Source of the DNA: Dehalococcoidia bacterium
GTDB lineage: Bacteria; Chloroflexota; Dehalococcoidia; Lucifugimonadales; UBA3495
DNA: 64,000 nucleotides
NCBI GenBank assembly: GCA_022827095.1
Contig: JAJDTP010000035.1
Location: 1-64,000, forward strand
Reading direction: 5' to 3'
The translations under genes and the position numbers were made by a program. Each line of letters begins with the position of its first letter. Positions within the stretch are counted from its first letter, which is position 1. Positions 1 through 64,000 of the stretch are shown here, in pieces. The notes beneath the pieces are model-generated. The model ran no database searches. It saw only the letters and a list, made by a program, of their open reading frames with translations, and was not told where the DNA came from.

Positions 1-510
1 TGCCGTAGACCGTCGCTGCGGTGTCCTGGTACGACGGCGCCACCCGCATCGTGGGAACTCACCTCCCAGACTGCCGTCTGGCACCCCTCGGGCCAGCCGC
101 CCGTCCTCATCCGCTGGGCGCTGGTGCGAGACCCCCAAGGCACTCTCATCCCCAGGCCCGGCTCGGCACCGACCGGTCGGCGGACCCGACCCAGATCCTC
201 CAGTGGTTTGTCCTGTGCTGGCAACTGGAAGTTACCCCGTATCAAGTACAGGCCCGGCTCTTTCAGGAGGTCAGGACCCACTTGGGCATGGAGACCCAAC
301 GCCAGTGGTCCGACCTGGCCATCGCCCGCACCACGCCAGCTCTGCTGGGTCTCTTCTCCTGGGCCACACTGGCTTGTAAAAACAACATTCCATGACCCAG
401 CGCACTGCGGCTTGGTACGACAAACCGTCGCCGACCTTCGTGGACGCCATCTCCCTGGTGGACCGGCGCCCCCAAGAAGCTGCCCCCACGCCGATTACCC
501 GTCGGCGATT
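1..510 (+). pseudogene. Degraded DDE transposase (C-terminal part), frameshifted remnant
   Basis: Transposase-like text is spread over three frames: 'TSQTAVWHPSGQPPVLIRWALVRDPQGTL' (frame 1), 'GTDRSADPTQILQWFVLCWQLEVT...FQEVRTHLGMETQRQWSDLAIARTTPALLGLFSWATLA' (frame 3), 'AWYDKPSPTFVDAISLVDRR' (frame 2). Confidence 0.7.
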
Positions 511-767
511 GCGGTTTCGGGGAACATCCCAGCGGACGAGGCGCGCCAGCTGGCGGAGTTGCCGCGGGTCCTCAGAGCTCGCGGGGTCATCACTGACTAC
601 GGCCAGGCGGCGTTGCTGCTGCATGGCATCCGGGAGCGGGCCTGCGGGTATTACCTGAGTGCCTTCGCCGACGCCGGCGGAGACAGGTCTGTCAAATCAG
701 ATCCATTCCACCCGCTTGACTTGCGATAGCAGCCAACCCGCCGTCGGTTCTGAACCCGTTGCCAGGA

Positions 768-1469
768 TTACTGCGGCGTCAGGTCTCGTTGGCTGAACTC
801 AAACCACAGTACTCCGCCATCTTCCACCAACTGCTGCACCGCTCGGTCGTTCTGCCGGCTGGCCACCACCGGCACCGCAGCTACCCCGGTGAACCGGCCT
901 AGAAACTCGGCGTTCCTCACGGTTCGGTCCGCGTCCCTTCGGTCCGCCGTGTAGGAGGCTTCCGCCGCGATGAACAGCTCGTTGCCTTCTCGATCCAGCA
1001 CCCTGCCCACCAGGTCTGCCAGGTAGAAGCTGCGCCTGGTTCCGGGGTCGATGTCGCCGGGGTTGTGCTGGCGCAGCATCCGCCTCAGATCGTCGCCGCG
1101 CAGTGTTTCCACCAGCTCGAAGCCCAGGCGTTCCGCGATGTCGTCGGCCATCTCCCGAGCGATGCGCCCCGCCACGTGCCCTTTCAGGTCGCCCAGGTCG
1201 TCGGTGATCCGCTGCAACCTCCACTCCACCCTGGTGTTGGTCTCCTTCTGCTCTTCATTGAAAACCTTTTGGTCTTCGATGAAATCGCTGACCCTGGCAT
1301 TGAAGGCGTTCTGGCTTTCGATGAAGTCGTTGACGTAGGCCGCGAACTGGGCGAAGCGCTCCGGCAGTTGCGGCAGTTCCTGGCCCAGCAGCAGACTGCG
1401 GACTTCGTCGCGGAAGTCGGGGTCGCTGTGCAGGGTTTGCAGGAAACGAGCGCGTTCGGCATCGTTCAT
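768..1469 (-). CDS. Hypothetical protein, N-terminal coiled coil and possible PD-(D/E)XK-like C-terminal fold
   Basis: 233 aa ORF; heptad-like 'FIESQNAFNARVSDFIEDQKVFNEEQKETN' followed by 'EGNELFIAAEASYTADRRDADRTVRNAEFLGR'. Confidence 0.65.
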   Translation of the reverse strand: MNDAERARFLQTLHSDPDFRDEVRSLLLGQELPQLPERFAQFAAYVNDFIESQNAFNARVSDFIEDQKVFNEEQKETNTRVEWRLQRITDDLGDLKGHVAGRIAREMADDIAERLGFELVETLRGDDLRRMLRQHNPGDIDPGTRRSFYLADLVGRVLDREGNELFIAAEASYTADRRDADRTVRNAEFLGRFTGVAAVPVVASRQNDRAVQQLVEDGGVLWFEFSQRDLTPQ

Positions 1470-2035
1470 AGTGGTGGTTATGGCGGTGGCTTAGTCTTGA
1501 GATTATATCAGCAAGTCCGATTTCGTATGCCGGCTGGCGTTCCGCCGGCGCGGCTGGTGATTGAGCGGCCGGAAACGTTGGCGACTCGGCCAGGCGCAGA
1601 CCGAATCCCGAACGCGCATCCTGGCTGGGACCGCTCGATAACAGACTGATCCCCAAATGAAGGACACCACGAGATGAATGTCTCCAACTCGCCGACGCTC
1701 CCGGAGCGCAGTACCCGACTACGTATGTGTTCCGGCTATACCCGGGTGTCGCTGGGTCCCAGCTTTCACGCTGACCCCCGGCCCAACACCGCGGCAGGCT
1801 ACGCTTTTGGACTCAACCTGCGCTTCGATTGCGTGGCCGTCCAGATCCGGGTACGTCTCACGCGTCTTTGCTTTCCGTCAACGTGGACGGGAACCGATCC
1901 AGGACTGATGCCGGGACATGGGCCATGTCCGGGGCTGGTCGGGCTGGCGTGGTAAGTGGTACAACCGCTGGGGATAAATGACTTGCATCCCCCGTATACA
2001 CGTTTGCATCAGACAATCGGGCGAGGTCAACAAAG

Positions 2036-2848
2036 ATGGAGTACCGCAAACTTGGCAACCTGGACGTTTCAGTCATCGGCCTGGGCACATTACGAACTTT
2101 CGATGTTGCCGACCAGGATGAGATCGCCGTCCGAAGGCAAATCGTGGACAACTGCCTGGACAGCGACGTGAACCTCATCGACACCGCCGCCTGGTACGGC
2201 AACGCGGAGCAGGTCCTGGGCGAGATTACCGAGGACCGCCGGGACCGGTTTTACATTGCCACCAAGGTGCGCACAGAGGGGAAGGAGGCCGGCGAAGCCC
2301 AAATTGCGCGTTCCTTCGAACTCTTGCAGACCGACTACATCGACCTCTTCCAGGTCCACAACATGATCGACTGGCAGACCCACCTCCCCACCCTGGAGCG
2401 GCTCAAAGGCGATGGCAAGATCGGCATGCTGGGCGTATCTGCGATGGTGCCCGATGCCTACCCCTCCATCATTGATCTGATGCGCCAGGGTCGAGTGGAC
2501 ACTGTCCAGATTCCCTACAACGTGATGAACCGGAGGGTTGAGGACGAACTGTTGCCCCTGGCTGAGGAACTGGGCACCGGCGTGCTGGTGATGGAGCCGC
2601 TGCAGAAAGGCCGCTACGTCCTGGACCTGAAGCATCAGCCGGACCTCACGCCACTGCGGGACTACGGCATCAACACCTGGGCGCAGGCCCTGCTGGCGTG
2701 GGTCATTTCCGACCGCCGGGTGAGTTCGACGATACCCACCACCTCTCGCCCAGAGCGGATCCAGGAAAACGCGCAGGCCGCCGAGGCAGCCGGTTTGCCC
2801 CAGCAGCTCCGGGACTACATCCGTGCCGAGGCGGAGCGGTGTTTGTGA
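2036..2848 (+). CDS. Aldo/keto reductase family protein
   Basis: 270 aa; 'MEYRKLGNLDVSVIGLGT', 'LIDTAAWYGNAEQVLGE', 'YIDLFQVHN'. Confidence 0.9.
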   Translation: MEYRKLGNLDVSVIGLGTLRTFDVADQDEIAVRRQIVDNCLDSDVNLIDTAAWYGNAEQVLGEITEDRRDRFYIATKVRTEGKEAGEAQIARSFELLQTDYIDLFQVHNMIDWQTHLPTLERLKGDGKIGMLGVSAMVPDAYPSIIDLMRQGRVDTVQIPYNVMNRRVEDELLPLAEELGTGVLVMEPLQKGRYVLDLKHQPDLTPLRDYGINTWAQALLAWVISDRRVSSTIPTTSRPERIQENAQAAEAAGLPQQLRDYIRAEAERCL

Positions 2849-2920
2849 GAAGAAAACACCGTTCCGGTTTGGACCTGAACGCCTTTGTTCGGCAGCCTGT
2901 CGGGGGCTGTGGGCTACTCA

Positions 2921-3049
2921 CGCTTACCCCGTTTGTCATCGCGAAGAGCGCAGCGACGTAGCGATCTCGTTACCGCGGCGACGTCCGTTGCGCTGACGAG
3001 ATTGCCGCACTGCGCTCGCAATGACGGTTCCAACGAAACTGGGTACGCT
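2921..3049. repeat. MITE-like inverted repeat, family A copy 1
   Basis: Left 'cgcttaccccgtttgtcatcgcgaagagcgcagcgac...', right '...gcgctcgcaatgac...gaaactgggtacgc'. Confidence 0.75.
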
Positions 3050-3107
3050 TGAGTTGTGGGATGAAGCGAGACGGAATCAGGTCCTGGCTGCGGCAGGAAA
3101 ACCAGGG

Positions 3108-5783
3108 TTACACCGAACCTCCCTCAGCCAGGACGGCCAACTCCGCCTTGGATAGTCCCAACTCTCCGCACAGGACCTCTTCGTTGTGCTCTCCGATGAG
3201 AGGCGCACGCCGGGATATCCTCCACGGTGAACCGTTGAAGATGGCTCCCGGGCCTGGGTGTCGCAATGTCCTGCCAAGTTCCGGGTATTCAACGTCTGTC
3301 CAGAACCTTCGATCCTCCAGGTGAGGGTCCTGCATGACCTCATCCGGGGAACGGATCGCCCCGGCGTTGGAGCTACGCGTCTGCAAGCCGCGGTAGGCTT
3401 CGTCGCGAGGGATGTTGGCGAGAAAGTTCACAAAAATTTCGCGAATGTGTGACTGGTTCTCAGCGACGACCGCTGGGTCCTGATACTTTTCATCCAGTAG
3501 GTCGCCGGCCAGGCCGTGCTCGTCCATCCACGGCGCAAGCGTCAGCACCCGTTGCGGCGGAACCTGGCCGACATTCACGTATTTTCCATCCTTGCAGAGG
3601 ACCTGGGCGTTGGGCCCAACGTTAGTGTTGCCGCCTCCCGTTCTGCGGGGAACCACATCCCCCTTGTAGATGTACTGGTTCACGTGGCCCTCGGTCGTGA
3701 GCGCGCAGGCATCATGCACCGAGGCATCGATGTACTGTCCCCGCCCCGTCACCGACCGGCTGACCAGCGCCGCCGTAATGGCGATGTAGGCGTAGTGACT
3801 TCCGATGTGCCAGGCCTGCCCTCCTCCGGGAGCGATGGGCGGCGCACCCGGCACCACGTCGTCGTCATAACCACACCGGGCCATCTGTCCGCCCGCCGCC
3901 AGATGCAGCAGGTCGCTGGACTGGAAGTCCTGCCACGGCCCGGTCTGCCCGAAGGCGGTCAATGAACACATGATCAGCCCGGGGTTACGGGTTGCCAGAT
4001 CTTCGTACCCCAGCCCCAGGGAGGCCAGATAACCGGGCTGGAAGGTCTCCAGTATCACATCGGCCTGCTCCGCCATTTGGCGGAATAGCCGGCGCTCGTC
4101 CTCCGTTTCCAGGTTCAAGGTAACTCCCCGCTTGGAGGTGTTGTAATGCCAGAAATAAAGGCTCCTCTCCGGATCCGGTGTGTCCTGGTAGAAGGGTCCC
4201 ACGGTCCGGGCGGCCTCGCCGCCGGGCGGCTCTATCTTGATGACGTCTGCTCCCATGTCGGCCATCTGCTTGCCACACCATTGCCCCTTCTCGTCGGCGA
4301 GCTCCAGCACCCGCAGGCCGCCAAAGGCTCCCGCCGAGTTTCGGTCCGGCGTCCGCGCCGGCGCTGGAGCGGGATTCGCTATCGGCTCATTCCCACTCCA
4401 CTGCACGGGCGAGGCATCCTCCATCATCTCCTTCAAGTAGGGATAGTCTTCCATGCTGAGGTTCTGTGGCCAGAAGATGCCCTCGGCGAAGCCGCTCACC
4501 AGTTCCTCGTGACTGATGCCCAACAACCCCTCAAACACCTCCTTGTTGTGCCCGCCGATCAGGGGACCTGGGCGGCTGTTGACTGCCGGCGTCTCCGACA
4601 TCCTGAAGGGAGCGTTCTGAAGGGGCCAGGTCCCCAGCGCGGGATGCTTCACGTCGCGGTATATCTCGCGATGCCTGAGCTGGGGATCGGTGTCCACCCG
4701 GTCCTGGCTGCTTTGAACGGGCATGGCGGGTACTCCCGCCGCCTGGCACCGTTCCATGATCTCGTACTTGCCCAGCGTCCTGGTCCACGCCTCTATCCCC
4801 TGATCCATCTCTTCCTGGCGCTCCAGGCGACCTTCAAGGGTGGCAAACTTCTCGCCCGTGGCCCAACCGGGAGAGCCCATTACCTCCACCAACTTCCGCC
4901 ATTCATGGTCGGAGAAGCAGGCTATGGCACACCAGTCGTTGTGCTCCGCCGGACTGGTCCTGTAAGCGTTGTGCGGCGCCCCGGTCCGCCCCCGGTAGTT
5001 GTCCACCAGGGTAGCGCCGGGCCAGTGACCACGGTTGCCCGGCGGGTAACCCTCTCGCATGGTGGAACGACCGTTGGCCTGGATGTCCAGAAAAGCGGAA
5101 CCATTCAGGGGGACGCCGAGGATCCACTGGGAACTGTCCACGTGCTGTCCCTGGCCGGTCAGGTTGCGATGGTAAATCGCGCTCAGGGCATACATGGCCC
5201 CGTACAGGCCGCCGGTGTCGTCCAGGTAGGACCAGCCCCAACCGGCGGGCGGCTTGTCCGGCAGGCCCGAGGTGTAGGTCATACCGGACAAGGCTTGCGC
5301 AATGGCTCCCATGGTTTGATAGTCCCGGTCCCGACCCGTGTGGCCAAAACCGGACATGGAGAGGTAAATGATGTCCGGCCGGAGCTTCTGCATTTCCTCG
5401 TAGCCCAGACCCCACCGCTCCAACACCCCGTAGGCGAAGTTCTCGATGACGATGTCGGACATGGCCACCAGGCGCCGCGTAAGGTCAATGCCTCGCTCTG
5501 TGCGAGTGTTCAGGGTGACGCTCAGCTTGTTGGAGTTGGTGTCGCTGAAATGACCGTTGGTGTTGAGATTGACGGGCCGGCCCTCGGGGGTGCCCGCTCC
5601 CGTGGCGATGTTGTCGCCCCGAGTATTGGGTCGCTGCGGCCATTCAACCTTGATGACCTCGGCTCCCAGCGCTCCCAGCCATCGCGTGCACCAAGGACCC
5701 GCCCGGACCCAGGTGAAGTCCAACACTCGTATTCCTGACAAAGCTCCCGGTGTAACTGGCGCTTCTGCTCTGCCCTGCACCAT
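3108..5783 (-). CDS. Tandem-fused CaiB/BaiF (family III) CoA-transferase
   Basis: 891 aa with two full CoA-transferase III units: 'LSGIRVLDFTWVRAGPWCTRWLGALGAEVIKVE' and 'FGGLRVLELADEKGQWCGKQMADMGADVIKIEPPGGE'. Confidence 0.9.
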   Translation of the reverse strand: MVQGRAEAPVTPGALSGIRVLDFTWVRAGPWCTRWLGALGAEVIKVEWPQRPNTRGDNIATGAGTPEGRPVNLNTNGHFSDTNSNKLSVTLNTRTERGIDLTRRLVAMSDIVIENFAYGVLERWGLGYEEMQKLRPDIIYLSMSGFGHTGRDRDYQTMGAIAQALSGMTYTSGLPDKPPAGWGWSYLDDTGGLYGAMYALSAIYHRNLTGQGQHVDSSQWILGVPLNGSAFLDIQANGRSTMREGYPPGNRGHWPGATLVDNYRGRTGAPHNAYRTSPAEHNDWCAIACFSDHEWRKLVEVMGSPGWATGEKFATLEGRLERQEEMDQGIEAWTRTLGKYEIMERCQAAGVPAMPVQSSQDRVDTDPQLRHREIYRDVKHPALGTWPLQNAPFRMSETPAVNSRPGPLIGGHNKEVFEGLLGISHEELVSGFAEGIFWPQNLSMEDYPYLKEMMEDASPVQWSGNEPIANPAPAPARTPDRNSAGAFGGLRVLELADEKGQWCGKQMADMGADVIKIEPPGGEAARTVGPFYQDTPDPERSLYFWHYNTSKRGVTLNLETEDERRLFRQMAEQADVILETFQPGYLASLGLGYEDLATRNPGLIMCSLTAFGQTGPWQDFQSSDLLHLAAGGQMARCGYDDDVVPGAPPIAPGGGQAWHIGSHYAYIAITAALVSRSVTGRGQYIDASVHDACALTTEGHVNQYIYKGDVVPRRTGGGNTNVGPNAQVLCKDGKYVNVGQVPPQRVLTLAPWMDEHGLAGDLLDEKYQDPAVVAENQSHIREIFVNFLANIPRDEAYRGLQTRSSNAGAIRSPDEVMQDPHLEDRRFWTDVEYPELGRTLRHPGPGAIFNGSPWRISRRAPLIGEHNEEVLCGELGLSKAELAVLAEGGSV

Positions 5784-5882
5784 CGGATCACCTCCCGGCT
5801 ACGGCAGTCTTGGGGTCAACTCGGCTCATTCTAACCTAATGTGGTCGGTAGCGATTCCCAAAAAACCCGGCAGGCCGATCTC

Positions 5883-6012
5883 GCGCGTACCCAGTTTGTC
5901 ATCGCGAGGAGCGCAGCGACGTGGCGATCCCGTTGCGGAAAGAGGCCCTGTTGCCACCACGAGTTTGCCACGCTGCGCTCGCAATGACCGGTGGGGGTAC
6001 TGGGTACGCATG
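5883..6012. repeat. MITE-like inverted repeat, family A copy 2
   Basis: 'gcgcgtacccagtttgtcatcgcgaggagcgcagcgacgtgg' ... 'gctgcgctcgcaatgac...gtactgggtacgcatg'. Confidence 0.8.
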
Positions 6013-6169
6013 AGTTGTGTCGGCCGCTTGTGGCATTGACCCGATAGTCGGACTTGCGGCGACGGCTACATCCGGTACATGGTTCTGCGCCGCATTGCGT
6101 GACGCTCGATATACAATGCACTCTGCGGCGAAGGGCGCCAGGATTTCGCACCGAGACTGGGAGGTATCC

Positions 6170-7204
6170 ATGCCAGCGGAGAAAGGCATCATCCGGACCG
6201 TAGCAGGAAACGGATCTGAGGGTTGGGAAGGGGACGGCGGACCGGCGCTGGGTGCCGCGTGCCAGACTCCATACGCCTGCGAGTTTGATCCCCAGGGGAA
6301 CATGATCGTCTGCATGGGCCGCCATCACCGGATCCGCCGCGTGGATGCGCACACCGGCGTCATCACGCTGATCTGCGGCTCCGGAGAGCCGGGGTACGCC
6401 GGCGATGGAGGACTGGCCATCGATGCGGTCATCAACCAACCCTACGGGTTGGCCATCGACGTCAACGGGGACATCTACTTCGCCCAGAGATTCGACCCGG
6501 CGGTGCGCAAAATCGACGGGCGCACCGGGATAATCTCCACGGTCGCCGGCACCGGAGAATTCGGGTACAGCGGCGACGGCGGTCCCGGCAACCAAGCCAT
6601 GCTCCGCGAACCCAATGACCTGTGCCTCGACCGACGGGGCGGCTTGTTAATCGCCGACGTGCAGGACCAGCGCATTCGGCGGGTGGATCTGCAGACCGGG
6701 ATCATCAGCACCTTCGCCGGAAACGGAGAGAAGTCCCGAACCGGAGACGGCAGCGCGGCGACTGAAGCAAGCCTGATGGGACCTCGTGCAGTTTGCCCGG
6801 ACAGCCTGGGCAACGTCTACGTTTGCGAGCGGGAAGGCAACGGCGTCCGCAAAATATCGCCGGAGGGCATCTTGAGCACCATCGCCGGGGCCGAGGGGGT
6901 CTACGGATATGCGGGTGACGGCGGCCCGGCGCTGGCAGCCACCTGGGGATCGCCCAAAGCGATGCGCTGCGACCTGAATGACAACATTATTGTGCTCGAC
7001 TCCGATAACAGCGCCGTAAGGCGCATCGATGCTCTCACCGGCATGGTAACCACCATCGCCGGGGGACGAGAGGGCGGCGACGGCGACGGCGGGCCCGCCG
7101 TAGAGGCCGAATTGTTCCACCCTCACGGCTGCGGTATCAACGCGGAGGGTGACCTTTTCATTGCCGACACCCATAACCACCGCGTACGTGTGGTAGGGCT
7201 GTAG
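6170..7204 (+). CDS. NHL-repeat beta-propeller protein
   Basis: Repeated 'GIISTVAGTGEFGYSGDGGPGNQAMLREPNDLCLDRRGGLLIADVQDQRIRRVD' units; start at the downstream ATG 6170. Confidence 0.88.
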   Translation: MPAEKGIIRTVAGNGSEGWEGDGGPALGAACQTPYACEFDPQGNMIVCMGRHHRIRRVDAHTGVITLICGSGEPGYAGDGGLAIDAVINQPYGLAIDVNGDIYFAQRFDPAVRKIDGRTGIISTVAGTGEFGYSGDGGPGNQAMLREPNDLCLDRRGGLLIADVQDQRIRRVDLQTGIISTFAGNGEKSRTGDGSAATEASLMGPRAVCPDSLGNVYVCEREGNGVRKISPEGILSTIAGAEGVYGYAGDGGPALAATWGSPKAMRCDLNDNIIVLDSDNSAVRRIDALTGMVTTIAGGREGGDGDGGPAVEAELFHPHGCGINAEGDLFIADTHNHRVRVVGL

Positions 7205-7269
7205 TCATCGCAGCTAGAGACGCGGGAATACGCGCAACATCGCTAACACAGGGAGAGAACTTCGCAGCC

Positions 7270-8334
7270 ATGAGCGATCTGGAAACCGGCATCCAATTCC
7301 ACTTGCCGACCTACGCCCACATACCTTTGCCCCACCTGGTGGAGCTGGCCTCCCGGGCGGAGGCCAAGGGCGTGGACCAGATTTGGGTCACCGACAACTT
7401 GCGCAGCCGCCAATCCTTTGTGGTCCTGGCGGCCATGGCTGCCCACCTCGAGATCAAGCTGGGTACTGCGGTCACCGTGCAGTATTTCCGCAACCCGGTT
7501 GACCTGGCCGATTCCATTGCCACCCTCAGCGAGTTGATGGACGGGCGGGAATTGAGCATCGGCTTGGGCCGGGGCAATCCCCGCACGCCGTCGCTCATCC
7601 GGACGCCGCGGCCGGTCAGCGTACTGCGGGAGACCGCGCAGAGTTTGCGACGGCTTCTGGCTGGAGAGGCCGTTTGCTTCGCCGACTACCCCAACCTGCT
7701 GGACTATTACCACTTCGATCCGTCCGCGAGGTTCCAACTTAATTTCAACCCCGCCACGCCGGTGCGCCTCTACTGCGGCTCCAATGGGCCGTTGGGCATG
7801 GCCGTGGGCGGCGAGACCATGGACGGCCTGATCTTCGGCGGCCACTACATGGCGGCCCTGCGCACCGGCCGGGTCCCCGAACTGCTGAATGCTTTTGACG
7901 CCGCGCTTCCTCCGAACCGGGAAGGCAAGGGTGTTCCTAGGGTGGCCGAGATCAAGATTTCGCTGTCCCGGAACGGGTCGGCGGCGCGGGAATTCGTCAA
8001 GGAGAGCGCGGGCATCCGGGTCCTGAATATGTACCGCCAGGGCTACACCCGCGAAGACATCCAATGGCTCGGCGTGTCCTTGCCTGACGTCGAGCGGCTG
8101 GATCAGGCCGACCGGAACGGCGCAACGGAAGAGGAGTTTGACGACCTGGTGACCGACTCCATGATCGATGCCATCTTCATCGCCGGAACCCCGGGCGACT
8201 GCCTGCAGCGTATGCTTGAGGTCAAAGACACGGCGCGGGAGCAGGGTTTCGGACAATTGTTGTTCTCGGAGCTGGGCCCGGACGTGGACGAGGCCCTGGC
8301 CCTGCTGTGCGACGAGGTGATACCGGCCCTTTGA
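7270..8334 (+). CDS. LLM class flavin-dependent oxidoreductase
   Basis: 354 aa luciferase-like monooxygenase features ('LVELASRAEAKGVDQIWVTDN', 'ELSIGLGRGNPR'). Confidence 0.88.
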   Translation: MSDLETGIQFHLPTYAHIPLPHLVELASRAEAKGVDQIWVTDNLRSRQSFVVLAAMAAHLEIKLGTAVTVQYFRNPVDLADSIATLSELMDGRELSIGLGRGNPRTPSLIRTPRPVSVLRETAQSLRRLLAGEAVCFADYPNLLDYYHFDPSARFQLNFNPATPVRLYCGSNGPLGMAVGGETMDGLIFGGHYMAALRTGRVPELLNAFDAALPPNREGKGVPRVAEIKISLSRNGSAAREFVKESAGIRVLNMYRQGYTREDIQWLGVSLPDVERLDQADRNGATEEEFDDLVTDSMIDAIFIAGTPGDCLQRMLEVKDTAREQGFGQLLFSELGPDVDEALALLCDEVIPAL

Positions 8335-8564
8335 TCAGCGCGGCGGAACCTCCCTTGCATGTCGGTTAGCTCACTTCTGAGGTGTTGATGTCGTTGGGTT
8401 CGCGCTGGTTGCAGCCCCGCCGTCCGCCGATATGCGCGGTGTTTGACAGGCAAGGGGGCCCACTTTAGAGTTGCAACGGCCACTTGCGCCCCGCCTTGCA
8501 CTTTGCGCGGCGGTAAGGGCGCTGACGGATCGCGACAAGAACGCATTCACGAAGGAACCTGTTG

Positions 8565-9686
8565 ATGGCATTGCAGTTTGGGGTATTTGACCACATTGAG
8601 CCCATCCCCGGCGTACCGCTGGACCAGATCTACCGCGAGCGATTGGACCAGCTGGAAGTGCTGGAGTCCGCAGGGTTCTACTCTTATCACCTCGCGGAGC
8701 ATCACACGCCGGCGGTACACAGCCTCGCGCCGTCGCAGAACGTGTTCCTGGCGGCTGCTGCTGAGCGGACCAGCACCATGCGGCTGGGTCCGTGCGTCTA
8801 CGTGCTGCCGCTGCACCACCCGGTGCGCCTCATCGAGGAAATCTGCATGCTGGACAATCTCAGCGGCGGACGTATGGACATTGGGGTGGGTCGCGGCGGC
8901 GTGATCGAGGCCTATTTCTGGGGACAGGACTCGGACGTTGAGATCAATTACGCCCGGTACCTCGAGACTCTGGCCGTGGTCCGGGAAGGATTGGGCCACG
9001 ATTCGCTGACCTTTGAGGGCGAGTTCTACAACTTCGACGACCTGCCCATGCGCCTGCGGCCCAAGCAGGACCCTCACCCACCCCTCTGGTACATGCGGAA
9101 CGTGGAAACCGCGGCGGTCAACGGCATGCACACCATCATCGTGGGCAACCTGGATTCCTTTGGGGCCAACGTGGAGCGATATTTCCAGCTCTGGGACGAA
9201 TACCAGGGGCCGGGAGCGCTCAATGCCCAGGGCGAAGCTCCCAAGATCGGTTTGGTGAACCACCTCTATCTGGCCGAGACAGACGCGGAAGCGGCGACCA
9301 TAGCCCAGCCGGCGTGGGACCAGTACAAGTGGAACCTGGCCGCCCCGCGCCGCCTGGAGGCCGAGCGGCGGGGTCTCACCCAGTTCCTGGGGACTGAAGC
9401 CAACCCCAGGCCGTCCAACCTGCCCGACCGGGAGGCCGGGATCAGCCAAGCCACCACGCCGCGCAGGTCCGGTTCTGCCGGACTCGAGGAGCACGCTGCG
9501 CCGGGCGGCGGCGGGTTCAACGTTGTAGCCGGCTCGCCGGACTCTATCCGCAACTACATGGACGAATATCTCGAGACCGGCGCCAACTACTTTGTAGCCG
9601 CCTTCCAGTGGGGTCATCTATCCCATGAGGAGACCATGCGCTCGCTGGACCTCTTCGTGGCCGAAGTCATGCCCCATTACGTCTAG
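8565..9686 (+). CDS. LLM class flavin-dependent oxidoreductase
   Basis: 'MALQFGVFDHIEPI', 'LEVLESAGFYSYHLAEHHTP', 'GGRMDIGVGRGG'. Confidence 0.9.
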   Translation: MALQFGVFDHIEPIPGVPLDQIYRERLDQLEVLESAGFYSYHLAEHHTPAVHSLAPSQNVFLAAAAERTSTMRLGPCVYVLPLHHPVRLIEEICMLDNLSGGRMDIGVGRGGVIEAYFWGQDSDVEINYARYLETLAVVREGLGHDSLTFEGEFYNFDDLPMRLRPKQDPHPPLWYMRNVETAAVNGMHTIIVGNLDSFGANVERYFQLWDEYQGPGALNAQGEAPKIGLVNHLYLAETDAEAATIAQPAWDQYKWNLAAPRRLEAERRGLTQFLGTEANPRPSNLPDREAGISQATTPRRSGSAGLEEHAAPGGGGFNVVAGSPDSIRNYMDEYLETGANYFVAAFQWGHLSHEETMRSLDLFVAEVMPHYV

Positions 9687-9773
9687 CGACGTGACGTAGC
9701 GCCCCCGGGATACGGCGTTCGCGTATCTGGGGGGTGTTGGTATAGACGCTCGGCGGCCGCCGGCGTGGTCCGG

Positions 9774-11003
9774 CTACACCCGCAGGCGGCGCAGCGTGGG
9801 CCGCCACAGTCCCAGCACGAATGCCACCGTCAGGTAAATGGCGGCTCCGCCGGCGAAGGCCGCGGTCCAGCTGATGTGCTCCGCAACCAGGGTCATGGGG
9901 TAGGAGCCGATGAACATCAGCGCGGCGGAAACGTACCAGACGCTCATCACCCTGCCTTGGAATTCGGCCGGGACAGAGAGTTGCAGCACGGTGGTTCCCA
10001 TCGGCACTATGCTGCCCATACCGACCAGGAACAGGATCGCCCACGACACCCAGAACCAGTGCGACCAGGCCAGGCAGAAAAGGGCTATGCCGAACAGGAA
10101 GATGCAGCCCAGCAGTAGCCAGTTCTTGTGCGGTGAGTTGCCCATCGACGCCATGATGAACGTGCCGGACAAGGAACCGATGCCCGCCCCCGTCATCAGC
10201 AGCCCGGCCCCGCCGGCGCCTGTGTCCAGCGCCAGCTTGGCGAAGGCGGGCAGCAACTGGGCATAAGGCATGGCGAAGAAGCCGAAGGCGAACCCGATAC
10301 CGATCACGGTGAAAGTGACCGGGTTCGTCCAGCAATACCGCAGCCCGCCCCAAAGTTCAGCGAAGATGCCCGAACGCTGGTGTCGTGGCGCCGTCGGCAC
10401 CCGCCGGACCATGAGTAATGTCGTCGTGCCCACGAAAAAGCAGCCGGTTGCCAGGTACAACGCTGGAGCCAATCCGGACAGTTCTATGACCGCTCCCGCC
10501 ACTGCGGGACCCAGGATGCGCCCCGAATTCATGACCGCCGAATTGAGAACGACGGCGTTCATCAGGTCATCGCGGTCCACCAGATCGCGCACTATGGCGA
10601 GCCGAGCCGGGGTATTGATGGCCTGCAGCGTGCCGAGGACGAAAGCCGCCGTATAAACGTGCCACAGGGTGACCAGCCCACCGGTTTCCAACACCGCGAT
10701 TCCCAGCATCAGGAGGGTCACCAAACCCTGGGTCAGCATCAGCAGCCCGCGGCGGTCGAACCGGTCGGCGAAGGTGCCGCCGAACAGCACGAACCCCAGC
10801 GTGGGCATCCCGTAAAGAAAAATCATGAAGCCCATGCGGGACGCGGACTCGGTCAGTTCCAGCACCAGCCAGCCCAGGATGAGGAACTGCATGCCCCGGC
10901 CCAGCGCCTGGGCGTTGGCGCCGATCCAGAACCAGCGGTAGTCCCGGTGCCGCAGCGCACGGAAGGTCTGGAGCCGGCGGCCGATAGTCAGGACCCGGGC
11001 CAA
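9774..11003 (-). CDS. MFS transporter
   Basis: 409 aa, about 12 hydrophobic segments, 'GGTFADRFDRRGLLMLTQ'. Confidence 0.9.
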   Translation of the reverse strand: MARVLTIGRRLQTFRALRHRDYRWFWIGANAQALGRGMQFLILGWLVLELTESASRMGFMIFLYGMPTLGFVLFGGTFADRFDRRGLLMLTQGLVTLLMLGIAVLETGGLVTLWHVYTAAFVLGTLQAINTPARLAIVRDLVDRDDLMNAVVLNSAVMNSGRILGPAVAGAVIELSGLAPALYLATGCFFVGTTTLLMVRRVPTAPRHQRSGIFAELWGGLRYCWTNPVTFTVIGIGFAFGFFAMPYAQLLPAFAKLALDTGAGGAGLLMTGAGIGSLSGTFIMASMGNSPHKNWLLLGCIFLFGIALFCLAWSHWFWVSWAILFLVGMGSIVPMGTTVLQLSVPAEFQGRVMSVWYVSAALMFIGSYPMTLVAEHISWTAAFAGGAAIYLTVAFVLGLWRPTLRRLRV

Positions 11004-11151
11004 CTAATTCACCGGATCGTCCCTATCGGGTTCATGTCTCTGCGGCGTTCTGGTCATGAGTCCGGCGATTCCACGGGAATCCCACTACTATCGGAGCGCG
11101 ATGGTTTGACCATTATCAGGTTGACGTTGGCCCGTCAATGCTTTCGTGCTC

Positions 11152-11332
11152 TTCACGCGTACCCATTTGTCTTTTACATCGATGGACAGGATTTGACTGA
11201 CTATTGTCCGCGTCCCGAATGCCGTGACGCTCCTGCAAGTCGAACGCCGTGACGGTATCGCCAGTATCCTATTCATCCTGTGCATCGATGTAAAATTACC
11301 CGGGTCTCCGTTTAAAGTAGGTACGCTTTAGC
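11152..11332. repeat. MITE-like composite element with inner 21-bp inverted repeat and 9-bp flanking direct repeats (TTCGTGCTC)
   Basis: Inner IR 11172-11192 'ttttacatcgatggacaggat' / 11275-11295 'atcctgtgcatcgatgtaaaa' (1 mismatch); direct repeat TTCGTGCTC at 11143-11151 and 11333-11341. Confidence 0.6.
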
Positions 11333-11444
11333 TTCGTGCTCGAACACTACGGTGGTAGAGTCAGGCAGATAGGTACATGATCGGTCCGGAGATTGTGGTA
11401 GTACGCGTTGAGCCGCGACGCTTTTCTGCCCAGGAGGGAACAAC

Positions 11445-12311
11445 ATGCCGGAAGCCAGGTTGACCGTTGGTGATGTCGAAATTCTGTCCCTGAACGACCA
11501 GGAGGCCACTCTGCCCCTGAGCGATGTCTTTCCCGAGGTTCCCGTCGAGGCCTGGGCGCCCTACCAGGAGCGCTACCCCAGCGGCTTCCGCGGCGACCAC
11601 CTGCTGGCCCACTTCGAGTGCTACCTCATCCGCTCCGAAGGACAAACCATCCTCGTGGACACGGGCCTCGGCGGGGCCGCGACCAACCCCCACTCAATCG
11701 AGGCCATGGTCGGCGGCGCCGAGGGACGCCTGCTCGCGGAACTGGAAGCGGCCGGCGTAAGTCCGGCCGACATCAACACCGTCTTCTTCAGCCACCTTCA
11801 CTTCGACCACGTCGGCTGGAACCTGACCCACGAGTCGGGATCGCCGACCCGAGCGACCTTCCCCAACGCGCGCTACGTGGCCCACCGTGCCGACTGGGAA
11901 GTCTTCCAACACCCCGAGGTGATGGAACTGTTCCCGCCCCACTGGGATCAGACGCTTGGCCCTCTGCAGGGTCTGGGTGTCCTGGACCTGCTGGACGGAG
12001 AGCGCGCGCTGACCGGCGAAATCACCGCCATCCCAACGCCGGGGCATACCCCGGGTTCCATGAGCCTCGCCATCGTGTCCGGCGGGCAGCGGGCATATAT
12101 TCTGGGCGACGTTTTCCACGGCCCGACACAGGTCACCGAAACCGGCTGGAAGTTCAGTTTCGACATGGACGGGGATCAGGGCGTTGCCACCCGCACCGCC
12201 ATGGTCGAGCGGGCGGAGTCCGAGGACGCCATCATGGCCATCTGCCACCACGGCGGCTTCGGCCGCGTGGTTCGCGCCGAGGGTCGCCGCTACTGGCAAC
12301 TCGTCTCCTGA
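11445..12311 (+). CDS. MBL-fold metallo-hydrolase
   Basis: 'FFSHLHFDHVGWN', 'PTPGHTPGSMSL', 'ICHHGGFG'. Confidence 0.92.
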   Translation: MPEARLTVGDVEILSLNDQEATLPLSDVFPEVPVEAWAPYQERYPSGFRGDHLLAHFECYLIRSEGQTILVDTGLGGAATNPHSIEAMVGGAEGRLLAELEAAGVSPADINTVFFSHLHFDHVGWNLTHESGSPTRATFPNARYVAHRADWEVFQHPEVMELFPPHWDQTLGPLQGLGVLDLLDGERALTGEITAIPTPGHTPGSMSLAIVSGGQRAYILGDVFHGPTQVTETGWKFSFDMDGDQGVATRTAMVERAESEDAIMAICHHGGFGRVVRAEGRRYWQLVS

Positions 12312-12355
12312 ACGTCCGCAGGAACGCAGTTGCCAGCCGCAGAGAACCGTCACCC

Positions 12356-12480
12356 ATACCCAGTTTGACTCGGACTGTCATTGCGAGCGCAGCGTGGCAT
12401 TCTGGTGATGACGAGCGGGTATCATTCAGCAACGAGATCACCACGTCGCTGCGCTTCTCGCGATGACAAACTGGGTAAGC
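12356..12480. repeat. MITE-like inverted repeat, family A copy 3
   Basis: 'atacccagtttg...tgtcattgcgagcgcagcgtggca' ... 'cgctgcgcttctcgcgatgacaaactgggtaagc'. Confidence 0.75.
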
Positions 12481-12557
12481 GCGACGCGGTCAGCCGTCGT
12501 CGCGCCGTCAGGTGAATGCGGCCGTCAACACCGAGTCACGGCCGCGTCTCCCAGCCG

Positions 12558-13937
12558 TCAGGCAGCATCCAGGTCGGAAGCCACCTGCCCGATCACGCTG
12601 TCCATGGTAGACACGATCTGTTCGATTTCGCCCGGCGTGACGCACAGGGGCGGCATGATGTTCATGAGGTCGCCACCGCGCAGGAACAACCCATTGTCGG
12701 CGAAACCCTGGGTCAACCTGGGACCCAGACCGGAGTCGGCGGGGAAGTGCTCCCTGGTCTCCCGGTCCTTCACCAACTCCATGCCGCACATAAGACCGAG
12801 GCCGCGCACGTTGCCGATGATGGAGTGCTTTGCCTTGAGCTCTTCGAGGCCGTCCAGCAGATATTTCCCCATCCGGGCTGAATTCTCCACCATCCCCTCA
12901 CGTTCCATGATCTCCAGGTTCTTCAGTGAGGCCGCCGCCGCCACCGGATGACCGCCGAAGGTGATCACATGCCGGAAGGCCGCCCGGGGGCTGCCTACGA
13001 AGGCGTCGGCGATGGGCTTGCGCAGAATAGTCCCACCCATGGGGATGTACCCGCTGGTGATGCCCTTGGCCACTGTCATCATGTCCGGAACAACGTCCCA
13101 GTGGTTGCACCCAAACCATTTGCCGGTGCGGCCAAAACCGGTGATGACCTCATCGGCAATCAACAGGCAGCCGTACTTGTCGCAAACCTCGCGCAACAGG
13201 GGCCAATAGTTGTCCGGCGGGACCACGGCTCCCATGGGACTGGAGATGGGCTCGGCGATGACCGCGGCGACGGTGTCCGGTCCCTGGAACTGAATGACGC
13301 TCTCGATAGCATCCACGGACCGCTGGCCGCACTCTTCCGGCGTTTCACTGTTGAACTCGCAGCGGTAGAAGTTGGGCTGAGGAGCGTGGAACGTATTAGG
13401 CATCAGGGGCTCGTAGTCTTCCCTGGGGTAGAGATAGTTGCCTCCGAGAGCCATCGCGCCCATGGTGGCGCCGTGGTACGAGTCCTTGCGGCTGATGAAC
13501 TTGGTGCGCTGCGGTTCGCCCATGCGCTTGAAATAAGCGCGGGACAGCTTCAACGCCGTTTCCACCGACTCGGATCCGCCGCTGGTGAAGAAGCAGCGGG
13601 AGAGGTCGCCCGGCATCATGGATGCGATTTTGTCCGACAGCATGACCGTGGGTTCCGTGGTGGTGCCCATGGGCATATAGGTGATCTTGAGCATCTGCTC
13701 GTAGGCAGCGTCCGCGATCTCCTTCTGGCCGTAGCCGACGTTCTTCAGCCAGAGACCGGACATGGCGTCGATGTAGGTGTTGCCCAGGGCGTCGGTGACC
13801 TGGCAGCCCTTGCCTTCGACGAAAATCTGGGGCTCACCCTTCTCGGCCATGTCGCTGGGTTCCCTCAGGTACACCCAGAGGTTTTCCAGCGCAGTCCTTT
13901 GCAGGTCGTTGACTGCCGATTCAGTGTGGGTGGCCAT
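12558..13937 (-). CDS. Class III aminotransferase (PLP-dependent)
   Basis: 'FFTSGGSESVETALKLSRAYF', 'LLIADEVITGFGRTGKWFG', 'MTVAKGITSGYIPMGG'; start at 'MATHTESAV'. Confidence 0.93.
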   Translation of the reverse strand: MATHTESAVNDLQRTALENLWVYLREPSDMAEKGEPQIFVEGKGCQVTDALGNTYIDAMSGLWLKNVGYGQKEIADAAYEQMLKITYMPMGTTTEPTVMLSDKIASMMPGDLSRCFFTSGGSESVETALKLSRAYFKRMGEPQRTKFISRKDSYHGATMGAMALGGNYLYPREDYEPLMPNTFHAPQPNFYRCEFNSETPEECGQRSVDAIESVIQFQGPDTVAAVIAEPISSPMGAVVPPDNYWPLLREVCDKYGCLLIADEVITGFGRTGKWFGCNHWDVVPDMMTVAKGITSGYIPMGGTILRKPIADAFVGSPRAAFRHVITFGGHPVAAAASLKNLEIMEREGMVENSARMGKYLLDGLEELKAKHSIIGNVRGLGLMCGMELVKDRETREHFPADSGLGPRLTQGFADNGLFLRGGDLMNIMPPLCVTPGEIEQIVSTMDSVIGQVASDLDAA

Positions 13938-14037
13938 GTTTTCCTCCGGATGCTGTTCCAGGCGCAAAATTTGGGATGCCCGTAGCCGTACCAGTTTAAC
14001 ATCGCGCGGGGGTTGCCACAAACCACCCACTTTGCAG

Positions 14038-14199
14038 ACACTTGTTCAGAGTTGCGGGGGAAGTGTCATTGCGAGCGCAGCGCGGCAATCCCGTTGGCGC
14101 TGGGGAGCCCTTCGGGGCTGACGTTGTGGCCACGGCGTTGAGATTGCCACGGCGCAAGCGCCTCGCAATGACAGCCTCCTGGATTTTGAGCAGTCACCG
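14038..14199. repeat. MITE-like inverted repeat, family B copy (same core as family A)
   Basis: Core 'gtcattgcgagcgcagcgcggcaatc...gagattgccacggcgcaagcgcctcgcaatgac' (14065-14172) with degenerate outer 'acttgttcaga'/'tgagcagtcac'. Confidence 0.65.
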
Positions 14200-14289
14200 T
14201 TGCAACCACTTCGGATGCCTGGGCAATAATTTCGGTCAACGTGGAGACCCTGCTTCCGTTGATTGCCAACTCAACCGATGTAGAGCGCG

Positions 14290-14667
14290 TCAGTCGGTGA
14301 TGTACGTGTGGGTGATGACCTCCCAGACGTGGCCGTTCTCGCACTCGAAGTAGAACCCGCGACCCTGGTGCAGGTGGTTGATCTCGCCATCGGTGCGCGA
14401 GCGAGGCCCGCTGCCGAAGACGACGCCCTCGTCCTTGATCCGCTGCAGGATCGCGTCGAACTCGTCGTCCGAAGCCAGGAAGGCGTAGTGATTGGAGTGC
14501 GGGTTGTCCGAGTCATCGAAGTCCAGCGTGAGGATGTCGTTGACCTTTACCGGCGCGAAATGCCCCCAGGGCCCCTCGTACTTCAACCCGAACATGCGGG
14601 CGAAGAACTCCGCGGATTTCACCTTGTCGTAGGCGGGTACTATGGTGTGGTCCAATTGCAACGGCAT
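14290..14667 (-). CDS. VOC family (glyoxalase/bleomycin resistance-like) protein
   Basis: 125 aa; 'LDHTIVPAYDKVKSAEFFARMFGLKYEG', 'HLHQGRGFYFECENGHVWEVIT'. Confidence 0.9.
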   Translation of the reverse strand: MPLQLDHTIVPAYDKVKSAEFFARMFGLKYEGPWGHFAPVKVNDILTLDFDDSDNPHSNHYAFLASDDEFDAILQRIKDEGVVFGSGPRSRTDGEINHLHQGRGFYFECENGHVWEVITHTYITD

Positions 14668-14769
14668 GGCTGTCCTCCTCTGCTAGTTCGTAGCGAACGT
14701 CGCCGCATTAGCGTGGGCTCTTGCTGGGCTGGTTGCCGCGCGGGTAGCACGTCGAAGGCGCCGGCAACA

Positions 14770-16758
14770 TCAACACCGGTCGGCATTTCCCGCCCAGTAG
14801 TCGTACTTCCGACCAGCCAGATCCATCACCTCGTCCACGTCTTCTTCCAGCAGGTAGCCCTCGCCCACCAGTTCCATCGCGGCGCGGTTCACCTTCTCGA
14901 GGTAGTCCTCGCGGTCGGAGTAGCGTTCCTCGATGGATGCTCGTGGGTCGCCCGAGGCCTCTCGCTCGGCGCGCGTCGCGGGCAGCGGGAGGGTCCAGCC
15001 GGCCAGGCCGCCGGTGATCCCGATAACCAGGTTGGGGTTGCCGATGCTCTCGTCCCGCAGGTTCCAGCCGGTGTAGGTGGCCACCGGAACGGTCAGGTCC
15101 GGCAGGCAGATGCCCCGCCGTTCGTTGAACGACTCGTCGATGTCGGCCACCAGCGCCGGGAACTCCTCACCTTCATCCGCAGGCAGCTTGATGGTGCGTC
15201 CCAGGTGCGACTCCGGGCCGTAGTCCAGCCGGATCGCCCGGGTTGTCTCGGTGGGCACCTGCACGCCGGGCAGCTGGGCGAACCGCTCCAGCAGCGTGTG
15301 AGACTCCACCGCCGTGCCATCGTCCAGGCTGGGGTGCCGGCTGGCGGGAGGCTCCTCGCCCGTGGTTACCCAGTGGTCCAGGTTGTCCAGCGCGGCCCGC
15401 AGCAGGGGGGCGTAGTCCACGCTGTTGAAGGGCAGCTGACCCTTGATGCCGTCGTTGGCCCGGATCTCGATGGGCGGGAACTCGCCCGACCCGTGCATGC
15501 AGCCGGCGAAGTGGTAGCGGCGAACCGATGCCGACTCCGGAGCGTCGGTCAGCGTCTCCAGGTCGGTGTGAATCAGGGCCGCGTCTCCCCGCCAGTACTC
15601 GGCGGAGGTGTTGGTGAACATGATCTTGGGCACCGTGCCACGACGCTCAATGGCGTCCAGCAGGGAACCCTGGGCGCCCGTAACCGGGTCAACCTGCGCG
15701 GTGTCGGTAAAGGGGAACATCTCCGGTATGATGTAGCAGACGTCCTTGGAGGGCTGCCCGAAACGCAGGTTGAACTCGCCGCGCATCGCCCCGGCCACGT
15801 GCGGGATGATCCCGTCCAACGCCGGCCGATCCTCCTCGTCCTCGTTGATGCCCACGTGGATATACTGGCGCAGGAAGCGCCCGCTCTGGGAACGCCCCAT
15901 GGCGTAGGCATAGTCGATTGAGCCGGCGCAGGGATTTCCGGCGGATGCCGGAGCGTGCTTCAGGAAGGACACCACGTCCCGCATCGCAGCGAACCCCAGG
16001 CCCACGATGCGGCTGCCGGTGGTGGTGTACACCAACTGGTAGATCCTTCCCGGCTCAAACCCCGAAGGCATGTAGACGTGGTTGTGCTGCGGTTCCAGGT
16101 CCGCGTCCTCGACACGGACGAAGGACCATTGACCCCGGTCGACTGCGGTGGCCGGGCTGTTAGGCAGGTCGCGCACCGTCAGCGTGGCGTCCGCCTCTTC
16201 AGGGTCCACGGCCGGATTGGGCAGGTGCTGGCGGTCGGCCAGCAAAAACACCTGGGTGGGTTCGTTGCACTGGAACTGGCACATGATCCTGCCGGTCAGC
16301 GGACCCTGGGGGCCGATGGCCTCCGGCGCGTGGAGCCCGATGAGCCCGGGCGTGGGCGGCACGTCGGCCTGCCAGCCGCCCCAGACCACCGTGTAACCCC
16401 GGCGCATCAGGTAGCCGTTTCCGGCCTCCAGAGGAGACGTGGGGTCGTTGGCGGTGGGAACGCTGTTCAGGCTCAGGGCGGTCTTGCGGCCCCGGTTCAC
16501 CACGTCGAAAAGGATGCGCCGGTTGCCCCGATCGACGTTCACCGGCTGCAGCATGGCGAAGTCCGACGAGAACTCCACCATGCCGGCGGCGTTGCGCGGC
16601 GCCAGGTCGAGGTCCGTGATCCCCTGGTTGCGGGCATGGTCGGGGTCCACCGCGTAGTGGGCGGTGCCTTCCAGGAGTTCATACGCGCCCACGTCGCCGA
16701 AACTCTGGCCGGACGCGAAACTCGTGCGGTTGGTGATTTCCAGATCTGTGATAGCCAA
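14770..16758 (-). CDS. Alpha/beta hydrolase domain-containing protein
   Basis: Large ORF; 'AMGRSQSGRFLRQYIHVGINEDE' (GxSxG-like nucleophile region), 'HFAGCMHGSGEF'; likely TTG start at 16758 ('LAITDLEITNRTSF'). Confidence 0.78.
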   Translation of the reverse strand: MAITDLEITNRTSFASGQSFGDVGAYELLEGTAHYAVDPDHARNQGITDLDLAPRNAAGMVEFSSDFAMLQPVNVDRGNRRILFDVVNRGRKTALSLNSVPTANDPTSPLEAGNGYLMRRGYTVVWGGWQADVPPTPGLIGLHAPEAIGPQGPLTGRIMCQFQCNEPTQVFLLADRQHLPNPAVDPEEADATLTVRDLPNSPATAVDRGQWSFVRVEDADLEPQHNHVYMPSGFEPGRIYQLVYTTTGSRIVGLGFAAMRDVVSFLKHAPASAGNPCAGSIDYAYAMGRSQSGRFLRQYIHVGINEDEEDRPALDGIIPHVAGAMRGEFNLRFGQPSKDVCYIIPEMFPFTDTAQVDPVTGAQGSLLDAIERRGTVPKIMFTNTSAEYWRGDAALIHTDLETLTDAPESASVRRYHFAGCMHGSGEFPPIEIRANDGIKGQLPFNSVDYAPLLRAALDNLDHWVTTGEEPPASRHPSLDDGTAVESHTLLERFAQLPGVQVPTETTRAIRLDYGPESHLGRTIKLPADEGEEFPALVADIDESFNERRGICLPDLTVPVATYTGWNLRDESIGNPNLVIGITGGLAGWTLPLPATRAEREASGDPRASIEERYSDREDYLEKVNRAAMELVGEGYLLEEDVDEVMDLAGRKYDYWAGNADRC

Positions 16759-16837
16759 GATGCCTCCGGTGGCCGACGGCCTGTGGTGGGTGAACCAGGT
16801 GATCGTTTGCCTTGCCAGTTTCCGCGTAGATATTAGC

Positions 16838-16972
16838 CTCACATGCACCCAGTTTGTCATCGCGATGAGCGCAGCGACGCGGCGATCTCGTTCCAGCGGC
16901 GGCGTGTCGCCTCGACGAGATTGCCACGCTTCGCTCACAATGACAAATCGGGCGAAACTGGGTACGCGTGGG
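16838..16972. repeat. MITE-like inverted repeat, family A copy 4, flanked by 10-bp direct repeat AGATATTAGC
   Basis: TIR 'ctcacatgcacccagttt' / 'aaactgggtacgcgtggg'; AGATATTAGC at 16828-16837 and 16973-16982. Confidence 0.82.
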
Positions 16973-17020
16973 AGATATTAGCACCCCGCAACGGCGCGGG
17001 CAGCGACGGGCTGACGGTGT

Positions 17021-18571
17021 TCAGGAGCGCGCGTTGTACGCGGTGAAGGGCGTTTGATCCTGCGGAACCGAGCCGCTGTAGAACCGTCGCAGGTGCGGCT
17101 CCACCAGCGATGCCAGTTCGCGCCGTTCCTCCTCCTGCGCGGTCAGTGGCCGATCCAGGGCCGATTTCAGCTCCCGGAACAGTTCATCTTTGTCCACTCG
17201 GGTCAGTTGACCGTCCCGGAGCACCACCTCACCGTCCACCAGCACCGTGTCGACGTCGATTCCCCGTGCCCGGTGTACCAGTGCGTCCACCACGGACACC
17301 CGTGGGTCCAGGAAGGGCTCCTCGATGTTCCGCATGTCCACCAGCGTCATGTCCGCCCGCTTGCTCGGTTCCAGCGTGCCGATCCGGTCGCCGAACCAGC
17401 TGGCGTAGGCCCCGTTGGCCGTCGCCATCTCCAGGACCTGATGGGAAGTGGGCGGCTCCAGGTCGATCCCCGGCGCCCGGTGGATCTTGAGCACCAGTCG
17501 CATCTCCTGGAACAAATCCTTGTCGTCGTTCAGGCCCGCCTCGTCGCTGCCGATGGCCACCTTGATCCCGGCCTCCAGTATCCGGCCCATGGGCGCGATC
17601 CCGCTCTGCAGCCGCAGGTTGGAGCTGGCGTTGTGGCAGATATTGGTGCCGGTAGCCGCCATTATGCTGAGGTCTTCCTCGGTGGCCCAGACGCTGTGCC
17701 CGCAGACCACTTCCGGTCCCAGGAACCCTATTTCGTGGAGGTGCTGCAGCGGCGTCTTGCCGTAGGCAGTGTGGCCGTACAGCTTCTGGTACACGGTTTC
17801 CTGAAGGTGGATGTGGATGCCGGTGCTATGGCGGCCCGCCAGTTCCTTGATGCTCGTGAGCAACTCGTCGGAACAGCGGTGCACGTTGCTGGGAGCCATG
17901 GTGACCCGCACCCGTTCGTACTGGCCGTTACCGTACTTCTGGCTGATCTCTTCAAGCACGGGCATGATTTCGTCAACCGGCCGGTAACCGGGCTCCATGA
18001 AGGAGCGGTAACGCCCCGCCAGGTCCGCCGGCATTCGGGCGGCGAAATCGGCCTCGCCGCCGCCCGGGCCGGCAACCATCGAGTTCTGGTCCACCACAGA
18101 GGGCGCGTAGGAGACCCGCATCCCGGAGGCCTGGTACGCGCCGACGACCTTGTCGGCGATCTCCATGCTCACCGGCCCGGAGCCCCTGGGCGTTGAGTGG
18201 ATGGCCTGCACCGCCGTGGTTCCCGTTTCGATCATCTGGACGGCACCGTAGAGTTGATCCAGGTAGGGGTCGATGGTCCGCACGCCGATGCGGTGCAGGC
18301 TCCACATTTCCAGCGGCAGGTCCGGCGCGCCCATCTGGAAGGGCGTCAACCCAACGTGGAAGTGGTCGTTGACCAGCCCGGGCATGACGATGTGGTTGCC
18401 GGAACCGATCACCTCGGCGTCAGGGTGCTGGGCGCGCAACTCCCGGTAGTCGCCCACCGCCTCGATCACCCCGTCCCGCTGGACCACCGCCCCATCGGAC
18501 ACGACATCCGCCGACTCTCGCCCGGTGACCTTGCAAACGACGTGTTTACCGCGGATCAGCGAAAGTGCCAT
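17021..18571 (-). CDS. Amidohydrolase / metal-dependent deaminase-chlorohydrolase family
   Basis: 'HIVMPGLVNDHFHVGLTPFQ', 'GIHIHLQETVYQ', 'CGHSVWATEEDL', 'KVAIGSDEAGLNDD'. Confidence 0.9.
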   Translation of the reverse strand: MALSLIRGKHVVCKVTGRESADVVSDGAVVQRDGVIEAVGDYRELRAQHPDAEVIGSGNHIVMPGLVNDHFHVGLTPFQMGAPDLPLEMWSLHRIGVRTIDPYLDQLYGAVQMIETGTTAVQAIHSTPRGSGPVSMEIADKVVGAYQASGMRVSYAPSVVDQNSMVAGPGGGEADFAARMPADLAGRYRSFMEPGYRPVDEIMPVLEEISQKYGNGQYERVRVTMAPSNVHRCSDELLTSIKELAGRHSTGIHIHLQETVYQKLYGHTAYGKTPLQHLHEIGFLGPEVVCGHSVWATEEDLSIMAATGTNICHNASSNLRLQSGIAPMGRILEAGIKVAIGSDEAGLNDDKDLFQEMRLVLKIHRAPGIDLEPPTSHQVLEMATANGAYASWFGDRIGTLEPSKRADMTLVDMRNIEEPFLDPRVSVVDALVHRARGIDVDTVLVDGEVVLRDGQLTRVDKDELFRELKSALDRPLTAQEEERRELASLVEPHLRRFYSGSVPQDQTPFTAYNARS

Positions 18572-18683
18572 GACCGCCTCCCCCTAGCGACTGCCTAGCG
18601 TCATTTCGGCCGAATTCGGAGTGTCCCTGCTCGCATTTTACATACTCTTGCCCACGAATGGACGACAATGTAGGTAAGTGTGA

Positions 18684-18842
18684 AAATGCGATTACGAACG
18701 CAGCGCGGCAATCTTGCTGCCCCCTGCGATTGTCATTGCGAGCGCAGCGTGGCAATCTCGCCAGCGAAGCAAAGACGTTTGCGCATAGTCCTCAATACCA
18801 GAGCGAGATTGCCACGAACACCCGGCGGCGTTCTCGCAATAA
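18684..18842. repeat. Family A/B core repeat with two successive left half-units
   Basis: 'tgcgattacgaacgcagcgcggcaatcttg', then 'gtcattgcgagcgcagcgtggcaatctcg', then right arm 'gcgagattgccacgaacacccggcggcgttctcgcaat'. Confidence 0.65.
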
Positions 18843-18867
18843 CCGGCTCACCACGGACGGAGGAAGA

Positions 18868-19680
18868 ATGCCGATCCTCGACTTGAATGGCGATGAGTTT
18901 CACTATCATCTGGACGACTTTTCAGACCCCTGGCTTCACCACGCTCCCGTAATGCTCCACCATGCCGCCGGCGGGAACCTGCATCGCTGGCGGCCGTGGG
19001 TTCCAACGCTGGCCCGGGACCGCGCGGTGGTTCGGTTCGACATGCGAGGCCACGCCGGAACACGAAAGAGCCTCGCCGAACCGTTCGAGTTGGAGGATTT
19101 GGCATCCGACATAGCCAGGGTTCTGGATGCGTTGGAGATCGAGAAGACCCACCTGGTCGGCGCGTCCGCCGGTGGCATCGTGAGCCTCCGCTTTGCCCAC
19201 GATTTTCCCGACCGCCTGCTGAGCCTGACGCTGGTGGCATCCACGCCCAAGCTGGCCCAGATGGGCGCGAACATGGACGCAGCCCCGTGGCGCGGCATCC
19301 TGGAAGAGCAGGGCACCCGCGCCTGGCTCCTGGCCGACACCGACCGGCGCTTCGGACCGGACACTCCCGACGAGGTCGTCCAGTGGTACGCCGACGAGGG
19401 CGCCAGGACCGCCGCGTCGGAGGTGCTTGCCCTTCAGGGTTGCCTGCTGGCGGCAGACCTCACGCCGCTGCTGCCCGATATCACCGCCCCCACTCTGATC
19501 CTCGCCGCCTCCCGTGACGACATCACGCCCGTAGAAATCCAGCGCCTGATGGTTGAGCAGATGCCCAACGCCAGTCTCGAGCTCTACGACGGCGTGGGCC
19601 ACAACATGAAAGTCGAGATACCCGACGCGCTGGCCCGCCGGGCGCTCGAGTTTGTGCGCAGCATCGAGGGCGATGGGTAG
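18868..19680 (+). CDS. Alpha/beta-fold hydrolase
   Basis: 'MLHHAAGGNLHRWRPWVPTLARDRAVVRFDMRGHAGT', 'LVGASAGGIVSLRFA', 'DGVGHNMKVEIPD'. Confidence 0.9.
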   Translation: MPILDLNGDEFHYHLDDFSDPWLHHAPVMLHHAAGGNLHRWRPWVPTLARDRAVVRFDMRGHAGTRKSLAEPFELEDLASDIARVLDALEIEKTHLVGASAGGIVSLRFAHDFPDRLLSLTLVASTPKLAQMGANMDAAPWRGILEEQGTRAWLLADTDRRFGPDTPDEVVQWYADEGARTAASEVLALQGCLLAADLTPLLPDITAPTLILAASRDDITPVEIQRLMVEQMPNASLELYDGVGHNMKVEIPDALARRALEFVRSIEGDG

Positions 19681-19718
19681 GTTGGGCGCGTGGTGCCGGG
19701 GCGGCGCCCCCTGTTTCG

Positions 19719-20924
19719 TCAGGGAATCGCGCCTTCCCGCCGGAACACCTCCGCCAACTTCTCCACGCCCTCCCAGATCTCCGCCTCGGAGGGTAGGGCG
19801 AAACATAGCCGGATGTACCTGGCTGCGGCATCCGGGTCGGCGGACCAGTCCGGCCCTGGGTTGAACGCGATGCCTTCCCGTAGCGCGGGGCCTTCCAGGG
19901 CGCGGGAATCCACCCCGTACGGCAGTTTGACCCACAGATACATCCCGCCTCGGGGAATTTCGAACTCGATGCTGGGACCGAACGACTCCCGCAGGGCGCT
20001 GCTCAACGTGTCGCACTTGCGCTGCAATGCCGATCGCATCTCCAGGATGTGGTCCTCGTAGTGGTTGGTGAAGTAGTCGCCCACGATCATCTGGTCCATG
20101 ACGCCGGTCCCAGCGTCGTTCTTGCGGGACAGCAACCGGCTCATCACGTCCCACGATGCGACGACGTAGCCCAGCCGCGTGCCGGGCCCCAGGGTCTTCG
20201 AGAAGGAGCCGATGTGCAGCACCCGGTTAGTGTCGTCCAGCGAGCGGATCGCGTTCTCGTACTCGCCCTCGAAGATGAGATCGGCGTAGCACTCGTCCTC
20301 AAAGATGGGCACGCCGTATTCCGCGCTCAACTCCAGCATTCGGTAACGCCGTTCCATCGTCAACACGGTGCCGGTGGGGTTCTGCAGGGTCGGGATCGTG
20401 TAGATATATTTCGGACGCACGCCCCGGCTCCGCAGGTCTTCCAGCGCCTGCTCCAGGTGGTCCATGCGCATGCCGTCATCGTCCACGTCGATGCCAACGA
20501 TGTTGACCTTGCGCCGCCTCAGGTTGCCCAGGGCACCCGAGAAACTGAACGCCTCGACGATGGCGGTGTCGCCCTCTTCCAGCAGGATCTCGTTGATCAG
20601 CTCAATCCCCTGGCCGGAACCCGACGTGATCAGAACGTCGTCGATCGTTGTGTTGATGCCGCGATGTTCACCCAGCTTTTCCACCAGGAACTCGCGCAAC
20701 GGGAGGATGCCCTGCGGCCCGCCGGAAAAGTTGTACATGGAGATGTTCCGCGGATCACCGCGAAACACTCTCTCCGCCGACTCGATGAACCCTTCCGTGG
20801 GAACCATCTCGGGGTCGCTGTGCCCGCCGATGAAGTTGTACTTGGGGTGACCTCCCCACGGGCCGGCGGGAGGCGGCAGGTTTCGGTTGAATAGCGCCGA
20901 ATAGTCCAAACCTTGCCCTGGCAT
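19719..20924 (-). CDS. PLP-dependent aminotransferase, class I/II
   Basis: 401 aa; 'YNFSGGPQGILPLREFLVEKL', 'PTLQNPTGTVLTMERR', 'SFSKTLGPGTRLGYV'. Confidence 0.9.
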   Translation of the reverse strand: MPGQGLDYSALFNRNLPPPAGPWGGHPKYNFIGGHSDPEMVPTEGFIESAERVFRGDPRNISMYNFSGGPQGILPLREFLVEKLGEHRGINTTIDDVLITSGSGQGIELINEILLEEGDTAIVEAFSFSGALGNLRRRKVNIVGIDVDDDGMRMDHLEQALEDLRSRGVRPKYIYTIPTLQNPTGTVLTMERRYRMLELSAEYGVPIFEDECYADLIFEGEYENAIRSLDDTNRVLHIGSFSKTLGPGTRLGYVVASWDVMSRLLSRKNDAGTGVMDQMIVGDYFTNHYEDHILEMRSALQRKCDTLSSALRESFGPSIEFEIPRGGMYLWVKLPYGVDSRALEGPALREGIAFNPGPDWSADPDAAARYIRLCFALPSEAEIWEGVEKLAEVFRREGAIP

Positions 20925-21037
20925 AAAGATGTTCCTCCCGTTCAGTGGGCGTGTCCTCGCGATGGGATTACCGCAACCGCGAGCATCCTATCACCGTCGC
21001 CCCAGTTGCGTCAGGCATTGCGGACGCCACCTTGCCG

Positions 21038-21583
21038 TCAGACGCCGTCGCTTTCGGGTCCCAGTTCCAGCAGCCGCATTCCCCGGTCCAACTGCTGGCC
21101 CGGCTCCACCGACACCCGACGCACCACGCCAGCCCGGGGAGCCGTGATCACCAGCTCCATCTTCATCGACTCCATCAGCGCGACGGTCTGGTTCCGCTCC
21201 ACCCGGTCTCCCTCGGACACCAGGACCTCCAGCACCGCTCCCGGCATGGGAGCCAGGATGTCCCCGGACGCATCGCCGCCGCCGCCGCCTCTGCGCCGGC
21301 TTTCCTCGCGTTGGAACACGAAAAGGTCGCCATCCAGCCACAGGTGCAGTTCCGCGCCCACCCAGGCCCAGGCGAACGGGAGGTTGCGCCCCGATTGGGT
21401 CCGGCACAGCCCTTCGCCCGTGGGCGCGGGATCGATTTCCAGAGTGATGGATGCTTCAGCACCGGTAGCTTCGTCGCCTTCCAGGCTGAAGGTGAACCGC
21501 CGGTCATCCTCCTCGGTGCGGTACCGGTACGTCGCGCCGGCGGACGGGTACGTTTCGCGCATCTGTCCCTGCCCGATGGTCAC
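21038..21583 (-). CDS. Biotin carboxyl carrier / biotin-lipoyl domain subunit of acyl-CoA carboxylase
   Basis: Biotinylation motif 'ALMESMKMELVITAPRAGVVRRVSVEPGQQLDRG'; GTG start overlaps the upstream stop (GTGA). Confidence 0.85.
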   Translation of the reverse strand: MTIGQGQMRETYPSAGATYRYRTEEDDRRFTFSLEGDEATGAEASITLEIDPAPTGEGLCRTQSGRNLPFAWAWVGAELHLWLDGDLFVFQREESRRRGGGGGDASGDILAPMPGAVLEVLVSEGDRVERNQTVALMESMKMELVITAPRAGVVRRVSVEPGQQLDRGMRLLELGPESDGV

Positions 21584-23088
21584 GGCAGCCTCCGCTCCCC
21601 GGCCGACTGCCACGGACTGACGTTGGGCCGGCGGTCCGTCGCTGTCACGGACGGCGTCGCCCCTGCGGCCTGCTGCGACGCCCACGCCGCCAGCGCCCTA
21701 GTGGTCATGCGGGTCTCGTCGGTTATGGCCGGTTGGGTTACTGCCGGGTTCCATTCCAGGAAACCGGTGTCGTACTCGCCCCGCTGGAACTGGGCATGGC
21801 CCATCACGGCTCGCAGCAGCGGGATGTTGGTGATCACCCCCAGCGCGAGAAACTCCGAGAGCGCAACCTCCATGCGCCGCAGGCTGAGATCGCGGTTGGG
21901 AGCCCACGCGATCAGCTTGGCCAGCATAGGGTCGTAGTAGATGGTGACTTCCTGCCCCTGCGCTACGCCGCTGTCCAGCCGCAGCCCGGGCCCGCTGGGA
22001 GGACGCCAGCGCAGCAGCGGACCGGTGGATGGCACGAAGTCACGGTAGGGATCCTCCGCGTAGATGCGGCACTCGACGGCGTGGCCGCGCGGTCGCAGGT
22101 CTTCCTGCTGCAAGGTCAAGGGTTCCCCGGAGGCGATCCGCACCTGCCATTCCACCATGTCCAGTCCCAGAACCACCTCGGTGACCGGGTGCTCCACCTG
22201 TAGCCGGGCGTTCATTTCGAGAAAGTAAAACTCGCTACTGCGCGTATCCAGCAGGAACTCCACCGTCCCGGCGTTGACGTATCCGGCCTCGCGGGCTACG
22301 GCCACGGCCGCTTCGCCCATGCGCCGGCGGAGTTCCGGCGTCAGGGCCGGCGAGGGGGTTTCTTCGACGATCTTCTGGTGGCGTCGCTGGATGCTGCACT
22401 CCCGCTCGCCCAGGTGAATCGTGTGGCCGAATCCGTCGGCCAGAACCTGGACTTCCACATGGCGCGGGTTGGCGACGTACCGCTCCAGGAATACGCGGCC
22501 GTCACCGAAGGCGCCCTGGGCCTCCCTGCTCGCCACTCCCATGTCGGAGTCCAATCCCTGCTGAGCGTTGATGACACGCATGCCGCGACCGCCGCCGCCG
22601 GCGGCCGCCTTGACCATCAGCGGGAACCCCCACCGTTCGACGAACTCTGCCGCCGCAGGGTCTCCCGGCAAGCACTCCGGAGAACTGGGAACCACCGGCA
22701 CCCCGGCGGCAGTGGCGATGTCCTTGGAGCGCAGCTTGTCTCCCAGGAGCGCCATGCTGTTCGCGGTCGGGCCGATGAAAGCAAGCCCTGCTTCCGCACT
22801 GGCCCGGGCGAACGTGGGGTTTTCGGACAGAAAGCCATACCCCGGGTGTATCGCGTCGGCCCCGCAGTCATGGGCGGCCTGTACGATCTTGCCGATGTCC
22901 AGGTACGTCTCTTCGGCGGTGCTACCCAATAACGCCACCGACTGTGCTGCCGTCAGCACATGGGGCGCGTCGGCGTCGGGATCCGAATACACGGCCACGG
23001 GAGAAATCCCCATGGCGCGAAGCGTCTGGTTGATCCGTACCGCTATTTCGCCCCGATTGGCGACCAGTACCTTCGAGAACATCGTCAA
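21580..23088 (-). CDS. Acyl-CoA carboxylase biotin carboxylase subunit
   Basis: 'FSKVLVANRGEIAVRI', 'DAIHPGYGFLSENP', 'KAAAGGGGRGMRV', 'ERECSIQRRHQKIVEE'. Confidence 0.95.
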   Translation of the reverse strand: MTMFSKVLVANRGEIAVRINQTLRAMGISPVAVYSDPDADAPHVLTAAQSVALLGSTAEETYLDIGKIVQAAHDCGADAIHPGYGFLSENPTFARASAEAGLAFIGPTANSMALLGDKLRSKDIATAAGVPVVPSSPECLPGDPAAAEFVERWGFPLMVKAAAGGGGRGMRVINAQQGLDSDMGVASREAQGAFGDGRVFLERYVANPRHVEVQVLADGFGHTIHLGERECSIQRRHQKIVEETPSPALTPELRRRMGEAAVAVAREAGYVNAGTVEFLLDTRSSEFYFLEMNARLQVEHPVTEVVLGLDMVEWQVRIASGEPLTLQQEDLRPRGHAVECRIYAEDPYRDFVPSTGPLLRWRPPSGPGLRLDSGVAQGQEVTIYYDPMLAKLIAWAPNRDLSLRRMEVALSEFLALGVITNIPLLRAVMGHAQFQRGEYDTGFLEWNPAVTQPAITDETRMTTRALAAWASQQAAGATPSVTATDRRPNVSPWQSAGERRLP

Positions 23089-23133
23089 AAATCCGGCGTG
23101 GGTCCCGGCGGGTGATTCACCGGGTGGCCGTGC

Positions 23134-24741
23134 TCACATCCGGAACACGCCGCGTTTCTGCTCCGGGAAGGGCGCGTTGATCGATGCCGCAATGCCCAGC
23201 CCAACCACGTCCCGCGTGTCCACCGGGTCGATGATGCCGTCGTCCCACAGGCGGGCGGTGCTGTAGTAGGGATCCCCCTCCTCCTCGTACTTCTGCAGGA
23301 TGGGACGCTGTAGCTCGTCCCTCTCCTCCTGCTCCAGCGTCCTGCCCTGCCGCTCCAGTTGCTGTAGCCGGATCGTCGCCAGGACCTCGGCCGCCTGCTG
23401 GCCGCCCATCACCGAGATCCGCGCGTTGGGCCACGTCCACAGGAACCGCGGCTGGTACGCCCGCCCGCACATCCCGTAGTTGCCGGCCCCGAAGGAACTG
23501 CCGATGATCACGGTGAACTTGGGCACGGACGCGTTGGACACGGCCATGACCATCTTCGCGCCGTCCTTGGCGATGCCGCCGGCCTCGTACTGGCTACCCA
23601 CCATGAATCCGGTGATGTTCTGGAGGAACAGCAGGGGAATGCCGCGCTGGCTGCACAGCTCGATGAAGTGCGTCCCCTTCAGTGCGCTCTCGGAGAACAG
23701 CACCCCATTGTTGGCAACCACTCCCACCGGATACCCCCAGATGCGCCCAAAGCCGCACACCAGGGTCTGCCCGTACTCGCCCTTGAACTCGTGGAACCGG
23801 CTCCCGTCCACGATCCGGGCGATCACCTCACGCACGTCGTACTGCCGCCGGTTGTCCGGCGACACGATGCCGTACAGCTCGGCGGGGTCGTGGGCCGGCG
23901 GCTCCGGTACTGATACCTCGAAGGGGGGATCTCTCCGGCGCACGAAGTTTTCGATTATGTCCCGGGTGATGGCCAGGGCGTCCTCATCATCGGCCGCCTC
24001 GTGGTCCGCCACGCCGGAAACCCGGGTGTGCACCTGCGTGCCGCCCAGCGTCTCCGGATCCACCTCCTCGCCGGTTGCCGCCCGCACCAGCGGCGGCCCG
24101 CCGAGGAATATGGTGCCCTGCTGCCGCACCATCACCACCTCGTCGCTCATGGCCGGAATGTACGCCCCGCCGGCCGTGCATGAACCCATTACCACCGCGA
24201 CCTGCGGAATGCCTGCGGCGGACATCTGCGCCTGGTTGTAGAAGATTCGCCCGAAGTGGTCACGGTCGGGGAACACCTCGGCCTGCAACGGCAGGAACGC
24301 GCCGCCCGAATCCACCAGATAGATGCACGGCAGGTGGTTTTCCAGCGCGATCTCCTGGGCCCGCAGGTGCTTCTTCACTGTGATGGGGTAGTACGTGCCG
24401 CCCTTGACCGTGGCATCGTTGGCCAGGATCACCACCTCTTTCCCCTGCACCACGCCTACGCCGGTGACGATTCCCGCCGACGCCTCCTCACCGTCGTACA
24501 TGTCCCACGCCGCCAGGGGGCTCAGTTCTAGGAAGGGCGTGTTGGGGTCCACCAGCCCGTCGATCCGCTCCCGCGCCAGCATCTTGCCCCGGCTGCGGTG
24601 CAGGTCCACTGCCCGTTGTCCGCCGCCGGCGCGCACCTGCGACAAGCGCTCTTTCATGTCCCGCACCAGCGATTCCATACGCGCCTGGTTGTCCTGGAAA
24701 TCGCGCTGGTCAGCGCGGATGTTGGAACCGATTACTTCCAT
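23134..24741 (-). CDS. Acyl-CoA carboxylase carboxyltransferase subunit
   Basis: 535 aa; '[24 protein letters not shown]', '[30 protein letters not shown]', '[28 protein letters not shown]'. Confidence 0.95.
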
Positions 24742-24824
24742 GATGCCTTCTGGAGAATGCTATCGCCTGTTGGATGCCCATTATATTCCCAGCGGACGGC
24801 GCTGTCAGAAAGCGAGACCACTCT

Positions 24825-26609
24825 CTAGATCCCCATGGGCCACACCCACATTATCGCTGGTATGCAAACCGCGACGATCACCACCACCAGCGGGAACCCC
24901 ATTATCAAATAATCTGCAAAGCGGTATCCGCCCGGCCCCATCACGATCGTATTGGACTGGTGACCGATGGGCGACAGGAAGGCCGCCGAGCCGCCAATGG
25001 CCACCGCCATCAGGAACGGGTCCAGCGATGCGCCCATGTTTTGCGCGACCTTGATCCCGATGGGCGCCATCAGGATCACCGCCGCGGCGTTGTTGATCAC
25101 GGCCGACAGCAGCATCGTGGTCACCAGGACGATCCCCAGCATGGCCCACGGAGGCAGGAAGCCTCCCCAGTCCGCAAAGGTAGCCGCGATGCGCGCCGCG
25201 CCTCCCGTGGTTTCCAGGGCCTCGCCCACGGGTATCATCGCCCCCAGCAGGATTATCACCGGCCAGTCTATGGCCTCGTAGGCTTCCTCCAGTGTCACGA
25301 TCCTTGTTACCAGGAGGACCACCACGGCGGCCACGAAAGAAACCTGGACCGACAAAACGCCGAAGGACGTCAGCAGTAGCGCCGTCGCAAACACGGCGAT
25401 GGGAAACAGGAGACGCCGCTGCTGTCCGATGCGCAGTTCCCGTTCGGCCAGGGGAAGCAGACCCAACCGCGGCAGGCCCGTCTGCACGACTTCCGCCGGC
25501 CCTTGCAGCAGCAGCACGTCGCCGACCCTGAAGTTGATATGGCTCAGCCGGCGGATGAAACGCTGCCCGCGCCGGGACACTCCCAACAAGTTCAGCCCGA
25601 ACTCCGAGTGCAGCCGCAGTTCTCGCGCGCTCCGGTCCTGGGCCTGGCTGCCCGGCGTCACGATGGCCTCCACTACCGTCACGTCCGCTGATCCCAGCGT
25701 CTGGCTGATGTCGGATGCCACATCGCCAGATCCCTCCAGTTCAAACCCCGTGGCATCCATGAAAGCGCGGATTTCCTCCGGGTCGCCCTCGATGATCAGC
25801 ACGTCGTTGCCGTCGACAATCTGATAGCTGGAGGGCGCACCGTACACGATGCCCCGGTGCAGGAGCCCGACAATCGCCACGTCTTCATCCGAAGCGTCTT
25901 CGATGTCGTGCAGGCGCATGCCCACGAACCTGGAGTCTTCCGGCACCCGAACCTCGGTCATGTAGCTCTCGATGTCCAGCGTATCTCCCAGAGTGAGCGG
26001 CGTCTGCCGGACCGGGATCAGGCGCTAGCCGATAAGCACAATGAAGACGACGCCGGCCGCGGTAATCGCCAGCCCGACCAGCGTGAAGTCGAACATATTG
26101 AACGCAACGCCGGTCTGTTCGGCGCGGAAGTTGGAGATGATCACGTTCGGCGGCGTGCCGATGAGGGTCATCATCCCGCCCAGCAGCGACGCAAAGGCCA
26201 GGGGCATGAGGTAGCGCGACGGCGGATGCCCGCTCCGGCTGGACACCCGCACAGCTACCGGCAACAACAGGCTCACCGCGCCCACGTTGTTCATGAACGC
26301 CGAGAGAAACGCCGTCAGGCCAGACAGCGCGGCGATGCGCAGGGTCAGGTACTCGGGTATCCGCGCGTACCAACCGGCGATCACGTCCACCACACCGGAG
26401 TTGTAGAGGGCCCGGCTCAGGACCAATACGGCAGCCACTGTGATCACCGCCGGGTGGCCGAACCCCTGATAGGCCTCCGCAGCCGGCACGATACCGGCCA
26501 CTGCCAGCACCAGCAAGGCCAGGACGGCGACGATGTCGTAGCGCCACTTCCCCACCACGAACAGCACCAGTGACAGGGCGAGGACCGCAAATACAATGGC
26601 CTCATTCAT
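24825..26609 (-). pseudogene. SLC13-type permease with TrkA-C-like domains, interrupted by in-frame TAG at 26025-26027
   Basis: ORF 26025-26609 and ORF 24825-25961 are in the same frame. Across the stop: 'FIVLIG*RLIPVRQTPLTLGDTLDIESYMTEVRVPEDSRFVG'. Confidence 0.8.
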
Positions 26610-26795
26610 ATTGCTGTTTCCTCGGTGCAGCGGCCACACGGTGGCGAGACCGCAAAAATAGGCAAAAAACCGACCATCGGGTCATCCGCCGTCATTGGGC
26701 ACGAACGATGCGGCGGATTATATAGCAATAAACCAAGGCTTCCGTGCGAAAGTGCGCCACGGCGGGAGGAGAGTACGCCGAAGCGAAAGCCGGCG

Positions 26796-26958
26796 CGTAA
26801 CTGTTCAGAATTCAGGAGGTTGCAATTGCGAGCGCAGCGCGGCAATCTCGTCGGTGCAGGGGCGTCCTTCAGGGCAGACGTTGCTGCTATGGCGTTGAGA
26901 TTGCCACGGCGCAAGCGCCTCGCAATGACACTTCCCCCACAAGTCTGAACAGTTACGC
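26796..26958. repeat. MITE-like element, family B, with perfect 15-bp TIRs
   Basis: 'gcgtaactgttcaga' (26796-26810) and 'tctgaacagttacgc' (26944-26958) are exact reverse complements; core equals the family A/B core. Confidence 0.85.
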
Positions 26959-27042
26959 CTGCACAAAATCGATGACTGCCGACCGCCGCCGGAGGTATAT
27001 TGTTTCGATGCCCGGAGTCTCATTCCACTAACGGAGATCAAG

Positions 27043-27897
27043 ATGACCACCTTTGCCAGTCGAATTGACCTTTTCGAGAGCGAAGCTCGGATACTGCTCG
27101 ATTTTCTCGCGAGAATCCCGCAAGACTCCTGGGCCGCCGACAGCGCCTGCGCAGGCTGGACGGTGGCCGACGTGATTGGCCACCTCACCAGCGTCGACCT
27201 GTCCAACCGCCTGATCCGGGGATTAGCCGGGGATTACTCGACACCGGAAGGGTCTGCTCCGCCGGAGCAGCATGACGAGGATACCTTCGCCCAAAGCATC
27301 TACCAGCGCGCGCTGGACGCCAGCCAGCGGTTGGGCGACGGGCTGCTGGAAGACTTCACCCAGCGCATGGACGAGACTGTGGCCCTGTTTCGGCGGGTCG
27401 AGCCCGACCAGTGGGACAACCTCGTCTACTGGCCTCCCGGGCCCATGTCGGTGGACGTGCTGCTGACCCAGCGCATCGCCGAGTTGACCATGCACGGTTG
27501 GGACATTCGCTCCCGGCTGGAGGACGATTACCATCTGTCCGACGGCAGCGTGGCCGCGTTGCTGGACACCGTCGACCGGGCCGTGCGCCGCGCCTTCCGG
27601 CCGGATCCGTTGCTGGCGGGCCGGCCCCTGCGCTACCGGTTCAGCATCGGCCGGCCGGAGGCCAGGGTGATTGACCTGGTGCTGAGCGACGATGCCGCCG
27701 AGATCATCGAGGACCCGTCAGGCGGAACACCGGCGGAGCAGCCTCACGTCACATTCGAATGCGACGGCGAGACCTGTGTCCTGATCCTGTACGGTCGCCT
27801 GACCTCCCACGACGCAGTGGCCGCCCGCCGGCTAACGGTTGCGGACGGCGAGTCCTACCTGGCGGCCACCTTCGGGGACCGATTCGTGGGGGGCTGA
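27043..27897 (+). CDS. Maleylpyruvate isomerase-like / DinB-superfamily protein
   Basis: 'DSACAGWTVADVIGHLTSVDLSNRLI', 'RIAELTMHGWDIRS'. Confidence 0.8.
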   Translation: MTTFASRIDLFESEARILLDFLARIPQDSWAADSACAGWTVADVIGHLTSVDLSNRLIRGLAGDYSTPEGSAPPEQHDEDTFAQSIYQRALDASQRLGDGLLEDFTQRMDETVALFRRVEPDQWDNLVYWPPGPMSVDVLLTQRIAELTMHGWDIRSRLEDDYHLSDGSVAALLDTVDRAVRRAFRPDPLLAGRPLRYRFSIGRPEARVIDLVLSDDAAEIIEDPSGGTPAEQPHVTFECDGETCVLILYGRLTSHDAVAARRLTVADGESYLAATFGDRFVGG

Positions 27898-27904
27898 AAC
27901 GGCT

Positions 27905-29743
27905 TCAGGCGCGAACTTTCCCGCCGTCCCTGCGCCGGCGCTTTCGGTCCAGGGCGGAGAGTTCCATCTTGCGGATACGAAGGTTCTGCGGAGTGACCTC
28001 CACCAGTTCGTCATTCGAGATGAACTCCAGCGTCTCCTCCAGGCTCATCCGGATGGTGGCGTTCAGCCGCTCGGCGACGTCGGCCGTGGATGAGCGCATG
28101 TTGGTCAGCTTCTTTTCCTTGCAGACGTTGATCTCGATGTCCCCTTCCTGACGGCGGCTCCCCACCACCATGCCCTCGTACACCGGCGTGCCGGGGTCGA
28201 TGAAGGTGTCGCCCCGACGCTGGGCGTTGAGCAGTCCGTAGGTGACGGCCGGCCCGCCTTCGGATGCCACCAGCGCGCCACCTCGTTGTGACTTGATCTC
28301 GCCCTGCATCAACTCGTAGGACTCGAAGGTGCTGTTCTTCACCCCGTCGCCACGGGTTGTGCGCAGGAAAAAGGCATTGAAACCGATCAGGCCACGCGTG
28401 GGGATCTTGTACTCCATGTGCACGTAGCCGTCGTCGCCGTAGCGCATGTCCCGCATCTGCCCCAGGTGGGCGGCGAGGTACTCGGTGAGCACACCCACGT
28501 ATTCCTCGCGGGTGCTGAGGGTCAGGATTTCGTGAGGCTCGTGCGTCTTGCCGTTGATGGTTTTGGTCACCGGCACGGGGCGCGAGACCTGGAACTCGAA
28601 CTGCTCGCGTCGCATGGTCTCGACCAGGATGGAAAGGTGCAACTCGCCGCGGCCCGCCACCACGAAAATATCAGGGCTGGATGTGGTCTCCACCCGCAGG
28701 CTCACGTTGGTGCGCAGCTCGCGCAGCAGCCGCTCGTAGAGGTTGCGCGACGTGCACCGCCCGCCCTCGCGTCCCACGAAGGGCGAGGTGCTGACCCCGA
28801 AGGTCATGCGAACCGTCGGTTCCTGGATGTCGATGGTGGGCAGCGCCTGCGGGTCTTCCGCGCTGGCGATGGTGTCGCCGATTGCCACGCCCTCGGGGCC
28901 GGTCACCGCCACGATGTCGCCGGCGTGAGCCTCGGAGACTTCGACACGCTCCATGCCGTGGAACACGAAGATCCGCTCCAGGGGATGCGTCGTGATCTCG
29001 CCGTCCCGGTTGATCAGCGCCACGTGCTCCCGCAGCCGCAGCGTGCCGTGGGTGACGCGGCCCACCGCCACCTGGCCCAGGTAGTTGTCGTAGTCCAGCG
29101 CGGCCACCAGCATCTGCACCGGCTGGTCGGGATCCCCGGTGGGAGCCGGCACCGAGTCCAGGATGGCGTCAAACAGGGGCTGCATGTCCGCGCCCGGCTG
29201 GCCCGGGTCGATGGTGGCGTAGCCCTGCTTCGCGGAGGCGTACAGCACTGGAAAGTCCAACTGTTCCGCGTCGGTGGCCAATTCCAGGAACAGGTCCTGC
29301 ACCAGCGTAACCACCTCCTCGACCCTCGCCTCTGGGCGGTCAATCTTGTTGATGACCACCATGGGATTGACGTTCTGCTCCAGCGCCTGGCGCAGCACAT
29401 AGGTGGTCTGCGGCATGGGGCCGTCCACGGCGTCCACCAGCAGCAGGCAGCCGTCGGCCATGTTCATGACCCGTTCCACCTCGCCGCTGAAGTCCGCGTG
29501 CCCCGGCGTGTCGATGATGTTGATCCTGACCCCGCGGTAGGACACCGAGGCATTCTTGGCCAGGATGGTAATGCCGCGCTCGCGCTCCAGCGGGTTGGTG
29601 TCCATGATCAGCTCGCCCACGTCCTGGTGGGCGCGAAACACCTGGCCCTGTTTCAGCAGCGCGTCGACCAGGGTCGTCTTCCCGTGGTCGACGTGGGCGA
29701 TGATAGCCAGGTTGCGTATGTGGTTGTTGTGGCAGTCGTTCAA
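27905..29743 (-). CDS. typA: Translational GTPase TypA/BipA
   Basis: 612 aa; '[24 protein letters not shown]', '[14 protein letters not shown]', '[15 protein letters not shown]', 'INKIDRPEA'. Confidence 0.97.
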
Positions 29744-29842
29744 GCGTATTCACCTCGCGCGCATTCAAGGATATCATCCATGCCATCGAATTCGCCGGCG
29801 GAATGACTCAGGCCGCCCACGGTGAACAGGAGGGACAGAACC

Positions 29843-31078
29843 ATGACCAGCCCAGCCACAGCATCCAAGGAAACTCTCGCCACCAGTTCCAACTCCACCA
29901 TCGAATCTTCCAGACAGGAACTGTTTGACCTCTCAAAAGACGTCCACGCCCATCCGGAACTGAACTACGAGGAGTATTACTCCTCCAACGCCCTGGCCGG
30001 ATTCCTCGAGCAGCACAACCTGCCCGTGGAGCGCGGCGTCGGCGGCATCGAAACCGCGTTCCGGGCCACCATCCCCGGCGGGGCCGGCGACGGCCCCACC
30101 ATCGCGGTGCTAGCCGAATACGACGCGCTGCCCGAGATTGGACACGGCTGCGGGCACAACCTCATCGCCATGGCCGCCATGGGCGCGGCCCTGGGCCTCC
30201 AGGCCAATGCGGCCAATCTGCCCGGCCGCATCGAGATTATCGGCACGCCGGCCGAGGAAGGCGGCGGCGGCAAGATACGCTTGCTGGAGGCCGGCGTGTT
30301 CGACGGCATTGACGCGACCCTCTCGTCCCACCCCTTTTCCAACCGCACCGTGGTCCCCGCGACGGCAACCAGCGGCGAGAGCTGGAGCCTGGCCATGGTG
30401 GGCTACCGCTACATGTTCCACGGCCGGGCCGCCCACGCCGCCGCCGCGCCCGAGGCCGGCATCAACGCGCTGAACGCAGTGATCCACCTGTTCACCGGCA
30501 TCGACGCCCTGCGTCAGCACTTGCGGGATGACGTGCGCATGCACGGCGTCATCACCGACGGCGGTCTGGCGCCCAACGTGGTGCCCGAGTTCGCCGCCGC
30601 CAACTTCATGCTCCGTTCGCGGGACGGCCAGTACCTCAGCAACGAGGTGGTGGGCAAGGTGGCGGCAATCGCCGAGGGAGCCGCAGCCATGACCGGCGCC
30701 CGACTGGAGATCGAGGAGTTCTACCCCTTCTACGAGAATGTCCAGCCCAACGTGGTCCTGGCCCAGGCCATGTCCGCCAATATCCAGGCTCAGGGCATCA
30801 AGCTGGATGAACCCGTCGCCGGACGCCCGGGCAGCGGCGCATCCACCGACTTCGGCAACGTGAGCCAGGCGATGCCCGCCTTTGAGCTTCGCTATGCCGT
30901 CAGCGAGACGCCGGTGGCGTCCCACACCCGCGATATGTGCGAGACGGCCATCACCGACCTGGCGCTGTCCAACGCGCTGTCCGTGGCCAAGGCCCTGAGC
31001 CTCACCGCCAGCGACCTGCTCTGCGACGCCACCCTGGTAGAAGCGGCCAAGACCGAGTTCGCCCAGCGCAGCAGCTAG
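29843..31078 (+). CDS. M20 family metallopeptidase / amidohydrolase
   Basis: 'DVHAHPELNYEEYYSS', 'AVLAEYDALPEIGHGCGHNLIAMAAMGAALGL', 'GRAAHAAAAPEAG'. Confidence 0.93.
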   Translation: MTSPATASKETLATSSNSTIESSRQELFDLSKDVHAHPELNYEEYYSSNALAGFLEQHNLPVERGVGGIETAFRATIPGGAGDGPTIAVLAEYDALPEIGHGCGHNLIAMAAMGAALGLQANAANLPGRIEIIGTPAEEGGGGKIRLLEAGVFDGIDATLSSHPFSNRTVVPATATSGESWSLAMVGYRYMFHGRAAHAAAAPEAGINALNAVIHLFTGIDALRQHLRDDVRMHGVITDGGLAPNVVPEFAAANFMLRSRDGQYLSNEVVGKVAAIAEGAAAMTGARLEIEEFYPFYENVQPNVVLAQAMSANIQAQGIKLDEPVAGRPGSGASTDFGNVSQAMPAFELRYAVSETPVASHTRDMCETAITDLALSNALSVAKALSLTASDLLCDATLVEAAKTEFAQRSS

Positions 31079-31103
31079 AAATCGTGCCGGCTCGTCGCGG
31101 TGC

Positions 31104-31232
31104 TAGAACGATTGCAAAGGCTTTTCATCCGCTCATGGTGAGCCTGTCGAACCATCAACCACCGCGGCGAGCATCCTTCGACAAGCTCAGGATGAGCGGA
31201 AAAGGGTTACGCGGTGGTCTTGCAATCGTCCT
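31104..31232. repeat. MITE-like element (third family) with TIRs and near-perfect 10-bp flanking direct repeats
   Basis: TIR 31104-31117 'tagaacgattgcaa' / 31220-31232 'ttgcaatcgtcct'; flanks GTCGCGGTGC (31094-31103) and GTCGTGGTGC (31233-31242). Confidence 0.7.
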
Positions 31233-31244
31233 GTCGTGGTGCGT

Positions 31245-31715
31245 CTAGTCGTTGACCTCGACGATCATCTCGATCTCGATGGGCATCCCGCCGGGCAGCG
31301 TGGCCATGCCCACGGCGGAACGCGCGTGCCGTCCCCGGTCGCCGTACAAGCTGATCAGCAGGTCCGATGCGCCGTTGGCCACCCGCGGCGTGTCGCCGAA
31401 GTCCGGCGTGGAGTTGACCATGGCCAGCAGCTTGACGATGTGGCTCACCTTGTCCAGGTCGCCGATTGCGCCTTTCAGAACGGTGAGCAGGTTCAGCATG
31501 GTCTGCCGGGCGCAGTCGTAGCCCTGCTCCACGGTCACTTCGCCGCCCAGCTTGCCCGTGTGCAGCAGCCCGCCGCCGGGCAGGCCCGGCCCGGTTCCCG
31601 ACAGGAACACCAGGTTGCCAGTCCGCACGTAGGGGATGATGTTCCCCGCTCCCGGCGGCCGCGGCGGGGGCAACTCGTAGCCCAGTTCTTTCAGCTTGTC
31701 CTCAATCTCCGGCAT
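31245..31715 (-). CDS. RidA family protein
   Basis: 156 aa; 'IIPYVRTGNLVFLSGTGP', 'ARQTMLNLLTVLKGAIGDLDKV', 'GGMPIEIEMIVEV'. Confidence 0.9.
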   Translation of the reverse strand: MPEIEDKLKELGYELPPPRPPGAGNIIPYVRTGNLVFLSGTGPGLPGGGLLHTGKLGGEVTVEQGYDCARQTMLNLLTVLKGAIGDLDKVSHIVKLLAMVNSTPDFGDTPRVANGASDLLISLYGDRGRHARSAVGMATLPGGMPIEIEMIVEVND

Positions 31716-31810
31716 GACACCGCTCCTTTACCGTTCTGTCTAGTTGTACCTTGCGGATCGCCGTGCGACGCGAAATCGGCCGGCGTCCGCCGGGTGCGCC
31801 AGATAGTAAC

Positions 31811-31942
31811 ACGCGAAACCGGTTTGTCATCGCGAAGAGCGCAGCGACGCGGCGAACTCGTAGCCGCAGCGACCACTGCACCGGCGACGAGATTGCCACG
31901 CTGCGCTCGCAATGACAGCTCAGGCGAAACTGGGTATGCGTG
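31811..31942. repeat. MITE-like inverted repeat, family A copy 5
   Basis: 'acgcgaaaccggtttgtcatcgcgaagagcgcagcgacgcgg' ... 'cgctgcgctcgcaatgac...gaaactgggtatgcgtg'. Confidence 0.75.
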
Positions 31943-32071
31943 AGCGCGGCGGTGACGAATGGCAACTGAACCACGGTACCGATTCCTGACATGACGCAAC
32001 TCCGCCAACCCCGACAGGTGTAGTACATTACGCGCAGGAACCGACCGGGCACACCCAACCGGAGCCACGCC

Positions 32072-32632
32072 ATGACCACCGCCCAACCCCTGCCCCGCGG
32101 CGAGATCGTCCAGCAGATGGACGGCACCTACGAGCTCTTCCCCGTGCCCACCGACCAGGACACCCTCCACGGCATCCTCACCGACTGCCTGGCCGAGTGG
32201 GAGCGCGTCCGCATCGGCCTGCTGATCCCCGGCGCCGTGTGGGAGATCAAGCCGCCGCGCCAGCCCCGCACCGGCTTCCTCGACGGCTACCTCACCGTCG
32301 ACTTCGAGGAATGGCACCTGCACCTGTGCATCGGCGAGCACGCGTCGGCCCCGCCCGAGGTGGCCCGCCTGCGCCGCACCGCCCGCGCCGAGCTTTACCG
32401 CCGCCTCAACCCCGACCACCAGCCCACCTCCTGGGGCTTCCGCCTCTTCAACGGCGGCGGCCAGCAGCAGATCACCGTCCTACTCCCCAACCCCCACCTC
32501 GACGAACACCAACAATACGAAAAACAACCCAACTGGTCCCGCCTCTACCTCTGGGACCGCCTACGCGAAAAATACCTCGGCCAGGGCGAGGACGCGACGG
32601 ACCGGACGGCGGCGGGGTTTTGGCATGGGTGA
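32072..32632 (+). CDS. Conserved hypothetical protein
   Basis: 186 aa ORF with high-GC coding character; no motif recognised with certainty. Confidence 0.65.
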   Translation: MTTAQPLPRGEIVQQMDGTYELFPVPTDQDTLHGILTDCLAEWERVRIGLLIPGAVWEIKPPRQPRTGFLDGYLTVDFEEWHLHLCIGEHASAPPEVARLRRTARAELYRRLNPDHQPTSWGFRLFNGGGQQQITVLLPNPHLDEHQQYEKQPNWSRLYLWDRLREKYLGQGEDATDRTAAGFWHG

Positions 32633-32891
32633 AGGAAGAGGTCCAGTCGCGATGATTTGGACGTACGGCACTCGATTCGGGCCATGGAATTTATGCACAT
32701 CCAGGGATGATTGCCACTAGCACGGTAATCTATCTGGCTAGGTCCGCAGGCCGCGAGATCTCCTTGGACGTTACGCTAAACAGTCATGGGCTATAATATA
32801 GGTTGGCGGGTTTAATTGGCAGATAGGACGATCTTGGGCGGTTACCAGTCCGATGTCGTTCTAAACCTCTTTGATAACCTGTCGCCAAAAT

Positions 32892-33653
32892 ATGCGGAGA
32901 TTTTGTCAGATGATGGAACAAACCAACCCTGTGAAACGCCTCTACAAACTATTGACTGCGGTCACATCGACTGGTCATGAGCCGATTCTACTCTCGGCTG
33001 AAGCATGGACGACTGCGCTTGGCGTCGCAAACCGCACGGATCTCATGCGAGCGCTTCCGGAGGTTCTGAACCTGCTGGACTCGTGTGAACACGCCATACG
33101 CCAAAACAGCCAACTTGATACCGAAAGGTATTTGGGTTTGTTGAACAGCATCAGAGATCCCTTGGTTACGCGGGGTTTTTTCGGCTCCACGAACGATTTG
33201 CGCAACGCGGTGAGCCGCGATGCTTTAGCTAGGCTAGAATTCGCCGCTGATGCCGTGCAGATGTCCGAAAATATCCCGCCGGATGATGAGATTGTTACTT
33301 TAATCGACCAAGTCAATACTTTGTTGGATGAGATTGCTGGATCTGAACTTGATGAAGAACTGGCGGTTTACCTTGTGAACGGCGCAAAAGCAATTCATTC
33401 GGCGTTGGTTCACTACGACGTTTTCGGGCATAACGGCCTCCGATCAGCATTTTTCAGTCAGATTGGAATGATATATGTATTACAAGACGACATACAAAGG
33501 CATCCGATCAGAGTAAAATGCATTAATCTAGTCAAAGCTCTGTTTGGCGTCCTATCCTCATCGGATGCACGTAATACTCTGAGAATGCTGTCCGCGGTGG
33601 ATCAATCATTGTCGGGGCTGGCGCTTGAACCGGGTGATGACGCAGGGGCATAG
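32892..33653 (+). CDS. Hypothetical protein in lower-GC segment (predicted mostly helical)
   Basis: About 250 aa ORF ('MMEQTNPVKRLYKLLTAVTSTGHEPILLSAEAWTTALGV...'), start uncertain; no domain recognised. Confidence 0.55.
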   Translation: MRRFCQMMEQTNPVKRLYKLLTAVTSTGHEPILLSAEAWTTALGVANRTDLMRALPEVLNLLDSCEHAIRQNSQLDTERYLGLLNSIRDPLVTRGFFGSTNDLRNAVSRDALARLEFAADAVQMSENIPPDDEIVTLIDQVNTLLDEIAGSELDEELAVYLVNGAKAIHSALVHYDVFGHNGLRSAFFSQIGMIYVLQDDIQRHPIRVKCINLVKALFGVLSSSDARNTLRMLSAVDQSLSGLALEPGDDAGA

Positions 33654-34568
33654 GCCCCGAACAATGCGTTACGAAGTGTGTCGGCCTCCTTTTGATCAGC
33701 AGTTTGGCAGTCGACAGTACTGATTTGCGGCATCCCGTTTCCGGTCTTGTGGCGCGATATCGATAGAGATTGTCTCTTGGTACAATCTGCCGGCGATGGT
33801 TTTGTGATCCCCATTTATGGGGGATGTCATACTCCGGGGGAAATGTCGGGATATTAATTTCCGAGCCCCGTGCCTTCGCCCTGACCATAGCACCATGCAC
33901 GCCAAACTGTCCTTGCTGCTGTTGTAGTACTGCTCGATAATTCCGTCACCTGCCCGTTCCATGCGGCCCTCTGTACTGAATGTTGCGACGTCCAGGCCAC
34001 CGTCGCGTTCCAACATCCCGACAGAACCACCGCCTGCCGGTCCAAACCAGTCCCGGGCTATGCACCTAGAAATCCTCGAACGCATGTTCCATAATATTCC
34101 AGTCAGGTGATAATCCTTTCCGCCTGAGCCATCGGTCGTTCACGGCCATCCGTTAGTATCAAAATCGCATAACCGGCCCTGCGACAACCGGAACCGCCGC
34201 CGTCCACCACCCAGGAACCTAACCGGCGCGGTCTCAACGGCCACAGGAGACGCCACTATCCTGGGAGATGCGGCATCCGGCCCTCGCGGCCCTCGTCGCA
34301 TTGATCCGAAACAGGGGTTAAACCTTTGCGTACCACCCCCGGCCGTGGGGCTAACAAGTGATCATCAGGCTCTGTCAGAACCCACCGAAACTCACCCGAC
34401 GCAAATCCTGACGCCAGCCAGCAACCGACATCATCGACCCCATCAGGAGAAACCGACGTGAATCGAACCTGAACCGGTCATCCGACAACCCAATCCTGAC
34501 GCTTTTCCGCCGTGTCCGGGGGTAAAATCGTGGCATTCGCTCCGCTTCCGCCGGATCCTTGTCCCATG

Positions 34569-35675
34569 ATGCCCACGCCCCGCCACATCATCCACGCCGA
34601 TCTGGACGCCTTCTACGCTGCTGTGGAGCAGCTGGACAACCCTGAGCTCCGCGGCCTGCCCGTGCTGGTGGGGGGCCGGCCGGATGGTCGGGGAGTGGTG
34701 GCCACGGCGTCTTACGAGGCGCGGCGGTTTGGTGTTCATTCCGCCATGCCCATGGCTACCGCCGTGCGGCATTGTCCAGAAGGCATCATCGTGCGGCCGC
34801 GCTTCGACCGTTACCGCGAGATGTCAGCCCAGGTCATGGACGTTTTCCGCGACATCACCCCGGTGATCGAGCCCGTGTCTCTGGACGAGGCCTACCTGGA
34901 CATCACCGAGGCCGCCGCCGACCGCTCGCCCATCGCCATTGCCATCGACGTCAAGGAGCGGGTCGCCGCCGAGACCGGCCTCGCCGTCTCCGTGGGCCTG
35001 GGCTCCGGCAAAGCGGTCGCCAAGATCGCATCGGACCTGCAAAAGCCCGACGGCCTGGTGGTGGTGCCCGTCGGTGGCGAGGCCGACTTCCTGGCTCCCC
35101 TGGCCGTGGGCAAACTGGTAGGGGTTGGCCCCAAGTCCGCCGCCCGCCTGCACGACGAGGGCGTGGACACCATCGGCCAGCTGGCCGCCATGCCCGACGG
35201 CTGGTTCACCCGACGCTTCGGCAAGCGTGGCGCCGGCATCCGCGACCGCGCCCGAGGCATCGACCACGACCCCGTGCAGACCTCCCGCGAGACCAAATCC
35301 ATCAGCGCCGAGACGACCTTTGCCGCCGACCTCCCCGGCAACTCGACCGACGACAGCGCTGAACTGCTGGCCGTCGTGGAGCGGCTATCCGGACGGGTGG
35401 CCGGCTCGTTAGCCGGCAAGGGTCTCGCCGGCCGCACCGTCACCGTCAAGTTGCGCCTCTCTGACTACACCACCTTCACCCGCCAGACCACGCTGCCCGA
35501 CGCCACCGACGACGAGCCCACCATCGCGGCCACCGCCTGGACCCTCCTCGAGCGCGAGCTTGCCCCGGGTCGTGCCTTTCGGCTCTTGGGCGTGGGCGTC
35601 TCGGGCTTTTCGCCAAAAGAAGGCCCCGACGCATCGCCGGAGCCCGTAACCGCGCAACGGCGGCTTATCCTCTAG
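34569..35675 (+). CDS. dinB: DNA polymerase IV (Y-family)
   Basis: 'RHIIHADLDAFYAAVEQLDNPELRGLPVLVGG', 'ASYEARRFGVHSAMPM', 'VSLDEAYLDIT', 'VSVGLGSGKAVAKIASDLQKPDG'. Confidence 0.97.
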   Translation: MPTPRHIIHADLDAFYAAVEQLDNPELRGLPVLVGGRPDGRGVVATASYEARRFGVHSAMPMATAVRHCPEGIIVRPRFDRYREMSAQVMDVFRDITPVIEPVSLDEAYLDITEAAADRSPIAIAIDVKERVAAETGLAVSVGLGSGKAVAKIASDLQKPDGLVVVPVGGEADFLAPLAVGKLVGVGPKSAARLHDEGVDTIGQLAAMPDGWFTRRFGKRGAGIRDRARGIDHDPVQTSRETKSISAETTFAADLPGNSTDDSAELLAVVERLSGRVAGSLAGKGLAGRTVTVKLRLSDYTTFTRQTTLPDATDDEPTIAATAWTLLERELAPGRAFRLLGVGVSGFSPKEGPDASPEPVTAQRRLIL

Positions 35676-35685
35676 CCGCCCAGCC

Positions 35686-35777
35686 TGTCATTGCGAGCGC
35701 AGCGCGGCAATCTCGTCAGTACGACGGACGCCGCCGCGGGAACGAGATCGCCGCGTCGCTGCGCTCCTCGCGATGAC
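35686..35777. repeat. Family A/B core repeat (no outer TIR recognised)
   Basis: 'gtcattgcgagcgcagcgcggcaatctcg' ... 'cgagatcgccgcgtcgctgcgctcctcgcgatgac'. Confidence 0.7.
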
Positions 35778-35806
35778 GGCGGGGGATGGACGATGCAGTC
35801 CGCGCC

Positions 35807-36880
35807 CTACCCCCGGAACGTGCCCGTCACCGGCTGGTGGCCCGCGTTCTCCTCGTAGGGTTCCTCGCGGTAGAGGGCCATCTGCTTCATGATGGGGATG
35901 TCCTGGATGGAGAACAGGACGACCTCATCGTCGGTGTCGTTGGCGTGTTCGTGCCACACCCACGGCGGCACCACGAAGAAGTCGCCCTCGGTCCAGTCGA
36001 ACCGCGTGCCGTCGATGACGCTGTGGCCCTGGCCCTTGTACACCTGGTACACGGCGCAGCTGGTCTGCCGGTGCGCGCGGGTCGCGATGCCCGGCCGGAT
36101 CATCTGCGCCCAGCAGGTCATGGTCTTGAGCACCGGCCCGCCGGTCATGGGGTCGCTGAACTCCATGGCCACGTCGTCGAAGGGGCTGGCGTCCACCCGG
36201 GCCAACTGCTGCAGCGCCTCGTGGGTCTTGTCCCACTTGTAGTGCCACAGCGCCGAGTAAGGCGCGCCGGGCTCCTCCCACGCCGGCCGCAGCGCGCCGG
36301 ACGCGAACTTGCGCTCGGACTCGGCCACGCCGACGATGGGCTGCTGGTCCTCGGGATAGGCCTCATAGAAGTTGGCCCGCAGGTAGCGCACCAGCGGCAC
36401 GTCCAGGCCGTCCAGCCAGACCATCGGCTCGTCGCCCTCGTTGTTGTGGTCGTGCCACGTCCACGACGGCGTCAGCACCAGGTCGCCCGGCTCCATGTAG
36501 CACTTGTCGCCCTCAACGGTGGTGTAGGCGCCGGTACCCTTCAGCACCCACCGGATCGCCGTAGGGGTGTGGCGGTGCGCCGGCGCGTTCTCGCCGGGCA
36601 GCAGCAGTTGCAGCGCCGCCGTGATGGTATGCGTCGTGCCGCGATCCAGACCGGGCGTCGCCAGCCGCAGGGTGCGCCGCTCCACGTCGCGGTCGGGTGT
36701 CACCAACTCGCCGCTCTTCATCACCAGCGGCTCCACCTCGGCCCAGCGCCAGAGGTAGGGCTCCATTTCCGGCAGCGGCTGGCCCTCGCCCTGCAGCCAG
36801 CCCGGCTTGACCTGGACCCGGCCGGCGGTCTCGTAATACTGTTGCTCTTCCTGCGTGTTCAACCGTTCCGTTGTCGCCAT
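35807..36880 (-). CDS. Cupin-domain protein (gentisate 1,2-dioxygenase-like)
   Basis: Two cupin regions: 'LLLPGENAPAHRHTPTAIRWVLKGTGAYTTVEGDK...LTPSWTWHDHNNEGDEPMVWLDGLD' and 'HRQTSCAVYQVYKGQGHSVIDG...VPPWVWHEHAN'. Confidence 0.85.
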   Translation of the reverse strand: MATTERLNTQEEQQYYETAGRVQVKPGWLQGEGQPLPEMEPYLWRWAEVEPLVMKSGELVTPDRDVERRTLRLATPGLDRGTTHTITAALQLLLPGENAPAHRHTPTAIRWVLKGTGAYTTVEGDKCYMEPGDLVLTPSWTWHDHNNEGDEPMVWLDGLDVPLVRYLRANFYEAYPEDQQPIVGVAESERKFASGALRPAWEEPGAPYSALWHYKWDKTHEALQQLARVDASPFDDVAMEFSDPMTGGPVLKTMTCWAQMIRPGIATRAHRQTSCAVYQVYKGQGHSVIDGTRFDWTEGDFFVVPPWVWHEHANDTDDEVVLFSIQDIPIMKQMALYREEPYEENAGHQPVTGTFRG

Positions 36881-37067
36881 GCTGCTACCTCCCGGGCTCG
36901 GTTCCGCGTATCTGTTGGCGCGATTGTAAACGCGATCCGTTCGCCTGTCATTCCGCTGTCAGCCCGCAGGCGGTTGGGAAATAGGCTGGATCACTGCACT
37001 AACCAATCACTCCAAATATAGGTACAATCGGCAACTACGCTCCGCAACCAGCGCCCGGGACGGAAAT

Positions 37068-40000
37068 ATGCCAAGCGACAATGTACCAGCCATCATAGAA
37101 CAGGCTATCAGCACAGTAGCCGAAGCCAACCCGCAGAGTACTGGCGGGCAGTGGCTCGAAGACCTCACCGTCGCCGTGTCCCCCTACATCAAAGAGTGGG
37201 ACATTGCTCAATGCTACCCTTGGGCCGAGTGGCCTGAACGGGAAACCCGCTACCCCGGCACCACCAAGCAGGACATAGGCGTTGACTGCGTAGCCGTGCG
37301 GCGCAGCGACGGCGAACATATCGCCATCCAGTGCAAATCCCGACAACTTGACGAACACGGTCGCGGCGCCGACATCACCAAAGCCGAAATCGACAGCTTC
37401 GCCAGCACATCAGCCGGCGAATTTTGGGCGGAGCGCTGGATTGTCACCAATGGCGACAATAGACCCGGCGGAAACACGCTTCAGGTCGCCTCCATGCACG
37501 GCGAGCCCATCAAGATGGTCAACATCGCTAATGATCTGCTGCAACAGCAAGCGGCTTTTACCCACGAAGAATGTCTGCACTGCGAACCCAATCCCGACGG
37601 CGAGGAACGCAAGCAATCCAAAACCTGTATGCAGTCGGAAGCCATCACCGAGAGCGTCCGCATCCTCAAGGAACACGAACAATCCGCAAGTGGCGGCCTG
37701 CCCGTAGGCTAGGCCAGAGGCAAGATCATCCTGCCCTGCGGCACCGGTAAAACCCGTATCTCCCTGCGCATCGTCGAGGAACTGACGCCGCCGGGCGAGT
37801 TGTCCATCGTCCTGTGCCCTTCCATCGCCTTGGTCGCTCAAATCCGGCGTGAGTACCTGCAACACGCCGAAACGGAGATCCGTGCGCTGGCCGTCTGCTC
37901 CGATGAAACCGCCGGCTACGACCCCAGGAAGGAAAGCTCGCGGAACGCTACTGCTGACCCGACGGTGGACAACAGCAACGTCAGCGCCTCCGAAGTCAAG
38001 GGCAATGTCACCACCGACCCGTCGCTAATCGCTGCGTGGATTAGCGACGACCAGGGCGCCGACCGGGTGAACGTCATCTTCGGAACCTACCAGAGCGGCC
38101 ACCGGGTTGCCCAGGCTCTGGCCGAAACCGGCGTAACCGCCAGTGTGCTTATCGCAGACGAAGCCCACCGCACCGCCGGCCTGCGCCGGAAGCGGAACGC
38201 CAAACCCGGAACCCTATCCCCGGAAGAGAGCCGTATCCGCGACTTCACGCTGTGCCACGACAACGACGCTTTCCCGGCTACTTACCGCGTCTATCAGACC
38301 GCCACACCGCGAATTTACGACACCAGCAAGGTGAACTGGGACCAGCCCAGCGACTGGATTGTCCGCACTATGGACGACGAAACCGTGTTCGGCGTGGAGC
38401 TGTACCGCAAAACCTACGTGGAGGCGGTCGAACATGGCTGGCTCGCCGACTATCGCATCATTGCCGTGGGCGTCAACGGCCCCGACGCCCACGACATCGC
38501 CAACCGGCTGGCCGGGCAAACCGCCAGCAAGGGGCGCAACGCACTGACCACCACCCACTTCCTGCGCGGGCTGGCCTTTGCCCTGGCCATGGGCGGCGCA
38601 ACGCAGAGCCGGGAACGGGACACCGTGCCCATCAAGTCCTGCATCGCGTTTATGAATACGGTGGACAAGTCGAAGAACATGGCCGATGACCTCCAAACTG
38701 CCACGGTCACCAAGTGGCTCCAGGACTGGCTGGACGAAAATCGCGAGGGGCAAAAAGCCGCCGACTACACGCTGCAACACCTGGACGCCACAAGCAACGT
38801 CACCACCCGCGAAGCCGAGAAGGCCAAACTGGCCGTAGCCACTGAGGCAAACCCCCACGGCATCATCAACGTCGGCATCTTCGGCGAAGGCACCGACTCC
38901 CCGTCGCTGAACGCCGTCGCCTTTCTGGAAGCCCGTAAGAGTCCCATCGACGTTATCCAGGCCGTGGGCCGCGCCATGCGCAAAACGGACGACAAGGAAA
39001 TGGGCTACATCATCTGCCCCATCGTCATACCGCCCAGCGCCGACCCCGAGCAGTGGCTCAGCGCCAGCAACATGGAAGAGGGATGGTCGGAGCTGGGCCA
39101 GATTCTCCTGGCCCTGCGCGCCCACGACAGCCGCATCGAGGACAACCTGGCCGAGCTGCTGCACCTGTACATCCCCCAGCCACCGCCGTCAGTAGTCAGC
39201 ATCATCGGCATCGCCGGCGGCGAGAACAGGCGCATCCAGTACCGGGAGCACGAAGGCGCGCCGGGCACGGCCCAGGCCGCCGTAGAGCGGGTGCTGGCCG
39301 GCAGCAGCACACTGTCGAGAGAATTCCGGCCCATTACTGAACCGGCAACAGTGTCTACGGAACCGCCGGCCAACGTTTCTGTACTGCCCCTCACCGCAGA
39401 CGGACAAACCGCTGGTGATAGCGGCCATAACATCGCGGGTGTCCGCCCCGAACCCTACCAAACCCCGACCGAGCCGACCCAAATCATCACTGGCAAGAAG
39501 AACGCCGACGGCAGCGTTGAGCTGCGCATGGGCACCCCGGTCCGGGGCAAGCAGGCCCCGGATGGAACGCGGGGCCCGGTGGATGTCAGAAAGTCCAAGG
39601 ACAAGGCCCGTGACATGGTTAACAAGGGCGACGGAGTGCGCCTGACTCCGGGCGGAAAACCTCGCCGCACCCGCGCCGAGGTTGCGGATGCCAACGCGCT
39701 GCGCCTGCTGGAACTCTCCGGCCTGGAAGACCAGGGCAACGTCATCAGGATGAACCTCCTCGCCAAGTCCGGCCTGGTGGACAACCGCGTGGTACGAGAC
39801 CTGAACATCCTGGAATCCAGCGTCAAGGAAGCGGCCCATCACATGAGGAATGACAGCCTGCAACCAGCGCTGGACCGGCATTTCGGGCTGGACAACCTGA
39901 AAGAAAACGAGGCCAAAAATCAGGCCGACGGCTGCACCATCGCCGCCCTACTGATGATGAACGCCGCCATGCTCCACCAGCGCATCGCCAACGGACGCTG

Positions 40001-42173
40001 GTTGACCGGAGTCAACGACCTGGATACGGTCAAGAACGTAACCAACGTCGTCCGCATGACGCTGCGCCAGTGGAATACCATCATTGGGCACGACTTCAAG
40101 CCGGTTATGGAGCCGGCGGTCAAAGCTATTGAAGCGGTTGAGGACACCGGACGACTGGCCGGGCTCGAGCGTGCCCTGCGCCACATCACGGCGGAGGCGG
40201 AACGCATCGCCGAAACCTACGCGGACATGGGCGCCGACCACGCCGGCCCCCTGTTCAACCGCGTCATGGGCAACCAGGCCAGCGACGGAGCTTTTTTCAC
40301 GCGGCCCGTGGCTGCGTCCATTGCTGCCCGCCTCACCCTGGATGCCTGTGGGGAATTGGACTGGACGGACGAAGCCGTCTGGCGTTACCACAAGACTGTT
40401 GACCTGGCCTGCGGCAGCGGCACCCTGCTGGCTGCCATGCTCACCGACATGAAGCGCCGCGCCCGGGAACAGGGCGCCAACGAGGCGCAAGTCACCGAAC
40501 TACAAAAACTGGCGGTGGCGGATACTATCAAGGGGTTGGACATCAACCCGGTGTCGCTGCAACTGGCAGCGTCACAGTTGACCGCCGGCAACACGGATAT
40601 CCGCTACCGCCAAATTGGCCTGCACCTGATGCCCTACGGCCCGCACCCCGTCAATCCGACACAGGTGTCTGTGGGAACGCTGGAACTGCTGGGGCAGAAG
40701 ACCATCGTTCCCAGGGATGAAGGGTTGGGACTCGCCGACGAACGGATCCGCTCTCAAATCATCTGGAACCAGCAGGACGACGCTGAGCTGGAAGATGCCG
40801 TTGATGCGGCCAAAGATGCCGGCATTGTCATTATGAATCCGCCCTTCTCAAACCGGACCAAGATGGGCGAAAAGTTTTCCAAATCGATTCAAGAGTCGCT
40901 ACGGTCTCGTGTGGACACCATGGAGCGGATATTAGTCAGCAATGACAAGGATATGGACGACTTCGTCGACAAGAATTCTGTCCGTCCTCTGTTCGTTGCG
41001 CTGGCTGATAGATGCTTGCGCGACGCAGATGGCATCCTGACGATGGTAACTCCAACGGTTGCGTTATGCGCTCCATCTGGACTGAATGAGCGGCGCGTCT
41101 TGGCGCAACGCTATCATATTCACACCGTGCTCACCGGCCGTTGGCCCAGAGAGTTCAGCCTCAGCCAAAATGTTGAGATAGACGAAAGCATCATAGTAGC
41201 CACGCGCAACAAGCAGGCCAAAGCGCCAACCAGATTTGTTCATTTGGACAAGATGCCAGTTGATGAAGCCGAAGTCGACGACTTATACCACTGCTTATTG
41301 AAATGTCAGCAAGGGCAGATAGCGAACGGTTGGGGTGAGGTCTCATACTGGCCAGCCAATAATATGGTTGAGGGCGACTGGACGCCGGCAATTTGGCGGT
41401 CTGCGGAGTTGGCAGAGGCCGCTGCACGGTTCGCAAACGATAGTAATTTGCAGTCATTAAATGCGACCGGCCGGTCGGCGCAAGCGACAGGCCGGTTGCT
41501 GCGCGGCTCGTACGAGTCGGCAACTGCCGGCACTCCGGGAAGTTTTGCGATACTGAAATCCAAGAGTACCGATGGACAAACTCGGATACAGAGCCAGCCC
41601 GATGAGTACTGGATACCAAAGGATCGCAATGAAGAGGTGCTAGAATTGAACGATGGCACCTATCCAGAAGTCGACTCAATTCTACAGAAGGCGGGACACC
41701 TGCTAATTACGGCAGGTCAGGACAGCAAGACGGGCCGTGTCACTGCGACGGCGGATGACAAGCGTTACACTGGTAACGGTTGGATGCCAGTATCTGGATT
41801 GTCACCGTCGGAAGCGAAAGCAGCCGCAGTATTCATCAACTCAACCGCCGGACGATTGCAGTTGATGCGGCACCCGGGCCGAAAAATACCGTTTCCTACT
41901 TACAGCGCAGCAGAAGCAAGTAGCATCAGAATACCGGATGTCAAAGACGCCAGTATCAGTCAAACCTTGGCCCACTGTTGGGAGCGCACCAGGGACATGA
42001 CCGTGCCGCAGTTTCGCGATGGCGAGTGCGAAGTGCGCCGCCTGTGGGACGACGCCGTGGCCGAGGCCATGGGTTGGGACGCGGAGGAACTGGCCCACCT
42101 GCGCCACCTGCTACACAACGAGCCTCACGTGCGCGGACTGGGTTACGGCCAGTACGCCGACGAAGTGGAATAA
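37068..42173 (+). pseudogene. Type ISP-like single-polypeptide restriction-modification enzyme (Mrr-type nuclease + SF2 helicase + N6-MTase + TRD), interrupted by in-frame TAG at 37710-37712
   Basis: ORFs 37068-37712 and 37800-42173 share a frame. 'GVDCVAVRRSDGEHIAIQCKSR' (D..QxK nuclease), 'LPCGTGKT' (Walker A), 'LIADEAHRTAG' (DEAH), 'YQTATPRIY', 'VDLACGSGTLLAAML' (MTase motif I), 'IVIMNPPFSN' (motif IV). Confidence 0.85.
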
Positions 42174-42253
42174 AACAAATGGGCAAGCCGGGTCGGCCGA
42201 CGGTGTTACAATCGGCACGCAACCCGGACGCAACCCATCAAGCGAGGAAAATC

Positions 42254-42814
42254 ATGGCCAGACTGCCCGTAGTAACCCGAGACATGGTGCCCGCGGAATT
42301 CCACGACGCCTTCGACGAGCTGACCAGACCCACCGGCGGCACCATCACCGGCGGCCCCTATTCCATCGCAATCAACAGTCCCGAGATGGCGCGGCGACGC
42401 AGCAGCCTCACCGGCTACCTGCGCTTCGAAAGCACCTTCTCCAAGCGCATCCAGGAACTGGCGATCCTGGTCACCGCCCGCAACTTCGACTGTCCCTACA
42501 TCTGGAACGCCCACGCGCCCGCCGCCCGGCGGGAAGGCGTCAGCGACGCCATAGTGGATGCGATCCGCGACCGCCAGCCCCTGCCCAGGATGGCCGCGGA
42601 CGAACAGGCCATCGTCAACTTCTGCAACGAATTCTACGCCAACCACCGCGTCTCCGCTTCCACCTTCCAGATCGCCCTGGAGCAGTTCGGCGCCCAGCAT
42701 CTGGTGGAAATCACCGCGCTGATGGGCAACTACGCCCAGACCGCCTTCTTCCTCAACGCGTTTGAGGTCGAGCTTCCCGCGGACCGCGCCGAGCCCGTCC
42801 TGCCCGTGTCCTGA
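42254..42814 (+). CDS. Carboxymuconolactone decarboxylase family protein
   Basis: 'SKRIQELAILVTARNFDCPYIWNAHAPAARREGVSDAIVDAIR', 'LVEITALMGNYAQTAFFLNAFEVE'. Confidence 0.9.
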   Translation: MARLPVVTRDMVPAEFHDAFDELTRPTGGTITGGPYSIAINSPEMARRRSSLTGYLRFESTFSKRIQELAILVTARNFDCPYIWNAHAPAARREGVSDAIVDAIRDRQPLPRMAADEQAIVNFCNEFYANHRVSASTFQIALEQFGAQHLVEITALMGNYAQTAFFLNAFEVELPADRAEPVLPVS

Positions 42815-42823
42815 CACGCCTGT

Positions 42824-42852
42824 CATTGCGAGCGGAGCGCGGCAATCACGCT
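42824..42852. repeat. Partial left half-unit of the family A/B core
   Basis: 'ctgtcattgcgagcggagcgcggcaatcacg', no right arm before the downstream start codon. Confidence 0.5.
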
Positions 42853-42869
42853 GACCCCACCAGTTCGCG

Positions 42870-43739
42870 ATGCGGATCCTGATCATCGGCGGCAGCGGTT
42901 TCATCGGCCGCTACGTGTCCCGGCGTCTCGTAGCGTCGGGACACACTGTTGTCAGCACGTACAACTCCCGGCCACCGGCGGACGACGGCGCGACCTGGCC
43001 TCAGGTGGAAATCACAGATCCGGCCGCATTGGACGCGCTCTTCGCGTTGGCGCGACCTGACGTCGTGGTGCACTTGGCCGCCATGGCCGACGTCGGCACG
43101 GCGGAGCGCAACCCCGAAAGGGCCACCGCCGTCAACGTAACCGCCACCGAGGCCATCGCGCGACTTTCTGAACGACATTCGTCCCGTCTGCTGTTCGTCT
43201 CCACCGAGTACGTGTTCGACGGCCGGAACGGTCCGTACACTGAGGACGTTGCGCCGGCGCCGACCACCCAGTACGGGCGGACCAAGTTCGAGGCCGAGCG
43301 GGCGGTCGCGGCTCTCGTTTCGAATTGGAGCATCCTGCGCACCAGCATCGTCTACGGCTGGCCCGCGCCGGGACGCCGCAACTTCGTTCCGATGCTGGTC
43401 GACCGCCTCCGCAACGGCGAACCGTACCACGGCCCGACGAACGTCCATCGCTCGCCGGTCTACGTCGAACACCTGGTGGACGGCATCGAGCGACTGGTCG
43501 AAACAGAGAGCACCGGCGTCCATCATGTGGCCGGATCTGACTGGGTGACCATGTACGATTTCGCGGTTGCCGTCTCCGAGGGGTTCGGGTTGGACACGAG
43601 CCTGGTGGTCCCGGGAACGGACCCGATGGATGACCGGCTGGGCCTGGATAGTCAGCGTTCCATCGTCGTCCTGGGCCTGCAGCATCCCGGACTGGACGCG
43701 GGTCTCGCCACCTTGCGAGCGAGCGCGTCGGCGGAGTGA
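42870..43739 (+). CDS. NAD-dependent epimerase / dTDP-4-dehydrorhamnose reductase-like (RmlD-type SDR)
   Basis: 'MRILIIGGSGFIGRYVSRRLVASGHTV', 'LLFVSTEYVFDGRNGPYTEDVAPAPTTQYGRTKFEAE'. Confidence 0.9.
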   Translation: MRILIIGGSGFIGRYVSRRLVASGHTVVSTYNSRPPADDGATWPQVEITDPAALDALFALARPDVVVHLAAMADVGTAERNPERATAVNVTATEAIARLSERHSSRLLFVSTEYVFDGRNGPYTEDVAPAPTTQYGRTKFEAERAVAALVSNWSILRTSIVYGWPAPGRRNFVPMLVDRLRNGEPYHGPTNVHRSPVYVEHLVDGIERLVETESTGVHHVAGSDWVTMYDFAVAVSEGFGLDTSLVVPGTDPMDDRLGLDSQRSIVVLGLQHPGLDAGLATLRASASAE

Positions 43740-43756
43740 CGTTTCTCGGCTGCCGC

Positions 43757-45130
43757 TCATGCTCGCGGACGCCGGGACGCCGCCAGGAGGAGGGCGGCGG
43801 CGACGGCCACCAACGCCAATGCCAGGAACGCGCCCTGGTAGCTGCCCGTCCGGTCGTACACCACGGCCGATGCCAGCGGCCCCACGGCGAAACCGACCAC
43901 CTGCGCCGCCCGGCTCACGCCGAAGATGCTCCCCAGCGACCCCCTGCCGTAGTAGTCCGCCCACAGTAACGGCGCCAGCGTGTTGATGCCGGCGCCCACG
44001 ATGCCCTGCAGCACGGCGAAAAGGTAAGTCTCCGGCAGGTTGTCGGCTCCCATCAGCACCCACATGCTCGCCGCTGCCAGCAGGTACGCCAGGACGAGCA
44101 GTAACTTGGGCGGCGTCCGCTCGGCCAGAAATCCGCACGTCACCGCGGCCAGCGCTCCTGAAATCGACATTACGCTTATCGCCGCCACCGCCGCGCCGGC
44201 GCTGAGGCCCTGTTGGGTGAGGTGCGGCACCAGATGCAGTCCGATGCCGGAAGTCGCCGTTGCCACCAGGAACAGGGACACCAGTATCAGCCAGAACGTG
44301 GGTGCCCTGATGATTCCTGCCAGCGGAACCTGGCGGCCTTCCCCGGCAACGTCGGTCTCATCGAGGGTTCCCGCTTGCGTGCCACCGTCTACCCGCAGGC
44401 CCAGGTCCTCCGGTTGTCGCCGCACCAGCAGCAGGGCCGGGATCGCGCCGACCACCAGCATCACGCCCGCCAGCATGATCCACGCCGCCCGCCAATCCCA
44501 TGCTGAGATCACCAGCTGCACCAGCGGCGCCATCACGATGACGCCGCCCGCGTTGCCCAGCATAACCAGTCCCGTCGCCCGCCCCCGATAGCGCGCAAAC
44601 CACTTGCCCGCCGTCACCGATGCGCTCACCTGGATCAGACCCTGGTCGGCAATTCGCACGGTGGTGAACGCCACGTAGAATGCTGCCAGCGCCTGCGCGT
44701 TGGCCAGGAACAGGCATCCGGCCACGACGATCAGCCCGCCGGCCACCAGCGTCACCCGCGCGCCGAAACGGTCAACAGCGCGTCCGGTGAACGGAGCCAG
44801 TGCCGCGCCCAGCACGGCGCCAAGGCTGGTTGCGCCGGCCATCTCGGTACGGTTCCAGCCGAACTCCTGGCTCATGGGCACCACGAAAACGGTCAGGATG
44901 CTGATGGCCGTCGCCGCGTTGGCGAAGGACATGCCTGACGCGGCGGTGACTACCCACCAACCATAGTAGACCTTTCCGGGCGAGATATTTATGCGTCGGG
45001 ATGGGCTCCAACGTTTCGGGCTACGCAATTTCCCCGTTGCGCATTTGTGGCCGAACCGCCGGGTCGCTTCGACCCCTATGATATGATTTGCGCGCGGGCG
45101 GGCGGCGGCGAGCTTCGCCGCTCCTGCCAT
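43757..45130 (-). CDS. MFS transporter (OFA/monocarboxylate-like)
   Basis: 'YYGWWVVTAASGMSFANAATAISILTVFVVPMSQEFGWNRTEMAGATSLG'; start uncertain. Confidence 0.88.
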   Translation of the reverse strand: MAGAAKLAAARPRANHIIGVEATRRFGHKCATGKLRSPKRWSPSRRINISPGKVYYGWWVVTAASGMSFANAATAISILTVFVVPMSQEFGWNRTEMAGATSLGAVLGAALAPFTGRAVDRFGARVTLVAGGLIVVAGCLFLANAQALAAFYVAFTTVRIADQGLIQVSASVTAGKWFARYRGRATGLVMLGNAGGVIVMAPLVQLVISAWDWRAAWIMLAGVMLVVGAIPALLLVRRQPEDLGLRVDGGTQAGTLDETDVAGEGRQVPLAGIIRAPTFWLILVSLFLVATATSGIGLHLVPHLTQQGLSAGAAVAAISVMSISGALAAVTCGFLAERTPPKLLLVLAYLLAAASMWVLMGADNLPETYLFAVLQGIVGAGINTLAPLLWADYYGRGSLGSIFGVSRAAQVVGFAVGPLASAVVYDRTGSYQGAFLALALVAVAAALLLAASRRPRA

Positions 45131-45167
45131 CGTAATCCCATGCACACTGGATAAACGGAGGCTGATT

Positions 45168-46193
45168 ATGCCCTTTGGAGGCAATGACTGGCACTCGCTG
45201 CGGCAGGAAGAAACCCTGGAGCCCGAGATCCCCATCTGCGACCCACACCACCACTTCTGGGACTACCGCACCGAGCGGATCCCCTACCAACGCTACCTGC
45301 TTCACGAGCTGGCGGCGGATATGAACAGCGGACACAACGTGACCTCCACCGTCTTCGTGGAGGCTCGCTCGATGTATCGCACCACCGGCCCCGAGGAAAT
45401 GCGTCCCGTGGGCGAGGTGGAGTTCGTACAGGGCCTGGCGGCGGCCTCGGCAAGTGGATTATACGGTTCGGGTCGCGCGGCGGCGTCCATCGTGGGCCAC
45501 GCCAATCTGAACCTCGGCGACGGCGTCAGGCCGGTGCTGGAGGCTCTCCAGGCGGCCAGCCCCAATCGGTTCCGCGGCATCCGCCATTCAGTCACCTGGG
45601 ACCCACACCCCGAGGTGGAGAACACCGCCGCTCACAACATGCCCAACCAGATGTCCAGCGACAACTTCCGCGCCGGCGCCCGCGTGCTGGCCAGCATGGG
45701 CCTGACGCTGGAAGGCTGGATGTACTTCCCCCAGATGTTCGAGCTGGCCGATTTCGCCAAGGCCGTGCCCGACCTGACCATCATCCTGAACCACATCGGC
45801 GGCCTGCTGCGGGTCGGACCCTACTCCAACAGCGACGAGACGCTGGCGACGTGGCGTCAGGGCATCGCTGCGGCGGCGGAGTGCCCCAACGTGGTCATCA
45901 AGCTGGGTGGCATCGGCATGCCGCGCACCGGCTTCGACTGGCACGAAAGGGATGTCCCTGCGAGTTCCGAGGAGCTGGCCAACGACATGGCGCCGCTGGT
46001 CAACTACTGCATCGAGCAGTTCGGCCCCGACCGCTGCATGTTCGAGAGCAACTTCCCGGTGGACAAGGTGTCCTACTCGTACAACGTCATGTACAACGCT
46101 TTCAAGCGCCTGTCGAAGGACTACTCACCCACCGAGCGCGCCGCCATGTTCCATGACACGGCAGTGCGGGTGTACAGCGTGGACGAAAGCTGA
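45168..46193 (+). CDS. Amidohydrolase family protein (TIM barrel)
   Basis: 'EIPICDPHHHFWDYRTERIPYQRYL', 'LTIILNHIGG', 'FGPDRCMFESNFPVDK'. Confidence 0.93.
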   Translation: MPFGGNDWHSLRQEETLEPEIPICDPHHHFWDYRTERIPYQRYLLHELAADMNSGHNVTSTVFVEARSMYRTTGPEEMRPVGEVEFVQGLAAASASGLYGSGRAAASIVGHANLNLGDGVRPVLEALQAASPNRFRGIRHSVTWDPHPEVENTAAHNMPNQMSSDNFRAGARVLASMGLTLEGWMYFPQMFELADFAKAVPDLTIILNHIGGLLRVGPYSNSDETLATWRQGIAAAAECPNVVIKLGGIGMPRTGFDWHERDVPASSEELANDMAPLVNYCIEQFGPDRCMFESNFPVDKVSYSYNVMYNAFKRLSKDYSPTERAAMFHDTAVRVYSVDES

Positions 46194-46215
46194 CGCGAGC
46201 AGCCATGATGACCGA

Positions 46216-46266
46216 AGAAGGAGCGGAAAGGCCCTGGCGTTCACGCAGGGCCTTTCCGCTCCTTCT
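46216..46266 (+). terminator. Perfect 21-bp-stem hairpin downstream of amidohydrolase gene
   Basis: 'agaaggagcggaaaggccctg' (46216-46236), 9-nt loop, 'cagggcctttccgctccttct' (46246-46266); no strong T-run follows. Confidence 0.6.
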
Positions 46267-46449
46267 CTTCTGGCGGGAGAGAGTTAGGGCGATGGGCCAC
46301 TTGCCATATAGTCTATAGCCGACTCCGGGCAATGCTGTTATACTGTTATAAGCGATGTAGTTCGATTTCGGTAAAGCCTCGCAGTCTACGTGGAGACGAA
46401 TCTAACCTAATCTCCGCGTGACAATCTTCGGATCGCGCCAGGAGGTTCC

Positions 46450-49422
46450 ATGCGTTTGCGACTATTGGCACCGGCGGTCTTCGCGGCAACTTTGATCGCA
46501 TTTTCCCTTGCGGTCGGCCTCCCTCGTTCGGTGTCCGCCCAAATTGGCACGCCGGCCACCGGCAACATCCGAGTGGTGGACGGGCCGAACCCCGGCGAAG
46601 TGGTCATCTCATGGGACGCCGTGCCATCAGCGACCCACTATCGCATCGGCTACGTCAACATGGTCCAGGACTATCCTCTGGCCACAGCCAGCGTCACCGG
46701 CGAATGGATTGAGGCTTTCATCTATGTTGACGTGAACGCGCGGAACTTCGCGGTTTCCGGTGGACGGGCGCAATACGTCATCCGGCGTCTGGCCCAAGGC
46801 GACCGGCACGCCTTCACCGTGCTGACCAGCAGCAACTTTGTCGATACTGGCGGGGGCGGAAGCGTCAGCAGCGAATTCTCCTGGCCTCCCATAGGCTCGC
46901 GCTGGGAGTTCCATACGGTTGCCGACCGCGGCGGCGCCTGCCCCGGCGTCGGCGCTGCGTCGGCTTCCGCAGACCTGGGCAGAGCTTCTCCCGCAGCCTC
47001 GGGTGGCTCCATGAGTCAGGGTGATCCCGGTCCGCCCCCGGATGTGCCCTTCGAGAGACGGCATATTACGCTGGGAACTCCGGCGATAGGCGCGCTGTCC
47101 GGGGAGGCCGACAACGGTCGTTTCGCAGGACAGATGGAGGCTGCTCGAGTGGCGACACAGGGCACAACGCCGCCCGTCGCCAACATCCGAGTGGTTGACA
47201 GCCAGAACCCCGGCGAAGTGGTCATCTCATGGGACGCCGTGCCATCAGCGACCCACTATCGCATCGGCTACGTCAACATGGTCCAGGACTATCCTCTGGC
47301 CACAGCCAGCGTCACTGGCGAATGGATAGAGGCTTTTGTCTATGTTGACGTAAACGCGCGGAATTTCACGGTCTCCGGTGGACGGGCGCAATACGTCATC
47401 CGGCGTCTGGCCCAAGGCGACCGGCACGCCTTCACTGTGCTGACGAGCAGCAACTTTGTCGATACTGGCGGCGGCGGAAGCGTCAGCAGCGAATTCTCCT
47501 GGCCTCCCATAGGCTCGCGCTGGGAGTTCCATACGGTTGCCGACCGCGGCGGCGCCTGCCCGGCCACCGGCGTTCCGATAGTCACCCCACCCGCTGTGGT
47601 AACCAGCCTGGACGGTCTCGAAAACGGCGCCTGGCTGGAGCTGAATCGTCCGCAGGCGGCGGCGGACATCAGAGCACTACCCTGGGTTCGGGACGGCATT
47701 ATCGGCTCGGAGCGTCAGGCGGCCGAGGCTTTGATCGCTACCGCGATATGGTATTCCGGCACATTCAGCTCCCTCATGCAGATGTCCTGGTTAGGGGATG
47801 GCGTTACCGACGCGGAAGCCATAGCGACAAGATATATCAGGTTTACGGCATTCTTCGACTCTGAATCGCTTGGTTCTGACCTGGCTGGGCAGATGCTGCG
47901 AAAGCCCTGGGTGCAAGATGCGATCACCGCTGACGAAGCGACGGTTTTGAGATACCTATACTGGACGATTTCTTACGATACCGACTCCCCGCCGCCACCG
48001 CAGGTCATCGCTGCGGTTAACGCTGTCGCCGGCCGCACTCTGGCCATGCCCTTCCTTGCCAGCGTGGAAAGCCCGGACGCCCTAGCGGTTCGTTCCCTGG
48101 AGAGAATCGAAGACATAAGCAAAACCGATTTTCTACAGGTCATGGCCCGTCCTACCCTCAACGACGGGATCACCGACGGAGAGGCGGAAATCGTGCTTCT
48201 GCTGGGCGCCACTTATCAATATGGTGATCTCGCTCTGGTTGATACCCTGCTTGACCCCACTCGCATCACCGTTGAAAAGCGCGCCATTCGCCTGCCGCGA
48301 TCCGGGGAAGTGGATTTGGCGATCATCCGCACTGCCCCGGGGCCGGCCCGCAGTATGGACCTCTTGGAGCACAGCGTTCGCGGCATTGAAGAGTTTATGG
48401 GAACGCCATTCCCGACCAACCATATAGCCGCGCTTTTTGCGGAGGAGGCAGTGTTAGAAGGCGCCGCCGGCGTCAACTTCGGCACTCATATGTCGATGCT
48501 ACCTGAATTCGACGTTGACGACGGCAGCCAGCTCGCAAATTTTCTTCCCAGCCTGACGACCCATGAGGTCGCCCACTACTACTGGAGAGGGAACGAAACC
48601 TGGATTGACGAGGGCGGGGCGACCTTCATGGAGTTTCCTGTTGAAAATGTGCGTACCGGCCGCGGCCTGATTGCCGACCGTTATCCGTGCGCGTACGTGT
48701 CCAGTATCGCTGAGGTGGTGGCCCTTGACCCTGAGCAACTCTCCCCGGCAGGCACCTGCAACTACTCGTTGGGGGAGCGTATATTCCTTGACCTGTACCG
48801 CAACTTGGGAGACGCGGTCTACCGTCGGGGGTTCAGCAGCCTGTATCAGAGGTCTCAGGTCCTGGATGAGTACCTCTGGCCTACGTATTTGGACATCAGC
48901 CACGTCCGGGACGCCTTCCAGCCCATCGCGTCTGCCGCAACCTCCATCATTACCCGCTGGTATGACGGGCCCAGGCCGCAGGGAATTATGCCGCCCGATA
49001 CCGGGCTGGTGGTTCCTGAACTGGCGACCATTGCCGGAGGACAGGTTATCAACGCATTCGTCAGCCCGGAAGACGATCGGGACGCTTTCGGGGATTGGGA
49101 ATCGTTCATAGCCAGAGGGACTGAAAACTTTTCCGTTGCCGACGCTACTGGCAAGTACGTGTACGTATATCTCGGTTTCACTGTGCCCGTGACCGTCGAC
49201 CCGAAAATCCTGCGCCTTGAAGTCATCGAACACTACGAAGACGGATTTTTATACGACGACTATGTAGCGCGCTTGGAATTCGAGCCGGAATGGAATCGGG
49301 TTTGGTGGCGCTTGAGGATCGGACCGAGAAAGGACGACCCATGGCTGCCGGGCCGCTACTGGGTGTTCCTGTACGATGGCGACCGCAAGGTGGCGGAGGT
49401 TGCATACGAAGTAACGCCGTAG
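46450..49422 (+). CDS. Secreted HExxH zinc metallopeptidase (gluzincin-like) with two FN3-like modules
   Basis: Signal peptide 'MRLRLLAPAVFAATLIAFSLAVGLPRSVSAQ'; 'THEVAHYYWRGNETWIDEGGATFMEF'; tandem module 'NIRVVD..NPGEVVISWDAVPSATHYRIGYVNM...'. Confidence 0.82.
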   Translation: MRLRLLAPAVFAATLIAFSLAVGLPRSVSAQIGTPATGNIRVVDGPNPGEVVISWDAVPSATHYRIGYVNMVQDYPLATASVTGEWIEAFIYVDVNARNFAVSGGRAQYVIRRLAQGDRHAFTVLTSSNFVDTGGGGSVSSEFSWPPIGSRWEFHTVADRGGACPGVGAASASADLGRASPAASGGSMSQGDPGPPPDVPFERRHITLGTPAIGALSGEADNGRFAGQMEAARVATQGTTPPVANIRVVDSQNPGEVVISWDAVPSATHYRIGYVNMVQDYPLATASVTGEWIEAFVYVDVNARNFTVSGGRAQYVIRRLAQGDRHAFTVLTSSNFVDTGGGGSVSSEFSWPPIGSRWEFHTVADRGGACPATGVPIVTPPAVVTSLDGLENGAWLELNRPQAAADIRALPWVRDGIIGSERQAAEALIATAIWYSGTFSSLMQMSWLGDGVTDAEAIATRYIRFTAFFDSESLGSDLAGQMLRKPWVQDAITADEATVLRYLYWTISYDTDSPPPPQVIAAVNAVAGRTLAMPFLASVESPDALAVRSLERIEDISKTDFLQVMARPTLNDGITDGEAEIVLLLGATYQYGDLALVDTLLDPTRITVEKRAIRLPRSGEVDLAIIRTAPGPARSMDLLEHSVRGIEEFMGTPFPTNHIAALFAEEAVLEGAAGVNFGTHMSMLPEFDVDDGSQLANFLPSLTTHEVAHYYWRGNETWIDEGGATFMEFPVENVRTGRGLIADRYPCAYVSSIAEVVALDPEQLSPAGTCNYSLGERIFLDLYRNLGDAVYRRGFSSLYQRSQVLDEYLWPTYLDISHVRDAFQPIASAATSIITRWYDGPRPQGIMPPDTGLVVPELATIAGGQVINAFVSPEDDRDAFGDWESFIARGTENFSVADATGKYVYVYLGFTVPVTVDPKILRLEVIEHYEDGFLYDDYVARLEFEPEWNRVWWRLRIGPRKDDPWLPGRYWVFLYDGDRKVAEVAYEVTP
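46564..46943 (+). repeat. Intragenic direct repeat copy 1 (FN3-like module)
   Basis: Nearly identical to 47182-47561, offset exactly 618 bp. Confidence 0.9.
47182..47561 (+). repeat. Intragenic direct repeat copy 2 (FN3-like module)
   Basis: Nearly identical to 46564-46943 with scattered substitutions. Confidence 0.9.
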
Positions 49423-49565
49423 CTCAGCCGTACCTGGGATACGGTCGTTGACCACGTGTCCCTACAATCCCCACCGCACGCGCCTCTATGTTCCACGACA
49501 CGGCGGTGTGGGTGTACCGCGCGGATGAGATCTGACCAATAACCGTCAAATACCACGCGTTCTCA

Positions 49566-49598
49566 AGGCTGGGGCGACCACGAAGGTTGCCCCAGCCT
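49566..49598 (+). terminator. Intrinsic terminator-like hairpin
   Basis: 'aggctggggcgacc acgaa ggttgccccagcct', one G-U pair; in the gap after the metallopeptidase gene. Confidence 0.65.
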
Positions 49599-49676
49599 AT
49601 GCTATTATTGCTGGGCTACATTTTGAAAATGGCTTGAATATAGAGATCATTGACTGGCTTTCGGAGGATAGAGATC

Positions 49677-50261
49677 ATGACTCGCGCCGGTTCATTATTC
49701 CACAGACGGTGGCCCGTCTTGATGGCTGCCGCGGTTGTTCTGGCCGTTGCGGTTGCCGCCGGGTCCATGTTTGCCGCCAACTCCGGCGAGCAGCCGGTCC
49801 AGGAAGCCGCGGCCGCTCAGGTGCAGCCCGATCTGACCGACCCGGGCCTATATGCCAACCCGCCGGTCCCCGGAGCGGCCATCGCGGAGCCGCCGGAACC
49901 CAAGCCGTTCGTCGCGCCGGAAGCGGCATTGCACGAACCGCCGCAAGACGGGCAGGATCCCGGTGTCAACCAGGTTGTACCCGAAGGCTCCGGTGCGCTG
50001 GCCGCGTGGCTGGCGGACCGGCCTGACGAGATGGGCCCGTTTTCCGTAAAGGACGCCATGGCAGCGGACTCGTTGGACGTGGAATGGATGCTGTACCAGG
50101 CGGTGGAAAAGGACGTGTTGACCGAGGTCGAGGCCGATGCGTTCCGCTCTTGGTTCAACGAACGACCCACCGTCGAAGAAGCGCCGGAGCTGTTGAACCA
50201 CCTGCCGCCGCAGCTACACCGGCCCGGTGAAGGCAACAACGGCGCAAGCAACGCGCAATGA
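49677..50261 (+). CDS. Small secreted/membrane-anchored hypothetical protein
   Basis: N-terminal hydrophobic segment 'RRWPVLMAAAVVLAVAVAAGSMFAA' then Pro/Glu/Ala-rich ectodomain; helical end 'VEKDVLTEVEADAFRSWFNERPTVEEAPELL'. Confidence 0.65.
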   Translation: MTRAGSLFHRRWPVLMAAAVVLAVAVAAGSMFAANSGEQPVQEAAAAQVQPDLTDPGLYANPPVPGAAIAEPPEPKPFVAPEAALHEPPQDGQDPGVNQVVPEGSGALAAWLADRPDEMGPFSVKDAMAADSLDVEWMLYQAVEKDVLTEVEADAFRSWFNERPTVEEAPELLNHLPPQLHRPGEGNNGASNAQ

Positions 50262-50297
50262 AGGGCTGGCTAGACACTTGGAACCGGAGCAAACACG

Positions 50298-51933
50298 TTG
50301 AAATCGGCAATGAGGTTATTTAAGGCGCTTCCTGTCCTATTAGTCGTCGCCATACTTGCTGCCGCCGTGAGCAGCGTTATGCCCGCAGAGGCCCAGAGCA
50401 CCGCCGCGCCGCCCACCAACATCCGCGCCGTCAACGGGTTCAATCCGGGTGAGGTTATCATCACCTGGGGTTCGTCTTACGGCGCCACCCACTACCGAGT
50501 GGGCTGCGTCAACATGGACCGGGACTATCCGAAGGCGAAAGCGAGCAATACCGGAAACTGGCGACAGGCGTTCGTCTATGTTGACGTTGACGCGCCGAAC
50601 GTAAGCCCGGACCGGCCTACCTACACCCTGTATGGGCTACAGGAGGGCGCCTATCACGCATGTACCGTTCTGGCGAACAGCTCGCGTTACGGGCAGCCCA
50701 CGTGGCCTAACTCTCCCTACTGGCAATACCTCACCCTCACCGACCACGGCGGCTCGTGTCCTGTGGTCGCCCCGGCGCCGCCGCCAATTACCGGGCGTCC
50801 GCTGACCATTGCTGAAATTTCGCGTCTTGTCCGGCCCGCCCTGGTACATGTAACCGGCCTGGACGACGAAGGACCCACCGGGTTTGGATCCGGGTTCGTG
50901 ATCCGCTCCGATGGACTCATGATTACCAACCGCCACGTGGTGGATGACGGCGAAAACATAATCGCGCGTCTGGAAACTCCCGATGGCGAGTTGATGGAGT
51001 TCAGCGGCCGGGTGTTGGGTAAAGGCATATTAACCGACTTGGCTGCCGTCCAGCTGAACTCCAACCGGGTCTTCAACGCTGTGGAGTTGGGGAACTCAGC
51101 GGCGGTGGCTTACGGTGACCCGGTCTCGGCATGGGGTTTTCCGTTCAGCGGTGAGGTGGGCATCGACCCCACTCTTACGCAAGGGATAATCTCAGCGCCG
51201 CATCGGATCATTTTCGATACCGATTTTGTTCAAACCGACGCGGATATTAACTCGGGTAACAGCGGCGGACCGTTGATAGATCGATATGGCCGTGTCATCG
51301 GGGTCAACACTCTAGGGCTTCTGCAACTTTTGCCGGACGGTAGTTTGGGTAATGTACCAGGATTGAATTTTTCAGTCGCGAGTAACGAGATTGCAGACCG
51401 ATTGGATACATACCTGGCAGGGGGGGCCGTCTGAGGCCACCTACCGAAATCTGCGTTACGACTACCGCTACAGCATTGACATTCCTCGTGGATGGTACAT
51501 GTCTGACGAGAGCCCCGAGTATCTCACCAGACAGTTCGCCTTTTTCGATGCCTATGGTGGTGATCGCACCGGTATCATAAGAACTTTGAGGATCTCTCCA
51601 CCGTTCGTTGACCCCAACGTCGAGCTCGGTTACTTGACCGGTTTCTTCGTGAACTTTTATTTGCCGTTGGTGGCGGAAGGCAACGAGTGGGACTACCTTG
51701 AGGTGGTCTCCGCCCGACCGGTGGTCATTGGCGGCCACAATTTTTTTCGCGTGGAGTACCGTTCGCGTGAAGCGGAGGGAGAGTGCATGCGTTCCCACGT
51801 GGCTCTGACCAGCATCTCTTCCTCGTTTCCCAGCAAGCCTTTCGGCTTTGTGACCGATTTCGCGGTTTGCGAGGAAGTGCTGGCGGCCTACGGGGCCGAA
51901 CGAGAAGCGATCCTGGCATCATTCCGCCCGTGA
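50298..51933 (+). pseudogene. Secreted trypsin/HtrA-like serine protease with FN3-like module; ORF broken by frameshift at G7 tract (51420-51426)
   Basis: ORF 50298-51434 has triad regions 'ITNRHVV', 'LTDLAAVQL', 'NSGNSGGPLID' and ends 'DRLDTYLAGGAV*'. The next frame continues 'GGPSEATYRNLRYDYRYSIDIPRGWYMSDE...' to 51933. Confidence 0.75.
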
Positions 51934-51967
51934 TCCCTGCCACACACTATCGCTCGTAGCATCTACG

Positions 51968-51990
51968 AGGGTCGTCCCGGCGACCCTTTT
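51968..51990 (+). terminator. Intrinsic terminator
   Basis: 'agggtcg tcccgg cgaccct ttt' stem-loop with T-run after the protease ORF. Confidence 0.7.
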
Positions 51991-52063
51991 CAGTTGTAAT
52001 CCCCTCCTGATGTTACAATCGACGCCGGGAACTCTGTTCCCAGCTTCAGGACACCCGGACACC

Positions 52064-52765
52064 ATGCGCTTCCAACCCCCAAACGGCCAGGCGGCGCTCA
52101 TCAGGAGGTTGGGTTTGGCAATGGACCCCCAGCGCTTTCCGCCGGAGTTCTTCCAGCGGGACGACGAATCCAACGACGCGGAGTTCTACACCATGCCCCG
52201 CCTGGTGGTGCATATCGATGACGGGGCGATCGTGGCCGTGGGCCGCCTGTTCCAGCAGTTGATACCGGAGAACGCCGAGGTGCTCGATCTCATGAGCAGC
52301 TGGCGCACCCACTGGCCCGAGGAGCACCCGCGCCGTCGCATCGTGGGCCTGGGCATGAACGCCGCCGAGATGGCCGACAATCCGCAGCTGAGCGAGTACC
52401 TGCTCAAGGACATCAACGTCGACCCGTCGTTACCCTTCGAGGACGAGTCGTTCGACGCCGTAGTCATCACGGTGTCCGTGCAATACCTCACCCAGCCGGT
52501 GATCGTGTTCTCCGAGGTCTCCCGCATCCTGCGGCCCGGCGGCGTGTTCATCGTCACCTTCTCCAACCGCTGCTTCCCCACCAAGGCGGTGCGGGTCTGG
52601 CGCTCCACCAACGACGAGGACCACATCGAGTTGGTGGCGTCTTACATGCAGCACGCCGGCGGTTTCAACGGGGTGCGCGGCGGCATCGCCAACCCCGACA
52701 TGGCCCCGCCGGGTGATCCGCTGTTTGCCGTGTTCGCCTACAAAGAGGCCGGCGCGGCAGAGTGA
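52064..52765 (+). CDS. SAM-dependent methyltransferase, class I-like
   Basis: 'AEVLDLMSSWRTHWPE', 'LPFEDESFDAVVITVSVQYLTQPVIVFSEVSRILRPGGVFIVTFSNRCFP'. Confidence 0.87.
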   Translation: MRFQPPNGQAALIRRLGLAMDPQRFPPEFFQRDDESNDAEFYTMPRLVVHIDDGAIVAVGRLFQQLIPENAEVLDLMSSWRTHWPEEHPRRRIVGLGMNAAEMADNPQLSEYLLKDINVDPSLPFEDESFDAVVITVSVQYLTQPVIVFSEVSRILRPGGVFIVTFSNRCFPTKAVRVWRSTNDEDHIELVASYMQHAGGFNGVRGGIANPDMAPPGDPLFAVFAYKEAGAAE

Positions 52766-52799
52766 TACACTGCGGAAATCATTTCGCGAGGGAACCGCA

Positions 52800-53357
52800 A
52801 TGACCACTGCCAAGCAAAAACTGCTTACTGCGGACGACCTGCTCCGCCTGGACAGTCAAGGGGTCAGAGGTGAACTAATTCGGGGGGTGCTGCACGAGAC
52901 TATGGCATCGGGAGTTAGACACGGCAAGATAGCGATGCTCCTGGGGGCCAAGTTTGTAATGCACGTTGAGCCGGCGGGTTTAGGCCATGTGTTCGGTTCC
53001 GATTCCGGCGTACTGTTGGAGAGAAACCCCGATACGGTGCGGGAGCCGGACCTCGCCTACGTTTCCGCGGAGCGACTGCCACTTGACGCCGACATTGACG
53101 GTTACTGCCCGGTAGCGCCCGACCTGGTAGTGGAAATAAAATCGCCCAGCGATTCGGAGCAGCAGATTGACGACAAGTCCACCATGTGGCTGAGCCACGG
53201 CGTGCGGATGGCGCTGGTGATAAACCCGGAGGACAGAACGATACGGGTGCGGCAACCGGACCTGCCGACGGTCGTACTTACCACGGACGACACACTGGAC
53301 GGTGGCGAGGTGCTGCCGGGGTTCAGCTGCCCGGTGCGGGAGATATTGGGTAACTAG
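52800..53357 (+). CDS. Uma2 family endonuclease-like protein (DUF820)
   Basis: 'VREPDLAYVSAERLP', 'PDLVVEIKSPSDSEQQIDDKSTMWLSHGVRMALVINPEDRTIRV'. Confidence 0.9.
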   Translation: MTTAKQKLLTADDLLRLDSQGVRGELIRGVLHETMASGVRHGKIAMLLGAKFVMHVEPAGLGHVFGSDSGVLLERNPDTVREPDLAYVSAERLPLDADIDGYCPVAPDLVVEIKSPSDSEQQIDDKSTMWLSHGVRMALVINPEDRTIRVRQPDLPTVVLTTDDTLDGGEVLPGFSCPVREILGN

Positions 53358-55108
53358 GGCGTCGGTCGGTACCGGTTCACAATGGGCAGCCGCCGGTCTT
53401 TGCCGAAGGCCCGGGGCGTGATCTTCACCCCGGGAGGCGCCTGCCTCCGCTTGTATTCGTTGCGGTCAACGGCGGAGATGACCTGCTGCACCCATTCGGG
53501 ACGATGTCCCATAGCGACCATGTCGGCGTACCCGTAATCGTCCTCGACGTACGCCTTGATGATTGGATCGAGCAGATCGTAGGGCGGCAGCGTGTCCTGG
53601 TCGGTTTGGTCGGGCCGCAACTCCGCGCTGGGCGGTTTGTCCAACACCGCCTGTGGGATCAACGGACGGCCATTCGCGGTGCGGGCGTTGCGCCATCGGC
53701 AGAGTTCGTACACCAGCGTCTTGGGCACGTCTTTCAACACCGCGAAACCGCCAGCCATGTCGCCGTATAGCGTCGCGTAACCCATGGCCATCTCGCTCTT
53801 GTTTCCGGTGGTCAGCACCAACCACCCGAACTTGTTTGAGATAGTCATCAGCACGTTGCCGCGGATACGAGCCTGCACGTTCTCCTCGGCGACGTTGGGC
53901 TCGGTGCCAGCGAAGTGGGCGGACAGCATCTCGGCAAAGGCATGGTGCGCGGGCTCGACGGGAATGCGCCACAGGCTGATTCCCAAGTTGTCGGCCAGTT
54001 CCTGCGAATCGGCCACGCTGCCTTCTGACGAGTAGCGCGACGGCATGGTGACGCCAACCACGTTCTCCGCGCCGAGAGCGTCCGCCGCCACTGTGGCGGT
54101 GAGGGCGGAGTCGATGCCGCCCGACAGGCCGATGAGGGCGCGGCCGAAACCGGATTTGCGCACATAATCGCGAGTACCCACCACCAGCGCCTGGTACAGC
54201 TCCTCGGTGTCCTCCAGAGACCGGCACAACAGCGGAGGCGTTTGCTGCCGATCCGACAGGCGGTGCTCGGAGACTTTCGTCACACGGGGCCGGCCCACCT
54301 CGCTCAGGATCTCCGGGTTTTCCTTGCGAGCCCGGGGGTCTCGCAGCCGCTGGCGGAACACCGATTCCACGTTCAGGTCCGCTACGATCAGGCTGTCCTC
54401 GAAGGCCGGGCCCCGGGCAATGACGGCGCCGTCGGGGGAGCAGATGACACTCGCGCCATCGAAGACCAGTTCGTCCTGCCCACCCACCGCGTTGAGGTAC
54501 GCCACAAACACGCCGTGGTCAGCGGCCCGCGTGGCGATCATCCGCTCCCGCTGGCCGGCCTTGCCGGCGTGAAACGGCGACGCGTTGATGTTGACGATCA
54601 CCTCGGCGCCGGCTTCCCGCTGCACCGCTATGGGCCCTATGGGGTACCAGATGTCCTCGCAGATGCCGACGCCCACCGAGGTGCCGTTGATGATGTAGAC
54701 CGGGCACTCGTCGCCGCGCCGGAAATACCGGTCCTCGTCGAAGACGCCGTAGTTGGGCAGGTACATCTTGTGGTACCAGTCCAGGACGCGGCCATCGTTG
54801 ATGATCGCGGCGGCGTTGGCCACGTCGTTCTGGCTGGTCAGGATGTCGGGACAGCCCACGAACGCGGCGATGCCCCTGGTTGCCGCAGCCACACGCTCCA
54901 CCGCGACCGCGCATTCGGATAAGAACGACGGTTTGAAGAGCAGGTCTTCGGGCGGATATCCCGTGACGGCCAGTTCGGGGAAGGCGACCACGTCTGCGTG
55001 TCGCCCCCGCGCTTCCTCGATCATCTCTATGATCCGGGAGGTGTTGCCGGGGATGTCACCGACGGTGGGGTTGAACTGGGCCAACGCCAGTCTCAGGGAG
55101 CGCTGCAT
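53354..55108 (-). CDS. nadE: Glutamine-hydrolysing NAD+ synthase
   Basis: 584 aa; nitrilase-type domain 'MQRSLRLALAQFNPTVGDIPGN' plus 'ALIGLSGGIDSALTATVAADALG' and 'LTTGNKSEMAMGYATLYGDMAGGFA'. Confidence 0.96.
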   Translation of the reverse strand: MQRSLRLALAQFNPTVGDIPGNTSRIIEMIEEARGRHADVVAFPELAVTGYPPEDLLFKPSFLSECAVAVERVAAATRGIAAFVGCPDILTSQNDVANAAAIINDGRVLDWYHKMYLPNYGVFDEDRYFRRGDECPVYIINGTSVGVGICEDIWYPIGPIAVQREAGAEVIVNINASPFHAGKAGQRERMIATRAADHGVFVAYLNAVGGQDELVFDGASVICSPDGAVIARGPAFEDSLIVADLNVESVFRQRLRDPRARKENPEILSEVGRPRVTKVSEHRLSDRQQTPPLLCRSLEDTEELYQALVVGTRDYVRKSGFGRALIGLSGGIDSALTATVAADALGAENVVGVTMPSRYSSEGSVADSQELADNLGISLWRIPVEPAHHAFAEMLSAHFAGTEPNVAEENVQARIRGNVLMTISNKFGWLVLTTGNKSEMAMGYATLYGDMAGGFAVLKDVPKTLVYELCRWRNARTANGRPLIPQAVLDKPPSAELRPDQTDQDTLPPYDLLDPIIKAYVEDDYGYADMVAMGHRPEWVQQVISAVDRNEYKRRQAPPGVKITPRAFGKDRRLPIVNRYRPTP

Positions 55109-55290
55109 TGGCGTATTATAACTTAGCCGCCAGAGGGGGCTGGTTGGCTTCCTGCTATAATCCCACGGTATTCCGGTCGGGGTTCAGGGACGCCGGCCAT
55201 CGGCTCACGTGATCTGGTGAACCTGGCTTCCGTTTCTTTCTGCTTCCGATCCCACCCGGCCGATTGGATTGAGCGCGCGCGCTCCTGCTG

Positions 55291-56607
55291 ATGCGTGCCC
55301 TGCAAACGCGCACCGCGCGGGCCACTCCCTTTTACTACGGGTGGATCATCCTCGGTCTTTCGGGGATCGCGTCCTATTCGTCCCGCCCTTTGATGTCCGT
55401 CGCCGTCCTCACGGTGTTCTTCATCCCCATGTCGGAGCAGTTCGGCTGGACGCGAGCCGAATTCGCCGGAGCGGTCAGCCTTGGCGGCGTGGTGGGGGCA
55501 TTCGCCGCCCCATTGGTTGGACCGGTACTGGACCGTTACGGCGCCGGCATGGTGGTCGGAATTTCGACCGGCATCGCCGGAGTGTGCGCGGTGATATTGG
55601 GCGCGGTGACCCAGATCTGGCAGTTTTACCTGGTCTACGTGCCGGGCCGGATGGTTTTCTCCAGCCCCCTGGAACTGGGTACGTCGGTAGCGGTGAGCAA
55701 CTGGTTCATCCGTCGGCGCCCTTTCGCTCTGGCCTTGAACCACGTGTCCCAGGGATCTGGCCTGGCAATAATGCCGCTGGTGGTCCAGGCCATCACCGGC
55801 GCGTGGGGATGGGAAACGGCGTGGCACGCCCTGGGCATCTGGACGGTTGCCATAGGGGTGGTACCCGCGATTTTGCTGATGGCGCGCCGGCCGGAGGACC
55901 TGGGAATCGAACCGGACGGCGGGAGCGGCACGCCTCACGCCGGCTCGCATGGGTCATCGAGGCGCCGGCCCCAGAGCGCCCAGGAAGAGATCAACTTCAC
56001 CCTCCGCCAGACGATGAGGACCCGGGCCTTCTGGCTCATGGTGCTGTTTTCTTTTGCCAGCTTCATCGTGCAGGCCGGCGTTTCGCTGCACCAGGTCCCG
56101 CACTTCATCGATCAGGGAGTGCCGGCATCCACAGCGGTGTGGGCCGCCAGCACCTTCGCTATATCCCAGGTCCCGGCAAGTATCTTCTGGTCCGCGATAT
56201 CGCAGAGAACGGCGGCACGGTTTGTAATGCTCAGTTCCGGTTTGGTGGTCGCCTGTGGAGCCATCACCACGGCGTTCGCCAGCGAGATTGCCGTGGGTGT
56301 ATTGGGAGCTTTCATCCTGGGGTTTGGCGTCGGCGGACTGCACATCATCGGTCGGCTGGTATGGGCCGACTACTTTGGACGCCTGCACTTGGGAGCAATC
56401 CGCGCCTGGGGCCTGGCGGCACAGGTGGGCGGTCAGGCCCTGGGGCCAATCGCCGCCGGGTTGGCGGCGGACCGGGTCGGCACTTACCAGGGAGCCTTTC
56501 TAGCCTTCGGTATCAACCTCGCGATGGTATCCGTGCTGATGATCACCGCAACACGCCCCGGGCGCGAGGCGGCCGACGGAGGCCAGCAAATCACAGCCGC
56601 TCGTTAG
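55291..56607 (+). CDS. MFS transporter
   Basis: 'PFYYGWIILGLSGIASYSSRPLMSVAVLTVFFIPMSEQFGWTRAEFAGAVSLGG'. Confidence 0.9.
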   Translation: MRALQTRTARATPFYYGWIILGLSGIASYSSRPLMSVAVLTVFFIPMSEQFGWTRAEFAGAVSLGGVVGAFAAPLVGPVLDRYGAGMVVGISTGIAGVCAVILGAVTQIWQFYLVYVPGRMVFSSPLELGTSVAVSNWFIRRRPFALALNHVSQGSGLAIMPLVVQAITGAWGWETAWHALGIWTVAIGVVPAILLMARRPEDLGIEPDGGSGTPHAGSHGSSRRRPQSAQEEINFTLRQTMRTRAFWLMVLFSFASFIVQAGVSLHQVPHFIDQGVPASTAVWAASTFAISQVPASIFWSAISQRTAARFVMLSSGLVVACGAITTAFASEIAVGVLGAFILGFGVGGLHIIGRLVWADYFGRLHLGAIRAWGLAAQVGGQALGPIAAGLAADRVGTYQGAFLAFGINLAMVSVLMITATRPGREAADGGQQITAAR

Positions 56608-56637
56608 TCGTTGCCGGCCATCAGCTCGACGCGGGTC

Positions 56638-56997
56638 TTACGCCCAAGAGCGCAGGCGGATCTCCTCGCTGGTATCCATGTCGGCCTGCGCTTCATCCGG
56701 TTGGTCGTTAAACAGGTACGAGAGCGATCTCCGCGAGTAGTAATTGTCATCGTCCGGGTCCAGCCGGATCGCCTCGGTCAGATCATCGATGGATTGCTGG
56801 TAGTCGCCGACTTCATACCAGGAAACGCCGCGGTTGAACCAGGCATCGGCGCACGCGGCATCCATTTCAATTGCCGCCGTGTAATCTGCGATGGCTCGCT
56901 CGTACACGCCGTTTCGACTGTACCGGTTGCCCCGATCCACGTACTCTTCGGCGGTTTCCGGTTCCGGAGGCGGGGTGGGTCTGTTCTGAGCCGCCAC
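56638..56997 (-). CDS. Tetratricopeptide repeat protein
   Basis: 119 aa; 'AEEYVDRGNRYSRNGVYERAIADYTAAIEMDAACADAWFNRGVSWYEVGDYQQSIDDLTEAIRLDPDD'. Confidence 0.9.
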   Translation of the reverse strand: MAAQNRPTPPPEPETAEEYVDRGNRYSRNGVYERAIADYTAAIEMDAACADAWFNRGVSWYEVGDYQQSIDDLTEAIRLDPDDDNYYSRRSLSYLFNDQPDEAQADMDTSEEIRLRSWA

Positions 56998-57005
56998 GTA
57001 TCGCC

Positions 57006-57797
57006 CTACATCACCGAGCGGACCAGCCCGCCGTCCACCAGCATGGTGGTACCGGTGATGTAGCTGGAGCGGGAGGAGGCGAGGAATGCCACCAGGTAAG
57101 CCAACTCCCTGGGCTCGCCGATGCGTTTCAACGCCGTCTGTTCAGCTCTCTGGGCCAGGGCGTCCTCCAACGGGATGCCTTGCGTGCGTGCGCGGTCCTC
57201 AACGTTCTCCATCATGCGGTCCGACATGATGCTGCCGGGGCAGACGTTGTTGATGAGAATGTTCTCGTGCCCCAGGTCGTCGGCCAGGTTCTTCATGAAC
57301 CCGATCACACCCATCCTGGTCGCCGCGGAAAGGGCAAGGTTGGGGATGGGAGTGTAGACGGTGCTGGCCAGGATGTTGATGATTCGCCCGCCGCCCTGGG
57401 CTCGCAGGTGCGGCAGCGCTTCTCGCGTCATTCGGGCAAAGAAGAACAGGGATCGGTTGGCCGAGACCTGCCAGAGCTCTTCGGTGGAATCCTTGGCGTA
57501 GGCTTGCGGAGGCCCACCGGAGTTGTTGACCATGATGTCAATCTGCCCGAAGTGCTCGGCAGAGTGCGCCACCAACTCGGCGATGGTCTCCTCGTTGTCC
57601 AGATCGCCGGCGTAGGTGAAGATATCTGCGCCCGTGGCGGCGCGTATCTCGTCGGCCGCCTGCTCAAGCGGACCCGGAGTTCGCGCGCACATGGCAACGC
57701 GCGCGCCCTCTTCCGCCAGCACCTCGGCACACGCGCGGCCCAGTCCTCGACTGGCGCCGCCAATTATCGCGACCTTACCGTTCAGTTCCAGATCCAT
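57006..57797 (-). CDS. SDR family oxidoreductase
   Basis: 'GKVAIIGGASRGLGRACAEVLAEEGARVAMCAR', 'IMVNNSGG', C-terminal 'ITGTTMLVDGGLVRS'. Confidence 0.95.
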   Translation of the reverse strand: MDLELNGKVAIIGGASRGLGRACAEVLAEEGARVAMCARTPGPLEQAADEIRAATGADIFTYAGDLDNEETIAELVAHSAEHFGQIDIMVNNSGGPPQAYAKDSTEELWQVSANRSLFFFARMTREALPHLRAQGGGRIINILASTVYTPIPNLALSAATRMGVIGFMKNLADDLGHENILINNVCPGSIMSDRMMENVEDRARTQGIPLEDALAQRAEQTALKRIGEPRELAYLVAFLASSRSSYITGTTMLVDGGLVRSVM

Positions 57798-57931
57798 TGC
57801 CCGGCCTCCTCAAATGCTGCACGGGATTATAACAGCCGAGGCCGTTCACCATGGTGGCTAGCCCGCCGTCGTCAACCACTGGCAGCCTTCCCCCGAGTAT
57901 AGAGCCGCTATGGTGTACAATCGCCACCGTC

Positions 57932-58879
57932 ATGGCAACGAAAGCTGTCTCCGAAACCACGAGCGTTGACATCGAAGCCGCCGCAGTGGAACTCGCGCGC
58001 GGCGCGGGTAGTCTGTTGGCCGGCCATTTCGGGCGTGCCCTCACCGTCGAATACAAGGACAAGGCCCAGCAGGACCCGGTGACCGCCGCCGACAAGGAGA
58101 CCCAAGCCTACCTGGAGGAGCAGATCCGTCGCCGGTTTCCCGACCATGGCATATTGGGCGAGGAAGACGACGCCAGCGCCGACGGAGAGCGGACCGCCGC
58201 CGATTTCCTGTGGGTGTTGGACCCCCTGGACGGGACCACCAACTTCATGAACGGCTTGCCCGTGTACGCTTCCTCCATAGGAGTGCTGCACCGGGGCCGG
58301 CCGCTGGCGGGCGCAGTGTACGTTCCCTGGCCTTCCGCCAGCAGTTCCGGCGTGGTGGTTCACTGCCGTGTTGGCGGTGGATCCTTTGCCGACGGCGAGC
58401 CCGTCTCGGTATACCAGACGGAAAAACCCCGTGGCGACCGCCTGATCGGACTGCCCGGTTCTTTCGGCGCGTCAACCCAAGTTGGCAAGGGATTGAAGGG
58501 CCAACCGCTGGGTCAACTCCGGGTCACCGGTAGCATCGCCTACGAGCTCGCGATGACCGCCCTGGGCGTGATGCAGTTCGCCGTCATCGGCGCGCCGCGC
58601 ATGTGGGACATGCTGGGCGGAGCCGTGGCAGTTCAGGAAGCCGGCGGCACTGTCATGACGCGACTGTCGGGCCGCAAGCAATGGCATCCGCTCGATTCCC
58701 TGGTGCCCACCTGGGACGAGCGACCTCCCACTATGGCCGAGTTGCGCAAGTGGGTCGCACCCCTGGTGGCTGCCAATCCCACGCTGGCGCCCCTGATCGC
58801 CCACAACCTGCATAATCGCAGGCGTCCGTTCCGACGAATGTACCGGGGCGTCAAGAAAGCCCTGAGCGCATCGAAGTAA
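57932..58879 (+). CDS. Inositol monophosphatase family protein
   Basis: 'GILGEEDDASADGERTAADFLWVLDPLDGTTNFMNGLPVYASSIGVLHRGRPLAGAVY'. Confidence 0.94.
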   Translation: MATKAVSETTSVDIEAAAVELARGAGSLLAGHFGRALTVEYKDKAQQDPVTAADKETQAYLEEQIRRRFPDHGILGEEDDASADGERTAADFLWVLDPLDGTTNFMNGLPVYASSIGVLHRGRPLAGAVYVPWPSASSSGVVVHCRVGGGSFADGEPVSVYQTEKPRGDRLIGLPGSFGASTQVGKGLKGQPLGQLRVTGSIAYELAMTALGVMQFAVIGAPRMWDMLGGAVAVQEAGGTVMTRLSGRKQWHPLDSLVPTWDERPPTMAELRKWVAPLVAANPTLAPLIAHNLHNRRRPFRRMYRGVKKALSASK

Positions 58880-58913
58880 TCGTCCGCCAGCTTCATCTCA
58901 TTTCAGCACCGTC

Positions 58914-59561
58914 ATGTCAGTTCGCTACGGCGTGAGCCTGCTCACCGATCCTGATTTTACCGCTCGCGCTTACCGGGCGCGCCAGTTGATTTGCGGCCAG
59001 TTCGCCTGCTGGGCCGCCGAGATGCACATGCTGCACATGCTGATGTCCGACTACTTTCCTTTCGCCGGGGCCGACGACCGCAACGCCGAAAACCAACTGG
59101 CCGGGGAACTGGAGCGGCTTGCCGAACGCTACCGCCGTGTTTCGCCACGCTTTCCCCTTTTCAACCGGGGCATCACCACGACGCGCAACACCGATGACGA
59201 CGGCAACATCTGGTTGGACTTCTCTCCGGAAGTGGTGAACGAATCGCTGTACCGGTTGCAGGCGATGGTCGCTGACCTTTTGGAACGCAATTCGGGCGTG
59301 GCCGGTCCCCGGCGCGTCTACGGCCCCGACTTTCCGCCCCAGATGCCGCTGCTCTCCCACGCGAACTTGCCCGACTCCGTCTTTGACAGCGCCATCGAAT
59401 TCGCCCGGTCCGTCACTGACGAACTCAAGGTGTCGCAAATCACTCGGGCGTGGCGATTGACGCTGACGCGCTTCGAGTCGAATGCCGCCGGCGACGACTG
59501 GTCCGGCGGACGGTGGGCGACCGATTTGCAATGGCGTGTCGTCGGCAGCTACAGCCTGTAA
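58914..59561 (+). CDS. Hypothetical protein
   Basis: 215 aa ORF 'MSVRYGVSLLTDPDFTARAYRARQLICGQFACWAAEMHMLHMLMSDYFPF', collinear with the upstream gene. Confidence 0.7.
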   Translation: MSVRYGVSLLTDPDFTARAYRARQLICGQFACWAAEMHMLHMLMSDYFPFAGADDRNAENQLAGELERLAERYRRVSPRFPLFNRGITTTRNTDDDGNIWLDFSPEVVNESLYRLQAMVADLLERNSGVAGPRRVYGPDFPPQMPLLSHANLPDSVFDSAIEFARSVTDELKVSQITRAWRLTLTRFESNAAGDDWSGGRWATDLQWRVVGSYSL

Positions 59562-59626
59562 TGCCCAGCGCCGCCGCCCGGTGGTAACCTGTACCAGATT
59601 CCCGAGTTCAAATAATCGGTACGGTC

Positions 59627-60475
59627 ATGGGCTCGAATATCGTAACGGTCCTAACTTCGTCCATCATCGCGGCGATAGTGATGGCCGGCATCTGCGCGGT
59701 CATCCAGGCGGTGGTCAAGGTGCGCGCCCATCGTCAGTTGACCCGACTGCATCGTGAATTGGATCTGGCACGCCAGGTACACATCGAATCGATGCGGGTC
59801 CAATACCAGATCCAATGCCGGCTATGCGCCGACCTCGGCTTGCCCGACCCACCCCTGCCCGACGTCCTGCAACCTCAAGTGGAGGCCGATCCCACGGGCA
59901 AGCGCCGTTTCCGTATTCCGTTCCCCCTCCCCTTCCGCCAGAACGGGTCACTATTGCAGCGGGCGCCTCGCGGATCCTCAGCGTTCATCGTGGGCCGTTA
60001 CGGCGCAAGTTTCGCCGCCTCAACGGTGTGGAAGACCTCTTCCGGCAGCATCCTGCGCCTGGCCAGTCCGGTCACGAGCCGTTTCCTGGCCTTCGGTCCC
60101 CGCGTCGTTGGCTTCGCACCCAGGTTCGCTGCGGCCGGCGGAGGGGCGACCGGGTCGATCGCTGCTGGCACCGGGGTCCGCTTCGCGCTAGGCGCAATCT
60201 CGATTGTGGGCCTCGTGATCGGCCCCCTCTTGACGGCTTGGGCCGTCTATCGCGAGTTGCGCAAGCTCCGCCGGGCCCGCCAAGAGCAGGCTGAAACCCT
60301 GGCCCAATTCAGCGCCGATCTCGAGGAGATGTCCCTCCGCACCGCCGAACTGGAAGCCCAACTGGCGGCCGAAACCCGCTCAGGAAATCAGGCCAGACTG
60401 AAGACGGAGGTGGGGGTGAACTCGCCGGCCTCTTTGGTTAGTCGCCCGATTGGAGCAGACCGGCCGCTGGTTTAG
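59627..60475 (+). CDS. Hypothetical membrane protein with C-terminal coiled coil
   Basis: N-terminal TM 'VTVLTSSIIAAIVMAGICAVIQAVVKV', glycine-rich hydrophobic segment, then 'QEQAETLAQFSADLEEMSLRTAELEAQLAAE'. Confidence 0.65.
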   Translation: MGSNIVTVLTSSIIAAIVMAGICAVIQAVVKVRAHRQLTRLHRELDLARQVHIESMRVQYQIQCRLCADLGLPDPPLPDVLQPQVEADPTGKRRFRIPFPLPFRQNGSLLQRAPRGSSAFIVGRYGASFAASTVWKTSSGSILRLASPVTSRFLAFGPRVVGFAPRFAAAGGGATGSIAAGTGVRFALGAISIVGLVIGPLLTAWAVYRELRKLRRARQEQAETLAQFSADLEEMSLRTAELEAQLAAETRSGNQARLKTEVGVNSPASLVSRPIGADRPLV

Positions 60476-61254
60476 TGCATTACCAGCCCGCCGTCCACGT
60501 TGATGGTCTGGCCGGTGATGTTCCGCGCGCCCGGGCTGGCCAGGAAAGCTGCCATCGCGGCAATGTCTTCCGGCTCGTTGGCCCGCCCGATGGGAATGTT
60601 CGACGCTCGCTGGGCCTGCAACTCGTCCACGGATATTCCCATATCGGCCGCGCGCTGCTCCATGGTGCTGGTGGACATCGCCGTGATGGTCGAGCCGGGG
60701 CAGATGGCGTTGACGTTGATATCATAGCGCGCCAACTGGTGCGCCGCGATGAGCGTCATGGATATGACCGCGCCCTTGCTGGCTGCATAGGCGGCGTTGG
60801 AGGTTCCCCGGTAGCCCTTGCCAGCGATTGACGCGATGTTGACGATGCGCCCACCGCCGCCCTGCTCGATCATCTGTCGGGCTGTTCGCTGCATCACGAA
60901 GAACGCACCCCGTGCGTTCACCCGATGGATGCGGTCCCAGTCATCTTCAGTAATATCCATGATGTCGAGGAACCGGGTTACTCCCGCGTTGTTCACCAGG
61001 ATATCAACCCGTCCCAGCGCGCTAACGGTGTCGGCGATCACGCGGTCGATGTCGCCGCCGTCGCCGATGTCCGCCGCGATGGCCACGCTGTTGCGGCCGT
61101 TGGCCCGAACGTCGGTAGACGTTTCCTCCACCGCGTCCGCCAGGATGTCGGTGACGGCAACGTCAGCCCCGTCGCCGGCCAATGCCAGCGCGGTGGCACG
61201 ACCCATGCCGCGCCCGGCGCCGGTAACCAGAGCAACTTTTCCTTCTAGAGACAT
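60472..61254 (-). CDS. SDR family oxidoreductase
   Basis: 'GKVALVTGAGRGMGRATALALAGDGADVAVTD', 'ILVNNAGVTRF', 'YAASKGAVISMT', 'NITGQTINVDGGLVMH'. Confidence 0.95.
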   Translation of the reverse strand: MSLEGKVALVTGAGRGMGRATALALAGDGADVAVTDILADAVEETSTDVRANGRNSVAIAADIGDGGDIDRVIADTVSALGRVDILVNNAGVTRFLDIMDITEDDWDRIHRVNARGAFFVMQRTARQMIEQGGGGRIVNIASIAGKGYRGTSNAAYAASKGAVISMTLIAAHQLARYDINVNAICPGSTITAMSTSTMEQRAADMGISVDELQAQRASNIPIGRANEPEDIAAMAAFLASPGARNITGQTINVDGGLVMH

Positions 61255-61280
61255 ATTCAGTTCCTCTCCGCTTCAGCGGG

Positions 61281-61688
61281 TTAATTTCGTTCCGTTAACG
61301 GTTCCAAGATGTCAAGCAGTGTCGCAACCTCGTCCAGCGAGGCAGATATGTCGTCGGCGTGCAAGAACCGCTTGCGCTGGTAGAAGTTGCCGTGCAGGCT
61401 GTTGGCGATAGCCCGGAGGGACCGGATACGATTATCTCCGGTCAGCTTGCCCGCCTGATATAGGACCTCGCTGAAATGCTCGTGCTTGTCGTATTGCCAA
61501 CCCTGGGCAGTTGCTGCGGCTTTGGTCATCCAGGCCGCCGCGCCCCAGCCTTTTTCCGAAGCCTGATGCAGGTCATCTTCGGCCAGATAACGGCGGCTGC
61601 GCTCCAGAAACTCGCGGGATTGGAGACGGTAGTCTTCGATGGTCTCCATGAGTTCATCGTATGGTTGCATGGGAGACATCTGAGGCAT
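61281..61688 (-). CDS. PaREP1/HEPN-like small helical protein
   Basis: 'SREFLERSRRYLAEDDLHQASEKGWGAAAWMTKAAATAQGW' resembles PaREP1/PaREP8-type helical domains. Confidence 0.6.
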   Translation of the reverse strand: MPQMSPMQPYDELMETIEDYRLQSREFLERSRRYLAEDDLHQASEKGWGAAAWMTKAAATAQGWQYDKHEHFSEVLYQAGKLTGDNRIRSLRAIANSLHGNFYQRKRFLHADDISASLDEVATLLDILEPLTERN

Positions 61689-61702
61689 GGTTATCGCTCC
61701 CG

Positions 61703-62836
61703 CTATAACGCCCGCAGTAGCTCCTGGTAGTTCTCCCGCCCGGTCCTCCGCAATCGTAATTCCTCCGTGATCTCCAGGTCGCCGGAGTCCTCCAGCAGTT
61801 CCACGTGGGCGACCACTTCCGTCAGCGCCGCGAAGAAGTTGCCGCCTTCCAGCTTGCGTCGCTCAAAAGTCCGGCGGGTCACGTCCTCCAAGGGTTGCGG
61901 TTCCGGTCCGGCGGTGACCAGAATGCGGCCCAATCGCCGGGCGTGGAACCGGATCAGGTCCGCCGCCCGCTGCGCGGTCTGGAAGTTGAATTTATGGTTG
62001 TTGTAGAGCCGGTGCGCCGGCAGGATGGCTACCTCAGTGCCCAGGTCGGCCACCCGCTGCAGTGAGCGCAGGTAGGTCAACAAGCCGTAGGAGTCGTCGG
62101 GGTCCTGGTAGTGGACAGGCAGGTTGCGGCGCACTTCGCCGGTGTAGTCGGTTTTCATGGTGGGATGCGGACTGATCTCGGGCAGCACGTGATCGCCGGT
62201 GAAAACGATGTCGCTGCCGGTTCCGTTGCCGATGACGGCGCAGATCTCGTCCGGCGAGTGCCCTGGGGCGTGCATGTAGGTCAGCATGCCCTGTTGTTCG
62301 CCGTGGGTGATCGCGTGACCGACGTGGTGCGTACGCCGCGAGGCCATGTACCGTTGCCGCTCTTCGGAATCCGAGTGTGCAAACCCGTTGGCTCGCGCCG
62401 TGGTCCACATCGCCTCCTTGATCGGCGAATTGGTTGCCATCTGCAGGTCGCGGGGATCAAAGGGCAGCAGCGGTTGGTAAATGTCGTGCGCCCACAGCTC
62501 CGCACCGGACTGCTCGATGACCCGCGCTACTCCCCCATCATGGTCGGCATGCCCGTGGGTGATGATTACCCGATCGATGTCCCCTACTTCGAGGCCCCCA
62601 AGCGCCATGCCCGTTCGCAGGAGGTCGAAGGATGCCTCGGCCCCGGGATCGATGAGCGTCAATCCCTCATTCTCGAAGACGTACGCCCAGGTCGGACCGG
62701 TATGGGAATGCCCTTCCTGCGGCACGGCGACGGTGTGAATGATTCGCCCGTACCCATCGGTCAGCCGGAGGGTCATGCCGTTGCCGGCGGAGTCGCCGTT
62801 ACGGAGGACATCGATCTCGGTGAAGTAGTCGGGCAT
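61703..62836 (-). CDS. MBL-fold metallo-hydrolase
   Basis: 'RVIITHGHADHDGGVARVIEQSG', 'YMHAPGHSPDEICAVI', 'DIVFTGDHVLPEISPHP'; start at 'MPDYFTEIDV'. Confidence 0.93.
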   Translation of the reverse strand: MPDYFTEIDVLRNGDSAGNGMTLRLTDGYGRIIHTVAVPQEGHSHTGPTWAYVFENEGLTLIDPGAEASFDLLRTGMALGGLEVGDIDRVIITHGHADHDGGVARVIEQSGAELWAHDIYQPLLPFDPRDLQMATNSPIKEAMWTTARANGFAHSDSEERQRYMASRRTHHVGHAITHGEQQGMLTYMHAPGHSPDEICAVIGNGTGSDIVFTGDHVLPEISPHPTMKTDYTGEVRRNLPVHYQDPDDSYGLLTYLRSLQRVADLGTEVAILPAHRLYNNHKFNFQTAQRAADLIRFHARRLGRILVTAGPEPQPLEDVTRRTFERRKLEGGNFFAALTEVVAHVELLEDSGDLEITEELRLRRTGRENYQELLRAL

Positions 62837-62865
62837 ACGGGATTCCCTCCTGGAGGCAAGCGGCA

Positions 62866-62882
62866 ATAGTATTCAATACTAT
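62866..62882. promoter_or_regulatory. Perfect 17-bp palindrome, candidate regulator operator
   Basis: ATAGTATTCAATACTAT, 30 bp upstream of the likely start of the minus-strand MBL hydrolase gene. Confidence 0.5.
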
Positions 62883-62937
62883 ACGGCGCGCATTATAACC
62901 GCTTGGCGGGCTCAACGGGCGCCACTGCCTACCTCGC

Positions 62938-63083
62938 CAGGGCCTTTTCAAAGTCATCCCGTCTTTACCGAGAAAGCGGGAACCCAGAACGTCGCTGCTC
63001 AAAACGGCTCCTGGATTCCTGCTTCCGTAGGAATGACGATCTGGAGGCGCCAAGGCCGCCTTAGCGACTTTGAAAAGGCCCTG
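62938..63083. repeat. MITE-like element (fourth family), 146 bp, 18-bp perfect TIRs, 9-bp flanking direct repeats
   Basis: TIR 'cagggccttttcaaagtc' / 'gactttgaaaaggccctg'; CTACCTCGC at 62929-62937 and 63084-63092. Confidence 0.9.
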
Positions 63084-63112
63084 CTACCTCGCCCGTAGCC
63101 GTGGCGCCGAGC

Positions 63113-63141
63113 CTGAAACGGCAGTGGCCCCCTGCTATAAT
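63113..63141 (+). promoter_or_regulatory. Sigma70-like promoter candidate for the downstream SDR gene
   Basis: 'ctgaaa' (63113-63118), 17-bp spacer, 'tataat' (63136-63141), start codon at 63186. Confidence 0.45.
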
Positions 63142-63185
63142 GCCGGCGTCGGACAGGGAAGACCCGGACGCTAGGAGGTTGCACG

Positions 63186-63956
63186 ATGCGGTTGGAAGGT
63201 AAGGTTGCGCTGATCAGTGGAGCCGCCAGCGGGGTGGAGGGTGAGTTGATGGGATTCGGCGGAGCGGCGGCCCGGATGTTTTGCCGCGAAGGCGCCAGGG
63301 TCGTGTTGGGCGACATCAACACGGAGGGCGGCGAACGCACCGCCGAGCAGATCCGCGCCGCTGGCGGTGACGCCATTTTCGTCAAGCTCGACGTGACCCA
63401 GGAACAGGACTGGATCGACGCTGTGGCCGCCACCGTGTCCGCGTATGGAACCCTGAACGTCCTGGTTAACAACGCCGGTTCCGGTGCCCGCTACACGGTA
63501 GAGGAAACGACCGAAGAGGCATGGGACAGCCAGATCGACGTTCACGGCAAGGGCACCTTCCTCGGAACCAAACACGCCATCCCCGAAATGCTCAAGGCCG
63601 GCGGCGGTTCCATCGTGAACATTTCCTCAATCTACGGCCTGGTGGGCAGCCCCACGTCCACGGCATACCACGCCGGCAAGGGCGCGATTCGCCTGTTAAC
63701 CAAGTCCACGGCCATGCAGTACGCCGCCGACAACATCCGCGCGAATTCCATCCATCCTGGCTACTGCCGCACACCGTTGACGGCGCGAAGCTACGAGAAC
63801 GAACGGCACTTCACCTGGATCAACGAGCAGATCCCCATGGGAAGGGTCGGCAACGCCGACGACATCGCGTATGGCATCGTCTTCCTGGCATCGGACGAAT
63901 CCTCCTTCATGACCGGTTCGGAATTGGTCATCGACGGCGGCACCACCGCTCAGTAG
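63186..63956 (+). CDS. SDR family oxidoreductase
   Basis: 'MRLEGKVALISGAASGVEGELMGFGGAAARMF', 'LVNNAGSGARYTVEE', 'YHAGKGAIRLLTK', 'MTGSELVIDGGTT'. Confidence 0.95.
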   Translation: MRLEGKVALISGAASGVEGELMGFGGAAARMFCREGARVVLGDINTEGGERTAEQIRAAGGDAIFVKLDVTQEQDWIDAVAATVSAYGTLNVLVNNAGSGARYTVEETTEEAWDSQIDVHGKGTFLGTKHAIPEMLKAGGGSIVNISSIYGLVGSPTSTAYHAGKGAIRLLTKSTAMQYAADNIRANSIHPGYCRTPLTARSYENERHFTWINEQIPMGRVGNADDIAYGIVFLASDESSFMTGSELVIDGGTTAQ

Positions 63957-64000
63957 GCCGTTCCGGGACCTGGAAGGAGCATGGCCCATGGCGGTATCCA

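What the first reader, a model, noticed from the sequence alone, without database searches (positions are those of the whole stretch)
37068..42173. Type ISP-like restriction-modification gene split by a single in-frame TAG between nuclease and helicase
Seen in sequence: ORFs 37068-37712 and 37800-42173 are in one frame, separated only by TAG at 37710-37712 ('..GGLPVG*ARGKIILPCGTGKTRISLRI..'). The Walker A motif (GTGKT) lies between the stop and the next ATG/GTG/TTG in frame (TTG at 37800), so canonical re-initiation would give a helicase lacking Walker A. Established knowledge: type ISP enzymes (LlaGI/LlaBIII type) join an Mrr-like nuclease, SF2 translocase, N6-adenine MTase and TRD in one chain of about 1,600 aa; this one is about 1,700 codons. 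Inference: it is either a recently inactivated gene, a strain polymorphism acting as an off switch, an amber readthrough product, or a consensus error.
Basis: partly seen in the sequence, partly recalled or inferred. Interest (0 to 1): 0.8.

Follow-up and report, generated by a model that had tools for sequence, protein, structure and literature searches.

The report
Amber-interrupted Type ISP-like restriction gene
A large one-protein DNA-cutting and DNA-marking defence gene in an uncultured Chloroflexota-like bacterium carries one premature stop codon that its relatives lack; it is most likely a recently disabled copy of a mobile defence gene whose DNA-marking half is of an unusual kind.

Summary
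One frame (37068-42173) is open except for TAG at 37710-37712, between an Mrr nuclease and an SF2 motor. Walker A (37740-37754) precedes the next ATG/GTG/TTG (TTG, 37800). Nine aligned relatives, seven uninterrupted along the alignment, read CAG or CAA there; an actinobacterial one reads GAG. No homologue found is made as two genes at this point. TAG is therefore a C-to-T nonsense change in a one-chain gene. TAG is an ordinary stop here and no CUA tRNA was found. The 1486 codons after it keep every motif and show no significant relaxation, so the stop is recent, or a consensus error, which reads alone can settle. The gene is a single-gene insertion at a site that is empty in close relatives. 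Relatives are broken independently (amber at another codon, amber plus insertion, frameshifts), so loss looks routine. The Type ISP label holds only for residues ~12-718. The C-terminal ~1000 residues lack the Type ISP coupler and specificity domains and resemble solitary plasmid N6-adenine methylases. Best reading: a recently inactivated, horizontally acquired Type ISP-like enzyme. In H. pylori the C-terminal fragment of a split Type ISP gene methylates alone; whether this one is expressed is unknown.

The parts
36960..42195 (+). Approximate extent of the inserted single-gene segment; the cupin and CMD neighbours are ~158 bp apart in G013, G011 and G001
   Evidence: Homology to the empty sites ends at ~36952-36959 and resumes at ~42194-42203; exact junctions uncertain
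37068..37712 (+). ORF1: Mrr-family nuclease domain, 214 codons, ending in the premature TAG
   Evidence: Pfam Mrr_cat_2 E=3e-13; motifs GVD 71 and QCK 88
37710..37712 (+). In-frame TAG at codon 215; CAG or CAA in nine aligned relatives, GAG in Poriferisocius
37713..39221 (+). SF2 helicase-like motor (ResIII, Helicase_C); Walker A at 37740-37754, DEAH at 38157-38168
   Evidence: Pfam; LlaBIII 4XQK E=1.2e-47 and LlaGI 5FFJ; motif positions
37800..37802 (+). First ATG/GTG/TTG in frame after the stop (TTG), downstream of Walker A; no Shine-Dalgarno-like sequence next to it
39222..42173 (+). C-terminal half: variable linker, helical region, N6-adenine MTase (DLACGSGT at 40401-40424, NPPF at 40836-40847) and presumed target-recognition part; ends in TAA
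   Evidence: Weak Pfam UPF0020/MTS/Eco57I; plasmid N-6 DNA methylases; no ISP_coupler or Type_ISP_C

Best explanation
A horizontally acquired, single-gene Type ISP-like restriction-modification enzyme (Mrr nuclease, SF2 DNA-translocating motor, N6-adenine methyltransferase with presumed target recognition in one chain) has been inactivated recently by a C-to-T nonsense mutation (CAG to TAG, codon 215). SHOWN: the stop; its absence from every relative aligned at this codon; the collinear one-chain architecture; the empty site in close relatives; the otherwise intact motifs; no significant sign of relaxed constraint after the stop. INFERRED: translation ends after the nuclease; that fragment lacks motor and target recognition and so cannot restrict; any product begun at or after TTG 37800 lacks Walker A and cannot translocate; restriction is therefore off. 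A product begun further downstream might still methylate, leaving marking without cutting, as shown for a split Type ISP locus in H. pylori (PMC3936762).
For: Codon is CAG/CAA in nine aligned relatives and GAG in Poriferisocius; profile collinear across the stop; no CUA tRNA among 54 tRNA places and TAG ends 18 of 46 long ORFs; empty site in G013, G011, G001; independent lesions in relatives G015, G446, G007, second G328 copy; only one disabling change in the whole frame, which fits a recent event.
Against: No sign of decay beyond the stop: dN/dS 0.11 after it, branch comparison p=0.26, all motifs intact. This equally fits a consensus error or a population polymorphism. No reads or expression data were available.
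Confidence: 0.75

Rival explanations
1. Sequencing or consensus error: the organism's gene has a sense codon at 37710 and the enzyme is intact.
For: The single substitution is the only defect in 1701 codons; constraint is unchanged after it; the genome is a draft of 35 contigs.
Against: An isolated substitution in a consensus is uncommon, and similar lesions occur independently in relatives assembled separately. Not testable here.
Confidence: 0.13
2. Population polymorphism or off switch: part of the population carries the sense allele, and on and off states are selected in turn.
For: Repeated independent breaks in the family; a Poriferisocius homologue is frameshifted at a (GA)12 tract, a classical phase-variation arrangement.
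Against: The window site lies in no repeat and a point nonsense reverts slowly; no strain-level data were available (one genome per species).
Confidence: 0.06
3. Reduction to a methylase-only gene: the C-terminal part is initiated internally and kept by selection as a solitary N6-adenine methylase.
For: In H. pylori HP0669, the C-terminal piece of a broken Type ISP locus, methylates alone (PMC3936762); the methylase part stays constrained.
Against: No strong internal ribosome-binding site; ATG 39615 has only a weak AAGG/AGGA-like sequence. The motor part shows the same constraint, which a methylase-only gene would not need.
Confidence: 0.04
4. Amber readthrough or recoding gives a full-length protein.
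For: Frame and constraint continue past the stop.
Against: No CUA tRNA found, PylS only far below cut-off, TAG a frequent normal stop, no relative has TAG at this codon.
Confidence: 0.02

Closest known systems
Type ISP restriction-modification enzymes LlaBIII (PDB 4XQK) and LlaGI (PDB 5FFJ)
   Same: Mrr nuclease followed by SF2 motor with a downstream N6-MTase in one chain; residues 26-716 match LlaBIII at E=1.2e-47; family profile aligns over residues 12-718, E=1.6e-98
   Different: No ISP_coupler (PF22240) and no Type_ISP_C (PF18135), which a canonical enzyme shows in the same scan; no significant similarity of the C-terminal ~1000 residues; window copy interrupted by TAG
Plasmid-borne N-6 DNA methylases, e.g. 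Aminobacter pUSP4 (947 aa) and Sulfuricystis pSTJ1 (971 aa)
   Same: Align with the C-terminal half (22% identity over 792 aligned positions, E=2e-33 in a small-database comparison, Aminobacter), sharing DLACG(T/S)GTL and NPPF motifs
   Different: Free-standing methylases without nuclease or motor
Split Type ISP locus HP0667-HP0668-HP0669 of Helicobacter pylori 26695 (PMC3936762)
   Same: A one-chain Type ISP gene broken into pieces; shows what the C-terminal piece can do alone
   Different: Broken by two frameshifts rather than one nonsense codon; HP0669 was shown to methylate when overexpressed, nothing is known for the window gene

Membership tests
Type ISP R-M enzymes | N-terminal Mrr-family nuclease | tested here: met
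   Mrr_cat_2 E=3e-13
Type ISP R-M enzymes | SF2 helicase-like motor related to LlaBIII/LlaGI | tested here: met
   4XQK E=1.2e-47, 5FFJ E=1.7e-45; hhalign 100%
Type ISP R-M enzymes | All-helical coupler domain (PF22240) | tested here: not met
   Absent in Pfam scans; present at E=6.7e-50 in a canonical enzyme
Type ISP R-M enzymes | Gamma-class N6-adenine MTase | tested here: inconclusive
   DLACGSGT and NPPF motifs; only weak family matches in the window protein, N6_Mtase above cut-off in distant relative G111
Type ISP R-M enzymes | C-terminal specificity domain (PF18135) | tested here: not met
   Absent; E=7.7e-101 in a canonical enzyme
Type ISP R-M enzymes | All functions in one polypeptide | tested here: met
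   Relatives are one uninterrupted frame; not so in the window copy because of TAG
Type ISP R-M enzymes | ATP-dependent translocation, cleavage after collision, methylation of one strand | not testable with these tools
   Needs biochemistry
Stop-codon reassignment or amber suppression | A tRNA reading UAG | tested here: not met
   54 tRNA places, no CUA anticodon; PylS model below cut-off
Stop-codon reassignment or amber suppression | TAG avoided as an ordinary terminator | tested here: not met
   TAG ends 18 of 46 long ORFs in the window

The most novel reading that the evidence does not exclude
A subfamily in which the Type ISP nuclease-motor module is joined to a methylase of a plasmid-borne, free-standing kind, repeatedly turned off by nonsense or tract mutations between nuclease and motor so that cells switch from restriction-plus-marking to marking only.
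Probability: 0.06. Interest if true: 0.6.

Novelty: new variant of a known kind. Interest (0 to 1): 0.3.

Why it matters
The stop itself is an ordinary, probably recent inactivation of a mobile defence gene. Two things give it modest value: the Type ISP nuclease-motor module occurs with a quite different methylase half, which would show that the motor can be paired with other recognition modules; and one family of related genes offers several independent inactivations for studying how single-chain R-M genes are lost and whether a methylating remnant survives.

Tried and rejected
(1) Natural two-gene organisation: rejected, no homologue found is split at this point. (2) Recoding or suppressor tRNA: not supported. 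(3) Frame breaks in G006, G041 and G298 lie at runs of N, so they are assembly gaps and were not counted. (4) AlphaFold model of the C-terminal half with four sequences: mean pLDDT 37.5, unusable, so no fold search was made. (5) Viral origin: none of the pattern-matching viral contigs encodes a relative; two Listeria phage records match residues 14-697 at 27.7%. (7) Shine-Dalgarno scan for internal starts: only weak candidates (the first version of that scan, printed nothing and is not relied on). (8) One literature search for described Type ISP subfamilies gave no paper.

Full report
OBSERVATION. The frame 37068-42173 reads 214 codons, TAG (37710-37712), then 1486 codons to TAA. Walker A GTGKT (37740-37754) precedes the first ATG/GTG/TTG after the stop, TTG at 37800. 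PADLOC profile PDLC03597 matches both pieces end to end (profile ...187 | 188...).

THE STOP. Homologues were taken from the same genus, family and order. At the homologous codon they read CAG (G010, G012, G015, G025, G008, G003, G006) or CAA (G032, G019); an actinobacterial homologue, Candidatus Poriferisocius, reads GAG. Of these nine, seven have no break along the alignment; G015 has its own amber elsewhere and G006 is cut by an N-gap. G123 and G059, more distant, are also uninterrupted over the aligned stretch. TAG is thus a single C-to-T change in a one-chain gene, not a natural gene boundary. TAG terminates 18 of 46 long ORFs in the window (a mechanical ORF set, not curated genes). The genome (3.79 Mb, 35 contigs, 97.65% complete, 4.24% contamination) has 54 tRNA places and no CUA anticodon was found among them; the PylS model matches only far below cut-off.

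HOW OLD. After the stop, dN/dS between the window and G010 is 0.11, the same as before it; changes polarised with outgroups give 69N/70S on the window branch and 48N/67S on the G010 branch (Fisher p=0.26). In the methylase part alone it is 49/46 against 24/38 (p=0.14). Many sites could not be polarised, so the test is weak. About 3.1% of single-base changes in the 1486 codons would make a stop, so a neutral divergence of only 0.02 per site would be expected to bring ~2.8 further stops; there are none. The stop is recent, or an error, or the downstream part is still under selection; these data do not separate the three. Catalytic motifs are intact: GVD 71, QCK 88, GTGKT 225, DEAH 364, AVGRAMR 632, DLACGSGT 1112, NPPF 1257.

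A MOBILE, OFTEN BROKEN GENE. In G013, G011 and G001 the cupin gene and the CMD gene that flank the window gene are ~158 bp apart. Intergenic homology to the window stops at ~36952-36959 and resumes at ~42194-42203 in the clearest cases, so the gene was inserted there alone (or, less parsimoniously, lost from all the others). None of the relatives' genes shares flanks with the window within the stretches compared. Independent lesions without N-gaps occur in the family: an amber at codon 555 in G015, at a column that is CAG in most relatives; an amber at residue 207 plus an interruption of ~1.6 kb in G446; frameshifts in G007; a frameshift and stop in the second G328 copy; and a frame change at a (GA)12 tract in Poriferisocius. 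Apparent breaks in G006, G041 and G298 are runs of N and were set aside.

WHAT THE ENZYME IS. Residues 26-716 match LlaBIII (4XQK, E=1.2e-47) and residues 200-716 match LlaGI. A profile of the family aligns to annotated Type ISP enzymes over residues 12-718 with 100% probability (E=1.6e-98). The C-terminal ~1000 residues do not: no solved structure, profile comparison with Type ISP gives only a weak stretch around NPP(F/Y) (probability 0.8%, E=0.069), and of the several hundred plasmids matched by the motor the methylase half finds only three records, none annotated as Type ISP. A canonical Type ISP enzyme run in the same way shows ISP_coupler and Type_ISP_C strongly; the window protein shows neither. 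The C-terminal half instead aligns with free-standing plasmid N-6 DNA methylases, and distant family member G111 gives N6_Mtase above cut-off. Canonical Type ISP genes also occur in other genomes of the same class. The window gene is therefore Type ISP-like in architecture and motor, but fails two defining domains and is not filed as a member. Whether REBASE already holds such enzymes was not testable.

MECHANISM. In Type ISP enzymes the TRD and MTase recognise the site and the motor translocates; convergence of two translocating enzymes is needed for cleavage (PMC7049714, PMC4872093). With translation ending at codon 214 the nuclease has neither motor nor recognition; a product begun at or after TTG 37800 lacks Walker A. 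Restriction should be off (inference). Methylation could persist if the C-terminal part were initiated internally; the H. pylori HP0669 precedent (PMC3936762) shows that this is possible in a Type ISP locus, but no good internal ribosome-binding site was found here.

VERDICT. Reads are needed to exclude consensus error.

Noticed in passing
L004:4864-4889: The Candidatus Poriferisocius homologue has a (GA)12 tract in the nuclease-motor linker, and the reading frame changes across it: a candidate phase-variable restriction gene, or an assembly slip.
   Followed up: partly
window:42171-42173; 3' ends in L074 (G010), L075 (G006), L076 (G032), L078 (G012), L081 (G008), L083 (G123), L086 (G003): These relatives continue in frame past the window gene's end with a ~95-110 aa domain without a Pfam match; window, G015, G025, G059 and Poriferisocius lack it. 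The window's genome has a similar domain as a separate ORF at G000:C10:94686-94964.
   Followed up: partly
window:37023-37033 and 42207-42217: TACAATCGGCA occurs on both sides of the gene: possibly a mark of insertion, or two similar promoter -10 regions.
   Followed up: no
window:12433 and 35743 (+ strand), four further copies on the - strand; L002:1256 and 2672: A dispersed ~35-bp repeat (CGAGATCGCCGCGTCGCTGCGCTCCTCGCGATGAC) occurs six times in the window and in a same-genus contig.
   Followed up: no
L080:9081-9290 (G025): A second copy of the last ~70 codons of the enzyme lies downstream of the G025 gene, perhaps a remnant of another copy.
   Followed up: no
window:41941-42169 against G008: The last ~230 bp are 87% identical to G008 while the 1.9-kb aligned block before is 71%, suggesting recombination that exchanges the middle (recognition) part.
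   Followed up: no
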